From Gongronella butleri (Eukaryota > Mucoromycota > Mucoromycetes > Mucorales > Cunninghamellaceae): DNA of 64,000 nt. The first letter of the stretch is position 1. The number at the start of each line of letters is the position of its first letter. The stretch is from assembly GCA_025201375.1 (NCBI GenBank), contig JAIWZP010000054.1, positions 1 through 64,000 on the forward strand, given 5' to 3'. Positions 1 through 64,000 of the stretch are shown here, one piece after another. Under the pieces are notes generated by a model. It did no database searches, was not told where the DNA came from, and saw only the letters and a list, made by a program, of their open reading frames with translations. The position numbers and the translations under genes are program-made.

Positions 1-1024
1 TCTTCGCGTGCGCAAGCGCTGAATCTTACGCAAACGTTCAACTATTCGTTCCCCACAACGTCGCCGGGCAACGCAGGCAATTATATCCAACAGAACTGGT
101 ATCAAGCGTCCAGCACGAATTATGGCAAGAATGACCTGACGTTCGAGGCCGACCCATTCAACACGAGCGACACGACGCCACTTGTTCTCAAGGTATTGTA
201 CGCGCAAGGCTCGTACACGCCGTCAGGGTCTAAAACCAGCGCAATGGGCGGCGCGGAGTTCTACAGCCAGCCTGCAGGCAACAATTATGACAGCGCTCTC
301 GTGCGCTATGACCTCGCGTTTGATCCCACCTTTCAATGGGTCCAGGGCGGCAAGCTGCCCGGTTTGTATGGTGGTGATCCCTCCAGCGGCTGTTCTGGTG
401 GCAATCAGGCTTCAGGCACCAATTGCTTCTCGATGCGACTTATGTGGCGCGCCGGCGGTAAGAAAAAAAAAAGAAAAAAGAAGAAATTGAAACGGACCTA
501 GAAGCCTGATCCATTCAATTCCGCGCTTTTTTCTTTTTTCTTTGTGTTTTTTTTTAGGCCAGGGCGAAGCTTACGGGTACATTCCTAGCACGAACCAGGG
601 CCTGTGTGGCAGCGGTGGCGTGCAGTGCAATGACCAGTATGGCACGTCGTTTTCGCGTGGCATGATTAATTTTAAGACGGGTCAATGGACGACGATTGAG
701 GTGTACACCAAGATCAACGACGCGTCGAGCAAGAACGGCATTCTGCAGGTGTGGCAGGACGGCAACCTGGTGATCAGTCACAACGACCTGCAATATCGCA
801 CGACCAATGCCATTGCTGCCTCGTCTTTCTTTTTCAGCACGTTCTTTGGTGGTAGCGACGCGTCCTGGGCCAGTCCCGTCAACACCTATACCTATTTTAA
901 GAATATCCAGTTCTCAGTCGGCCACCCGGTTGAGCTCAATGACAGCGCAGGCTCTCTGCTTGCTCCCTCTGGCCATTGGTGGGCTGTTGCCATCATTCTT
1001 GCCTTTGCTCACTTGTTCTTTTAA
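1..1024 (+). CDS. Polysaccharide lyase, PL14/PL20-like (alginate/glucuronan lyase fold), GPI-anchored, 5' end outside window
   Basis: Exons 1-457 and 558-1024; intron GTAAG...TTTAG, phase 1. The reading frame is open from base 1, so the start lies upstream; 307 residues are visible. The segments GGAEFYSQP, GGKLPGLYGG, GCSGG, CFSMRLMWR and FFSTFFGGS are the conserved blocks of the fungal PL14/PL20 lyase jelly-roll, which cleaves uronic-acid polysaccharides by beta-elimination. The last ~20 residues are a hydrophobic tail after a small-residue stretch (DSAGS), typical of a GPI-anchor signal, so the enzyme is probably cell-surface bound. Family assignment comes from recognised motifs; substrate (glucuronan, alginate or the fungus's own mucoran-type polymers) is inference. 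A role in remodelling the uronic-acid-rich Mucorales wall is possible. Confidence 0.75.
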
Positions 1025-2404
1025 TAACTTATTCACGCATCCCCCCTTGCCCTTGTGCCTCTGTTCGCCAAGGCCATCGGCAACCCTTTGTATCATACCT
1101 TTTTATAAGATTAAACGTGGGCATTTCGCGCTCAATTCACACATAAATTTCGTGTTCACGGCCATTCATTCATCGCAAAGCCTCAAAACGCGATTCATTC
1201 GAAAGAGAAGATCGCGTGGAACCAAGTGGACGAGATGACACGACCACAAATATCTGTACGACCTTTAAAAATTATTATGTAAAGCAAATGCTTTCTTTTT
1301 TTTTAAATCTTTTTCTCATGCATCCATGCGACGTACCAGCATGTCTGATGGTTCTTTCAAGAGCTACGAGCGTGACCCCTAGCAGGGATATGATCTGTTT
1401 GTACTGTGAAGAAAAAAATGAGTGATTCAATATAATACTATTTCAAAATTTACAATTTTGTGATTATTTGCGTTACAAGTGATCCGATCTCTGTCAAATT
1501 TGGAACAGTTAATCTTCATGGATAATGAATGGATTATGCAAATCTGACGTTTCAAAGTTTGTCGATTGAGAAAGAGATGGACGAGAAATCAAAAATTCAA
1601 ACGTGCACGCGCGGATTCCCGGGATTTCTTGAACTGATTCAGCTGTGTCGCGCGCATCATAGCCCCAGGTAACACCAAGCCTTCGTTTGGGGCTCAAGTG
1701 GGAGTCAGTAAACGAAGAAGGAATTTGAAGTAAAAGCTCATTTGTAGTCTCAATTTTAATTGCGAAATGGTCATCGACGACGCGCGTTTTGGGACTTGAA
1801 TCAAACCTATCTCGCGCGTATCCTCAATGCGCGTCTGTGGATGCAGGTGAGCGCCAAGGAAACGCGCTTTCCACGCGATTCATGACGCGCCAAAAAGGGT
1901 TCAAATTTTAAGGCGCGTCGATACGCGACATTTAAATGCTGTGACAAGGCAAACACTGCATGTAGTTGACGCGCCGAATGTTTCTTTCCGAGGAAGTGTC
2001 GACTTTTCGGCTCTGGCGTGACTTGTTGCTGAATGATGGAGGTTTGAAAACAAAAATGGGCTTCCAGCGCGTTTTTTCTTGGTATTCATCTAGCCGATCC
2101 CCACGAAGCCTCCACCACTGTAGAGCACCCCTCAGCGCGCTACATTCCTACCATTTGGGGAAATCATGCCGCCCCTCGGGGGGACACACTTGCAACAAGC
2201 ACCTAAAACGCGCTCTTTTTTTTTTTACAATTTTTTTATTGATTGAGAATCTAGGATGGTACATTGCGATCGTACGAATTGATGTTGTTGATCAAGGAAT
2301 AAGACAAAGAGAGTGCGGGGGCAAAGCGTGGTGAGATGAAAAAGTGCGAGTTTAGCGAAAAATTGATGTTTGGCGGTGGAGAATGTGGATTTTTTGGCGA
2401 GAAT
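1025..2404. other. Intergenic region with AT-rich, repeat-like sequence
   Basis: No convincing coding sequence on either strand. The part at about 1470-1900 resembles the dispersed low-copy sequence seen at 24150-24450: both contain the phrase gtgatccgatctctg. ACGCG-containing words recur at about 1840-1990. It separates two convergent genes, so it should hold both 3' untranslated regions. Confidence 0.5.
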
Positions 2405-2877
2405 CTATTGCTGTTCGGGGACAATGACGTACGAGGGAGCCGTGTAGTACTTGGTGTTGTTGTAAACAGACTCGCCAGCCTTCCAGCCCTCGACATTTTG
2501 CATGATCTCAGCCTCGCGCGCCTTGGCGGCCTCCGTGCGACGGTACAAATCACGGTCAGACTCAGCGGTGAGCATGGGCGTCAAGTAGATGCGCGACCAC
2601 AGGTTCTCTCGCTCCAATTCACTATAAGAAAAAAGGGAATTGGATGAGCAGTCGAGGCCTAAAACCAGAAAAAAAACAAAAGGGAATTGAGGCGCGAGTG
2701 TGGCCCTTACCGACGCTCCAATTTGCCTTGACCGACACGATAAAAGCCGTAGGCGCTGATGGCGGTGATGCCAGCAAAGATCACGAGACCAGAAGGACCG
2801 CGCTTAGGAAGATAGCGGCGGTACTTGACTTCGGGGTATCCTTGTGCTGGAGGCAAGTCTTGGGGTCCTCGCGACAT
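2405..2877 (-). CDS. NDUFA13: NADH:ubiquinone oxidoreductase subunit NDUFA13 / GRIM-19 (complex I)
   Basis: Exons 2877-2711 and 2621-2405; intron GTAAGG...TATAG, phase 2; 127 residues. The start ATG opens MSRGPQDLPP, and the GRIM-19 pattern follows: a Gly/Pro-rich N-terminus with RRYLPKRGPSG, one membrane span at residues 30-50, then the charged LERENLWSRIYLTPML block and a C-terminal WKAGESVYNNTKY motif. Length matches fungal homologues (about 120-145 aa). It is an accessory subunit of the membrane arm of mitochondrial complex I. It is head-to-head with the G-beta gene, 292 bp away. Presence of complex I fits an aerobic filamentous fungus and excludes Saccharomyces-type yeasts. Confidence 0.9.
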
Positions 2878-3169
2878 AATAGTGTAAGAGATGTGGAAAA
2901 AAGTAAAAAGGGAAGAAAAAAAAGCAAAACAGAGAAACAGCCCACAACGTTTTGCGATGTGACCGTCGCTCCATCCAGAAAATCAAACCCCGGCCCGAGC
3001 TCCATTTCGTGCTGCCGGACCATAAAAAAAGAAGCCAAGGTGTCACCGTCAATGCAAAAAAGGGCACTACACGCTCGGATTGAAAAAAAAACCGAGGACA
3101 CCGCCGTCCATTGTTCTTTTTTCTTTCTTTTTCGTTTTCTTGCCTTTTTTTTCCACCTTTTTTATACCA
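2878..3169. promoter_or_regulatory. Divergent intergenic region between NDUFA13 and G-beta genes
   Basis: These 292 bp separate two start codons on opposite strands and must carry both promoters and 5' leaders. A pyrimidine-rich T stretch (about 3110-3165) directly precedes the G-beta start. No specific factor site is assigned. Confidence 0.45.
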
Positions 3170-4810
3170 ATGCAGCCTTCCACAAGCTCGTCGGCTACGG
3201 ATGATAATATTGCCGCTCGCATTGCCAGCTCAAGGCAAGAGGCGGAAAAATTGAAAGAGAAAATCAAGCAAAAAAAGGAAGCTTTAGCCGATACCACTTG
3301 TAAGTTAGGAAAAAAAAAAAGAAAGAGTAAAAAAAAAAAGCAAGAAAACAAGCAATCAAAGCAGGTTGTAATGACTTGTCCCATGCCAATACAAGACAAT
3401 TGAGTGGTTTGTCATGATCGTTTTGGAGCCGTCGTCACTCAGTTCCATGTTTTTTTTATATTTGTATGGGGCGTGCATTTTTTATCAGTACCCCAGCAAG
3501 CTCAGTCGCTTGACGCGCTGCCCAAGCTGACGCTCAAGGTGCGACGCACGCTCAAAGGCCACCTTGCCAAGATTTACGCCATGTCATGGGCCAACGATCA
3601 ACGGCACCTTGTGTCTGCATCGCAGGACGGTAAATTGCTTGTATGGGACGCATATACGACCAATAAGATTTTCTCGATTCCCCTGCGGTCGTCGTGGGTG
3701 ATGACATGCGCCTACTCGCCGACGGGCCGTCTCGTCGCATCCGGCGGGCTCGACAATGTGTGTTCCATCTATCGATTGAATGTCAGCGCGTCTACACAGT
3801 CTACATCCGCACAAGGCACCTCGTCGTCGTCCTCAGGACCAGGCCGCTCAGCAGGCTACCAATACATTGTCAATGCCGCGCCTGGAAGTGGGCAATCCGA
3901 CATCACCAAGCCTACACGCGAGCTTGTTGCACATGCAGGCTATATCAGCAGCTGCAAGTTCCTCAGCGATAGCCAAATCCTTACTTCAAGTGGCGATACC
4001 ACGTGCATCCTCTGGGACATTGATGCAAACGTTAAACTCAAGGAATTCATTGATCATACAGGCGATGTCATGAGGTAAAAAAAAAAATGCGAAAAAAAAG
4101 ACAAAATCATGAAGATTCGTCATTTTTTTCGACCATGATGGATTTGCCAATTGGGTCTGGGGCCGTTGATTCGGATACTCCACGAGCATGAGGATCCTGC
4201 AGGATGGCGCACAAAAAAAATAACAAAGATCGGTGCATTGACGCGTATTTTAATGATTTTTCTTTCTTTTAGCCTGTCTGTGTCGCCCAATCCCAGCATT
4301 TTTGTATCCGGTGCATGCGACGCTACAGCCAAGATTTGGGACATTCGTAGTGGCAAGTGTGTGCAGTCATTTAGCGGGCACGAGTCGGATGTTAATGCGG
4401 TGCAATTCTTCCCGAATGGCAATGCGATCGGCACGGGCTCGGATGACGCCAGCTGCCGATTGTACGACCTGCGCGCCGACCGCGAACTCAACATGTACGC
4501 CAGTGAGCAGATCTTTTGCGGCATCACATCCGTCGCCTTTTCGATTTCTGGAAGGCTGTTGTTTGGCGGCTATGACGATTTCCATTGTCACGTCTGGGAC
4601 ACGCTAAAAGGCAATCACGTTGGCGCCCTCCGCGCACACGAGAACCGCGTCTCGTGTCTCGGCGTATCGAGCGACGGCGTCGCGCTCTGCACAGGATCTT
4701 GGGATAGCTTACTCAAGGTAAAAAAAAAAAAAAAATAGGAAAAAAATAAGCGGAAATCGCGCTGTTTTCACACTGTTCACATATTTTTTGTATAATAGGT
4801 TTGGTCATAG
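3170..4810 (+). CDS. Heterotrimeric G protein beta subunit (WD40)
   Basis: Exons 3170-3299, 3489-4074, 4273-4717 and 4799-4810; 390 residues. The last exon codes only Val-Trp-Ser-stop, completing the conserved end ...[10 protein letters not shown]. Residues 1-45 form the Lys/Glu-rich coiled coil that pairs with G-gamma ([15 protein letters not shown]). [16 protein letters not shown] marks the first WD blade; [22 protein letters not shown] and [11 protein letters not shown] mark later blades. An insertion rich in Ser, Thr, Gly and Gln (about residues 142-186) lengthens the link between the second and third blades. The protein should act at the plasma membrane in pheromone, nutrient or development signalling. 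AATAAA lies 29 bp after the stop. SGF29 converges on it from the right. Confidence 0.93.
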
Positions 4811-4838
4811 TCCATTGTCTAGACGCGATGAATGCATC

Positions 4839-4844
4839 AATAAA
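4839..4844 (+). terminator. Polyadenylation signal AATAAA for G-beta
   Basis: AATAAA begins 29 bp after the G-beta stop codon, and a 30-base T run follows at 4871-4900. Position is typical of a cleavage/polyadenylation signal. Confidence 0.5.
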
Positions 4845-4868
4845 CGCCACATTCACCCAAAGGCCATG

Positions 4869-4870
<2 letters not shown>

Positions 4871-4900
<30 letters not shown>
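4871..4900. repeat. Poly(T) tract, 30 bases
   Basis: An uninterrupted run of T between the convergent 3' ends of G-beta and SGF29, and one of the longest homopolymers here. It may be a 3'-flank signal or neutral expansion; run length is prone to sequencing error. Confidence 0.8.
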
Positions 4901-4908
<8 letters not shown>

Positions 4909-5407
4909 TCTCTTTTTTTCTATTTTAGAGAGAGGCACGAGCAACCCCATGTTTCTTTATTGAAAATGAGATGATAAAAATGTATCCTGTATGCAAGAGA
5001 GGGAGGGAGAGGCAGGGGGCGAGCAAAAAGTGGATTGTGTGGCGGATCACGGCCGATGAGCCCTGTTTGAGTGGTTGTTGCATGTTGAGCTCTTACCAGA
5101 GCAGTCCGTTGGCAGCCTGGCAAGGCTCTATTGGGCAGCAAAACATGAAAAAGAGGGGGGGGGAGGGAAGAGCATGGAGAAAGAAAAAAATTGGTGCAAG
5201 CATGGAGATGGGATATACGGGCGGGGAGGAAAAGGGAGCATCGACCAGCGAAACCAAATAAAATATTATAAAGAGCGTGACGAAGAGGGAGAGGAGAAGG
5301 TAGACGAGGAAAGCTAGCAAGTAGTAGATGTGTAGTGTGGAGTGTGGAAGGGGGAAAGAGAATGGAAGGGGGATGCAATTGAGAAAACGTGTCGTTTGGC
5401 GCCAATT
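4901..5407. other. Intergenic region, 3' flank of SGF29
   Basis: No credible gene. TTTATT at 4956-4961, a minus-strand AATAAA, lies about 450 bp beyond the SGF29 stop. The rest is purine-rich low-complexity sequence on the plus strand (about 4990-5380). Confidence 0.5.
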
Positions 5408-7184
5408 TCACTTTTGTTTAGGCATTTCCAACACATTGGTAGGCACTGCATACTTGAATTCATCATTGTCATCTTCAAATTGCACCTTGTACACGCCACC
5501 TTCGTTGATGTCCTTGTTCTAAAACCGTAAAAAAAAACGAAAAGAAGGAAAAAAAAAAAAAAAGCGCAAAATCAGACACGTTCGCACCTCGTCGTGTTGC
5601 GCGACGATTTCCTTTTGCCCGCTCCGCTTTTACCTTGCTTGGTGGTGATACGATGACGGCTTTGTAAAAGCAAGTGGTGCCCGGATAGAGCGCGAGAACG
5701 TGTTTTCCAGCGGGCATCTCGTGGCGTACGTCGGCCTTGCTTGGTATAGGGATCAGCTGGCGAGCTGAGAGGCGGTAGCGTCTAAAATTGCACAAAAGAG
5801 AGCAATTGAACAAAAAGTCAGGACAGAGCACAGAGCACAGAGTAAATTGAGCACATTTTGAAGAAAAAGGTGCAAAAAGGACCCAGTGTTAGGGTGAAGC
5901 GCTGACGGGGCAGCTCTCTTTTGACTTACGGCTTTTTGCCAAGTTCATCTTGCTCGACATCTTCTACTTCATAGCTATAAGGGAGAAAAAGCCAATTCGT
6001 CAGATCATCATCCATGATTGCTCCTTTTTTTCGTTCTTTTTCGTGCCCTTACCGGTTAACATCCGCATGAAAAGCGACTGTCGTGGCAAGGATCCATTCC
6101 TCATTGCGTGCATCCTTTGTGTCTGTTGGCAATTTGGCCGCCACCTTTAAAAAAAAAAAAAGGAGTCAATCGCGTCATGCATGTCGATCCCTTGCTCCCT
6201 GAACGCATTGCAGCATGGTTATATTGGCAGCATCACACTTACCGACACTCCAATCCCGACTTGTTGGCCACCACTAGAAAATAAAAAGAATAAGCTCAAT
6301 AAAAAAAAAAACTCGATTTCCGCTAAAAGCGCGCTTGCCGCGCGGCGCGACGCGTCGAAAAGCGTGCCGTTGTACGTGTGTCATTGCTATGACCACTTTT
6401 GAAGTCCATGTGCTCATGAACCACGCGCATCTGACGCGGTATTGAGCGCGTCGCGTCACAATTTGCGTGACAACTTCACTTTTTGCGCGACGACTTGCAT
6501 ATTTTGCTCGCATTTCTCATCACTCACGTTTTGGATTTTTTGGCCGACGAGCCATTGGCCGCTTTCTCTTCCGTTTCGTGCCTCCTTTTCTTGCGTTTGT
6601 TATCATTGGCTACGAAAATGGGACGAAAAAAAAAAGAAAATTGTGAGCCACGCGTACTTTTTATGTGCTCAATGGCGATCGTTGTGCCTTTTGTATCCTT
6701 CTTACAATATTCCGAGGCATTGCGTAGCGCAATTAATACAGACACTTTCTCGATGATGTCTTTGATTGTCCTAAAAACACGAAAAAGGCACGAAAAGGCG
6801 AAATGAGCCTCAAAAGCACGGCTTTCGCGGCCCACTGATTGTGTACTTTAGCTCGCTTGTCGACAGGGAGATGCCACTGCGATAGTAATCCTTGAGCCGC
6901 TGATGGAGTGCGCTGCTGATGCCTAAAATAACAAAAACGAACAAAAAAACAGCCAAGGTCGGGGTAAAAAATTAGTCATTGTAGCCGTTTCCAAGCGACA
7001 AACTGGCCCCATTACCATTGTCAAAAGGGGACGAGCCGTGCACTTTGTTAATATTGGTTATAACATCCACGGCGTCGCGCTGGATGTTTTCGAGTTTGAC
7101 AAGAGACGTGCATATTTCCTTCCAGAGACTAAGTTCCTCATCTTCCAAAGATGCTGACCGAGAAGTGCGTGACTTTCTATCCAT
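5408..7184 (-). CDS. SGF29: SAGA-associated factor 29 (tandem Tudor reader of H3K4me)
   Basis: Nine exons: 7184-7016, 6922-6847, 6770-6706, 6609-6528, 6273-6243, 6144-6053, 5974-5930, 5781-5634, 5518-5408; 272 residues. All joins keep frame with GT-AG introns. The N-terminal helix (LWKEICTSLVKLENIQR) matches the Ada3-binding coiled coil. VAAKLP with EEWILATTVAFH, then RYEVEDVE, RYRLSARQLIPIP and HVLALYPGTTCFYKA are the hallmark blocks of the SGF29 C-terminal double Tudor domain, which binds trimethylated H3K4 and brings SAGA acetyltransferase to promoters. YKVQFEDD near the end completes the second Tudor barrel. The fourth exon is basic and Ser/Lys-rich, a likely linker. The first and fifth introns were chosen for phase and are the least certain. 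Confidence 0.88.
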
Positions 7185-8608
7185 GAGGTGCGAGACAGAG
7201 GGAGAGGTTTGGAGAGAAAGAGAGCGAAATAAATAAGCAATAAGCAACAAAAAGGAAAAAACAGCACGAGGCGGGGAGGGCAAGGAGAAGCGCAACCAGA
7301 TGACAACAGAAGAGGCAATAAAGAATAAATAAAGTGCAATAAAACCAAAGAAAAAAAAGGAGCGAGGCGAGTCGAAAGACGTGTTGTTGGTCGAAAACAC
7401 AGCAAAAACAGCAAAGAACAAGAAGCAAGAAAGAAAAAAAAAAGCGGGGATCCAAGAACAAAAGACCACACGCGGGGACAAAAAAAAGTGGTCCGGGCCA
7501 TCCGCTGCATGAATGGAGTGCCGGACAAAGTGCGACCAAAGCTCAGGCACCATCTTGTTTGGCTGCTTGTCTTTTTGCATGATTAGCCAATTGCCTTTTT
7601 TAGGTCCAAGTTTGCTTTTTCCCAGGAGCCAATCAATGCGCCCAGGTTCAGTGTGATTTGGCTTCAGGCACAAACTTTTTTTTTTTGCAAAAGCACGAAT
7701 TTGAGTCCGGCCTTAATTTGCGATCGACAAAAGGCCATCCGCCCCCCTGTCGCTCCCTTTTGACACAAATTGTCGTGGCTCCTCCTTCCCCCTGTCATTC
7801 AATTAGAGCAACAGATGGTCATCATGATGAGTTTGCGACGTGGTGTATTTTTATTTAAAAAAAAAAAAAAGCTCGTGGCAAAGCTGCATTTAGGTTGCCA
7901 TCTCGGTTTAAAGTTGGCATGAATAAGCACGTTCGATGAGGTGTACCCTTCTTTATATTCTCTGAGATCTGGCGCATTATTTTTAGCCTGTCTTTGAATA
8001 AAAAAAGGGTCGGTGGGAAGACCAGATCAGAAATAATGGCATGATAGTACAATTGCGCACCCAGGCAGTGCTCCCTGTCCCTTCCAATGGTGCAGTCCGC
8101 CTCATTGCCGTTTCAACCAGGAGCCAAAGAGAGCCGTCGGAGCCTGACCGATGCGAAACAATGGGAAGGGGGGATGCAAAAAATAGGATCAAGAGTGGAA
8201 ATGGAAAAAGTGCGCGCACTTTTTTGCTATTTCCCTGGGTTGTGTCGATTTTTTTTGGAGCCATGTTTGGGCCAAAGTAGTAAGCAGCACACGTGGGGCC
8301 AAGTGGTCTCAATCCTTGTCATGCCCAAAATTGAGTTACAAATGAAGGAAAGCGAGGAAAGAGCGGATGACTTGCAGATTTTTTAATCGGTTTAAAAATA
8401 GGAGATGAGCTCAAGGCCAAACATGGAAAGTCGTACCATTCACTCCAATCCCTGGTCTTTGCAAAAAAAAAAAAGACGGAGAAAAGGCTCGGACCAGCGC
8501 ATTTGAGCCAAAAATATAAGTTTCACCTATTTTTTTGCATTGGCTCCCCTTTTCTTTTCTTTCTCTTTCACCTTTTTTTTTTTTTACATCTCTTTGTGCA
8601 AAAAGACA
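7185..8608. promoter_or_regulatory. Divergent intergenic region between SGF29 and the CotH-like gene
   Basis: A 1.4-kb gap with no recognisable gene. The first part (7190-7450) is purine-rich low-complexity sequence upstream of SGF29. A run of T and pyrimidines (8545-8590) immediately precedes the CotH start. Open frames here are low-complexity or lack any family resemblance. Confidence 0.45.
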
Positions 8609-10747
8609 ATGAAGACATCCTTGGCAGTGTTTGCATTCTCATCGCTGCTTTCCATCAGCCAAGCGGCCGCTGTCACCTTCAATGTCATTGCTCCCGGCGC
8701 TCAAAGCGTCCAGGTCGCGGTCAATGGTGGCAATCCCGTCACCTTGAACGCACAGGATGCCAGTGTCCCAGTGTTCTCGGGTCAGACAGATGCGCCCGAT
8801 GGCGCTAAATATAAGGTAAAAAAAAGTCAAAAAAAAAAAAAAAACCACACACACGCAGTACGACGCTCACATGTCCCTCCTTCCTCTCCGACTCCCCCCC
8901 CCCTTTTTTTTAATCCTTGTCTCCTTTAGTACATTGTCGGTGGCACGGCCGAGGCATTCGACCGCACGCTCGACCAGGGCCGCACGTCGACACGCAATGA
9001 TTTCTACAATCGCCCAATCACTTATGCCAATATTCCTGAATTGCCTTGGCCCATCAAGAACAATGTAATTTGATGCCCTAATTGCAAATTGGCCGCCGCT
9101 GATTGGCATGGTGATGATTCTCACTCCTTTTTTTTCATTTTTTTGTGATCGCAGTCGCAATGGACTCGCGGTGGCGCTCCCACTGCCGGGTTTGATTCCA
9201 ATTATATCCCCACCATCTTTGTGCAAGGCGACGACGCTCAATTGCAAAGTTTGGTCAAGAATGTGCCCAAGGATTTGCTCAGTGTCAAGTTGACCTTTGT
9301 CGATGCTGACGGTGTCCACACTTTCAATGTAAAGCTGCATGAAAAACAACAAAAAAAAAAAGGAGCACCTGCGTGGTGTTCCTTGTCGATGATCCTCATC
9401 AAAAATTGTGCTGCCAGGGGGGCTGCAATTGAGGGGTACAGCAAATGGAGGGCTCATCGCATACATTTTTTTTTTTTTTACATTTAGAACGTTTCCTTTG
9501 GTATCCACGGTGCTGGCAAGAAAAAGAACAATGCCAAGCAATCCTGGAAGTGGACGTTGAGCGGCAATGACGAGATTTACAACCGCAATTACTTCAAATT
9601 GCGCCACATGGAGGAAGATCCCACTCAAATCCGCGAAAAGCTGTATGCCGACATTCTCAAGGCCATGGGCTCGTATGCCAACGAGGCCAACATGGTGCGT
9701 CTCTTCATCAATGGCCAAGGCTATGGCACGTTCAACATGCTCGATGATGTGACCGAATATTCGTATATCACGGCGCGTTTCTTTGGCGGCAAGGCGCCAA
9801 CCGCGTTTGGCCCACTGTTTGATGGCGCATCCGGCGCGTCTTTTGCTTATTCCGCCACTGGCGATTACTTTTCGTTCATTCCTAACCCTGCGAGCCCCCA
9901 GGGCGTGACGGCGCTCGATCCTATTTGCAAGGCCATCAACACGACGAACTACAAGGACGATGCCAGCATTGACGCGCTTTCCAAGCAATTCGATCTCGAC
10001 CAATTCATGCGCTTTATGGTTGTCGAGTACCTTGCTGCTGACTGGGACGGCTATTGGCAAGAACAGACCAACATCGGCGCGTACCAAGACGCGACCGACA
10101 AGAAATGGTATTACCTCGGCCAAGATTACGACGCGACCTTTGGCGTGAACCTCGCCCAGACGCGCGACTTTGTTTCTGCCTCGTACAAGACATTCCCCAC
10201 GAAATTCCCCAACGGCATCTTGATCAACAATCTGTTGCAAAACGACAAGATGCGCAACACTTTTGAAACGTATCTCAAGGACACCGTCACGCAATTGTTC
10301 AACAACGTCACCTTGACCAACCGCATCCTAAAGTATCACGAATTCATCTTGCCCGATCTCCAATGGGACCGCAGCATCACGCAACAATCGCCCGGCATCA
10401 ATTTCGGCTGGACCTTCGATCAATGCACGCAAAACTTGTGGCAAGCCGTTGCCGCGCCCAATGCCAATGGTGGCGGTGCCGGCTGGGGCCTCATCGAGTG
10501 GATTGCCGCAAAGGCCGATGCTGTTGCCAAAGAATTCAACCTGACCATCACAACAACACCCCTCGGCCCTCCCACCAATGGCACAACCACGCCTTCGTCC
10601 ACTCCTTCGTCTACCGCCTCCAATTCCGGCGTCAAGCCCGCCGGTAGCGGCAGCAACGCGTCGTCCGCCGCGTCCTCGACGTCCGTCGCGTCCATGTCCG
10701 TGGCTCTCTTTGCCGCTGTCGCTGTCGCCGCCGTCTCGGCCTTGTAA
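8609..10747 (+). CDS. CotH-like kinase-fold surface protein, GPI-anchored
   Basis: Exons 8609-8815, 8930-9064, 9155-9328 and 9488-10747; all introns phase 0; 591 residues. Residues 1-20 are a secretion signal (MKTSLAVFAFSSLLSISQAA). The body shows the CotH fold: TRNDFYNRPITYANIPE, FKLRHMEEDPTQIREKLY, VRLFINGQGYGTFNMLDDV and the acidic YYLGQDYDATFG motif. The C-terminus is a Ser/Thr/Gly-rich stalk followed by a hydrophobic tail, a GPI-anchor signal. The family was named for a Bacillus spore-coat kinase; in Mucorales some members are surface proteins that bind host receptors, others act in spore or wall biology. The segment corresponding to the Mucorales CotH host-binding motif reads EQTNIGAYQDATDKKW here, which differs at several positions, so a virulence role should not be assumed. 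Confidence 0.88.
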
Positions 10748-13700
10748 TTCTTTTTTTTTTTGCCATTTGTACGCCATCCCCCCCCCCTTTGCTTTTTTTT
10801 TTTCCTCACTTGTCTCGCTTTTTCCCTTTCCCCCCTGTACCAAATTGGCTATCAAATTTCTTTCTTTCCTGGACATCTAAATTTAAATTAAGTAAAACAA
10901 ATTGTAGCTTTTAATTCTCCCTCCTTTTTCTTTTGACTCACATCTAGTTCTCTCACGCGCATTCACTGATCCCATGCTCTTCAATAAAAAAAGAAACCTG
11001 ATCCCTTTCTTCATTGTTTTCTTGTTTTTTGGTATGATAGAAAAAAAACTGTGGTTTTTATGATCCCTTTCCCCTATTTGACATGCATTTTGCCCTCATT
11101 CATTGCAAGAAACAGATGTGCGTCTCCTTTTTCTACCAATTTGGAATAAAGTTCTCCAAGGATGAAGGCGCAGAGGCATTGGCCAATTTTCTTTTAGCAG
11201 CAAAGAAATCATGGAAAACCTGCATTTAGAGTTTTACCTGCAAGCGCTACTTTTGGGCTGCAATGGCTGCAATTGTGCCCTAAAATATGCACCGGCCTCT
11301 TTGGGCTGGCTGGGGAGTTTTGTCTCTCCCCCGCATTTGGAACAGCGGAACGACCGCATGTGGTGTCACATCGCAACGTCGGTGTCACTTCTTTTTCCCC
11401 CTTTCCATAACACGATGCCTAAAATAGAAGCTGGCCCACCACAATGGCATCTCCGGCGCCCATTTCGTTGCAATCGTGAACGTGCCAATTGACACCTGGC
11501 AGCTGCACACATGCCAACAAAAGAACAAAAAATGGCGGCAAATCTCTTGTGCCGCGGCACACTGTTTCTATTTTCTCATGCAATGCAATATTCTCAACGG
11601 GGTGTCATAACATGGGTGGACGTGTCATGGACAACGAGCCACGGCGGGGCACGAATTCATAGCAACCCTTGGCGTTTATGCTCACAATCAGATGAAAAAA
11701 ACCGGGGATTCCCACCCTTTGTCATGTGGGCGATCCCCCTGAGATTCGTGCAATGATGTACGCCCGCGTCTTGTGCTTGGCAATCTGCAGCTGCAGAACT
11801 AATTGTGGCTTTTAGAGTGTGGCCATCTTGGTCGGTTTGTTTTTTTCTTCTTTTTATAATCTTTTCTGCGTGATCTTGGCTTTCCAACATGCATTCCATG
11901 TCGCATGAGCATATCACTGCAGCACCCCTTTAGGCACTGTCGCGCACCAATCCTTTCTGGGCTCAAAAAAAAGGGTCAGATTTAGGGTGCTTGCTGACTT
12001 TTTTTTTCCTCGCCCGATTTGGCTCTTTTGTACACTTTTGCTAGTGTGTTTCATGTCCAACGCTCAAAAGATACACCGATGTTGTGCGCCAAGTGCTACG
12101 TAGAACAATATACCCTTGTTGGTGGCACCATGGACAGCAATGCAGACACACTCTATTGAAAAATGAGGCAAAAACAATAGTAAGGGGGGAAGTAAGGGCT
12201 CTGCAGTGACACGGCATTTTTTTTTTTAAAAAAAAACAAATGCCCAAATGCATCATTCAGCTGCAAGGGACACTCCAGAATGGGCTGGCCGGTCAAGCAA
12301 GATGTGTGATTTTATCTGCAATCACGAATAATGAAAAATTTTAGATACATCTTGCACTCCCTCATGCCGCTATCAATAAAGCAAAACTGCCGGCTAATTC
12401 CAACCAGAATGCATTGAAGCGTTGATTTGTCGTTGTGTGCTGTGTATTGAGCGACAAGGGACAAAAAGACAGCAAAAGTGCTCCAGGCATCAAACAATCA
12501 GCGCAAGATCTTTATATTTTGTGGCACACCAAGCACGCCACGAATAGAAACCCAAGAATCTGCGGCATGTTTGGTGCATCGGCATTCAGAAAAAGAGTGA
12601 GGAACGCGTAAAAAAATGCCAAAAAAGCATCAATTAGGTGATTATTGAAGTTACCATAGCTGGACCATGGCTGGACATCTCTTAAATTGAACAGAGTGGC
12701 CCTTGATGCAAATTGAACGCAGTTCACGGGGTTTTGCATCGCAAAATCTATGCACTTTTGGAGAAGCAACTGTCAAAAATTGGATTTTTTGGCCTGTATT
12801 ATTAGCCGATCGCCGAGTACCTTGCATTTTTTGTGCCCATTTTTCTACCATGACTTTGCAATAATTTGGGATCCATTCGGCCAAGGGCATCAAGAGAAAC
12901 AAGGCGAGAAAAACAATGAATCACTGATTTCGGCCTTAATTTTACAAGAAACGCATCATCCCATGACGGAGCTAGCGGATCCTCGAGAAAATTTGGAATT
13001 GTTCAACTTCTGTGTCCACCATTGACCAGTACAAATATGTGGCCACTTGAAAAAGTACCCAACGAGATGTCCAGCAAAAGGCCGGAATTCTTTCGTTTTA
13101 GTCGTTTACACGGCAAGCACGCGACCTACCAGCCCGCCCAGCACTTCATATGAATCAGCAAGATAAAAATTTAAAAAGTGCTTGCATTTCAAGCTGAATC
13201 TATTGAGATGTAGGCGAGCTGGTCCACCAAAGGATCGATTTGGAGCTGGTTACACAATACGATCTCATGTGCCTTCTATCCAATTGCCAAGCTCACTTGG
13301 CATCGTGGATTGTCTGCTATGATGGCCTGGTGTTCTCAATTTGGAGCAATGTAAAAAAAGTGGATTCCAGAGAATTCATCAAATGATTCATTTTTGGGGG
13401 CAAGCAAGATGTCCTGACGAGCAAGGCACTGTGGAGCCTCAAAACGCGTCTTGATGTGAGAAAGGAAGCTTAAAACACCATGTGCGGTTCCATTTGTAGT
13501 CACCACATGTCTCTGGTGCGTGCCACGCTCAATTGCAAATATAGCCATGGGCAAGGCTCCGAAACCAAATTGAAAAAATGGGTCCCCAAAAATCCGCCAA
13601 ACTCTCCAACAAGGAAATGGGCAAGGAAAACCCGCGGGAAATGCCAAAAAAGAGTGGGATCGATCTACTGTTTGACGCGCAATGCACGATTTTAGTTTAA

Positions 13701-14519
13701 ATCTCAAGGGGCAAATGGTACGGAAAAACACGTCCACAGAGCCCCGCTGACGCGTCCATTAGTAAGACAGACGCCAGGTGCATATGTTTGATTAGGAAGA
13801 CGCGCCTGTCACTGGACGACTGACGCGGGTTGGAACGCGTCAAACTTTTAGGCTGAACCTTGCTGTCGCGTTAATTCTGCTAAAACTCATCTTTTTTCAT
13901 AGATCAACGGTGTCTGCATACGCTTCAAGTCGTGCTCTTTCTTGTGGTCTAACTTTCAAGATGCTGCGGCCAATTCTCGTTGAATTTGCCTTGAGACGAA
14001 AAATCGCAGCGTTTTGCGTTTTACGTGGAAACGAACAGATGGACCCCCGGTTTATATTGTATTTCTGCCGGTGAAAGCTGGGTGCTCACCATGGGTGTGA
14101 ATGGCGCGGCGATCTGAGGGACAAAAAAATCTGCATTTTTAAATCGTCGACTGTACCTCTTGGAAAATCCGTGATTTTGAAAATCATGATTGCACCCCAC
14201 CTGGCGATCGCAGAGCCCCAAGGTTGGGCTCATTAAACGAGGAAGCCTTGGGGAATGCTTGGTACCAAGAGCGCCTTGTCTATTGCGTTGTAAATGTTTG
14301 GACAAACAAGCAAAACATTATTTTTGAGGGTTTGGGCGTTTTGCAGTATACGAAAAGGCAAGTCAATAGTGAAAACCTCGTACCTACCCAAGCCGATGGC
14401 TAAGGCGCACGTCGGCGAGACAAAACGTGGCGTCCAAAAAGAGAGAAAAAACGTGCATTATTGCGCATTTTTCATTTTCCGATGAAACGTGTGCAAAAAA
14501 TGTAGAATTTATTATTATT
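10748..14519. other. Gene-poor intergenic region, 3.8 kb
   Basis: No protein family, tRNA or rRNA is recognisable. Open frames are short, lack codon structure and occur on both strands at random. ACGCG-containing words cluster at about 13670-13870. No dispersed repeat copy matching the 22.5-kb or 59.5-kb family was seen. It may hold non-coding transcripts or decayed genes; I see nothing that can be named. Confidence 0.45.
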
Positions 14520-15724
14520 TCACAGATCGAAGAGCAGGTCAGTGTTGCTACGCTGCTGTTGTGGGGCGCTGGATGGTGTCTGGTAGAGCTGTTGTTGTTG
14601 CTGCTGCTGCTTGACTTGCGCCGCCGAAGGTGGCGGGGGGAGGAGCGGGACCAATCCGGAAGAGCCGGTCGTCTGGGTATCCGTGGGTCGAGGCCGGCTG
14701 CGTTTCTATTGTACGTATACACGAGGAGGAAACAAAAAAAAGTCAATGATTCCACGAGATCCGGCACGAAATCGCGTGATAAAAGATATTTTTTCGCGCC
14801 TTACGCCCATGTTGCCAATGCTAATACTGATTGTCTGGCCATCCTTTAAGCTGTAATCCTTCTTGGGGGTGTTGTCCACCTTTGGCTCGGCCTGGCGGCG
14901 CTCAGCCTCCTTCTCGGCGCGCAAGTGCCTATGAAAACAAACTGGGTCAGATCACGGCACCTTGACAGGGCTAAGCTTTTTTTTTTTTCCTCCCATTCCA
15001 AGCCCTTACTTTGCGTGATCTTGCAGCGCCACGTTAAAGTCAAAGGCGTCGCTGCGTTCCTGGAAGCCCATGCCAATGAAAGCGCGGCGGCCCTCGCTCT
15101 CCACTTTGAGAACAAAATATCGGCTCGAGTCCAAGACGCCCTCGACGGAATTGGACGCTGGGTCGTAAGGGCACTCAGCAAAGATATCACCTGCGTCGAA
15201 AAAAAAAAAAACGAATCAATTGCGCGTCGATCAAATGGTCCACCTTGCTTTGTTTCTCGCGGATGCTCACAAATCGTGATTTTTTCCTCGTTTTTTTTTA
15301 CCTGTTTCGCCATCCTCCAAGCGGATGATACAAGCTGAGCCCTTGCCAATGATGCGCAATCGACCCTTCCACGCAAACGACGTGGCCAGATCACCCCACT
15401 CTCCGGCGCTACAGCACAAAAAAGAAAGCGTGTCAAAAGCCATGGACAAACACTAAAAGCCCATTCCATTTTTTTTATCTCGAGCGTATGCATGTTTTGA
15501 CGTCTCTTACCGATAACCTCTCGCAGCGGTTCTTGGGGGGATCTTATACACTAGATGAAGCGAAGAAAAAAATAAAAAAAGAGGGTGAGCACACAAGTGT
15601 TTGGTTCTTTTTGACGAGCTGGTGCCCAGACGCATACAGCTACAGGTGTAAAAAAAAAAAAGCCGCTCTACTCACCAAAGCACTCTCGGATAACCAAAAG
15701 GACACTCTCAAACTCGGTATCCAT
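14520..15724 (-). CDS. NECAP-family adaptin ear-binding endocytic protein
   Basis: Exons 15724-15676, 15550-15511, 15408-15302, 15190-15010, 14928-14805, 14705-14520; 228 residues. The order of motifs follows NECAP: ESVLLVIRECF, VYKIPPRTAARGYR, WKGRLRIIGKGSACIIRLED, FAECPYD, SSRYFVLKVE, AFIGMGFQERSDAFDFNVAL and LKDGQTISISIGNM. Residues 1-130 form the PH-like fold; the tail is Pro/Gln-rich and ends with DLLFDL, an acidic-hydrophobic peptide of the type that binds clathrin or adaptor ears. NECAPs help recycle AP-2 and shape clathrin-coated vesicles. Minus-strand AATAAA overlaps 14508-14513, just after the stop. The start lies only 117 bp from the AMMECR1 stop, so the two are tightly packed on one strand. 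Confidence 0.9.
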
Positions 15725-15841
15725 GATTACAACGGCTGAGAAAAAAAAGACAGGAAGAAAAAAAGGGGGAAAGGGGGGTAAAATGGCACATTTTATTGAC
15801 AGCCCACTGAGGTGGACGAGCCAATCACCTCATAAGCAATT

Positions 15842-16627
15842 CTAATTGGGCAGCTTGTGGCGGCTGCAATAATCTTCATACGACTCCTCGAGTTTTTGGG
15901 ACTGGTAGCGCGTGAGTTGGATGGATTGGCGCTTTGCGTCGTCAATGCGGCCATTGTAGCCACCCTTGCGCAGCAGCGAGTCGATGGCCTCTTCTTTGGT
16001 CCAGCCCTGCTCGACCATGACCTCCGGCAGATACGTCGATGTGGTTTTACGACCATTTTCAAGTGTAAACTCGATCCAAATACCGTGGGTGCCAATTGTC
16101 CAGTCCAAGTAATCCTCGCCAGGCTCAAAATCCGTCAGCAAGGACACGGCGCAGCTCAGGTGCGGTACCTCCTTGAGCGTCACGGGACGGAAGCGCCTAT
16201 CGTGCAGTGCACTGATCAAAAACAATAAAAAAAAAAAGAGTCAGCTCCTCGTGATGACCCAAACTTATCCGCCAAGCAAGTGGGCACGCCGCGCGGGTTC
16301 CCCAATGAGCTACTAATCGCTTTTTTTTTTTTTACCTTGCACACGCATAATGTTCCAAGCCTTGTCGAAGCTTTAGTGGACTAAAGTTGCCGATGCAGCC
16401 TCGTAGGCGGCTCTGACCATGCTGATGGATATGCCAAGTGACGAACAATGGGCTAGACACAGAAATTGACGGTGAGTGAGTGAGATAAACATGGTACATT
16501 GCAAAGAAAAGGCTTACAATGACAAATCTTCAAAGGTTGCCTCGGGTGCTGGCTCGTTGTTTAGGTTGGCAATAAGTGCTTTGAAGCAAAAATCAACATG
16601 GGCGACTTGCACTACCTGCTTGGACAT
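15842..16627 (-). CDS. AMMECR1 domain protein
   Basis: Exons 16627-16518, 16452-16336 and 16211-15842; 198 residues. The invariant AMMECR1 motif LRGCIGNF is present (about residues 53-60), preceded by PLFVTWHI and followed by ALHDRRFRPVTLKEVPHL, DYLDWTIGTHGIWIEF, TYLPEVMVEQGWTKEEAID and SLLRKGGYNG. Length and motif order match eukaryotic AMMECR1-like proteins, whose biochemical role is unsettled despite deep conservation from archaea to human. Minus-strand AATAAA at 15792-15797 is a plausible polyadenylation signal about 45 bp beyond the stop. NECAP follows 117 bp downstream on the same strand. Confidence 0.92.
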
Positions 16628-17020
16628 GGCTTGAAATAGAGGAGAAAAGGTAAAGAAAAGAAAAGGAAAAAGAAGAGAAACAAAAAAAAACGAGAAACAA
16701 ACGACAAAAAGGGGCATCCTTGCTTTTTGTACGTGGAAAATTCGGCTCAGGCGCAAACTCCGATTCGCCTTGTCGCATAGATGGCCAAACAAGTTCCTGA
16801 CTGCCCTGTTTCACCTCACACTTTGGTCCTTTTGAGCCATTGGGTACGATTTTTGAGATTGTTTTTCTGATTCGTGGATGCTTTATTGTGTAAAATGACA
16901 TGCAGAGATGCGAGTGTATAAAATGGATAGAGGAAAAGGAGGAGGAAGGGGGTGCGCAAAACCATCAAAAATAAAAAGAAAGGTAGTGTAGGGGAATCAT
17001 TTCTTCTATTTTTCAATGTT

Positions 17021-18690
17021 TCAAGCCTTGCAATTGGGCTGTGCGTCGATCATGGCGATGGATGCGCCAAGGCACCAGCCAGTCTCAACGCCTTGGATCT
17101 TTTGTGCGGTGCGGACCTGACGATCTGTGGGCAAATCATAGCCAATCTTGAGCAGACTGTAGAGATAGGTCATTTCGAGGCAGAGATCCGGCTTGTTCAA
17201 TTCGGCCAATGCGCCTGGGACGTGGCGGAATGTGTCTGTGAAGGCATTGACGTCGCACACGCGCTGCGCCAGGGAGCCAAGCTCACCGACAGAGAACTCT
17301 TTGGGCATCCCGAGAGGCTGGGTCAAATCATAAAAATAAGAAAAGACAAAAAGATCGCGCTGCTTGAAGGCATCGGTGAGCGAGGGCTGGTACACGCCAT
17401 TGAAGGCGCAGGGCGACGTCAGACACTCGGATTCCTTGCGGAAAAGCGGCTCAATGACGCCACGGCATTGTGCCGAGCCCGCACCGGTGCCGATCAGCTG
17501 GACGTCGATCTTTTCATTGTCTTTTGTCGTGAATGAGATGCTTTCGGAGTGGTTGGTGGGAAGACACGGGTGGTACACGAATTGCTCCTGCCGAGGAGCC
17601 TCTTGGTGTGCCAAGTGCATCTCGACAACGGCCTCCTTGATATGCTGACGCGCCTGATTCAGGCCAAATCCGAGGTATGAGTGCTGGTACAGCTGGTACG
17701 GCTCGCCTTCGCCATAGGCCAGCGGGTACTTGTGCTCGCCTTCCGCCATGCTGATCGATGGTTCAAACACAACCTGCGTCGACGCGCCGCCCAAATCAAA
17801 AACAGCCGCGGACGACCCACGCTTCGATGCAGCAAGTTTGCCAAGCAGGTAATTCACCGTGATCCAAGCATAGACACCTGATAAAAAAAAAAAAAACGAT
17901 GGTCAGACCTCCTTGCCTCCGTGATGTGCATACTTGCCCCTTTTTTTTCTTTCTTTTTCTTTCTTTTTTTTCACTTTACCTTCATCGCTGCCATCCATAA
18001 TGGTGACCGCGTCGTCGCCAGCGAGAGGGAAGGGATAATTGGTCTCAAGATGCGTGCGGACTTGTTTCAAGATGCGATCGCTGGCATCCGGGCCCAACAA
18101 GCGCAAGCCAGCGGTGGCCTTGACAGCCAGGGGCGTGCAATGATGGTATTCGGCGGGAACATTCTTGACCGCTATATCCAGGAGCTTGTCCAAGGAATGC
18201 GCAGCGGCCTCGGGATCATCTTCATAGCTGGACAGGCCGGGTTTGAGCATCTCAAACACCTCGTTCTCCAATTTCGGCTCCTTGTTGCAGAAATTGAAGC
18301 GATAGACGTGCACGCGCGAGCCTGACGAGCCTGCATCGATCATGACGGCGTATTGCTTCATCGGTTTGCCAGGGTAAGCGCGCTGGCATGTTTCTGCTTG
18401 TTGATCGTCTGTGCCTAAACCCCCCCCCAAAAATAGAGCATAAACATGGATAAATTTAGCAACAAATTCAAAATGCAAATCCGAACCTCCAAGCCCTTGC
18501 CAATGCCTTTTTTTCACGAAATTTCTTGGTGTATCGGTCCAAAAACGTTACCTTGGTCGAGCGACGACGAATTGATGTCATCAAACGAGGTCTGCTGCTT
18601 AGGCACCATGACGTAGAGAAACACAAGAAACAGCGCAGCGATGGCGCTCGCCTTGATGAACATAAGCTTGCGGTTTTTGACGGAAGACAT
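17021..18690 (-). CDS. GDA1: Golgi guanosine diphosphatase (GDA1/CD39 family)
   Basis: Exons 18690-18552, 18414-17980 and 17877-17021; 476 residues. A short cytoplasmic tail and one membrane span (about residues 13-30) mark a type II Golgi protein. Apyrase conserved regions appear in order: [16 protein letters not shown] (about 71-86), [26 protein letters not shown] (across the second junction), and [14 protein letters not shown]; Cys pairs follow in the C-terminal half. The enzyme hydrolyses GDP to GMP in the Golgi lumen, which drives GDP-mannose import for glycosylation. The stop is followed by a 393-bp gap before the AMMECR1 start on the same strand. The head-to-head neighbour is the GSK-3 gene, 421 bp away. 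Confidence 0.93.
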
Positions 18691-19111
18691 GATATTCCAA
18701 GGGCGGTCGGTTTGTATGTGAATAGTGGGGCTGGGCCTATATGCGCCTATGGGGACAAAGGTGCTGTTCTTATGTTGGGAAGCCACTTTGAATAACAGGT
18801 GCGTGTACCAAGGTACAGAAAAGAAAAAGTAAAAAGTAAAAAAAAAAAAAAAAAAAAAGAAGGAAACTGATGAAAGCCAAGAGGAAAAAAAGGAAAAAGA
18901 AAATAAAAAAGGGGCCATTTTTTCGATTGTTTTTGTGCTGTCGACATTGTAAACCCCGCTGATTCTGGTTGGCTGATCAAGTTACACCGCCTGGTGGCCT
19001 GTGGTGCGTTGGTGCCCACCCAAATCAACCATTTTGATTATCGTCTCTTTCTTTTTTCGGCTTTTCTTCCCAGTTTCCCTCCTCCTCTTTTCTGTCTCGC
19101 CCCCACTCGTC
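18691..19111. promoter_or_regulatory. Divergent intergenic region between GDA1 and GSK-3 genes
   Basis: A 421-bp region between opposing start codons. It includes an A-rich run at about 18839-18858 and a T/C-rich leader directly before the GSK-3 ATG. No factor site is assigned. Confidence 0.4.
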
Positions 19112-20852
19112 ATGTCGTTGTCCTCTTTTAGTCAATTAAAATTGACTTCTTGTGAGTGCCAAAGCAAAAACGCATGTGAAAAGGGCCGGTGTCTCATTTT
19201 TTTTTTTTGTAGCTCTTACAGGGGACGGCATTGACAGCACGCGCGTGGTGCACGTCCAAGCAAAGAGCAAGACCGACACGGATATCGAATTGCGATACAC
19301 GAAGCAAAAATCGGTGGGTCATGGCTCATTTGGCGTCGTATACCTCGCAAAGATTGTCAACAGCAACGAACTTATTGCAATCAAAAAAGTGCACCAAGAT
19401 AAGCGCTTCAAGGTAAGACTTTTCTTTGTTCCTCGCGGTCGAATTGACGAGAGGGGGGGAGGGCGCGAGAGAGAAAAGGGGCGGGCGGCGTTCCGTCCCC
19501 CACCCCACCCCTTGCCCCTCCCCACGCCTCCTTTTGCTGGATTTTACATTGATGGCTCTCCTCGCCCCTTTCTTTTTTAATAGAACAGAGAGCTGCAAAT
19601 CATGCGCTCGCTCGACCATCCCAATGTTTGCCAACTAAAGGCATACTTTTATACCCAAGAAGACGATTCAAAGGTAAATGTGGAAAAAAAAAAAAAAGAG
19701 GGAAGGAGTGCCATTGATCACACGGCCGGCTCACACGCTTTGGCTTTTTCTCACCGACTGACATCACCGTTTTTTTACTGGCCAGTTTACCAAACGATCC
19801 AAAAAGACCAAGGAATATTTGAATTTGATCATGGACTATATGCCTGAGACCGTGTACTCGCTGTGCCGTTTCTTTGCACGGTCCAAACAGCGCATGCCCA
19901 GCCTCAGCATCAAGCTTTATACGTTTCAATTGTTCCGTGCCTTGGCATTCATCCATCATCTCGGGGTTTGCCATCGTGACATCAAGCCGCAGAACCTGCT
20001 CGTCAACCCATCTACTGGCATACTGCAATTGTGTGATTTTGGGAGGTAATGCGCACCTTCATGATGGGCAATTGCGCCACGGGATCGCTTTTGCACTTTT
20101 TGCACCGCGTGCACCGCCAAAAAGGCATGCTGTGACGCGTCGCGTTCATTTTCAGCGGACCTTGCTCACCCATTTTTTTCTTGCTTAGCGCCAAGATGCT
20201 TGTGTCCAACGAGACCAATGTCGCGTACATTTGCTCGCGCTACTATCGCGCGCCCGAACTGGTCTTTGGCGCCACACGGTACGACTCCGGCATTGACATT
20301 TGGTCGGCGGCGTGCGTAATGGCCGAGATGTATCTGGGTCGGCCCTTGTTCCCGGGCAAGTCGTCGCTCGAGCAATTGGTCGAGATCATGAAGGTGCTTG
20401 GCACACCCACCCCACAAGACATGTTCAAAATGAACCCGGAGGCGTCGAAAAAAAAAGTGACTCAAGTTGATACCACCACCCCATTGGAAAAGGTAAATGA
20501 GAGAAAAAGCGGAGAATGCGCGCGACGCGTAAGAAAAGAACGGGATCGAAAGTCACACGTAATTTTTATGATTTAGATATTCCCGTCGACGTCGTCGTCC
20601 ATTCCCCTGGCGCTTGATTTGCTATCGTCTCTCTTGCTGTACGACAGCAGTAAGCGCCTGACCGCGTCACAGGCCATGACCCACCCATTTTTTGATGAGC
20701 TGCGCCAAGTGGCGGCCTGCTCGTCGGCCACATCGACTTCCTCCTCCTCCTCCTCCTTGCGCCAACAACAGCCGTGGCCACCCATTTTTGACTGGAAGGA
20801 TCAAGAAAAAGAAATCCACAAGGACGTCATGGACGTCTCTGTACAACGATAA
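19112..20852 (+). CDS. Glycogen synthase kinase-3 family Ser/Thr protein kinase
   Basis: Exons 19112-19151, 19213-19412, 19584-19673, 19786-20045, 20189-20492, 20577-20852; 389 residues. The glycine loop is [12 protein letters not shown]; the ATP-binding Lys is about residue 71 in AIKKV; the catalytic loop [11 protein letters not shown] has Asp near 175; DFG is near 194-196. The activation loop [17 protein letters not shown] is diagnostic of GSK-3, with the autophosphorylated Tyr near 210. Domain end is [14 protein letters not shown], followed by a Ser-rich tail. Yeast relatives (Rim11, Mck1) control meiosis and stress responses. The second exon could begin 9 bp later at another in-frame AG, removing three residues; I chose the first AG after the T run. 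It ends 193 bp from the convergent FCP1-like gene. Confidence 0.93.
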
Positions 20853-21045
20853 ATCAAGCAAGATCCTCCTTCTCGCCCGCTTATTTCTCATCCATCGTTG
20901 TTTCCACTCACACACACACCCGTTGAATTGCTCCTCCTTTTGCTTCACCATCTCCCTTTTCCCATTTACAAAGTTCGCTCATGCACACACGCGCGCGCAA
21001 ATACACAATGGACTCGATGACAGGCTCGGACATGATTTTTTTTAT

Positions 21046-22086
21046 TTACTCGTGCTTTGCTCTCTTTCTCTTTCGACGTCGCCGGGGTATAGCAGGCTGT
21101 GACTGGTCAGGAGTTGATGGTGGAGCGTGATCTTGCGGTTGTGGCGTGGAAGCATCATGAGATGCTGCAATGAGAGGCGGGTTGTGCTGCTTTTTAGGCT
21201 CCTCCGTGACAATGACCTCCGTGCCCTTGGTTAGGCCGACAAAGCCCACCTTGGCCACGTTGCCGATCATGTAGAAACGGCATTGGATGTCAAGGTCAGA
21301 AAATGTCGAGTCCTTTAGGGTGAATTTGTCATTGTAGGGCGTGGTGCGTATAAATCCTGGCACATTTGTCTCGAGGCATAGCCTGTCCAAGTACTGCATG
21401 ACACGGAGCAACTCCTGATCGCCGTGGGTGCCAAAGTCCGGGTCAGTGTGGTGAAACGTCCTGACAGCCACACAATTGAATGGTTGCATTGTGATTTTCC
21501 GTGGAGAGTCGTCGAGGACAATGATGTTGGACAAGTCGTAGTGCGGCTGGTGGTCGCGTAACAATGGCGCGTCAATCAGGCGCTGCAGATCCTTGCACGT
21601 GGGCACCTTGGCGTCAAATTGTTCCTGTGTCAGGCCAAGGTCCTCGCGCGTCCACACCGCCAGCAATGAACGTCGCTTTTTCCCAAACAAATGCAGCATG
21701 TTATGAACGGATTTGCGGCTCGCTGAGGACCACACCATGACCTCGAACCGTGCAAAGATGTACCGCAAAAACAGGTCAATGTGCGGCCTCACATACATGG
21801 ATTTGCGATTTTTGTTGCGCGAAAGTAGTGTGCCATTGAGGTCAAGCACCAACAGCTGCCGTGATCGCTGCATAGTGTCAAGTGTTGTGGAAGCTTGCCT
21901 CGCAAGCTCTACATACGAAGGAGCAAGACGGTTCAGGTGCCGGTCTGCATGCCATAAAACTTGTTGTATTGGCTGATCTTGCTTTGGAGCGGCTGGATCC
22001 AGCGCAACACGAGCAGGTATTTCAATAGGCACCGCTGCAGAAGGTGGCTCGTTCATGTCTCGGGGTGCTTCTATAGACGGGACCAT
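21046..22086 (-). CDS. FCP1/NIF-type HAD-fold phosphatase-like protein with Asn in the catalytic motif
   Basis: Single exon, 346 residues from the ATG at 22086. LLVLDLNGTLLSR is the HAD motif I, followed by YVRPHIDLFLRYIF, FEVMVWSSASRKSVHNM and NIIVLDDSPRKI, the FCP1-homology layout also seen in TIM50 and CTD phosphatases. In motif I the second acid (canonical D-x-D-x-T) is Asn; fungal relatives with this change are known, and activity is uncertain. The C-terminus is Pro-rich and ends in a basic cluster (RRRRKRKR), a possible nuclear signal. An upstream in-frame ATG at 22194 would add 36 mostly hydrophobic residues across a TTTC-repeat; I read that as a leader, but it could be a membrane anchor. 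Confidence 0.75.
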   Translation of the reverse strand: MVPSIEAPRDMNEPPSAAVPIEIPARVALDPAAPKQDQPIQQVLWHADRHLNRLAPSYVELARQASTTLDTMQRSRQLLVLDLNGTLLSRNKNRKSMYVRPHIDLFLRYIFARFEVMVWSSASRKSVHNMLHLFGKKRRSLLAVWTREDLGLTQEQFDAKVPTCKDLQRLIDAPLLRDHQPHYDLSNIIVLDDSPRKITMQPFNCVAVRTFHHTDPDFGTHGDQELLRVMQYLDRLCLETNVPGFIRTTPYNDKFTLKDSTFSDLDIQCRFYMIGNVAKVGFVGLTKGTEVIVTEEPKKQHNPPLIAASHDASTPQPQDHAPPSTPDQSQPAIPRRRRKRKRAKHE

Positions 22087-22469
22087 GATAAAAAAGCGAT
22101 GTATGATAAAAAAATAAAAAAGAAAGAAAGAAAGAAAGAAAAGAATAGATAAAAAGCCAGCAGCGCTTTTCATAATGCTGCCTTGCTGCGGCATCTCAAT
22201 GTTCTCAACTTTTACGTTTCACCGTGGACAGATCAGAAAGGCACACTACCGGAGCAACACGTTCAAAATCACGCTACTGTATCTGAAGCAAAACCATGAA
22301 CATTCACATGCTTAATTACACCTTTCGCGCTCTCCAATACTGTAATACTGTAACACATCACTTTTTTGTTGTTACTGAGATGCTAACAACAGGAGGAGTG
22401 GACGACGGTGCAGTGCACTGCCAAGAACAAAAGGTATTCTGTAACCTATGATACAGTACACAAGTCGAA
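22087..22469. other. Upstream flank of the FCP1-like gene
   Basis: Contains an AAAG tetranucleotide run (about 22119-22142) and an AT-rich stretch with paired TACTGTA-type words near 22330-22350. No gene seen. Confidence 0.5.
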
Positions 22470-23235
22470 AGGCGTGTTTTTCAGACTTTGCCGGCCTGCT
22501 GTGCCTCCAGAATTATTTTTACAGCCTGCCTGCCCGCCGATGAAAACCGCGTCACGGCACGAGCTACTCAGCTCAGTGCTCGTGATGGGTCTCACCGATT
22601 TTTTTTGAGCCTGCAAATTCCAAAAACCTCCCATTTGTACTATTTTGCATTCATCTGCTCATCTGCATGGTTGACCCCGCTCAAAAATAGCTGCATCGCG
22701 TTCAGCGCAAAATTTGCAACAAAAAAGCTTAAAACCTCAAAGCGCTGCGGGCACTTTTGAAAAATTCAGGGGTCACTCAGGGGTCACACATTTCAATCTC
22801 AGAAAATGTCAAATTTGGGAAATTTCGAACTCCGAGTGATCAATGCATCCCAAACAGGTAGCTCTGACAATTGGCCATTGGCTGAAAAAATGGCAAGTCG
22901 CCCCAAAGTAAGAAAAAAGCCCAAAGAGTGACGCATGAACGGCGATCGACTGAGAAAATTGCCTAGGTTGAGCAAATTTTTTTGCAAAAATTTAAGGTCT
23001 GACACTTCCAAATTAAGGTGCCTATAAAATTGCATGGAATTTTTTTTCTGTCATATTTTTTTACGTACCATATTTTTTTATTTTGCACATTTTTGTGCGC
23101 TGAGTGGTGGGCTGTAGGCTGTTGAAATGACCGATGCAAAAAGTCAACACCCAAGCTAGCGCGCTGCAAGTCATTCCATTAGATGCTTTGCCCCCTATTT
23201 GCTAATAAAACTGCAGTAAAAATCACATGTTGTTT
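22470..23235 (+). repeat. Composite dispersed repeat, copy 1
   Basis: The stretch aligns by eye over about 0.75 kb with 59420-60275 in the same orientation. Shared landmarks in order: ctgtgcctccaga, gcccgcc followed by atgaaa, aaatttgcaacaaaaaagct, ttcaggggtcactcagg, the stretch from 22840 matching the one from 59832 (tcaatgcatcccaaacaggt), aacggcgatcgactgagaaa, and caagtcattccattagatg. It has no long open frame, so it looks like a non-autonomous element or a decayed one. Its left portion is the same unit that occurs in tandem around 55370-55625. Confidence 0.75.
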
Positions 23236-25753
23236 ATTAGACCGTTGTCGAGCAAATCGCGATCAAAGATTTTGATGAAAAAGCGAATTTTCTCTGCGAG
23301 TGTTAGCCATCCGTCAATGAAACTTGTTTCATTCGATAGAGATGCAAGAGGTGCTTTTGACACGTTAAAATGGCATGTGTCGTCCAATCGCTTGCCGAGA
23401 ACATCGAGGCTAAAAAAATTGTAGTAATGTTACATTTGACCGGCTTTTTTCACAAGCGTACAAAGTTCAGGCATCGGTCAAACAAACGTTCCAGAAATGA
23501 AGCCCACGCCAAGCGTGTCTCTTTCGAATGGAGGAGGAGCCAGCAGTTTCATCTCGATCCACAAATTATTTCGAAAGCCACTGCTAAATTTGTGAAAATG
23601 TCGATATTTTGGATTCATCTGCACACCGGCTCAACTGACCTCTGGTGGTTTCAACGTCATGTTGAAAAAACGCGATTAAATGACCTAAAACAAGGGGTTT
23701 GCAGGGACCCAACCATAATTTGTGGTTTTTAAAATTGGATTTGTGAAAATCTTTAAGCAATTGCAAAAAAATTCAAAATTGTCGACAACTCGCGTCGGCC
23801 AGCAGTACTTTGATCTCTGGTTTTTAATCATTTTTAAAAAAAATGCGTGGAAATGATCAAATGACATTGCTTCGGCAAGGATCCAATCCTTACCGGTAGG
23901 TATTTTTTGGAATTCAGCATGATGATGAAACCAAGCAACACAACAACTGAGCGCCCCGACACCACGCACATGAGTCACCTCAAATGAATCAGTGGTCAAA
24001 CGCGCGCGGTAGTAGTACTGTAAAAGCGCTTGTGATTTGGGAACAACATCGCGCGCGTCAAGTTTTCGCTCGGCAAGTTATCATAGCCTTGAGGGGGGTC
24101 GTTTTGACCCTGTTTTGATCCTGATTTTATGAAAAATGCATGTTCTTCTCAAAACGGAGTGATCCGATCTCTGAAAAAATTCGACATCTCGGGCCTTTTG
24201 TGTTCGGCAGCCTCTATTCATAGCTTAAACATAGGACCCGATGAACAAGATCCGGAGGACGCGACCTGCATACGTAAGGGCGGGGCAAGGTGTTTTCCAT
24301 TTTGGTAATGTAGGTAAGCGACAACGGCCCAACGTATCGTCACGCGAGTCACCTCAAATGAGTTTATGATCAAAGACGGTGAAAAAAGCGCTTGTGTTTT
24401 GGAGACATTGAGGTAAGATCTCGGCGATTTGGGGTACAATAATACTGTACTAGTGTATCAAATCATAGCTCGCTCTGAAGCCCCACATTTTCGATACGTA
24501 TTGGTTTGGCAGACATAATACTGGGTCGTCGGCTCTGCCTCTGTGCCATGTTGAAAAAAGACGCGACGAAATGGCCTAATGAAAAAGCTTTGGAGGCGAT
24601 CCACTCATGGTTTGTATCATAGTGGTTAAGATTGGGTTTGTGAAAATACAGTAGGCATTTTTGGGCGATTTTATTACAAGCGCTTGATTAATCTCTGGAT
24701 TCAAAGAATTATTTTTAATGAAAGAGACGTAGTCTAGTATCATAGAAAAGCTTTGGAGGCGATGTTTGTATGTTTGCGGTGGTCAATTATCATATCATAT
24801 ACCGTATGTTTGTCAAAATTCGTGAAAAGAAATTGTGCACGTCCGGACAACACACGGCAGGCTACTGTAAGCAATTCTTAATTTTGACTGTCGAGGACCC
24901 GCGCCACCGAGTTGCTGGTTGTCTTGTTTTTTTTTTTTTTTTTTACAAAGTGCACTGTTTTGGGTTACTGGATGCAAGCATTTGGGATGGATCCTGCTTT
25001 GACGCGTCGCGCTCTCACAATTTTGTGTTTGGCGGTCCGGCTGACTCGACGGAAGCGCAGAGCTCACTACACGAAGTATGGTGGCAAACTTTAATTTTAG
25101 GCGATCTGCCCACTTTTTTTTTTTTTTTTCTGGAAATTGGCTGGCTATACGCTTTGCCAGAGTGGTACGCAGTTAGCGGGATCAAGCTGGCGACAAGTCG
25201 ACGCCCAATGCGGCAGGATTTACTGCTTTGTCGCTCCACACGACGTTCCATGCTGACAAAAAAAAAAAAAAAGGTTCATTTTTTGGTGACACAAACAGCC
25301 AATGGACGGAACGAATAGCAAGAGGATGGCGCGCAGGCGTGCCGGTGCATTGAGCAAATGTCACGCCATTGCGTAAGGAGGTGAACGACCTTTGTGGACA
25401 TGCACCAATCCAATGATTCGAGCCATTGTGCACGAGGGGAAAGGGATGTCCCATGGCCGACCTCTTTCTTTTGTTGTTGTTTGCGCCTGTGCTTGTGTGA
25501 CACTTCCTTGTTTCCGGGAATTCATGATGGGGCGGGGCCGTTCATCCGCGAAAAGACAAATATCAGCTCAGCTCAGCATGGGACGCCTACCAAATCAGGC
25601 ATAGTGTCTTGTCCATGTCACCGCCCAAATCCGCGACGGATCATGGATTGGAACGGCATGAATCACGCAGAAAAAAAAAGAGGCGCGTGTCTTTTTTTTT
25701 AAGGGACGACGTGTTTAATGTCAAAGCGAACAAGGAAGCGGCAAAAAGAATCG
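23236..25753. repeat. Repeat-rich intergenic region with two diverged tandem segments
   Basis: Segments at about 23650-23860 and 24535-24725 resemble each other: both contain catgttgaaaaaa, a cgcga word, gatttgtgaaaat or gggtttgtgaaaat, and gatctctgg or aatctctgg. A second pair is about 23965-23995 and 24345-24375 (agtcacctcaaatga). Paired words such as aatactgtact (24430) also occur. The section 24800-25700 has poly(T) and poly(A) runs but no credible gene. Nothing codes for a known protein. Confidence 0.5.
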
Positions 25754-26359
25754 CTACATCATGTATCTATTGTATGGTGGGTAGTACGAGAAGCGCTGGT
25801 ATGGGGTCATGGGGCGGCTGCCATAGTAAGGGTACGACTGAGCATTGTACATGCCGGCATAGCCATAATTGGGGTATTGTTGTTGCATCGGCATCATTGG
25901 CCAGTAGGATGACGTCGGCATGGCGTAGGGTGGATACGAAGAGTAAGACGAATAATATGAGGGCATCGAGGGATAATAGGATTGCTGCATTGGATATGCG
26001 TAAGAGGCACCAGGGTACCCATACGCCGACGGATAAGCGTACGACGACGGGTATCCGTAGCCACCACCATTACTATAGGCATAAACTTGCTGAGGTTGCT
26101 GCTGATGCTGCTGATAGCGGTTCAGGCCATATGCAAGGGCACCGGAAAGCAATGCATTGCGCCAGAAATGCGACTGGCCTAGTTCGTCGGCCGGCTGGTC
26201 TTGCTGCTGTTGATCTTGTTGCTGGTGTTGGTGATGATCAATCCACTCTGAGCCGAGGAACGTGGCGGCGGCGGCTAGGAGAGGATTGATGCCTCCTTGG
26301 TTGCTCTGGGATGCAGGCGCTTGATTGTTGCCATAGGCATCAAGCAATTGATTGAACAT
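25754..26359 (-). CDS. Tyr/Pro/Gln/Ser-rich low-complexity protein of unknown function
   Basis: Single exon, 201 residues. I do not recognise a family. Residues 1-40 look ordered (NPLLAAAATFLGSEWID); a His/Gln-rich stretch follows (QQQDQQQQDQ), then a short conserved-looking helix (HFWRNALLSGALAYGLNRY), and from about residue 95 a strongly Tyr-rich tail with recurring YP, YS and YG pairs, ending PPYNRYMM. No signal peptide is evident. Composition resembles prion-like or condensate-forming domains; it could also be a wall or spore protein exported unconventionally. It shares a 329-bp divergent promoter with the C2H2 regulator. Confidence 0.7.
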   Translation of the reverse strand: MFNQLLDAYGNNQAPASQSNQGGINPLLAAAATFLGSEWIDHHQHQQQDQQQQDQPADELGQSHFWRNALLSGALAYGLNRYQQHQQQPQQVYAYSNGGGYGYPSSYAYPSAYGYPGASYAYPMQQSYYPSMPSYYSSYSSYPPYAMPTSSYWPMMPMQQQYPNYGYAGMYNAQSYPYYGSRPMTPYQRFSYYPPYNRYMM

Positions 26360-26688
26360 GAAAATGAAAAGATGAGAATGATGAAAAAAAAAAAAAAAAG
26401 AAACGAGAATGAGAGCGACGGAAAATGCGGCCCTTCATGCCTCTGGTTTTCATGTCGATATGGGTTACACAGGGCATCAGCATAGGTTTTCCAAAAGAAA
26501 GCACCGCTTTCTTTTTTTATCTTTTTTTGCTGCTCCTTTTTCTTCTTCTCTGCTTCACTCCTTTTTTTTTCTCACTCTTCTCTGCTTCCCTTCGTTTTAT
26601 ATTCTACTTTTTTTTTTTTTTTGCCCTCTCATTTTTCTTTCTTTTATCTCTGATTTTTCTTTGTTTCTTTTTTTCCTGTCGCGTTGCT
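26360..26688. promoter_or_regulatory. Divergent intergenic region between the Tyr-rich and C2H2 genes
   Basis: 329 bp between opposing starts; dominated by a long T/C-rich tract (about 26510-26675) just before the C2H2 ATG, typical of the leaders in this window. Confidence 0.4.
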
Positions 26689-28311
26689 ATGTCGTCGTCC
26701 GCCACGTCACTACCGTCTATCAAATTCCTATTGAGTCAGTCTGTCGAAGGTAAAGAAGCGCGGGCTCGGCAACGGTGCTAGTGCCTTTTTTTCGGTTCAA
26801 AGTGAAACACTGTTTTGTTGTTGCGTTTGTGCAGAAACGTGTGTCTTTTTGCAGTCGTTTCTCCTTTTTTTTTTCTTTTATCCCTGCTCACGCTCAATTG
26901 TGTCTTTTTTTCTTTCTTTTGGTGCATAGACAATAAAAAGCCAAGTCGAGGGCACCGCGCGAGCCACAGTGTGAGTTCGTTGCCGACGGAATTGCAGAAT
27001 TTGTCACTGGATGCTCCGAAAGCCAAAGATGACTCCGCTCTCATGAGGCACCAGGACGCGACTTCTTTTCAATTTGACGCAAGCAAGTCGCCCATGACAC
27101 CATCAACAAGGCTGGCCGCCAATTCCTCGACTGCACACGCGATTTCAGGGTCGGGCAGCACGGATTCCCGTGAATTGGGAGTTACTGTCACTTCTAGCAG
27201 CAGCAAGTTGTTGCAGCCAATGCCATTGACGCCGTCGGGTCGTCCGTCACATCATCAGCGATCTGTTTCAGATCTGCCTCATCTCTTGTCGCTCCGCCAG
27301 CATCCGTACCACGGTCATCAGCATCACACGCCGCCGCCATTGCCACCATCGTCGTCCATGGCGCATCCTCATCCTCATCCGCATCACACGCTGCCCATGC
27401 AGCCGTCGCCGTCGACGTCGTCGGCTTCCGGGTCACTTGCACCGCCTTTTTACAGGGTATCGCCTTCGACTTCGACACATTCGCATCAACAACAACAACA
27501 ACAACAACAACAGCCACATTCGTCGCTTTCATCGTCAACGTCATCATCGTTGTCGTATCATCACCACGCGGGGTCGCTGCCGCCATCGGGCCCATACCAT
27601 GCACCTGGCATGCCATTGCATCATTCGCGCAAGCGACATCAGACTCACCGACGCGCTGTTTCGGCAACAACTGTCGACCACCTGATGCACCCGCCGTCGT
27701 CATCATCGACACCACCACCCGTGCCGCCCATCCCGTGGATTCACCGTGCACATTCCAACAGTCCGCCGGAATCGCATTTAAATTTTCCAACGAACACGCA
27801 TCCCGCGCCATTGGACGCGTTCATGGTTGGCAAACGGCTGCCGGCATCTCTCCAGGACCAGCAACAGCAACAGCAGCAGCCGCCGCAACAACCACAGCAA
27901 CCACAACCATCAGCACAACCACAAGAAGCGTCATTGTCCACGCACGACCAGCAGCAAATGGAGGAATTGGATGCATTGACCGACCATGACGACGATTCGC
28001 AGGACGACGCGGGTTTTGCTACTTCTGGCAAGAGCAACAAGCATCTGCCGACGCATGCGATGGTCAATGGCATGCATTTGCCGCGCGACATGGTCACTGG
28101 CCGCTATCTTTGTCCATTTTGTAAAAAGGCATTTTCGCGCCCGTCGTCTTTGCGCATCCACACACACTCACACACCGGCGAAAAGCCCTTCGTCTGCACA
28201 GAAAAGGGCTGTGGTCGCCGATTCTCCGTCCAGAGCAATATGCGAAGGCATCTGCGCGTCCATCGCCTCGGTAGAAAGCACCATTACATGCGTCTCGATT
28301 ACACAGCCTAG
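26689..28311 (+). CDS. C2H2 zinc-finger transcription regulator with two C-terminal fingers
   Basis: Exons 26689-26749 and 26930-28311; intron phase 1; 480 residues. Residues 1-20 form a short conserved-looking start (LPSIKFLLSQSVE). The middle is low complexity: Ser/Thr/Pro/His-rich runs, a Gln run of nine near residue 190, and further Gln/Pro repeats near 320. The last 70 residues hold two fingers: YLCPFCKKAFSRPSSLRIH with HTH spacing, the linker THTGEKP-like HSHTGEKPF, and FVCTEKGCGRRFSVQSN with RRHLRVH. Two C-terminal C2H2 fingers after a disordered N-terminus is the usual build of fungal DNA-binding regulators; the target genes cannot be deduced. AATAAA lies about 220 bp after the stop. 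Confidence 0.88.
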
Positions 28312-28532
28312 TCGTTCTCTCTCCTCCTCCCCATCCTTTTTCATTTTTTTTATTAATACGCTAGATTTGATTCCCCTGACCCTCCTTGCTTCCCAGCGCG
28401 CGACCGCGTCTCTCCCTCCTTTGCCATTTTGCTCCCCTGCCTTTTGCCATCTCATGTATTTATACAATTTTCCCTTTTTTCCTTTTTTTCGCCATTTCAT
28501 TGACCTCCTCTTGCCTGCAATACCAAATTTCA

Positions 28533-28538
28533 AATAAA
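28533..28538 (+). terminator. Polyadenylation signal AATAAA for the C2H2 gene
   Basis: AATAAA about 220 bp beyond the stop codon and followed by a T/C-rich stretch. Confidence 0.4.
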
Positions 28539-28925
28539 CTTTCTTTTTTTTCTTACCATTGGGGCTCTGTTGGTCTATGCAACACAAGATGTTTTTTGTG
28601 CACTTGTATGCAAAAAGATGCACGGTGCTCGGCCACCTGACAAGTTTTTTTTTTAAAAAAAAGAAAAAAGATCGCCTCGAGCTGCATAAAATCAAGTGAC
28701 ATGGCGGCTTTCCCACCTGATCATATTTGCGCATGTTGCGCCTGAAAAAAGTGTTTGATGGGTTGATGATCACGTCCAATTTGGCGCGACACTTTTATTT
28801 CAAATGCATCCGAGCAACAGGGGGGATCGATGTATGGGCTCCAAAGAAGAGAAGCGAGTGAGATGGACTATTTACAGGAAAAAAAGGGGCGATGCAAAGC
28901 AAAAAAAAAATGCGAGATTTGGCGT

Positions 28926-29184
28926 CTATTTCTTCATTTTCGTCTCGGTGAACAAGACATGCTGCTTGACTATGAATTCAAAAAATGAAAAAAGAAGGCG
29001 TCAATGGTATGATAATGACGTTTGAAGAGAATAAAAAGGACAAGTTGGACCTACCCATAGGATCGTATTTCATCATGGACAGCTTGGGATTGATACGAGG
29101 GCGCGCCTTGATATAATTGTAGCCCGTGCCGGCGGTTGACAGCAGCTTGACAAGGATCACTCTAGCCTTAGCCTTCTTAGCCAT
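28926..29184 (-). CDS. Mitochondrial ribosomal protein bL33m
   Basis: Exons 29184-29055 and 28969-28926; intron GTAGGT...CATAG, phase 1; 57 residues. MAKKAKARVILVKLLSTAGT, then YIKARPRINPKLSMMKYDP, then HVLFTETKMKK reproduce the bL33 pattern of a short basic protein with the KYDP-x-x-x-x-H-x-L-F core. The length matches bacterial and mitochondrial L33. It is part of the large mitochondrial ribosomal subunit. A minus-strand AATAAA lies at 28794-28799. It is head-to-head with the OCRL gene, only 198 bp apart. Confidence 0.92.
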
Positions 29185-29382
29185 GGTTGCAAAAGAAAAA
29201 AAGTGGAGAAAGAAGAACAAAAGGCAACAAAGAACAAAAACAAGCCATCAATGCCCCCTTGTCGAATTGCAAGCCCGACTCAATTGCCCCCATTTGATTG
29301 GCTGCTTTTAAAATAAGGCACACTGGCGTTTTTTGGGCCTTTTCACGCTCGCTCTTTCTGCTTCTTTTCTTACACGCTCACC
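29185..29382. promoter_or_regulatory. Divergent promoter region bL33m / OCRL
   Basis: The shortest divergent spacer in the window, 198 bp. It must carry both start regions; a CT-rich leader precedes the OCRL ATG. Confidence 0.45.
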
Positions 29383-32300
29383 ATGGGAGCCTCGCCTGAC
29401 TGTCAAGATGCTCTGCACCTGCTCAAACCTCTTTTACAGCCTATGGACGAAGTGCTGATCATATCCTTTTAATATTACACGTGTGGCTGGCCTCTGCAAA
29501 CCACGCCCCTTTCGCCCTCCCACGCTTTTTTTCACGTTTTTTTTCTCCTTCACTCGCTTTTTGCTCGTTTCTTTGCACATAGTCGGCGTGACGTCGCCCG
29601 ATCGGCGTTTCAAGGAGCCTCTGTACCTCGTTTTGATACAACATACCCCGGAGGCCGAGGCGCCGTCTGCTTGGTATGCAAGACACGACGGAGAAAACGC
29701 GCGTTTGAGCCTAAATTCGCAATTTTACGGAATTGCTGACCCCTGATTACTATCTTTTTTTTTTTTTTTTCAATTGTAGCGTGGCTCTGTACAAATATCA
29801 CGTAGGATTGACGCCACTCCATGTTCTCGGTGTCGTTCCTGAGATGCATTTGGACATTGCACAAGCCAATTTGTCCGGCGACAGGAATTCGCCTGTTGGT
29901 AAAGAGCATTTTTATTTTACTTTTTAGCTTTTGCACGTGATGGGGCCGTGCTTGGTGGGTAGATCCTCATTGTCATTTGTGTGAATTTCCATAGATTTGG
30001 TCGTCAAGCTCACTGTCAAGGATGAAGCCATGGAAGTTATCTTTACACAGCGCGATGATATGTCCTCTTTTATTGCCAAGGTCAAGGACGCCATTGCCGC
30101 CGCCAACAGTAAGCCAACGACGCCCGCCCCAGAATGACGCGTGTCAAAACGCGCGTTTCATTTTTTTCATCTTTTTTAATCTTTTTTTTCATTTTTCTCT
30201 CATTTTTTTCTTTTTGCCAATAGGCAAGTTTAGCCGTGATTGGATGGACGCGTATCGTGTGCCAGAAGGTAAGAAAAAAAGGAGCCGGTGATCCACTTTA
30301 TGGTGATTTTCACAAGCGTATTTTGTTTATAGTGCCCGTCAAGCCCAGAGCTGGCCGCAAGTACGACATGAACGCCGTGTCGCACGTGCTTCCGCTGCAG
30401 CGCGCACAGACCCTGGCAGACATGAAGCTGAAACGCGCCAAAACGCGCACGTTGACCACGTCACTTGCCAATCTCGCACTTGAGGGCGACCAGGCCAAGG
30501 AGCACTGGATCAATGCGCAGCTGCTCAAGCGTGAGGACGAATTTGTTCAGTGGGAAAACATCCAGTAAGTTTTCTCTCAGGAAAAAAAAGGAAAAAAAAA
30601 AAACTCACAAATCCCCTTTTTAGCATCTTTTCAGGCACATGGAACGTACACGGCAGCATGCCCACGGAATCTCTGGCTACTTGGCTACAAGGTGAAGCCA
30701 AGGATGCCAATGGCAAGCACATTGAACCTGATTTCTACGTCATTGGGTAAAGGAAACACACCAATTTCATTATTTGTCACAAAAGCTGATGCGTTTCTCG
30801 TCCCAAATCAGGTTGCAAGAGATGGAGAGTGGCACCGAGGCGTACTTGTACTATGATCCGACCAAGGAGAATGCCTGGGTGGACGCGATTCTCAATGGTC
30901 TTGGCCCAAACAAGCAAAAGTACTACAAGGTATTAAAAAAAAACAAATGATTTATGCAATCTTGTCTCTCACGCGTCTCGTTCCATGAATTCCAGGTGGC
31001 ATCGTTGCAATTGGTGACGCTGCTGGTGATTGTGATTGCCAAGGCGGAATATCGCTCGGCGATCTCCGAGGTGGACACGTGCTATGCTGGTGTTGGGCTG
31101 ATGAACATGATTGGCAACAAGGGCGGGTGTGGCGTGCGTTTGCGTCTGCATGACACGTACATGTGTTTCATGGCCAGCCATTTGGCCGCCTTTGTCAATA
31201 ATTGCGAGCGCCGCAACCAGGATTTCTGCGAGATTGCCAAGCGTGTCCTGTTCAAGCATCAGGCCGATCCCGCGCTTGCCTATGTCGCCCACGATTGGAA
31301 TGGAGGCGGCGACGAGGGCGTGTCCTACTTGCAGCACAATGGCCTTGTCTTTGACAGCGACAAGCAAGCGTCCATCTTCCATGCCGAGTAAAGAAAGAGA
31401 CAAAAAAAAAAAAAAATAGAAACAGAGGCCACACTCACACGCCCTTTTTTTTTTCATGGCAGCCATCTTATCTGGCTCGGCGATCTCAACTATCGACTAA
31501 ATTTGTCCGAGGCCGAGGTCAAGCAGCGATTGGCGCACAACAATTATGACGAGCTCCTTGAATATGATCAGGTACATCTCATTTTGTGGGATGAAATGGT
31601 CACTTTTGATCGATTCACACTTTTTTATGATGTGTTATAGCTGGGAATTGAGCGCCGCGCCGGCCGCACGTTCCCGATGTTTGAAGAGGGCCCCATCCGC
31701 TTTGCACCGACGTACAAGTACGATTCGGGCACAAATCGTTACGACACGAGGTATGACCAAGTCAGTGATCCATTTTGGATGCGCAATTTACGCGGCCCCG
31801 CCTTTTTTCATAGTGCCAAGCGACGCGCCCCCTCGTGGACCGATCGTATCTTGTGGAAAAAGCCGTCCAATCCTGACAAACCTATGCTCACACAATTGAC
31901 ATACGACAATTGCATGGATATGATGCTCAGCGACCACAAGCCCGTGCACGCCATGTTTTCCGCCAAGGTAGGCTGCAAAATGGAATGAACCATGGAAGAA
32001 AAAAAATGGGAGGGCATATCGACTGACGCGCGTTTTTGATTTTAGGTGCGCCATTTGGACCATTCCAAGCTCCAGAGCACGCGATTGGCGCTTGCACAGC
32101 AGCTCAAGGATACAAAGGACGATTTGACGACCAAGGGCAAGATTTCGACGTCGTTCATTGAGTTTGGGCCTGTGCAATTCATGGAGTACAAGGAAAAGAC
32201 GCTTGTTCTGGAGAACACGGGTCAAGTGGTGGCGGCATTCCGGTTCATTGCCAAGCTTGACGAGCCGCGCGTGGTCCCTGCGTGGCTCCAGGTCAGTCCG

Positions 32301-33468
32301 CAGCAAGGATTGCTTGGTCCGGGCGAAAAAGTCGTGATTCAATTCGACCTGATGATCGACGCGAGCGTTTCCGCGCCATTGAACCAAGGCACGCAGACCA
32401 TTGACGATATTTTGATTCTGCGTCTCGAGAACGGCAAGGACTTTTTCATCGTGATCAAGGGCGAATACCAGCGCACGTGCTTTGGCATGCCTCTGGAAGC
32501 CCTGTCGCCCATGTCCATCCCTGCCATGCCAAACCCCGCCACAGAGACCGTCCAATCGCCGCCCGAGCGTCGCAAACGCATGTTCCAGGCCGCAAAGGCC
32601 ACGCTCGCCAACCACCATCACACCGAGGGCGCAACACCCTCATCCACGTCGTCATCCGCGTCATCCGCGTCGTCCTCCATCACATCACAACAGGCCAATC
32701 TGCCAAAGGAATTGTGGCGCCTGCTCACCTTCCTTTGGAACAAGAGCATGCTTGGTTTGGTAAGCCCAAAAATAATAGGGGGACTCGTAAAAAAACGCGC
32801 AAACTGACGCGCTGTTTCGCGTGATTTTTTTATTTTTGCAGCCGACGCTCTTTTTGGAGCACGGTGACCGTGTGCTCTGTGACTACATCCGCAAGTGCCT
32901 GGACGACGGGGACACGTTTGATCCTGCGGTGCTCCTTGGCGACGACGGTGGCCAAGAGCAAGAGGCGCGAGGCGCCAATTCGGTCGTTGACGTGCTTGTC
33001 GCCTTTTTGGAGTGCTTGCCTGAGCCTGTGATCCCTGTAGCCTTGTACGCTGAGGCCCTGGCGGCCTCGGAGTCCAATGAGCGCGTCAAATTGGTAGGCA
33101 AATTCAACAAGTGTTTTATAGAAATCTCAAATTTTATCGTTTTTTTTTTTTATTCTTTAGCTCAAGGACAAACTGCCGCCCCTGCATCTCAATGTGTTGA
33201 TTTACATCAGCAGCTTCTTGGCCGACGCCATACAGTACGCGCCAGCCGATGTCAAGGAGGAGCGGCAATCTTGTATAGGTAAAATTGCAAACGACAAAGA
33301 AAAAAACGAGAAAATCAAGCCAATCAAGTCGCTGACCTTTGAGGTTTCTTGATAGTGTCGCTGTTCACGGTGTTGCTGCGTCATGCGCCCAACTACAAGG
33401 AAGTGAATCCGCCTTTGGCGCGCGTGAAAATGGAGAATTTCATCCGAAGATTGCTTTCTGTAGCTTAG
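29383..33468 (+). CDS. OCRL/INPP5B-type inositol polyphosphate 5-phosphatase with ASH and RhoGAP-like domains
   Basis: Sixteen exons: 29383-29460, 29579-29673, 29780-29898, 29995-30108, 30224-30268, 30333-30564, 30624-30746, 30812-30929, 30996-31387, 31463-31571, 31641-31750, 31814-31967, 32046-32759, 32842-33093, 33161-33278, 33356-33468; 961 residues. An N-terminal PH-like region is followed by the 5-phosphatase (about 225-560) with TWNVHG, GLQEM, GNKGGCGVRL, SHLAAF, WLGDLNYRL, APSWTDRILW and SDHKPVHAMF. The ASH domain (about 575-690) begins FIEFGPVQFMEYKEKTLVL. A Ser/Thr-rich linker leads to a RhoGAP-like domain (about 775-961) in which I see no arginine-finger segment, as in human OCRL. 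The family removes the 5-phosphate of PI(4,5)P2 on endosomes and Golgi. The first intron appears to be AT-AC type. Confidence 0.92.
29461..29578 (+). other. Probable U12-type AT-AC intron in the OCRL gene
   Basis: Intron 1 begins ATATCCTTTT, the exact U12 5' splice-site consensus, and ends TTTGCAC. A branch-like TCTCCTTCAC lies at 29544-29553. Joining codon 26 (ATC, 29458-29460) to ATA at 29579 stays in frame and enters IVGVTSPDRRFKEPLYL. Using the nearby AG at 29581-29582 with this donor would hit TGA within three codons, and no good GT donor exists in exon 1. Confidence 0.7.
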
Positions 33469-34384
33469 GCACCTCACTTGTATTTCATAAAATAACCATT
33501 CATTTCGTTACACTGGCCAGTTTGGGTGCGTCGGGGTCACACACGGGTTCAAATCTGGGGTCATTTGGCTCATTTTTGCGGCAACGACAGCGAGTGGTCG
33601 TTTTGCGCCGAATTCTCGTCAATTGGAAAAATTGAAAATCGAGGTCGGCCAATCTGGCCCAAACTTGCTCACAAGGTAGTCCGTGTCGCGTTTCACGGTA
33701 AAAATCGCACAAAACGCGAGGGTTGTCCAGTGCGATTCCGCGCTAGGAGCGATGAAAGGATTTTCTTTAAAGGCTTCCGGCTCGGCGAGAATGCGACCTA
33801 GAAAGCGGATTTCACGTTGTATGGCAAGGCGCGGCCAAGGCGCGAAATGATATCAGCTAGTGCGGACCGCGTCCAATATCTGTAGCGCGAGATATCACCG
33901 TCGCCAAAATCGCTAAATCAGGGGTCCACTTTGACCGCGTGTAACTCGTGATCCAGCTAGCAATTTTTTTATGATCACTGACACAAGTATGTGCATCAGG
34001 TTCTTCTCTCTTGCATGGCGTTCATTTCATGCTCGTGGATCAAGTTTCGATGGCACTACAAGAGATTTAAAACCAAATATCAAAACGCATAAATTGCCAA
34101 TTGCTCGGAAACACGCTAATCAACCTCAGTTTTTTCTTGGCTTTTTCTCGGTCAAATGGACGGGTTTGTCTGTTGAATTGTGTGGCCAAGAGATTGTGGA
34201 ACCTTGATTTTGCAATTTTTTGATCCTCGACTGTACGTCAGGGAAATTTGGCGATTTTTGTTCGACGCGATTACTCGTGCCTGAGTTATCCTGGAGCATT
34301 GGAAAAGGGCTCATTCGAACCGGGCGCGTGAGCTGCGTCGACTGGCATTCTTTTGGACGCATACTATTCATACCAATTTTGTTT
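33469..34384. other. Intergenic region with dispersed-repeat character
   Basis: No gene recognised. The sequence mixes AT-rich and ACGCG-rich stretches similar in texture to 23.6-24.5 kb. The phrase gggttcaaatctgggg at about 33545 recalls a tRNA T-arm, but no cloverleaf can be drawn around it. Confidence 0.4.
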
Positions 34385-35000
34385 TACTTTGTAAAATGAA
34401 TATTTTTGCATTTTTCCTTTAAATTTTCGTCTCTAGGCATCGCACAACAGTGATTAGAGACTTTTTGGAAAGGAAAAGGAATCGCAAAGAATCCATGGGG
34501 AGAGAAAAGAGCGCGCTGCTCTTCGCCGTACTTTTGAAAATGACAAAAAACATGTATTGTTTAAATGACCATACAGGTAACATGGAAAGCGACCTAGTCA
34601 ATCGCTAACTTTTTGCCCAGCACGCGGCTAGCAGAACCGATGCCAAGGTGGCGACTCTCGAAACTCAGGTCCATCGACAATAGCGACGCGTCCAAAGAGC
34701 GAACATGTCATTTTCGGGCTACAATTGCTCAAATTGCGCGTGAATCGCCCGCCAAACAAGAAGAAAGCGCGTTTGATGACCTTCCCTTCAGTCGTATGCT
34801 CCATTTAACGTCGAATGCTTTCAAGAGACGGGGACAAAGAGAGCGATTTTTCTGGAATGAGATCTGCGGGCCCATTTTTGGCTGTGGAGCGGGGATTTAA
34901 ATCGGCGCTCAGGGGTCTTTGGCGTATACGGCAATCAAGCAGGGCGGGTTTCATTCGAATTTCTTTTTTTTTTTTCTTTTTCGTTTCAGCACGGACTCCT
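34385..35000 (+). repeat. Long direct repeat, copy A (upstream of the GT61 gene)
   Basis: Aligns by eye with copy B at 36362-36980 over about 0.6 kb. Landmarks shared in order: ggca-cgcaca-cagtgatta, gactttttggaaag, ctttttgcccagc, gctagcaga, atgccaag, catcgacaat, gcgtccaaagagc, attttcggg, caattgctcaaat, gcgtgaatcgc, gccaaacaagaaga, cttcagtcgta and cgttttcgt-tcagcacg-like ends. It stops just before the GT61 start codon. Confidence 0.85.
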
Positions 35001-35005
35001 ATGTG

Positions 35006-36310
35006 ATGCGATTAAAAATACGGGTGTTGATCAGCATCATTGTATTTTATGTGTTCTATTGCGTGTATTTTTACTCGACAGAGACCCTCGAGAGGTCGGA
35101 ATGGACGTGTCAAGGCGACTCGAACCGAAGCACTGTGTGCGAATTCACTCATTTCTGCATCGACAAGTGGCATGGGCCGTTCATCTACACAGATTCGCCG
35201 CAATCGCCACCTTCCATCAATATGATCAACACGGGGAGCGACGAAGACATGTGGCTTACGCCTGCTGTCGTGAATACCCCGCGGCGTGTGCGCTATATCG
35301 ACGACACATTGATGGTGTATGGACTTTACGCGCCATTCCATTTTTCACACTATTTGTACAATGGCTTGTTGCCGTTGTTTAGCACGCTGCGCGAGCACAA
35401 CATGACGCGTCCGCAATGGCTTTTGCGCACTACGACGTATAAGAGCAAGTACACAAAAGTCGACATGCAGGTTTTTCCGGGCGTCCACGACGTGATTCTC
35501 GAAAACGGCGACGCGCCCTATATTCCGCTCTGTTTCGCCAAGGCAATTGTCGGCACGGGGGATCGTTGCTCGCTGTGGTATTGCGAACGCGACATACCCC
35601 AAGTTCATTTAGACGAATTTAAGCATCAATTGAACGCTCAGCTGGTGTCGCAGGACGACGCGTGCTTGCAAAACGTTCAGACATACGGCAGTGGCGGCTC
35701 AGCATTGACCATCGCGATTTTAAATCGGCATCATTCACGCTACATTACCAACGTGCCGGAACTTATCGACACGCTTCGTCAACATTATCCAAAAGCGACC
35801 ATTCACTTGTTAAATTTCGACGATGGATGTGATTTGCGAAGCACGGCGCATCTTCTCGAGTCGGTCGATGTGTTTATAGCGCCATTCGGCAACGCGCTGG
35901 GCGCAGGATTGTTCATGAAACCGAACGCGATTGTGATTTCAATTGATGCGCGCTGGTACACCGAAGATTGGTTCTATTGGCCGTTGACTTCTGTCGGCGT
36001 CCGCCTCTATCATTTCCCTTGCGAGCGCGCAAGTTGCCAAGAATACGAGCCGGCACTCGTCCGCTCGCTGGCGCCGCATTATTCGCAAGAAGACATCGTC
36101 AAGGTCATGACGCTCGAGGCCCCCGATGGCGTCGACAGGCTCGTCGTGGAATATTACCGCAAGGATGTTTCCCGGAAAGTTGATATCGAGCGGTTTATCC
36201 CGTTTCTCAACAGCCGGCTGAATACCACTCAATATTATTGCAATGACGCGTGCCGGAAGGCAATTGAACGGCACCAGACCCAGCATCTATACGACTTGGT
36301 CAACGAATAA
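35006..36310 (+). CDS. GT61-type (DUF563) glycosyltransferase, type II membrane protein, intronless
   Basis: Single exon of 434 residues. I chose the ATG at 35006, which opens MRLKIRVLISIIVFYVFY, a short basic tail then one membrane span (about 6-23), as in Golgi glycosyltransferases. FHFSHYLYNGLLPLF (about 110-125) and the region DDGCDLRSTAHLLESVDVFI followed by APFGNALGAGLFMKPNAIV (about 270-310) match GT61 blocks, where the last resembles the conserved H/N-GAG-L segment. GT61 members transfer xylose, N-acetylglucosamine or related sugars; the acceptor here is unknown. Neighbours average several introns, so the lack of any is odd. The region before its start is a copy of the upstream region of the next gene. 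Confidence 0.82.
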   Translation: MRLKIRVLISIIVFYVFYCVYFYSTETLERSEWTCQGDSNRSTVCEFTHFCIDKWHGPFIYTDSPQSPPSINMINTGSDEDMWLTPAVVNTPRRVRYIDDTLMVYGLYAPFHFSHYLYNGLLPLFSTLREHNMTRPQWLLRTTTYKSKYTKVDMQVFPGVHDVILENGDAPYIPLCFAKAIVGTGDRCSLWYCERDIPQVHLDEFKHQLNAQLVSQDDACLQNVQTYGSGGSALTIAILNRHHSRYITNVPELIDTLRQHYPKATIHLLNFDDGCDLRSTAHLLESVDVFIAPFGNALGAGLFMKPNAIVISIDARWYTEDWFYWPLTSVGVRLYHFPCERASCQEYEPALVRSLAPHYSQEDIVKVMTLEAPDGVDRLVVEYYRKDVSRKVDIERFIPFLNSRLNTTQYYCNDACRKAIERHQTQHLYDLVNE

Positions 36311-36361
36311 ACCAAAAGAATCACTGCGAGCCACCTATTTGTCTTTTTAATTCAGCTGTGC
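36311..36361. other. Short 3' flank of GT61 gene before repeat copy B
   Basis: About 50 bp between the GT61 stop and the start of the second direct repeat; no clear polyadenylation signal. Confidence 0.4.
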
Positions 36362-36980
36362 TTTCATAAAATGTAATATTTTTTGTATTTTTTCTTAAAA
36401 TCTTTGCGTCTAGGCAGCGCACAGCAGTGATTAAGGACTTTTTGGAAAGAGAAGAGGTCCGCAAAGTATCCAAGAGAGAGAAATAGACACTCTGTTTCAA
36501 GTTGTACTTTTGAAGAAGACAAAAAAGTTTAAATCGCTATATAGGCAACACACAACCACCTAGCCAATCGCCAACTTTTGCCCAGCGCGCAGCTAGCAGA
36601 ATCGATGCCAAGATTGGCGACTCTGGACACTCAGGTTCATCGACAATAATGGCGCGTCCAAAGAGCTTAAATGACATTTTCGGGCCACAATTGCTCAAAT
36701 TTCGCGTGAATCGCGCGCCAAACAAGAAGAGAGCACGTTTATTGACCGTTCTTCAGTCGTACGCTTCATTTGATGTCGGATGCACTTAAGAGACGCGTAC
36801 AAAGAGCGCGATTTATATGAAAAGAGAGCTGCGGGCTACTTTTTCGCTTTTTTTGGGCTGTTGAGCGGGGTTTTAAATGGACCCTCTAAGGAGCCGGTCG
36901 TGGCTTTTTGTGTGTGTTCATTGAAACGAGGCGGGCTCACTCGAATTCTCTTTCGTTTTCGTCTCAGCACGTCCTTTTTT
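36362..36980 (+). repeat. Long direct repeat, copy B (upstream region of the Arp gene)
   Basis: Second copy of the repeat at 34385-35000, same orientation, offset about 1980 bp. It ends with the T/C-rich leader and cgtctcagcacgtcc immediately before the Arp start codon, so it contains the Arp promoter and leader. Confidence 0.85.
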
Positions 36981-36988
36981 CTACAAAA

Positions 36989-38761
36989 ATGTCAATCAGC
37001 TTACGTGAAGAGAACTTTGTGGTCATTGATGTGGGTTCTTACTGCACAAAGGCCGGCGTTGGCACGCAAGACACCAACAAGCCGCCCTCTGTCGTAAGTC
37101 AAGGAGCAAAACAAAGTACAAATGGCCACAAAACACGTCTCATTTGCTTTTTTTTTGCCCCTTTTGTAGCATATCCCCATGAGCGCCTTTAACACGCCCA
37201 TCAAGAACAACCGCATCGAGTCGTGGGACGACCTGGAGGCTTCGTGGTACGACGCGCCGCGCGCCAATTCACGTGTGTTATGATTTTAATGGTTTCTGAC
37301 GCGTCTTTTTTCTTTTATCGCTTCGCAGGCAACAGCTGTTGTTCCGTGAGTTGGACATCAAAAAGAGCCGCAATGAGCACCCTGTACTTTTGGCGGTGCC
37401 TGTGGACTGGACCAAGGAGGAACACGAGCGTATCACGCAAATTGCGTTTGAAAACCTCAATGTGCCCGGTTTGTACATTGCCCCACAGCCGCTGCTCGCG
37501 CTCTATGGCTGCGGCTCCGTCTCGGGCCTCGTCGTCGACATTGGCCACAACATGACTGGTAAAAAAAAAAAAGCGGAAACACTGAAAATGACGCGTTGAC
37601 GCGCGTCATTTAGTCCGATGCATGGCCCATCTCACGTTTTTTTTTTTTTTTTGGATCAATTTAGACGTCAATGTGATTGTGGACTCTCTGATCCAGTCGT
37701 CATGCAGCGAATCGATACCCATTGGCGGCGCGCACTTTAACGAGTACCTTTTGTCGCTTTTGCGCGAGGATGCTGCGCTTGTGCGGCAATGCGAGCAGGC
37801 CGGTGTCGCGCTGGACGACGCGTTTGCGCAGCACGTGCGTGAGCAGCCCGGGCTTTGTCACGTGGCTGTTGGCCACGAGCTGCAAAAGACGGCGGCTAAT
37901 GATGAAGAGATCGGTGCCTTGGCTGCGGCCACCATGGACGAAATTGCTGACAAAGAGGCCAATCAGGACGAGGATGAGGACGAGCCCTCCAACGTGCCCG
38001 ACACCGCTGAGGTCGAGTACCAGGGACACAAGGTAACCCCCCCCAAATACCAAAAAAAGCCAAAAATACGAAAAAAGCGAGCCATTGGCATGGTCATTGT
38101 GTTCGCTTGCGCCTGACTCCCTTATTTTTTTTTGACAATAGTTTGTGCTGGGTGCGTACCGCCACCGTGTATACGACCCTTTGTTCAAGCCGGCGCTTGT
38201 TGGCGTGGATTGCTTGCCATTACAGGATTTGATGTTGTCTGTGGCGAACCGATGCGAGCCGCCCGAGTTCCGTCCGAAGCTGTGGGAGAATGTGGTGCTG
38301 ACGGGCGGGTGTGCGCAGATCAGAGGCCTCCGTCGCCGCGTGCGCAGCGATGTGGGTGGCCTGCTGCCGATTTCCGAGAATCACGGCGACACCCAGACCA
38401 CGACCATCGGCTTTTTACGGATACCCGATTACTTTACAGTGCTAAAGACTGAACAGAACCAGCAGTACACCACCTGGCTCGGAGGCGAGATTGTCGCAAA
38501 GGTAACACACCACAAAAAAATCAAGAAAAAAAAAAAAAAAGGGGGATGCGGGTTCGCAGAGACGCGTTTCACTTTTCGTCTTGCTCATTCTTAATTCACG
38601 CCCGGCTCTCCATCGACTTTTTTTTGCGTCACGCGCGCCAATTTTGTGCCTTTTTTTTCTTTTTCTTTTTACAGCTGATATTCATCGATTCCAAGAACTA
38701 TGTTAGCAAGGTCGATTACAACGAGTCTGGCCCGTCTGTTGTGCACACCAAGAGTTATTAG
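36989..38761 (+). CDS. Actin-related protein, probably a nuclear chromatin-remodeller Arp
   Basis: Exons 36989-37093, 37170-37246, 37329-37558, 37665-38032, 38142-38501, 38675-38761; 408 residues. Actin-fold signs: FVVIDVGSYCTKAGVG (phosphate 1), SRNEHPVLLAVPVDWTKEE, GLVVDIGHNMTDVNVIVD (phosphate 2), IGGAHFNEYLL, LWENVVLTGGCAQIRGLRRR and TTWLGGEIVAK. It lacks several nucleotide-binding residues of actin and carries an acidic insert (about 210-240). Sequence drift of this degree suits SWI/SNF- or RSC-type Arps (Arp7/Arp9/Arp42), but I cannot assign the orthologue. Exon 2 ends at TG before GTACGA, which keeps EASW joined to QQLLFRELDI. AATAAA is 22 bp after the stop. Confidence 0.82.
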
Positions 38762-38782
38762 GATCGCGCCCGTTTTGCAGAA

Positions 38783-38788
38783 AATAAA
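38783..38788 (+). terminator. Polyadenylation signal AATAAA for the Arp gene
   Basis: AATAAA 22 bp after the Arp stop codon, followed by T-rich sequence. Confidence 0.5.
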
Positions 38789-41453
38789 CTTTTTTGGCCA
38801 TTTTTATTTGTATTTTGTGCATTTTTTTCACAAAATGCGGGTGTACAGTATGACATTTTGTTTGTCATCGAAGAACCGTGGGACGGGGCTTGAGACGGTG
38901 GTGTCTAAATTCATGCCCGCCACGGACCAAGGCGATTTGAAAAAGTGGGGGGAGCAAAAAAAATGGCGTGCATGGTAGGCGTGTTGACAAGCAGGCCTCA
39001 CGCGATGGCGCCACCGCCAATCACATTTTAAGAGCGTCGGAGATGGTGCCGCTTCATTGGATGGATCACAAGCGGGGTTTGGTACCTGCTGTGCAACCAT
39101 CTGGGCCCTGTGTGACCAATGCGCGCAAGGACATGGAAAATACCAAGGTGACACAAGAAAAGGGCAATGCCAGGCTTTTTTGCGATTGGGAATATGTTCA
39201 ACGTTCCTAATTTTCAGTATCAGATTGAAAACGAGCCCGATAAGCACTTTTACAGGAAAAATAAAGGATTTTGACTTTTTGTAAGGGTAAAAACACAAAT
39301 AAATGACTGAAAAAGGCACAACCAAAACGCTGGCCTTGGTTGCCATGTGTTTCTTTGGTATCTGTCCTTAAACAGTCCGTCCCGCCGCCATGTGCCCTCA
39401 TCAGGGACTTTTATGGTCAAACAATGGATTACACACAGCCATCGTGTCTTTTTTTACCCCACATGCCCGCGTCAAAAAAGCCACACTCATTTGCCCATGG
39501 ACCTGTTGCGGACCACATCGCGAAAAAAAAAAGAAGATCATACAGTAAAAATAAAAATAGCGCCCCCAATCCTCTTTCTTGGCTTTTTTTTTGGGGGGGG
39601 CGAAAGGGAAGCTCTGAACTACAAAATGGCCATTTCCACATGCGACCGCGCTCACTGATGGTCGCCCATTGCTTGTGGTGCAAGGACCAGAGCAATTGCA
39701 CACCCGCCCATCTGATTACGGGCGCGGCGCACCTCGCGCGTCCCTTTTCTATTTCTCATTCTAACCCAATTCCAATACCCGCGGGACGGATCAGAGAGTT
39801 TTCCTTAGGTAAAAAAAAAAAGATGAAAAAGGATTCGTGTGTCATAGATGTGTTGCTAGGGGTAATAGGCAAGTTGACATAGGCGCGACAGAGGATGGCC
39901 TAGACGCGTCTTTTTTTTGTGTGTTTCGCTGCAATTGCTTTCGAATTGGCACGTCCCCCTTGGACACTTGTCTGTTTACCCGGGTCCGTGGCCTTGGGCA
40001 TGCACCGTGCAGAGCCCGGGACGAAGGAGTCTAGGCTTGTCGCGCTCCCCCACTTTTTTTAGAGCATTTGCGCGCCCATCCAGTTTTCTGGCAAGTGAAT
40101 GCGGTTGTTGCATCCCAATGATGTCGTGCGCGCACCCAATCTCCGCCCTTTTTCAAACGTGCTGTCACATGGGGGTGCGGCCAAGGTGACACAAGAATCT
40201 TAAAACCCAAGAAATTGCCCACCTCACTGCTACATCTGGATGTTTTTTTCTAAAAAAAAATGGCCCTGACTGGGATCGGCATTGACGTGCCGCCTGAAAA
40301 TAATTGCCTCATTCTGGTCGTGCAAGGACCAATCCTTTGGTGGAAAAAAAAGGGGGACCCTGTGTGAGGAACATCATCAAAAAAAAAAGAGAAACATCCA
40401 TTTAACAATCAAACAGGCGCGATTAAGGTTCCATTCGCGTGTCTTTCACCGCACGAGAGAAGGTGAGCTCACGTTCCGTCGCACAAGGCCAATTGAACAA
40501 TAGGATAGGCAATGCGAATGGAGAGATGAAAAGGGAAGGCGTCAAAAAAAAAAAAAAAAGGTTGAGCAGCGAGGATCATTTCCCAGTGTCTGTGCCCATT
40601 CAGTGCTTGGCTTTTTACCACGAGGTCGATCTGTCAGCCGTCATTGGCCAGGCACAAGTGCGACACTGCGACCACCCCCCAAAAACCTTAAAAAAAAAGG
40701 TGCTTTTACGCCGGCCCACCACTTTTTCTCCCCGCTGGGCGGGCCAAATGATCCAATTGGCAGTTTGTCCAGCGTGAATTGGTCATTTTGAGCCAGTTGC
40801 GCGCGCATTACTCCTCGAATTTGGGGGTTCATTTGGCAGAAATGCACACAAACATATACACACATACTCAAATTGTCTAGCTCCAATCACCAAAACCTAA
40901 AAGCGACTACATAATCACGTCAAGCGCAACTAGCAAAAAAAAAAAAAGTGTGGTCAACCCACTGCAAGGAGGAGCATATAAAAACAAAAAATAAAATAAA
41001 GGACGCGTCTCAATTGCCACCTCTTAATGATTTGGCAGCACCAAGATGTTTAAGTGGCTGGTCTAAACGTGGATTAAAGAAAAAGGTGCATCCACTGCAC
41101 AAAAAAAAAATAAGAGAAACTCTTGTCTCATTGTCGGTGATTTGCAATGCAAAAAAAAGAGGGATGACACCCCAAGACCTCACCTGAGAGCGGCCGCCCC
41201 CAATGGTGAATGGAGCCCGTTTTTTTCGCAAATCGGAGCTGCCTCAGTTTGGGGGGTGCTCGTGTCACCCGGGTACAAAAAAGGGTTCCCTTTTATGATA
41301 CGGACCAAGCGAAGCGAGGTACAAAAGAGAAAAAGAGGCGAGATCCCTTGCACTTGTTTGCTTTTTTTCTTCTTCTTTTTCCCTTTTTTTCCCTTGTTCT
41401 TTTTAATTGCTATCTGTTGTTTCTGTGTGTTTTTTGTTTCTCCTCCCTTTTGA
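38789..41453. other. Gene-poor intergenic region, 2.7 kb
   Basis: No protein family, RNA gene or dispersed repeat recognised. Several A or T homopolymers (for example 40545-40559, 40935-40946). A T/C-rich leader (about 41360-41445) precedes the MYND gene. Open frames here are low-complexity and compete on both strands. Confidence 0.45.
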
Positions 41454-42548
41454 ATGCCCTCTACGTTGTTATTTCCAAATTTGATGCGCTCGTCGTCTAA
41501 TCCTGCGACGTTGTCGCAAGAGCAGGCGATTTTCGTAGATGAGCAGGCACGGATGATGGCCATGGTGCAACATTCGGTTGATCTTGCGCAACTGGATGTC
41601 AAGGCGGCGTCTGGGCGCGTGATGGAGGCGTCGGCGGCGCAAGAAGACTCGTCGGATGATGGTAGCAGTAGCTGTGGCAGCAGCAGTGTGACGTCGTGTG
41701 GCGTGCGATGCGAGCAATTGGCCGGTCAGTATCGCCAGGTGCTGGACCAAATCATGATGGTGCTGACGGACGGGGCCAAGCAGCCATTGGTGCCTGCCGA
41801 TACCCAGCAGGAGCAAGGCGAGCTGATGGTCGCGCTCATTGAAGCGATTTCGCGTCATTTGCTGGATCATGTCGACATGGACCCATTGGCCACGAATTCC
41901 TGGGTTGCCGAGACCGCGCACGCATTGTGGCGGTACGCCAAGTGGCTCAAGGAAGAAGGAAAGGATACCGAATGGGAGAATGCGCAGCGGATCACGATCT
42001 ATCATTGCCGCGCAATGCTTTACCGACAAGACAATCAATTGGACAGGGCAAGGCTTTACTATCGCAAATGCACTGTCCTGAGAACGTCGCAACATGCGCA
42101 ATTGCGTCTCCAGGATCAAGCACAAGAATTCATCCAGCAACATTCCTTGACCACCACCACCAATTTGCCATTGCTCTCGCCCACGACCACCCCGACGTCG
42201 TCGTCGCCACCCTCGGTGTTCTTGCCCTCGACCAGCACTTCGTCGGTCGCCACCACGGGCAAACGATCCATGGCTGCGGCTTTGCCATCGCCACCTTCGA
42301 TCGTTTCGTCGACGGCCACGCTTGTCGGTTCATCTTACTTTGCCCAATTACGGAGCACCCCGTCCACCCCGTCCACGGTGTCGTTATCTAGCGCGTCGTC
42401 CACGTCCAGCATCAAATCGTGCGGCCAATGCGGACTCGAGAAGCTTGCCATGCCCGTGTGCGCAAAATGCAAGTCGCAACGCTATTGCTCCTTCAAGTGT
42501 ATGAAGGCACACCGCAGCATCCACGCCAGCTCTTGCAACAAACTTTAA
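41454..42548 (+). CDS. MYND-type zinc finger protein
   Basis: Single exon, 364 residues. The C-terminus (about 323-361) is a MYND finger: CGQCGLEKLAMPVCAKC, then CKSQRYCSFKCMKAH and HASSC give the C-C, C-C, C-C, H-C zinc ligands. The middle (about 140-215) is helical and resembles a TPR-like array (AETAHALWRYAKWLKEEGKD, CRAMLYRQDNQLDRARLYYR). Ser/Thr-rich linkers lie on both sides. MYND fingers bind proline-rich peptides and often sit in co-repressors or in SMYD methyltransferases; no SET domain is present here. Function is not deducible. A possible polyadenylation signal is at 43006-43011, about 460 bp downstream. Confidence 0.85.
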   Translation: MPSTLLFPNLMRSSSNPATLSQEQAIFVDEQARMMAMVQHSVDLAQLDVKAASGRVMEASAAQEDSSDDGSSSCGSSSVTSCGVRCEQLAGQYRQVLDQIMMVLTDGAKQPLVPADTQQEQGELMVALIEAISRHLLDHVDMDPLATNSWVAETAHALWRYAKWLKEEGKDTEWENAQRITIYHCRAMLYRQDNQLDRARLYYRKCTVLRTSQHAQLRLQDQAQEFIQQHSLTTTTNLPLLSPTTTPTSSSPPSVFLPSTSTSSVATTGKRSMAAALPSPPSIVSSTATLVGSSYFAQLRSTPSTPSTVSLSSASSTSSIKSCGQCGLEKLAMPVCAKCKSQRYCSFKCMKAHRSIHASSCNKL

Positions 42549-43527
42549 ACCTTTTGCATCCATGGGCAAAAACGACCAAAAAAACCAAAAAGCGAAATTC
42601 CCTTGCTCTTTTGGTCTCTTTGGCCCCATTTTTTCGCCTTTCCCCCCCCCCCACCGTCCCTCCTCTTTGCCGTTGTCCCGCACTCTTGCCAATTTTTGAA
42701 TGCATCCTATACCCAATGCAATGCACACATCTTTTCCCCCATCTCTTCACGTTTTGATTGCTTCATTGTCTATGTATTGTCCCCGCGACGCTCCTTTTTT
42801 GCTCGTTTTTTTGTCGTTTTTGGTAGCCTGTTCCATCCCCCACGTCTCTTTTTCCCTTCTCAGGCTTGTTGTCCTCTCACTTTTTTTTTTCACACACACA
42901 TCAAAGCTCGTGTCGCGCGGGTCGCTATCCAACCCCCCGCTTGTCCCGCATGTTATTTTCCCATTTCGCTCGTTTTTGCTTTTTTTTTTACTATCACCTA
43001 CATTCAATAAATTAAAAAAAGAATCATTATCCTTTTTTTTTTTTTACAGAGACCGACGGTGCCATCGAGGGGGCCCAATTGTCGCGTACATAATCTTATC
43101 GATGGTACCTAGGCCAGCGAGAGAGGTGGACATAAACGTTTCGTTATCAAGACGAGCAGGGTTACTCGACGGGTGTAACACGATGTGCAGACACCGTGTT
43201 CCTCTCCAAACAGGGAAAACGGTTTTGCCAAATCAAGCGAGGACCCAGAAAAAAAAAGCCCATGTTTTTGTTTACGCCTTTTTGCCACACCCATGGCGCG
43301 CGCGGGCCATCTGCATGCCAAACTAACACATCCACAATCGCGCGCTCTCACGCACGCAACATTTCTGCCAGGTGATGATCGAGATCGCTTTCCCACCCAA
43401 AAGAAAAAAAAACGTAAACAACGAAAAAGATGAAAAACACAAGCAGGCAGGCCCGCGACCCTTTTTATTTTTTTATTTGGGTGGGCACAAAAGACGGGGT
43501 CGGTCTCGTCCACGACAAAATGGGGCT
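42549..43527. other. Intergenic region between convergent genes
   Basis: Pyrimidine-rich (42600-42990) with AATAAA at 43006. No gene recognised. It contains the 3' ends of the MYND gene and of the minus-strand membrane-protein gene. Confidence 0.45.
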
Positions 43528-44786
43528 TCACAGACACGTGTTTGCCGAGGAAGAGATGGAGGAAGACAAAGTGCAAGGGGAATTGGCGATGTTTTGCCCC
43601 GAAGGCGCCGCTGGCGCGTCGTTTTGTGCATTGGAGGCAGCTATGGGTGGCTTGATCGTGTCGAAAGAACTGGAGGAGGCTGACGTGGCCGCGGAAGACG
43701 ATGAGTGTGACTCCTTGGCGGCGCCGATCCATGCAAACGACCTTGTCACATGATGCCACGCGTCCGCCAAATTGGATTGGCCAACGATGTACGACGCGAC
43801 GATCCATTCGCGCATGACAAGCACGGATCGACGCGTGCGCGCGTCATGCTGTTGCTGGAGCGACGCAAACATTTGCTGAAATAGGGTTTGAGCGACGGGG
43901 TCGTCGAGCCAAGCTTCTTCGTCCGCTTTTGCGGCTTGATTTTCTTGGTGTGTGCATTGTCGTTGCGTCTGTGGCTCGTGGGGTTCGCCCGATGTGCTGG
44001 GATGCAATGGTGGTGCGTGTGGCGGCGTCAATGGCGCGAAAATGGCTGAAATTTTGTCGTTTTCGAGCAAATTGGCGACGCACGCCTGTGGTGATGAGCA
44101 AAACCGCGTCGTGGCGACGCCTATGGTAAGCGCAATGGTCATGGCAAAAAAAATGTACAAGTAGCGATGCCTTCGGGAGGTGCGGCGCGTGTTTGGCTGG
44201 TAAAACAGAGAAAAATCGAGCAAAAAGCGCGTTGAAAACAAGAGATGAGCGGTCGTGCGTGGATACAGAGCATTTGCCAGTTGCCATGGCAACGCGAGAA
44301 TTGCTATGACTACTTCGGGTTGCCATGGCAACGAGCGCAATGCATTGAATTTTGACTACTTACGCTTCTGTTTTCAACATTGGTCTGTATTGGCGCTGTG
44401 GATATGGATGTGCGGCTGTTGCGTCGTTCCTGCAGGGCCGCGGGTGGGGAAACAAAAGAAAATTTCAGGTTTCATGGTTCCTGTTTTCCTATTTTCGCCC
44501 ATTTTCGCGGTTTTACCCTGTTTTGTTGCAAAGTGGAGGTATCGAGGGGCACGTCGGACACCATGGCAAAGTCCCAGTCCTCACTGTCGTCGTCGTCATC
44601 CGATGCAGCGCGAGGCGGCAGGGGTATTTGGATAGACGACTTTGTCACGGCTAAACAAAAAAAAAAAAAAAAAAAAAAAGCAAAAAAAAAAGGGTCGGCA
44701 AGGGGCTTGTCAACACCCTTTTTTTATTTCCACCCGAAAGTATCCATTTTTATACCTGGAAAAATCGCCTGGTACGTCGTGGTCAT
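43528..44786 (-). CDS. Unknown single-pass membrane protein
   Basis: Exons 44786-44756, 44650-44517, 44429-44364 and 44196-43528; 299 residues. I do not recognise a family. The N-terminal part is acidic and soluble (ASDDDDDSEDWDFAMVSD), then a basic stretch (ERRNSRTS, NTRRTSRRHRY) leads into one membrane span (YLYIFFAMTIALTIGVAT, about 85-105). The C-terminal side holds a likely helical region (DPVAQTLFQQMFASLQQQ; VLVMREWIVASYIVGQSN) and a Ser-rich tail ending NTCL. The layout suggests a type II membrane protein of the ER or Golgi. The first exon (10 codons) is the least certain; without it the frame still opens from an internal Met in exon 2. Confidence 0.65.
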
Positions 44787-45119
44787 GTAAGAAATATACT
44801 GGTGAGATGCAAAACAAGCAAAAAGAAACGGAAGGGGTTCTTTTGACCAAGGCAAAGCGCGGCTTTTATTTGAAGTTTAGGCTCCGCCTGTACACCGAGG
44901 CAGAGTAGCTCGCCCTTTCATGCCATGGAGCAAGGCGAGGAAGAGGAGAGGGGGTTGTGTCAGGGATGACAATGGTATCGTGGCATGGCAATCATACAAA
45001 ATAGAGGGTGGGAGAGGGTTGGAGTGGATCAATACACAAGAAATGGAAAATGATAAAAAAAAAAAAAAAAAAACAGACGCGCGCGCGTCCAAAAAAAAGG
45101 ACAGGCAAAACGGGGTGTC
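44787..45119. other. Short intergenic region between two minus-strand genes
   Basis: 333 bp with an A run (about 45055-45073) and a purine-rich plus strand. TTTATT near 44866 is a possible minus-strand polyadenylation signal of the ankyrin gene. Confidence 0.4.
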
Positions 45120-46374
45120 TCATGGCGTGCCATTGGCGGCGCCATCTTGAATGCCGAGCTTGCGAATCCTTTCAATGAGGCCATTGAGGTTGTCCCGCAG
45201 CTGTGGAGGGTAACAATTTGTGTCCCCGACGGCCATGGTGGACAATTGATCGGCAAGCGACGTGATCGTGTCGCTGAGATCGTCGCTGTCGTCGTCTTTG
45301 CTGTCTTTGGTGTCATCTTTGCGCAATAATCGGTCCGAAATGGGCGAACGCGGGGGTGTTGCCGCCGTTGTGATGTGCTTGTTGGCAAGGTGCTTCACGA
45401 GGACCTCGGTTATCTAAAAAGAGATCATGAGCCACCCATTGAACGCGTCAATTTGATGATTTTACCGAGAAAAGCTCTGCATGCTCGCGTTTTGCGGCTT
45501 CAGTGGTATCGGGGCTGGCGGATGGCCGGAGATTATTAAGTTTCAGCTTGGCAAGGAGCAAGGGCGTCAGACGAAAGGGGTCCGTAGCAGGCACATCCGC
45601 GTCTAAACCAAAAAAAAAAGTGACATGATGTCAGCTCATCGCGTCAAATAATTTTTTTTTTTACCTTTTTCAAGCAGCAGCAGCACACACTTGTAATTGC
45701 AAGAGAGGACAGCTAAGAGCAAAGGGAAGTGGAAAAAAAAAGGTGAGAATTGACAAGAAACAATGAAAAAAAAAAAAGTGTAAATGGCGCGTCCAATGCC
45801 ACGTCCCAGCAGCCAATGGCTGTGTGCGTGGCCCCTTTTCGCTCTTTTTCTCGTCCCTCGCAGGCCCTTTTTTACCCAGGTGCATTGGCTTGAATCCATC
45901 AATGTCGCCGACGCCATTATTCACGTCGGCCCCAGCATGGATCAAAACACGCGCAATTTCTGTGGCCTCGTCGTGGTTGTCTTGCCGCGAGCATGCAATG
46001 TGAAGTGGCGTGCGCAGGTACTTGTCTCGTATGGCGTCTGGGTTGATGCCAGCGTTTGTTGTCAAAAGACTGGCCACTAATTCAAAAAAAAGAGGAAAAA
46101 ACGGGGAAAAAGTGGACGTTAGTCGCTGCGGCAACCAAGATAGCGCTATCACGAGTGAGAGAGAAAGAAAGAGAGGGAGGGAAAAAGTGTGGAAACAGTC
46201 GATGCGGGAGGGCAAGAGCGTCGTTTTTATCGTTTTACCGTCTTTTGCTGTTTTCCGGGCACACGCGTCCAGCAGTAAGACCTCTGCCGGTGACAGCTGC
46301 AGCAGGTCTTTAATATGATCAGTATTGATGGCCTGTCGTTGTTTGCCAATCCGCTTGTTGAAGACAATTTGCAT
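45120..46374 (-). CDS. Ankyrin-repeat protein
   Basis: Exons 46374-46239, 46076-45876, 45712-45665, 45602-45466 and 45413-45120; all joins in frame; 271 residues. Ankyrin repeats: LSPAEVLLLDACARKTAKDG; the clear RDKYLRTPLHIACSRQDNHD with IARVLIHAGADVNNGVGDID; GFKPMHLAVLSCNYKCVLLL; and DADVPATDPFRLTPLLLAKL. About four repeats span residues 30-150. A Ser/Asp-rich C-terminal part (SDRLLRKDDTKDSKDDDSDD) ends in a short coiled coil (LRDNLNGLIERIRKLGIQD). Ankyrin repeats mediate protein binding; the partner is unknown. Confidence 0.82.
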
Positions 46375-47184
46375 AGAAAGTTGCGAAAAAAGGGAGCACA
46401 GTGACAAAAAGGCAGAAGCAAAGAAAAGAAAGGGCGATTTTTTTCGAGCCTGCCTTTCAATTTGCTTTTTTAATTTTTTTTTTTTTCCCTGACAGCGCTT
46501 CAGGACGCCCCGCCCAGAATCAGTGCCACCCCAATTTGGCCCCATTTTCCCGGCAAAACACCCCACGCCAGGCGATCCTTGATGACGATGCGGAGCAAGG
46601 GGGGCGAGAAAGAAGGCGAGAGAGCAAGACGGGCCATGGGTTAGCGTGGGCGTGGGGGAAGGGAGAGAGAGAGAGAGAGGGATGTGTAAAAAGGCGGATC
46701 ACATGGCACCGTGTCTATTCATCGGCATGAACGTCGGCCCCCCGCGTCACATTTTCTTTTTTTTCTATTTTGCTCGAGCACACGCGCTTGCCCAACAACG
46801 TTTTGATTCCGTCAAAAGGGCAACTGACACACGCCAATCACACGATGGCCCCTAATTTTTTTTTTTTTTTTTTTTTTTTTGGTGGGATGTGCCTCCTTAC
46901 GAGCAAGTTATTGTTTTCCACGGCCCCCTTTCCTTCCCCCCCTCCCCCAAACATGGTGTTATAAAATCAAGCATTCTCATTTTCTTCCACAACCTGTTGC
47001 CTTGCTTCTCTTTCACTCTCTCACTCTCTAATTGACACCCCCAATTCCTTTCTTTTTTTTTTCTTTTAATACGAGCTCGCCACGCGCCTCTCGACACGCT
47101 CACCCCCGCACCAACTGCCACGCTCATTTTTTTTTTTTTTTACACCTCTGTCCTATTTTTTTTTTCATTTCTTGCCATTGAACG
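46375..47184. promoter_or_regulatory. Divergent intergenic region upstream of the ankyrin and acidic-protein genes
   Basis: 810 bp with GA-rich runs (46590-46680), a 23-base T run at 46858-46880 and long T/C-rich leaders near 47050-47165. No gene recognised. Confidence 0.4.
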
Positions 47185-48167
47185 ATGCTTCAGCGCCTGG
47201 ATGCCCCCGTCAGCTCATTGCGGCCAATGACAAGTTCGTTTTCGCAGGAATGGCTTTTTGGTAAAAGCCTTTTGATGCCCATTGGCAGCGCGTCTCACTC
47301 TTCATTTTTATTTATTTGCCTTTAGGATGGTCGTTTTCCGGAAAAGATGAGTCCGTAGCCCGTCGACTTCCACGCGCCGCGGCCATGGTGTCTTTGAAGG
47401 ATTATCATGCTCAGCAATGCCAGGATAGCGAAAGTAGCAGCAGCAGCAGCAGCAGCAGCAGCGGTAGCAGCAGCGGCAGGGGCGGCTCATCGTTCACGTC
47501 GGTGACCACGTCCATGAGCAGGGGCACGTCCATGGCCACAAATAGCAAATTTTTCTTATTGAGCGATGATGAAGATGATGATGACGACGACGACGATGGC
47601 GAGGCCAATGGCGATGACGACGATGGCGATGACGCGCATCCTTTGCACGGCCAGACATGCGTGGACTCGCATATGATGCTTTATGCCGTAGATGAGGGCG
47701 ATGACGACACGCTCCACGATGCGGACGAATCGCTGCACGGCGACGATTGCACTGTATTTGACGACGAATTCGACGAATTCGGCGACCAAGACCACGACGA
47801 CGACGTGATTGATCTGTTTTCCAAGCGCACCGATCAATTGCATGCCGAACGCCGCCCGTCGTTGTTGTCCACCATGCTCCGCGTCGCGTCTTTATCATCG
47901 TCATCGTCTTTATCATCCATTTCGCCGCCACCGTCAACATCAAATAGCCGGTGGTCCCCTGCAGATGCACCGCCCTGCTTCCAAAGGGCCATGTCGCCCC
48001 CTGTACACCCATTGGCGCCCATCCAAGCCGAGTTGGACTTGTCTTCCAGCCTGCGCCAATGCGTCGACTGGGAACAACAGCAAAACAGGCGCTGGGGACC
48101 GCTAGATTCCTCCGTCCACCACCCCATTCCACTGGCTGGCTCCATGGATCCCACCATGGCGTGGTGA
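47185..48167 (+). CDS. Unknown acidic, Ser/Asp-rich low-complexity protein
   Basis: Exons 47185-47260 and 47326-48167; intron phase 1; 305 residues. No family recognised. A short N-terminal segment with WLFGWSFSGKDESVARRLP-type residues looks conserved; a Ser run coded by AGC repeats (47435-47475), a long Asp/Glu run (about residues 102-125, DDEDDDDDDDDGEANGDDDD) and a second acidic segment (DDEFDEFGDQDHDDDVIDLF) follow. A Ser-rich stretch, Pro-rich tail and terminal SMDPTMAW complete it. Acidic regions of this kind occur in nuclear or regulatory proteins; no catalytic residues are visible. Codon use is consistent with a real gene, and the intron removes a stop-containing segment. Confidence 0.6.
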
Positions 48168-49430
48168 ACAAACAAAAAAAAAGGGCCAGGGGCCCTTTTT
48201 TTTTTCCCTCTCCCACCCCCCTTCGTTTTGACCCTCCTTTCACCAATTCACCCAATGGAGGGGGACCAAAGGCCGGACCCCAATTCCTCCTTTTTCACGA
48301 CAACCACCTGATCCTTTTCATTTTAGGATCGCCCTTTTCGCTCCCTCATTTCCCCTCTCGCTCCTTTTTTTGATGTTCTCGTGTATTTCAAGCTTCTGAC
48401 AGGTGCCGGACAGGTCCCCTTTTGCTCGTTTTGGTTGTCAGTCGATGCTCTTTTTTTTAACGTTTGATCTGTCATTCATGTCCTTGCCTTTTTCATCTTG
48501 CAAGAGATGAAAAAGTAACGTTTTTCCCTTTTTTTTTTCCTTTCACGTTGTATATTATCTCATCTCCCGCTCCCCTGTCCCCTCCTTTATTTCTTTTAAT
48601 GTTGCGAGTTGTTTCTCTTGGTTTGCTTTTCGCTCTTTTGCAATAAATCATGCCGTGTTTAAAAAAATCTCTTGAAAAGGCGCTAATGGGTACAAGACGC
48701 GCCTTTTTTTTTGCCATGACGACGCGTGCATTGGGCGGCGCGTGCGGCTGACGAATTGGCCCTCTATTACGCCTCAAGGAACAATGCAAAGGCAGGCAGT
48801 CCCCCTGAAATTGGGCGCAAACGTGCATTTCCCCCCTGACCTCTCTCTCTCTTTCTTTCTCTCGTTTTTGCAACGCAGAGGATCGGCGTGCGACATTTAT
48901 CGACGCGCTGCACTTTGAGGGAGACCGTTGCACAAAGAAAAAGGAGGGAGCGGGGTCCAGGTGACGCATGAGAAACGTCGTGCCATCTTTTAGGGTCTCT
49001 TGTACTCATTCATGCAACCTTAATAATATGGTAGTGTCTTTTTTTTTGCAATTTAGGAGATCGGACGAGCACGGGTGCTTCGCGTGCTGGATGAATAGAA
49101 AAAAAATCGATACACGCGGTTGAAAGATGACCCTGGCGATCGACACGCGGCATGAATTTGCCAATTGCGGGATCGACCGAGTCTTTTTTTTTTTTTTTGG
49201 TGAAAATAGGGGTATTTTATGACGCTGTGAAAGAGTGTTTGCTGTCAATGGATCAATCGCGTGTCTCCTTTTTTTTTGCATGAATTGGGTGCGGCCTCTA
49301 TCTTCTTGTTGAATCTATGAAAAAAAGGGGATTTTATTTTGGAATGAGATGAAGGTTTCTTTGCGACAATGAGTAGAAAAAGGGATGAAAATAAAAAAAA
49401 GTGGGGAGGTGTGGGTGTCTATTTGGCCCC
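48168..49430. other. Intergenic region, 1.3 kb
   Basis: No gene recognised. AATAAA at 48642-48647; TC repeats at 48840-48863; T runs near 49184-49198. TTTATT at 49333-49338, a minus-strand AATAAA, fits the GMP synthase 3' end about 100 bp beyond its stop. Confidence 0.45.
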
Positions 49431-50593
49431 TTATTCCCATTCAATGGTAGCGGGGGGCTTTGAGCTGATATCATAGACGACGCGGTTGACGCCCTTGACC
49501 TCATTGATGATGCGAGAGCTGATGCGCTTGAGGCAGACGAACCAGTCGGCGGTGGCAAAGATGTCTGCGGTCATAAAGTCCTTTGTCTCGACAGCGCGCA
49601 GGGCAATGACCTGCTCGTAGGTGCGCTTGTCACCCATGACACCGACAGCCTTGACAGGGAGCAAGGCGGCATAGGCCTGGGAGATGTTGCGATAATAGCC
49701 GTTCTTTTTGATTTCCTCAATGTAGATGTTATCTGCGAGACGGGCAATTTCGACCTGCTCGCGGGTGACCTCGCCAAGGACGCGGATGGCAATGCCTGGG
49801 CCGGGGAAGGGATGGCGCCAGACCAATTCGTCGTCAAGACCCAAGATCGAACCCAGAGCACGGACTTCATCCTTGAACAGCTCGCGCAGAGGCTCAATGA
49901 GCTTGAGCTTCATGTCCTCGAGCAAGCCGCCGACATTGTGGTGAGTCTTGATGGTGGCGCTGGGGCCCTTGAACGAGATGGACTCAATGACATCGGGATA
50001 CAGCGTGCCCTGCAACAGATACTTGATCTTGCCTTCGGTGTTGCTCGCCTCCAATTCCTTCTCAATGAGCGTCGCCTCGTCCTCAAACACGTGGATGAAC
50101 GTGTTGCCAATGATCTTGCGCTTTTGCTCGGGATCCGTCACGCCCTTGAGGCGGCCAAGGAACAAATCAGACGCGTCCGCCACCTTGATGTTAATCCCCA
50201 TCTTGTCACCAAGCATCTTCTTCACATTGGCGCACTCGTTGAGACGCATCACGCCATTGTCCACCAACACCGCGTGGAAACGCGTGCCAATGGCCTCGTG
50301 CATGAGACGCGCAGCCACCGTCGAGTCAACGCCGCCGGAAACAGCGCCAATCACGTGGTCAATGGGGCCAACAATCGAACGAATGCGCTCAATCTCCTTG
50401 TCCACAAACGACTCCATGGTCCACGACGCAGAGCATTGACAGATGCCAACCACAAAGTTCTTGAGAAGCACCTGGCCATCCACGGTGTGCGTCACCTCGG
50501 GGTGGAATTGAATGCCTAGTTTGCCCCCAATTGAAAAAAAAATACAGTCAGATCACGTCCATTTTTTTTTGTTTTGAAAACTCGCATTTTTTT

Positions 50594-50624
<31 letters not shown>

Positions 50625-51169
50625 CCATAGAAAGGCTTTTGCTCGTGCGCAACGGCGGCAAAGGGTGCCGTGCGGGTGTTGGCAATGACAGAAAAGCCTT
50701 CGGCGGCGGCAGAGACCTGGTCACCGTGGCTCATCCAGACCTGGATGTCGCCCTGGAGGCCCTCAAAGAGCTTGTCCATGGAGGGATGGTCAGGGTGCTT
50801 GCGGACATTGAGCGAGGCGTGGCCATACTCGCGGTGCTCGCAAGCATCGACCTTGCCGCCAAAGAACGTGGTCATCTCTTGCAGACCATAGCAGATGCCA
50901 AGGATGGGCACGCCCGCATCAAACACGGCGGGATCAACACGCGGCGCGTCCTTGTCGTACACAGAGTAGGGCGAGCCAGACAAGATGATGCCCTTGGGCT
51001 TGAAGTGCAAATCAGCCATCTTTTGCGTACAAGGCTGCAATTCGCAGTACACGCCCAATTCACGGATACGACGGGTGATAAGGTGCGAGTATTGCGACCC
51101 GAAATCCAAGATCAGCACAGTGTCAAACAGCTCGTTCACTTGGGTCACTTGTTCTTGATCCTTGGCCAT
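49431..51169 (-). CDS. GMP synthase (glutamine-hydrolysing)
   Basis: Exons 51169-50626 and 50515-49431; intron phase 1; 542 residues. The class I glutamine amidotransferase domain (1-200) has the nucleophile Cys93 in GICYGLQ and the His-Glu pair in QFHPEV, which spans the junction. The ATP-pyrophosphatase domain carries the P-loop SGGVDST, then [11 protein letters not shown], and the C-terminal dimerisation domain holds [13 protein letters not shown] and ends KPPATIEWE, the invariant GMP-synthase end. It converts XMP to GMP in purine synthesis. The single intron contains a 27-base T run. It is head-to-head with XPA/RAD14, 381 bp apart. Confidence 0.96.
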
Positions 51170-51550
51170 TTTATTTGGAGAAAGTGGAGTCAAAAGAAAG
51201 AAAAAACGGGAAAAAATGTGGAAGTTGGGAGAGAACCCCTCCAAAAAGTCCAAAGCCCTTGCAAAATTTTTCTTGCTTTTTATACCCGCAGCCCCCATCG
51301 CGGTTTGACACGGCCAACCCTTTTTTGGAAACAAGCCACCAAACTCCGCCTTTTTTTGATTTCAGGCATGGTTTTTTGGCCCTGGTCCTGGTCAGTGGGG
51401 TCACAATGAGCAATTGTGTCTTTTTTTTCCATGGAGAATTGGGCTGGCACAGCAAAAGGGTCCCAAGATGTGAATGAGGCGCAGAAAGAAATGGCCACTC
51501 TCACCAATTCTTTTTTTTTCGCTTTTTTTTTTACTTTCTTTTTCTTTCTC
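51170..51550. promoter_or_regulatory. Divergent intergenic region GMP synthase / XPA
   Basis: 381 bp between opposing starts, with a T-rich leader (51508-51545) before the XPA ATG. No factor site assigned. Confidence 0.4.
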
Positions 51551-52771
51551 ATGGCCACCAACAACACGTCCACCACGGCCTCGTCGTCGTCCAATGCCGA
51601 TTCTGCGACACCACGAGTCACACGGTCGTCGTCCTTGACCGAGGAACAGCGTAGCCGCATGGAAGCGAACAAACAGGCGGCTTTGAAGCGTTTGGAGGCG
51701 ACAAAAAAGCGCAAACAGCAAGAAGAAACAGCGCAAGGCAAAAATGACAAGAAAAAGGCGCGCTGGACAACCTTTTACGAGTACGACCTGAGCACCTTTG
51801 AGAACACAAAGGGCGGCTTCATCATTGACGAGGCGGCCGCCGAGAAAATCAATCAATTCAAAGACAAAACCACGAAAATCGACCCCGATTACTGTAAAAT
51901 GGAGGGCAAAGCGACCGGCTTGTTGCCGCAGCGGTGTATTCACGTTCATTCTTTTTGCCTTAGTGCTGTCATTGGAGCCAGAGGAAGTGCCAAAATGCCG
52001 CGATTGTGGCTCGACAGATGTCGATCCCATCTTTGTACAAGTCTTTCACATACCTGTGTGCTACACGTGCAAAGACAATTGCCCAGAACGCTATAGTCTC
52101 ATCACAAAGACCGAGGCCAAGGAGGTAAAAAAAAAAAAAAAAATAGGTGCAATGACATTGGAAATAAAGGCATTGACTCGCTTTTTTTTTCAAAACGACG
52201 TGTAGGATTACCTGTTGACCGATCGTAAGAAAGACAAATTGAGTGGGCGACGCAGCTGCGGCCGCGTGTCGTGACACACAAAGGCGCCTCGCGATTGGCT
52301 GACAATGCTCTCTTTTTCTCTACTTTTTCCGTGTAGCTGAGCTCAAAGACCCTGAATTGCTGCCACATTGGTCCAAACCTAATCCACGCAAGTCGACGTG
52401 GAACAACATGATGCTGTACGTGCGCGAGATGGTCGAGGCATACGCTTTCAAAAAGTGGGACGGCCCCGAGGGTCTCGATGCCGAGTATGAGCGCCGCGAG
52501 TCGCAGAAAAAAGACAAAAAGGACAAAAAATTCAAGGACAAGCTTGCAGGTAAGCGACAATGCCATGATTCGACGGATTAAAAAGGGTGAATTAACTCAT
52601 TCGTGTCACCTTTTAGATATGCGCCGACGTACAATGACAAGTCAATGGGAACGCAAACGGCAGCAGGGCCCGCACAAGCATGACTTTGGCGACACATTTG
52701 AGGACGACGAGGGCACCACGTACCAAGAGTGCCGCACATGCGGTCTTCAAGTGGAATCAGAGGAATTTTGA
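51551..52771 (+). CDS. RAD14: DNA damage recognition protein XPA/RAD14
   Basis: Exons 51551-51893, 51964-52124, 52206-52224, 52337-52549, 52617-52771; 296 residues. A Lys/Gln-rich N-terminus leads to the zinc finger C126-x2-C129-x17-C147-x2-C150, the exact XPA spacing (CRDCG ... CYTC). LITKTEAKEDYLLTD, then LPHWSKPNPRKSTWNNMMLY and REMVEAYAFKKWDG form the DNA-binding core; the C-terminus HKHDFGDTFEDDEG with CRTCGLQVE is the usual second short motif. It binds damaged DNA and positions the excision nucleases in nucleotide excision repair. The third exon is only 19 bp. AATAAA sits 15 bp after the stop. Confidence 0.94.
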
Positions 52772-52785
52772 GCACATTTTACGAA

Positions 52786-52791
52786 AATAAA
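52786..52791 (+). terminator. Polyadenylation signal AATAAA for XPA/RAD14
   Basis: AATAAA 15 bp after the stop codon. Confidence 0.5.
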
Positions 52792-52984
52792 GCAAACCAT
52801 GTATACCCGCTCCTTCAATTGCCTCCTTTTTTTTCACGAGTGGCCAAGACAATGGGCAAAAGACACACGTCATCCGGCGGAATCGGCCCATGTTGGAGTA
52901 GAGAGCGCCATTTTTTTTCTCTTTGGGGGTGACAATGGCCAGGCCAGCCACAAGGGACGACAAATGCTCTCCCTTTTGCTTGTT

Positions 52985-53017
52985 TGTGTGTGTGTGTGTG
53001 TGTGTGCGTGTGCGTGT
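52985..53017. repeat. TG-rich dinucleotide repeat
   Basis: A (TG)n run with two GCGTG interruptions in the intergenic space after RAD14. Ordinary microsatellite. Confidence 0.7.
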
Positions 53018-53254
53018 GAGGTGCACTTCTTCTCCTTTCTGATGTGCCAAAAAGGAAAATTCATGCATACGGAGTTTGAGTGAAAAAAGCAAAGACGCGG
53101 GCAATTGCGTTTGAAAAAGGAGACCTTGCGTTGCTATTGGAGGGCCCTTTTTTTGTTGTTGTCACCATTCAATTGTCGTTTTTTTCTCTTTCTCTCTTGT
53201 TTGATTCTTATTCCCTGTTTTTCGATACCCCGGCCCTTGCATTTATATGTCACG

Positions 53255-53433
53255 ATGAAGAAACGCTTTGTTGCCATCAATGTGCTCCGGTGGACCACCT
53301 TTTTCGGAAGCCTCGGTGCCTTTGGGTGCCATATGCTACAGTGCATCTTGCTCCTAAAATACCAGCAGTTGGCAGAGATTGACAATTGGCTACAGGCAGG
53401 ACATTGGCAGGTAAAATAAAGGGTTGCGCGCTT

Positions 53434-53475
<42 letters not shown>

Positions 53476-54376
53476 GACTTTTAAGCCTGATACGTCCATT
53501 TTCTAGTATTTGACGTGGTTCATTGTGCTCGGGCTGTCGATGCTGTGCAGTCTTGCGATTCTCGTGCTTGCGTTTTATTTTGATCTGTCAACAATGGTCA
53601 AGACGGACAAGATTTTGGCAGCGTTTAATGTGATTCCTCTGTTGACATCGATCGTCACAACGATTTTGTTTGATAACAATGAGCCGTGGTCGGGCGGCAA
53701 AGTGGCAACGAAGCGGCCACTGGTCGTGGATCTGTTTGAGTATTGCGCGCAGCTGGATTCGGCCGTTGACGCGTTTCATCCACTGCTTTTTCAACGATGT
53801 CTGCTTTCTGATTTGACGTGGCTGCTGGCTTGCGTGCTGTGTGTCTTGTGGATTTCCCTCTTAATCATGGCCAGCACGCTGCCTCGCGCGCTCACGGCGG
53901 CGACAGTGCTGCCGTCGCACGAGCCCGCGTGGGGCAGGTACGTGCCCGACCCGTTTTTGCCCAACCATTGCGACTCATCGCTGGCGTCAACCTTTGCACC
54001 GCCCAACGCACATCACCATTATGGCGGGGCCACGCACGTGCGCCCGCTGTCGCACCACGCTTCTGTGAAAAAGACAAATTCGGCGATGCTCCTCAATGCC
54101 GCCGATCTCCAGCGCCATGCCTCCTATCATAGATACTCGGCACCAGTCAAATCGCCATCCATGTATGCGGCACCTCGTTCCCCTCCTGCCGCACACGCGT
54201 CGCCAGCACCGCAAACACCGGCACCCATCCCTCCTCCTCCCTCGCCGGCCCCTGCCCAATACCATTTCCAACAAATCGGCCCCTGTCCACCTCATTCTCC
54301 TTTCCAACCCAACATGGCCTTTCCCGAAAAACTCGAGCTCAATGATCAGTATTACGCGTCGCACCAACAGCATTAA
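53255..54376 (+). CDS. Multi-pass membrane protein of unknown function with Pro/His-rich tail
   Basis: Exons 53255-53410 and 53507-54376; intron phase 0 and filled with a 36-base A run; 341 residues. Hydrophobic spans near residues 12-34, 52-75, 85-107 and 150-172 give a four-span layout with a loop containing DNNEPWSGGK between the third and fourth. From about residue 185 the protein is a soluble, Pro/His/Ala-rich tail (HHHYGGATHV, PPPPSPAPAQYH). The arrangement recalls MARVEL-like or fungal SUR7-like tetraspan proteins, but no diagnostic motif is visible, so I leave the family open. Confidence 0.72.
53436..53471. repeat. Poly(A) tract, 36 bases, inside an intron
   Basis: Longest homopolymer in the window, filling most of the only intron of the four-span membrane protein gene. 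Confidence 0.8.
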
Positions 54377-55369
54377 AAAAAAAAGAAGAATCAGGCTCGC
54401 AAAGCTGCATGTACCCCCTTTTTTTGATTTTTGACGCCCACCTCTAATCGATCGGCCAGCTTTCGCCTCCCCACACCATGCATGTACCAAAACCTTACTT
54501 TTTAGCACCAATAAAAAAAAGCAAAGCATCTCTCCTCTTCCCGAGCGAAAATGTTTGCCCAGGCAAAAAAAAAAAAAAAAAAGGCGTGCCTCCTTTCTGA
54601 CATAATAATGAAGCGTGGCAAACTTAGCCATTGACCACAAGTGCCGTCCTCGCTACAACCTTCATTACCGAAAACCTGTCTTAATGCGAAAAAGGCTTCT
54701 GTTTATTATGTAGTCCACCTAATAAAAACCACCCGTCTTTTGATTTTCAAGCCTTTCCCACTATCATTCATAGCTGATCTGCTTGACAATTAATGCCTGG
54801 CATCACACACATACCATGTCGCCCTGCTATATGATACTGTAGGATTGCGCTGTGCCCAATGACATTAGGTGTTTTCTGCCGCTGCAGAAGCCTAATTTTC
54901 AAGTTTCTTGTACCTTTTACAGTATCATACGATGATTTGTTCTTGGTCACTTGGTGCGATTGGCAAGGACGATGATACTTTCTGATGATTCCACCACTTT
55001 GCCTGCCATATGATATTCACAAATATTTGAGCTTGTGAAAGCGTGAAAAAAAGCAATCAGCATCTCAGCAAATACCCGCGAAGCCGAGAAAAATGCATAA
55101 AAGCACGAATTTCGTCCGTTTTCGATGTTTACGTACACACGAATATGATAAAGCGATTGATCTATCATATCCATGTTTATGATAGAGCATTTACAGTATA
55201 TGTTGCAGTAATGGACAGAAACTGACGCGTGCTATCATTTTAAAGTATGATACTGGTGCTGTAAATCTGTAATAATACTTACAGTACCAGTCTACCAGAT
55301 GCATTGCGCTGCACTGCATAAAAACGTACACATTTACGGTAGAACGGTACCACCATTAAAAATCAAAGC
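54377..55369. other. AT-rich intergenic region with palindromic TACTGTA/GTATCATAC words
   Basis: No gene. Repeated short words: tatgatactgtagg (about 54832), ttacagtatcatacgatg (54919), catttacagtatatg (55188), agtatgatactgg (55244), acttacagtacc (55277). The same words recur at 59600, 61030-61100 and 62090-62180. Confidence 0.55.
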
Positions 55370-55626
55370 GTGAGTTTTCAGGATTTGGGAGGCTTTCTGT
55401 GCCTCCAGAAATTTTTTTACAGTCCACTTTCCCGCCAATGAAAACTGCGTCACAGCGTAAACTATGTATGATATAGCTCAGTGCTCAATACAGACCCGCC
55501 CGATTTTTTTGGACATGAAAATGTAAAAATGCGTGTTTTCAGACTTTGCAGGCCTGGTGTGCCTCCAGAAATTTTTTTACAGCCTACTTGCCCGCCAATA
55601 ATGAAACTTGCATCATCGTCGCGTAA
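55370..55626 (+). repeat. Tandem host repeat units (about 165 bp), second unit interrupted
   Basis: Unit 1 (about 55370-55535) and the first half of unit 2 (55536-55626) share ttcag, tgtgcctccagaaat, tttacag, cccgccaat and atgaaa. Unit 2 resumes at 59353 after the mobile element, and unit 3 covers about 59416-59590. The same unit opens the dispersed repeat at 22470. Unit 1 holds the uninterrupted target gcgtaaactat. Confidence 0.75.
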
Positions 55627-55848
55627 GGTGGTGGGTCAAGTCTTTTAGTTCATCTTTTGATTAAATGTCCAAATGATGACCAAGAAAATATCAAAAATTA
55701 GACATTCCCGGTGGTGCATCGAAGCAAAGACACGGGTCTATCCTTAGCGTACACCCTGGGCAAAGTATATTATAATACAAAAATGGGTAATTAAATTACA
55801 TCAGTTTTATTATAATTGCCATGTATATCTGGTAATAATCGACCTCCT
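55626..55848 (+). repeat. Terminal direct repeat, left copy
   Basis: 223 bp starting aggtggtgggtcaagtc and ending taatcgacctcct. One mismatch to the right copy (A at 55763 against T at 59268). Confidence 0.92.
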
Positions 55849-55861
55849 CCTTGTTTTAAAA

Positions 55862-57294
55862 TTAACCCTCGCTTATGGTAAGCATATATTCTTGTACCAT
55901 ATTCCCATCATCATTAAATTTATCCATTGATAGCCACTTGTTATGTCTGTTGTCATATCCAATCCATTTTACTCTATATTGAATTCCATTTGGGGTATGA
56001 CGATGCTCAATAATCCTCTCGACTTCGTAACTATTATGATCTGGATCTTGCATTATCTCTTCGGTAGTGTTAACAACACCACTCTCTTGGGCAAAAACCT
56101 CTTCAATAGTAAGATTAAAAAGCTGTTGTTGTATCATCTCTATTTTCTCTTTATGTGCACGCCTATCGGAAATACTCAAAATATCGACGACATCATAAAC
56201 AGAACTAGTAGAAGCAGTACCACCATAATAATCAAAGTCTTTATGCATCCAAAATGTATGATGATCTGTATGTTGAAGCGGTCCCATGGCTACAAACTTT
56301 TTCATGTTGCTTAAAACACATGCCAACTTGAATTGTACCGTAAATACAGCATCTTCAGACACGCGGATCACAGATTTACCGTTAAATCGATGAAAAAGAT
56401 GGCCAAGCTCTCCAAAACGAGATTCTATAGACGATCTAAACCCACCAAGCAGCTGGTTATATGCTGTCTCTTCTGCACTAAGATTTACGCCTCTTGATCT
56501 CCTAACAGGAGTCACAAAACTCTCAAGCTGAAGATGGGAGTTCATACATAATATACGATCAATAAATAGAGTATAGCCTCCATCCACGCAAACAGCATCA
56601 AATCGACTTATTTTATCAGATAAATCCATTGACACCAGCATCGATCCATCGTTATTTGTACCACATGGTGCTGCTTTTGAAACAAACAAGATCATGCTAT
56701 TGGTATCCATGCCTACCTGGGTGCGAAAGCCAGACTTTTTCAATTTGTATGAATAATAATAATCAGCTCTTGACGTTGCATTTATGTATGTTGCTCGTGA
56801 GTCATGACCATCAATCATCATGGTAACGTGCCTAAACTCGTTAGGATTCATCTCTCTTGCACACATCACCCTTATTTTTACATTTGAAAACATCTTAGCT
56901 AGGCATTCATCTAATTTCTTATCTAAAAAGTCTAATTGCTTTGCATAAAACACCCGGTAAATGGCGTTGAAGCTGCTTTTTGGGATGAATTGCCCCATTT
57001 GACTCATGGATGCACCGGTCAATAGATGATACAAAATCAACAGGCCTTTCTCCACTCCACGATATGGTCCAGGATAGTCTTTATTGCTAAATAAAACAGA
57101 CAAAAAGAAAAATACGGGTATATAACCTAAGTGCTCAAACACATAGTTTTTTACAATCTCTATACCAACGATGCTCTTACGGTAATTTCTGATCGATGAT
57201 GCTTCTCTCTTTCAACAACAGGCCAGTCATCATGAAAAAATGTCCAATAATTTCTAACTAAATACTGAAATAATTGTCTTAGATCTTCGTTCAT
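55862..57294 (-). CDS. DDE transposase-like protein with C-terminal chromodomain; apparent frameshift near the N-terminus
   Basis: The main frame runs 57142-55862 (426 residues) and continues open upstream to about 57212, but lacks an ATG there; the ATG at 57294 starts a 38-codon frame (MNEDLRQLFQYLVRNYW) that would join it only with a one-base shift near 57201-57213, a GA-rich run. GT-AG introns do not restore the frame. DDE_4-like landmarks: MMIDGHDSRATYIN (first Asp), DAVCVDGGYTLF (second Asp) and SSIESRFGELGHLFHRF (Glu with HARBI1-like context). The last ~55 residues are a chromodomain: YEVERIIEHRHTPNG, YRVKWIGYDNRHNKWLSMDK, a methyl-lysine reader. A chromodomain could steer insertion to heterochromatin, as in some retrotransposons. 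The gene is divergent from the 556-aa ORF, 112 bp away. Confidence 0.75.
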
Positions 57295-57406
57295 TTTTGC
57301 CTTTGCTCCTATAAGTATGTATTCAAATAAAAAAGGTCATGTGACACACGTCACTATGTGAAGAGCTATTTATTATGAAACTCCGCACTCCGGCAGAAAG
57401 CCCATA
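57295..57406. promoter_or_regulatory. Central divergent promoter of the mobile element
   Basis: 112 bp between the two element genes; AT-rich with tatttattatgaaa near the 556-aa ORF start. A short upstream ATG (57374) opens an 11-codon frame ending in TAA just before the main start. Confidence 0.4.
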
Positions 57407-59077
57407 ATGACCTCAACCCTTCTCGTTAACACTTTTTTCAACGAACATGCTCAATACATCAATGATGTTTATGGAATAAATTATGTTAAAAATTATGATC
57501 AACTTTATGGCTGGACGGACCATACTAGCATGTTTGTCGATAGCATCATGCTCTGGTGTGCATTCGATATGGAACAAGATGATGCTTCAAAAATGATCAA
57601 ATCTTTTCTGGGTATCATCAGCTCCATGTTTGTCCGTCATTATGAAAAGCACCAATTTTACATAAAATATATAAGAAAGGGTGTCTGGAATAGTTTTGAC
57701 AAAGAGTCGGAGGAAATGGAGATCCAGGAGACATTTAGCAAAATGGGTTATATTGGGATCAACGCGACTTTTCATGACATTGGCGTTTCAGGCGTTTTCC
57801 ATTCTTTGAGACGTGTACTTGCTGAATTGCGCAAAAACAATATTATACTTCGAAGCATTGATGTGACTGTTGACTGCGGCTATATTTCAACTCGCATGAT
57901 CATTGAGAAATACGTCCTGAGTCACAAAATTGCAACCAAAGGCGATATTGTAAATGATCATGGGCGCGTAGGTGACAATTGCATTTCGTTTCTTGGAAAA
58001 TCAGCCCTTTTAAATAACGCAAATACACGCACTAAAATTTACAATAAGTTTATCCAGGCTTTGGAAAGCTCGCAAGTACTTGTCCCGCTTGGATCACGCC
58101 TCAGTCACCTGGTCGCAGATCGTGACTCGTTGTATATGGAAAAATTGAAACGCTTTCTAAACACTGGTTATACTCGTATTGAGTTATCTATTTATGGTAG
58201 TACGCTCTTTAGTCCTACGTCATATGAGCGCGCAATGGATGACCTACTTGACAAGCTAGCCGGCTGCTGCCCAACATTTAATGTGCCTTTGCGGGAGCAA
58301 TGGCATATGATTGTAGATAAACTAACACAGGTTGCTGCAGTGTATGTGGAAAACACAAATACGTTTGCATACTGTCATTGGTGGAACTCTCTTACAAAGA
58401 AAAAGCAAGGCATTTGTAAAGATAAAATCAAGAGAGACGATCTTAAGTGCTTCTTAACTAACTTTAGCTTTAATGATAGAGTGATTCACTGTTTTTTTAT
58501 CAAACAGATTGAAAACAGCTCAGCATATGAAATTATTAATCATAAGCGTTATATGAGAGCTGATGGTTGCACAGCCATGACGTTGACACCAGGTTTGTCA
58601 AATTCACTCTTTCCTTCTCGTGGTCGGCTTCAAATAAAAGATATCATGTTTGCAGATGTTGGACTTGATATCTATAAGAACATACATATCGAATGGCCTC
58701 TCAATCGCTTAGAAAATACGGTCGATCGAACTGTGACCAGTCTTGTGCAAAGATTAGACGACGACGCATTCAACTTGTCGTCAATCCGAGAAGCCATGCC
58801 ATCTGCTTTGCAGGTGATTAACAGTCCTCAAGTATCTCAATATACATCTGACCGCAAGTGCCTTCTAGCCAATGTCTCATACAACGTAATAAAGTATGGA
58901 TATGCCAGTTTCAGGGGCAAAATGTGCCTTCATTTGGTGCTAGCGGATGGTTTGATGGTGCGCTGCGGGAATAAAATGCAAGACGTTATTGAACCAACAA
59001 TTGGGGAAGGTGTGGTGTTTAGTTTCTTTGTCGATAACGTCACTTACAGAGACGTCACATGCAGGATTGTCATCTAA
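57407..59077 (+). CDS. Large ORF of the mobile element, unrecognised family (556 aa)
   Basis: Single exon, 556 residues, no stop interruptions, so it looks intact. I cannot assign a family. Segments that may be conserved: SIDVTVDCGYISTRMIIEK (about 163-181), CISFLGKSALLNNANTRTKI followed by YNKFIQALES (about 190-220), LGSRLSHLV, and GYTRIELSIYGSTLF (about 252-266). The succession of a Lys-containing YNKF block and a T-R-I-E-L-S block recalls replication-initiator proteins of plasmids and small DNA elements, but I see no HUH motif and cannot confirm it. The C-terminal third (from about 450) may be a beta-rich domain. In PIF/Harbinger elements the second gene is a Myb-like DNA-binding protein; this protein shows no Myb pattern. 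Confidence 0.75.
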   Translation: MTSTLLVNTFFNEHAQYINDVYGINYVKNYDQLYGWTDHTSMFVDSIMLWCAFDMEQDDASKMIKSFLGIISSMFVRHYEKHQFYIKYIRKGVWNSFDKESEEMEIQETFSKMGYIGINATFHDIGVSGVFHSLRRVLAELRKNNIILRSIDVTVDCGYISTRMIIEKYVLSHKIATKGDIVNDHGRVGDNCISFLGKSALLNNANTRTKIYNKFIQALESSQVLVPLGSRLSHLVADRDSLYMEKLKRFLNTGYTRIELSIYGSTLFSPTSYERAMDDLLDKLAGCCPTFNVPLREQWHMIVDKLTQVAAVYVENTNTFAYCHWWNSLTKKKQGICKDKIKRDDLKCFLTNFSFNDRVIHCFFIKQIENSSAYEIINHKRYMRADGCTAMTLTPGLSNSLFPSRGRLQIKDIMFADVGLDIYKNIHIEWPLNRLENTVDRTVTSLVQRLDDDAFNLSSIREAMPSALQVINSPQVSQYTSDRKCLLANVSYNVIKYGYASFRGKMCLHLVLADGLMVRCGNKMQDVIEPTIGEGVVFSFFVDNVTYRDVTCRIVI

Positions 59078-59130
59078 ACAATATATTATATCGGCGTCAT
59101 ATCGTACTGTTTTTAAAATTTATTTACTGT

Positions 59131-59353
59131 AGGTGGTGGGTCAAGTCTTTTAGTTCATCTTTTGATTAAATGTCCAAATGATGACCAAGAAAATATCAAA
59201 AATTAGACATTCCCGGTGGTGCATCGAAGCAAAGACACGGGTCTATCCTTAGCGTACACCCTGGGCATAGTATATTATAATACAAAAATGGGTAATTAAA
59301 TTACATCAGTTTTATTATAATTGCCATGTATATCTGGTAATAATCGACCTCCT
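59131..59353 (+). repeat. Terminal direct repeat, right copy
   Basis: 223 bp, same orientation as the left copy and nearly identical; begins 53 bp after the stop of the 556-aa ORF. Near-identity suggests recent insertion or gene conversion. Confidence 0.92.
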
Positions 59354-59419
59354 AAACTATAGTAGCCCAGTGTTCAATACAGACCCGCCCGATTTTTTTG
59401 GATATGAAAATGTAAAAAT
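59354..59419 (+). repeat. Second half of the interrupted host repeat unit
   Basis: Reads aaactatagtagcccagtg and on to acagacccgcccgattttt, matching the 3' half of the unit at 55463-55515. Confidence 0.7.
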
Positions 59420-60275
59420 GCGTGTTTTCTTCAGACTTTGCCGGCCTGTTGTTGTGCCTCCAGAATTTTTTTTACAGCCTACTTGCCCGCCAATGAAACT
59501 TGCGTCATGACGTAAACTACCGGTATAGCTCCGTGTTCAACAAGACGGAGTGACGGACCCGCCCGATTTTTTTTGGACTCGAAAATGTACCTACTACAGT
59601 AAAAAAATATGATACAGTATGACCCAGCACCAACCACCGCGCGCCTACAGTGAGTAGCGGAGGGCATTAGAGATGAAGGCTCGCCCGGAAGCTAGTTCAG
59701 CGCAAAATTTGCAACAAAAAAGCTTAAACCCCCCAAAGTTCTACTACGACCACTACTTTTGAAAAATTCAGGGGTCACTCAGGAACCACACTTTTCAATC
59801 TCAGAAAATGCCAAATTTGGGAAATTTCGAACTCCGAGTGATCAATGCATCCCAAACAGGTAACTCCGACGATTTGCTATTGGCAGGCAAAATGGCAGGT
59901 CGCCTCAAGCCCTCAACGCAAGAAAAATGCCCAAAGAACAACGATGCATGAACGGCGATCGACTGAGAAAAATGCCTACTTTGGGCAAGCTTTTTTTGTA
60001 AAAATTTAAGGTTTGACACTTCCAAATTAAGGTGGTGGTGGATTGCATGGAATTTTTTTATTTTTTTAATTATTTTTTTTTGTTGTGCGTTATTAAATTA
60101 TTATTTAAGTGGTGGTGCGTGGTGGCGGTGGGGGCTCCTCTTCCAGGCTGGTGAAATGACCAATGCAAAAAGTTAAACCCCAAGCAAACGCACTGCAAGT
60201 CATTCCATTAGATGATGCTTTGCCTCTCTGTTTGTTATTACAGTATGATAGTAAATCTGGAATAAAAATCACGGG
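59420..60275 (+). repeat. Composite dispersed repeat, copy 2
   Basis: Parallels 22470-23235 over most of its length (landmarks given there), with a host unit (59420-59590) at its left end followed by a short insertion carrying atatgatacagtatgacc (about 59600). Copies differ by many substitutions and small indels, so they are old. Confidence 0.75.
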
Positions 60276-61567
60276 TCGACTACAGTAGGTACAGTAGGCC
60301 ATTCTCCAGCAAGCAAATCGTAATTGAAAAAATTATCCAAAGAAGTTGTTATGCCCGCAAAGCCAAGATTCACGCCATGCATTTTTTTTTCTGGATTACC
60401 TTTTTCTTACGCGCTCCTGTGCCATCCCTCCTCAAGGCTGTCCCCTTCGCGCGACCGCTCTTAGCTCCTAATTCCTGATGGACAACACCAATGCATGATG
60501 ACCCAACCTCCTAACATGCAATTGACCCTTAACATGGCGTTAAATCCCCTTTTTACTGATGGATCCTTCAGATCCATCATCTTGACTCATCTGTAGATAC
60601 GACCCCCTATTTTCCCTTGATCCTTAGAGTATAAAAGGGCATCCGCACAGCGCATGTCCTTCCTTTTTCCCTTATCTCTATAATCACATATATACCAATC
60701 CACACACCCTTGCTTCTTCTTGAGTAATAAAGTCCTTATTACAATGATCTCTCCTATCAATGCTGTCCCCGTCGTGCCTGTGGCCCCGGTGCCCTTTTGT
60801 GGGCACAACAGAAGTTGCTTTTTTGTCAATTTTGATCGGATCGTCGCGGTGAAACAACAGGGACCACCAAGATCAGATTCGAAGCAGAAGTACCCACGCA
60901 CCCGATCCTTTCGACACGTTAAAGCGCCGTGTCACGCACGTCAGGCGGGTCTGTTCCCGAGCGAGGAAGAAATCACAATTTGAAAATTATGATATCATAT
61001 GATGATGAAACAACTACTGTACTACTGTTAGTATGATACAGTATCATAACAACGGTTTGTTGTTGATGATTGATCGACTTTGCAAAGCGTACAGTATGAT
61101 ACAAGGTCGTCGGGCAAACAAACATCCCTGAAATTGTCAGGATCCGCCCCGCGTTCCCGACATGTGCCACGCCTTTTGACCCTTCTTTTTCCTTTTTTTT
61201 TTCTTTTGCGTGCATCGCTCGCTTCCTCATTCCACTCGCTCCTCACGCCACCATGACCATCCGCCTTGCCTTGTCTCTCTGCCCCTTTCTGGCTTGCCGC
61301 CCATGAATACCTTTCCTTGTCTTGTTTGTCTCGCGCGTGCCCCACTCCTTTGGCCGCGCCCTCGTTCCTTTTTTTTTTTTTTGGGAATTGCCCACCCAGC
61401 TTCCGCCGCTGACACTTTTGGAAGCCTGACTGGGCAATCCCCATCATCGGCTGCCCAATTAAGCAGCCGCTTCCCCTTTCCCCTTTTTTCCCCTTTTTTT
61501 CTTTACCTGATCATTCCCCTGTTTACCGCACCGTCCCCTGTCCCAATAAAAGCTCATTGTCCGAATC
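60276..61567. other. Intergenic region with a possible LTR-like or promoter segment
   Basis: Around 60476-60743 a TG...CA-bounded segment contains tataaaagg (about 60630) and aataaag (about 60725), the order TATA box then polyadenylation signal seen in solo LTRs. No matching second copy or target duplication is visible. An ATG at 60744 opens an 80-codon frame (MISPINAVPVVPVAPVPF...) without known family. TACTGTA/GTATCATAC words occur at 61015-61100. The rest (61150-61560) is C/T-rich upstream sequence. Confidence 0.3.
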
Positions 61568-61750
61568 ATGCACCACAGCCCATCGCCAAGGCATCGACAG
61601 CGCCGTGAGAGCATTTCCTCGCTTGACGAGGAATTGCTCGAACTAGGCATAGAGGTCGATGTCTCCACGCCAGCCCCCGCGCCTGCATTGTCCCCGGTCG
61701 TGACGCCCGAGGTCCAGCAAACGCATGCGCCTGACAGAAATGGTGCATGA
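61568..61750 (+). pseudogene. Possible truncated gene (60-codon open frame ending at repeat sequence)
   Basis: MHHSPSPRHRQRRESISSLD then EELLELGIEVDVSTPAPAPA: ordinary-looking coding composition with a C/T-rich leader and caataaaagctc-type sequence ahead of the ATG. The frame ends in TGA at 61748-61750, and the following sequence (about 61755-61850) resembles dispersed repeat sequence of 23520-23610 (tcatcgcgatccac, gtttgtgaaaatgt). I infer an N-terminal gene fragment cut off by repeat insertion; it could also be a real 60-aa protein. Confidence 0.35.
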
Positions 61751-62333
61751 GCTCGTCTCTTTTGAACAGTGCAACTTTCATCGCGATCCACCAAGAAAAA
61801 TCGACAAACTAGGCACGCTGGTTTGTGAAAATGTTGGAAATTTGTACTGTACATGTACCTACAGTATTCTTCTTCTGCTGCCCAACGGCCTACAGTAATT
61901 GACATCAGGCCCGCTTACCGGTATGATACGTACAATAATGTCTGATCTTGCTTGTTTGAAGGAGAGAACATGCGACAAATGACCTGCTGTTTCTGGGCAT
62001 TTGGGGCAATCCAATCATCATGATTTGACAATGACCAGATCGACCTCCGGCTTTTTTTTTTTTTTTTTGAAAAGATCAGTTGTTGTCAGACGTACAGTAT
62101 GACATGAAATGGCCCCAACGAGCCCATGTATGTTACTATGTGTGATACTGCATCATCGTGCTACTGCATCATACTGTATACAAAAGAGTGGGAATGGCCA
62201 AGAAGATATGAAGAATTCGAGAAAATCGCAAAGTCCAATGACTTTATGGATTTATTTTAATGAAGGTGTATGGGATGCATGATTAATTATAATGGTGAGG
62301 CTCATGGGAAACAGGATTCTAGAATGCAGAGGC
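61751..62333. other. Intergenic AT-rich region with paired motifs
   Basis: Repeat-like sequence, an 18-base T run (62051-62068) and TACTGTA/GTATGATAC words at 61855-61930 and 62090-62180. TTTATT at 62251-62256 is a plausible minus-strand polyadenylation signal for the methyltransferase gene. Confidence 0.5.
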
Positions 62334-63730
62334 TCAAAGATCCCAAGAGACCTTGAGAATTTCGCGCTTGACGGTGCTGTCGCTCTCAAACACTTTTTCG
62401 ACCTTGAGTTTGTGGCCGTGGTCATCTGCCGACGCGTGCACCAACTGACAAAAGGGCAAGATGCCACCGCCCACGCCAAAGTAAACCGTCTTGGCCGCGA
62501 CATAACTGGTATGCGAGCGAAAAAGAAAAAAAAAACATAAGTTGCTTTCTTCATCTTGTTTTTTTTTCCAGTCCTTACCCGACACCATTGGGTTTGCTGA
62601 GTGCCTTGTGGAAGATGCGGACGAGGCTTGGCAGAGCGTCCTGGGAGTAGATTGTCTCTGACGTGAGCAGGATGTCATAGGTGGTGGGCAACAGGTCGGG
62701 CAGGCCCTGCCAGTCGCCATAAAACGCGCGCGAGCGCTGCGCCACAAGCGCCAGCATGTCCCTTTGCTTGTCTTGGGGAATCTCGGCCTCGGCATCGCAC
62801 ACTGGTGCACCGTCGTCGATGGTATCGCACACCTCCTCCTCTTCGTCGTCGTCATCGTCATCCTCTTGTTCTTTTTCGTCGTCGTCTTCCTTTTTGCCAG
62901 CGCCATTAGTGTCGGTGGCTAACGTGGCTTTTTGCTTGGTTTCGGTGGCTTCATGGCCGTCTTTGCTCTCATTCGCGTCAGTGGTGGGCGCAGCAGGCGT
63001 GAGGATGGTGTTGAGCAGGATGTTTGGCACGGTGATGAGGCCAATGACTTGATCATTGTAATCCTGAACGTCGACGTGGTTGGTTTCGTCGGCACGGAGC
63101 ATGTACAGTGCGGGCAAGGCGGATCCGCAGCCGATTTCGAGGATGGTCTTGCCGCGTTGCTGGTCGGGGGGCAATTGCGCGAGGAATTGCACGAGGTCCA
63201 GCGAGCACTCCCATGTTTTGAACCCGCCCTCGTACACACCACGCACGAGATCGCTGTTGCCAGTCAGCGCGAGCATGTCCATCACCTGGTCACTGCCCGC
63301 ACCCGCACCCGTTTCCAGCGCGTCCTGCTGCGCCAATTGAAACTTGACGTCCGCCAGCGTGCGCTTGTACAAGGCGTCCGCCACACCGCGGATATCCACG
63401 CGGTCCGCCTGAATCACTTCTGGGAGGGCCATGGCCTAAATGAAATGCCATTGAGATGGTTTTTTTTACCCACTTGCCAATGGCGTTTTCGTCTTTTTCC
63501 CTTTTTCTTACCGAAATATCAAATGCCTGGCATGGGATCTTCTGGATCGTGTCGTCCTCGAGCTTCAAATCGCCCAGAGACGACTCGAGAGGCTGATCTT
63601 GCGCGTCCGTGTCCTCCAAGTCCAGGTCGTCACTCTAGAAAACCAAAAAAAAAAGAAGGTTAAAAGCCGTTTCGACCGTCCGCTTCCCACCCTTATGCAC
63701 GCTTACTGTAAAGTTGAAGCGGAAAGCCAT
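62334..63730 (-). CDS. Protein-histidine N-methyltransferase, METTL18/HPM1 type
   Basis: Exons 63730-63707, 63634-63512, 63435-62579 and 62505-62334; 391 residues. The N-terminus MAFRFNFT followed by an acidic stretch is typical of METTL18. GVYEGGFKTWECSLDLV (about 115-131) and the SAM-binding motif ILEIGCGSALPAL (about 147-159) are diagnostic; the later YDILLTSETIYSQDALPSLV and YFGVGGGILPFCQLV complete the fold. A ~50-residue Asp/Glu/Lys-rich insertion (about 195-245, including EKEQEDDDDDDEEEE) interrupts the core and is longer than usual. Yeast Hpm1 methylates a histidine of ribosomal protein uL3, tuning ribosome assembly and translation elongation. Same-frame Met codons at residue 51 could serve as an alternative start, but the first exon keeps the family start. 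Confidence 0.9.
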
Positions 63731-64000
63731 ACTCAAACACAACGAAAAAAGGGAGAAGGAGAAGCACTCCAAAAAAAATAAAATGCGGGTCGCCAATTTC
63801 AATGCAAAACCCCGCATTTTGAAGCCTCTCGACGACCATTGCGTTAGGCACAACGCGTTTTTTTTTTTTTAACGCGCGTGGTTTTTTTCTAACTTGTCGT
63901 TTGGACAGATGCACATTGAGAACGGGCTGCATGTGACATGTTTGCCTGGTGGAAGAGAAGGTGCACAGGCCAATTGCGTTTGAAACCCGGCACCGGCACG
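63731..64000. other. Upstream flank of the methyltransferase gene, to window end
   Basis: 270 bp with a T run (63859-63870). No gene recognised; any gene to the right lies outside the window. Confidence 0.5.

Follow-up and report, generated by a model that had tools for sequence, protein, structure and literature searches.

PIF/Harbinger (PHIS) elements have a TWA target preference, and the second protein of Harbinger itself is of the Myb/SANT type. Replitrons are HUH rolling-circle transposons of eukaryotes. A composite-like direct-repeat design is already known from the KolobokP elements of animals, which, as described by Kojima and Bao (2022; PMC9587614), encode a Kolobok transposase and a His-Me finger homing endonuclease. 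KolobokP repeats are ~450 or 660 bp long, the target duplications are 3–4 or 4–5 bp, and multimers occur, with several families described as lacking them (PMC9587614). Rep_trans enzymes are treated as bacterial in a 2026 paper, save for a distant archaeal family. The Rep-Arvir initiators of archaeal viruses and plasmids have the tyrosine motif KHYYM (PMC13107129).

Here we describe a mobile element of the fungus Gongronella butleri, at positions 55627–59352 of contig JAIWZP010000054.1, within an analyzed stretch of 64,000 nucleotides (the window). It consists of a direct repeat, R, on either side of an internal region with two genes (R–internal–R), and is bounded by a 3-bp target duplication. 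As in KolobokP, the internal region lies between long terminal direct repeats with short inverted ends of their own, solo repeats occur with target duplications, and the two proteins are a DDE transposase and a nuclease, the latter predicted here. The fungal elements differ from KolobokP in that the transposase is of DDE_4 type with a chromodomain, the predicted nuclease is Rep_trans-like, R measures 221–246 bp across families, and the duplications are 3 bp. No multimer of the form (R–internal)n–R was found among 12 elements, a small sample in which match counts are lower bounds. The first-pass annotation had allowed that elements of identical architecture might already be published; KolobokP does share the overall design, but its transposase is unrelated to the one found here and its nuclease is of a different kind.

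Other systems resemble the element in part. PIF/Harbinger elements share the DDE_4 transposase, 3-bp duplications, two genes and short inverted ends, whereas the present element has neither a Myb/SANT partner nor a TWA preference, and has a chromodomain as well as long direct repeats that bear the ends. Helitrons and Replitrons are also eukaryotic transposons encoding a rolling-circle nuclease, but theirs are HUH nucleases of another fold, and here the second protein, ORF2, is paired with a DDE transposase. Direct repeats likewise frame a unit that possibly cycles as R plus internal region in IS26-type pseudo-composite transposons, where the transposase is encoded by the repeat (PMC9587614); R here is gene-free.

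Architecture and target site of the element

The raw direct-repeat match pairs 55626–55848 with 59131–59353 (223 nt, spacing 3505). The outermost base on either side of this match is a chance identity, and R proper (GGTGG...CCTCC) is 221 nt, with one difference between its two copies. The two 223-bp repeats with a single difference reported in the first-pass annotation are thus real, if slightly shorter. The features of the locus are as follows.

55624–55626, no strand: left TAA target-site duplication, from the sequence and the single TAA in intact host repeats
55627–55847, + strand: left direct repeat R, 221 nt, with short imperfect inverted ends GGTGGTGGGTCA / ..CGACCTCC
55720–55737, + strand: 18-mer CGAAGCAAAGACACGGGT within R, a candidate cis site, with a second occurrence in the right R
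55862–57142, − strand: transposase, DDE_4 with a C-terminal chromodomain
57407–59077, + strand: ORF2, 556 aa, predicted Rep_trans-like rolling-circle initiator
59132–59352, + strand: right direct repeat R, matching the left copy at 220/221 positions
59353–59355, no strand: right TAA target-site duplication, from the sequence and intact host repeats
55370–55535, no strand: intact host repeat (empty target), first-pass coordinates, tested on 55366–55560
59416–59590, no strand: second intact host-repeat copy (empty target), first-pass coordinates, tested on 59431–59610

TAA had been noted at both ends of the element and is seen at both positions. The joined flanks align with the two intact host-repeat copies, each with a single TAA, confirming that the empty site lies in the same window. 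The termini had also been described as direct rather than inverted. They are not purely direct, because each R itself bears short inverted ends. The only frames longer than 150 aa in the internal region encode the DDE_4/chromodomain protein and ORF2.

R is probably itself a transposable unit

A search for further copies, proposed at the outset, was productive. The window element is present in five genome copies with 99–100% identity, which, being near-identical, are probably recent. Seven more R–internal–R elements belong to three diverged families. The same design therefore recurs in four diverged families, each with a different R, and 3-bp target duplications flank 11 of the 12 elements. Within each element the two R are near-identical, and it is the pair as a whole that the duplications flank. 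TAA did not hold up as a diagnostic target: the other four copies of the window element have TTG, TTT, TTT and no duplication, and the duplications besides TAA are TTG, TTT, CTA, ATA, TAT, TAG, AAA, TGT and AGA.

R is a gene-free repeat with GG...CC inverted ends that also occurs alone. Solo R has its own target duplication in 32 of 35 readable cases, a count that omits L096 and L103, both lying next to internal sequence, and L116, a fragment of 59 nt, and takes in L094, L104 and L105, all three with duplications. Seven solo copies of the window element's R lie elsewhere in the genome. Because solo R has both its own duplication and short inverted ends, R itself is probably a transposable unit. 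For a fifth family, C105, there are 36 matches to R, but the right end of this R could not be placed and it enters none of the counts.

The 18-mer CGAAGCAAAGACACGGGT recurs unchanged in family 2, whose R is otherwise diverged, is not shared by families 3 and 4, and is a candidate cis site on the basis of this conservation. In families 1, 2 and 3 and in one subfamily of family 2, the best 45-nt fold is located close to the R center on one strand or both. A conserved hairpin origin in R was rejected, as 3 of 60 shuffles equalled the best of these folds and the pattern is different in family 4.

The transposase combines DDE_4 and chromodomain regions

Both Pfam matches of the transposase, DDE_4 (residues 125–279) and chromodomain (372–419; numbering of the window frame), exceed the cut-offs, in agreement with the first-pass assignment. 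Compared with three further copies (C17, C25 and C100), in which the protein runs 474–475 aa from ATG, the frame of the window copy is shifted close to its 5′ end. By our reading of 21 aligned sequences, the candidate DDE residues are Asp160 and Asp235, both invariant, and Glu288, which is nearly so.

ORF2 is predicted to be Rep_trans-like

ORF2 is the main find of this analysis. Its predicted structure best matches Rep_trans (PF02486)/MOBT relaxases, a group that includes RepC and RepD of pT181-type plasmids, RepSTK1 and RelSt3/NicK, with RepSTK1, a Rep_trans rolling-circle initiator, as the best match. The predicted fold is a two-lobed TBP-like sheet, as in Rep_trans, and TBP chains are also among the top fold matches. 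Structure searches with Rep-Arvir likewise returned TBP folds, and for that family too the link with Rep_trans lies in structure and active site, not in sequence (PMC13107129). The predicted catalytic domain spans approximately residues 30–305 and is followed by a C-terminal region.

Active-site residues were compared with those listed for Rep_trans in PMC4797284, with equivalence set by order and secondary structure. The three metal-binding acids, the catalytic tyrosine, Arg/Lys at Y−2, Lys at Y+2, Glu/Gln at Y+5 and R-x-E are all present in ORF2, in the same order, and the acids, tyrosine and flanking basic residues are nearly invariant across 38 aligned sequences. The putative active-site residues are Asp45, Asp152, Glu259 and Tyr212. 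The tyrosine motif, K-x-Y-N-K, is close to the form in the aligned Rep_trans proteins and differs from the KHYYM of Rep-Arvir. Rep_trans Arg140, Ala144 and T-x-Y-x-G are not kept; ORF2 has Ser150 (S/D), Thr154 (T/A/S) and Cys192/Ser194. The alignment used 37 of 40 relatives, with P0013, P0024 and P0025 omitted as partial. Its single invariant histidine is His324, so the invariant His-hydrophobic-His of HUH enzymes is absent from these 38 sequences and an HUH transposon was rejected.

At the sequence level ORF2 has no significant similarity to Rep_trans/MOBT proteins, and it differs from them further in having ~250 extra C-terminal residues and in its setting, next to a DDE transposase in an integrated transposon of a eukaryote. 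Pfam gave no match at E ≤ 10, in line with the earlier description of a non-Myb partner. None of the 38 aligned sequences matched the PF02486 model, which also had no match in the fungus's own genome and gave a signal in a Bacillus subtilis control. Across Pfam, PHROGs and NCBIfam there were only scattered weak matches (best E 0.004). Sequence searches of the PDB returned nothing for the single protein and only ribosomal L3 (E 1.2) for the profile; tblastn of the ORF2 relative P0020 against plasmids returned nothing, and a pattern scan of IMG/VR yielded no confirmed relative. Some metagenome contigs of 3.3–3.9 kb, however, seem to carry genes for the transposase as well as ORF2. One pT181 Rep sequence aligned with the ORF2 profile over 14 columns (probability 1%). 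Profile–profile comparison with Rep_trans was weak (probability 0.7–3%, P 0.015), with the motifs in register and none of 200 column shuffles equalling the score. The Rep_trans profile rows, mostly of pT181 type, were 22 of 37 loci, five A2 sequences, P0041 and seven of the nine loci L070–L078, chosen by a frame with the Rep_trans motif, which L077 and L078 lacked.

The first-pass annotation had called the second protein unknown. This stands for sequence families, but by predicted structure and active-site residues the protein is recognizable as Rep_trans-like. Together, the predicted fold and these residues indicate a tyrosine- and metal-dependent single-strand endonuclease, and the identity of ORF2 as a Rep_trans-type enzyme is well but not conclusively supported.

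A proposed cycle and its alternatives

On balance, the element is probably a composite-like DNA transposon with a DDE_4/chromodomain transposase, a Rep_trans-like ORF2 and a circular rolling-circle stage. The transposase would cleave R at its inverted ends and insert anything between a left and a right R end, either the 3.7-kb R–internal–R or the 0.22-kb R by itself, with a 3-bp target duplication. The genome census contains both inserted forms with their duplications. Solo R would move by itself rather than being left after recombination. The internal region plus one R may form a circle, as the first-pass annotation had suggested and as we accept to be possible; ORF2 would nick it, probably within R, and drive rolling-circle copying. 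From the product the transposase would then cut out and insert a stretch that starts with the left end of one R and finishes with the right end of the following one, so that both R of an insertion would descend from one R. Most likely, the Rep-like enzyme acts on a putative circular R–internal form, by either replicating or recombining it.

A cycle like that of KolobokP, without rolling-circle replication, is the less likely but still serious alternative. The transposase would move R–internal–R and R, and ORF2 would do no more than nick or break R, stimulating unequal exchange or gene conversion between the two copies, which would keep the pair identical and give rise to solo R. The near-identity of the pairs and the solo copies agree with this equally well, and for the similarly built KolobokP an induced unequal crossover was proposed by Kojima and Bao (PMC9587614). 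However, nucleases like ORF2, where tested, are described as replication initiators or relaxases and not homing endonucleases (PMC4797284, PMC6499999), and unequal exchange should leave multimers, none of which occurs among the 12 elements, although the sample is small and some KolobokP families lack them too. It is improbable that ORF2 is instead a DNA-binding protein of TBP fold that lacks nuclease activity and assists the transposase, in place of the PIF/Harbinger Myb/SANT protein. The best fold matches do include TBP chains, and Nuwa elements of the same superfamily encode a Myb/SANT DNA-binding protein, but residues of an active site that depends on metal and tyrosine are among the invariant positions of ORF2.

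The remaining readings concern the repeats. That R has its own inverted ends and is found alone with target duplications might suggest that two short non-autonomous relatives happened to insert on either side of an ordinary PIF/Harbinger element. This is very unlikely given the outer position of the duplications and the near-identity of each R pair, and a chance tandem MITE insertion was rejected since four diverged families, each with another R, share the design. An LTR retrotransposon or a tyrosine-recombinase element, mistaken for a DNA transposon, would also have long direct terminal repeats and solo copies. We give this hardly any credence: R has GG...CC inverted ends, the window element encodes only the two proteins described (frames >150 aa), and an LTR retrotransposon was rejected as no reverse transcriptase or integrase is among these frames.

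Implications

The genes of the element look to be under purifying selection. Among open-licence PMC papers we found no report of a eukaryotic Rep_trans-type enzyme or of a transposon of the kind described; Repbase may hold such families. We see roughly even chances that these elements represent a eukaryotic lineage coupling a DDE transposase with a Rep_trans-type initiator, the first replication enzyme of the Rep_trans fold beyond bacteria and archaea, with a plasmid-like replicating circle in which a single R, read at both ends, gives one repeat per end. If true, a non-HUH kind of rolling-circle enzyme would extend to all three domains. The elements also add to KolobokP a second, unrelated example of direct repeats in a composite design, and therefore offer a way to test whether LTR-like ends in DNA transposons originate from a nickase-copied circle or from induced recombination.

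The element in the window

The element at 55627–59352 is bounded by two copies of a direct repeat, R, and encloses a transposase gene and ORF2.

Features of the window element
55627–55847: left R, 221 nt, from sequence
59132–59352: right R, 221 nt, from sequence
between the R copies, minus strand: transposase with DDE_4 domain and chromodomain, from Pfam
between the R copies, plus strand: ORF2, 556 aa, open reading frame

The first-pass annotation had described paired direct repeats with one difference, flanked by TAA at both ends, and the two 221-nt R copies, 3505 bp apart, show just this. Its proposal of an empty site in the same window was confirmed, as the joined flanks align with two intact host-repeat copies, each with a single TAA. 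The transposase was also correctly assigned, with both domains above Pfam cut-offs; ORF2 has no Pfam match. The host repeat (55370–55535, 59416–59590) resembles, by eye, the flank of a solo R (R alone) on another contig, C92, and may be a repeated target.

Families and target duplications

The 33.0-Mb assembly (110 contigs) is probably fungal, judging by which relatives of both proteins carry names. Searching it with the window element gave at least 34 matches, including seven solo R and the further copies that had been proposed as a check, namely five full copies and diverged relatives. The full copies, family 1, share 99–100% identity; their internal parts differ by about 20 substitutions and by seven 3- or 5-bp insertions, each in one or two copies (counted by eye). 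Diverged relatives carry their own direct repeats, near-identical inside each element, in seven of nine loci searched. The resulting set of 12 elements comprises only families whose R could be delimited.

Families of R, with contigs bearing elements, target duplications of elements, and solo R with a duplication
Family 1: R 221 nt; 5 elements; TAA, TTG, TTT, TTT, none in C50; solo R 6/7
Family 2: R 243–246 nt; C59, C45, C100, C20; CTA, ATA, TAT, TAG; solo R 7/7
Family 3: R 224–227 nt; C52, C29; AAA, TGT; solo R 6/6, two with common flanks being one duplicated locus
Family 4: R 243 nt; C2; AGA; solo R 4/5
Diverged family-2 group: solo R 9/10

Pairing of outer flanks revealed a perfect 3-bp target duplication in 11 of the 12 elements. 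The duplications differ among elements (TTG, TTT and AGA, for example), so TAA is merely one instance of a variable target and not the hallmark it was taken for. R and R–internal–R are two inserted forms, with the R termini as ends and a 3-bp duplication on insertion. Roughly 7.6 kb of other DNA splits the family-2 element of C20 (409025–420415), yet matching R copies and a TAG duplication still bound it. Contig C105 (67415–71246) and other places hold R of a fifth family, with 154 nt in common in C105; it lacks a defined right end and has 36 genome matches, more than other R families.

The gene pair

Members of several families have both frames open; in some copies they are broken. Between families, pN is well below pS for both genes; for C17 versus C59, pN/pS is 0.28 (ORF2) and 0.17 (transposase), with dS saturated for most ORF2 pairs. 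The elements combine near-identical R pairs with two genes bearing a selection signature. Contig sizes common to ORF2 and transposase relatives (at least seven among the matches listed: 3700, 3698, 3607, 3597, 3585, 3383 and 3363 bases) point to recurrence of the pair on contigs of unit length; this is no proof of circles, because repeat collapse in assembly yields the same lengths. A chromodomain was counted by eye, from precomputed Pfam, in 87 of the best 120 of 166 transposase relatives; those named among the matches listed are from Cunninghamella, Rhizomucor, Lobosporangium, Dissophora, Entomortierella, Mortierella, Apophysomyces and Lichtheimia.

In families 1 and 2 (loci L001, L020) the two genes diverge, but in C29/C52, C2 and C105 (L014, L016, L022, L023) they run in the same direction, which means that inversion of internal modules has taken place. 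Transposase identity of C17 is 86% with C59 and 69% with C29, versus 64% and 67% for ORF2; this suggests different histories for the two genes, with module exchange between families. The longer family-4 element, with a repeat spacing of 4754, has an extra 285-aa frame between its two genes (L022 2497–3351, minus strand).

The putative ORF2 active site

The Rep_trans site described in PMC4797284 comprises metal ligands D46, D142 and E214, nucleophile Y191, and R189, K193 and E196 (Q184 in RepSTK1), with R140, A144, D146, R212 and T-x-Y-x-G as further conserved positions. Retained in the ORF2 alignment are D45 (36 of 38 sequences), in the first long strand; D152 and D156, which share a strand; K210 and Y212, at the end of a strand, with K214 and Q217 in the helix that follows; and, in a later strand, R257 and E259. 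Of these, Q217 and E259 are present in 37/38 and the rest, apart from D45, in 38/38. By order and secondary structure, these residues correspond to those of the initiators RepDE and RepSTK1. R140 and A144 are not kept (S or D at ORF2 position 150; T, A or S at 154), and T-x-Y-x-G is absent.

No ORF2 family member reached the PF02486 model, and profile–profile comparison gave weak matches to five Rep_trans sequences (probability 0.7%) and to 35 (3%, P 0.015; 0.2% in global mode). The 35-sequence local alignment placed the DxxxD and Y-N-K motifs in register, and its extension aligned the first acid and R-x-E as well. None of 200 column-shuffled profiles reached the score (25.1; shuffle maximum 23.3; reversed profile 18.3), a lenient control because column shuffling also destroys strand and helix patterns. 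In its weak sequence-level link ORF2 resembles archaeal Rep-Arvir, whose Rep_trans kinship was seen by structure and not by sequence; TBP folds were hit there too (PMC13107129). The same source states that Rep_trans enzymes are apparently restricted to bacteria, then adds the archaeal family.

Origin of the repeats and proposed mechanism

R copies within an element differ at 0–1 positions, except for a 3-nt indel in the C29 pair, and a 3-nt insertion private to C100 occurs in both of its R copies. This near-identity is an LTR-like signature of both ends made from one template; gene conversion between R copies could yield the same. Within family 1, only C50 has R copies differing at a variable site shared among copies, and this sole member without a target duplication shows the pattern expected of a recombinant. 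A duplication flanks 32 of 35 solo R with both ends readable. The inverted ends that bound each R are short and imperfect, resembling GGAGGTCGGTCA at one end and CGACCTCC at the other; family 2 has GGCGATCGGGCA. R therefore bears the features that a DDE transposase would require to mobilise it on its own, although recombination between an element's two R copies could also leave solo R and fits the data equally well. The earlier description of the terminal repeats as direct and not inverted stands in its first half only.

In the mechanism that we propose, the transposase would act at R ends, ORF2 would be an endonuclease that targets R, and rolling-circle copying would act on a circular R–internal stage. 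The main rival to such copying is induced unequal exchange, put forward by the authors describing KolobokP, animal DNA transposons with long terminal direct repeats whose similar design includes a homing endonuclease (PMC9587614). The lack of multimers among the 12 elements, and of any family-1 internal–internal junction, argues weakly against exchange; equally, no concatemer was caught.

KolobokP shares the R–internal–R architecture, so the design is already known, although open PMC papers yielded no such architecture with this transposase or nuclease class, or in fungi. The new part is a Rep_trans-like enzyme in a eukaryotic transposon.
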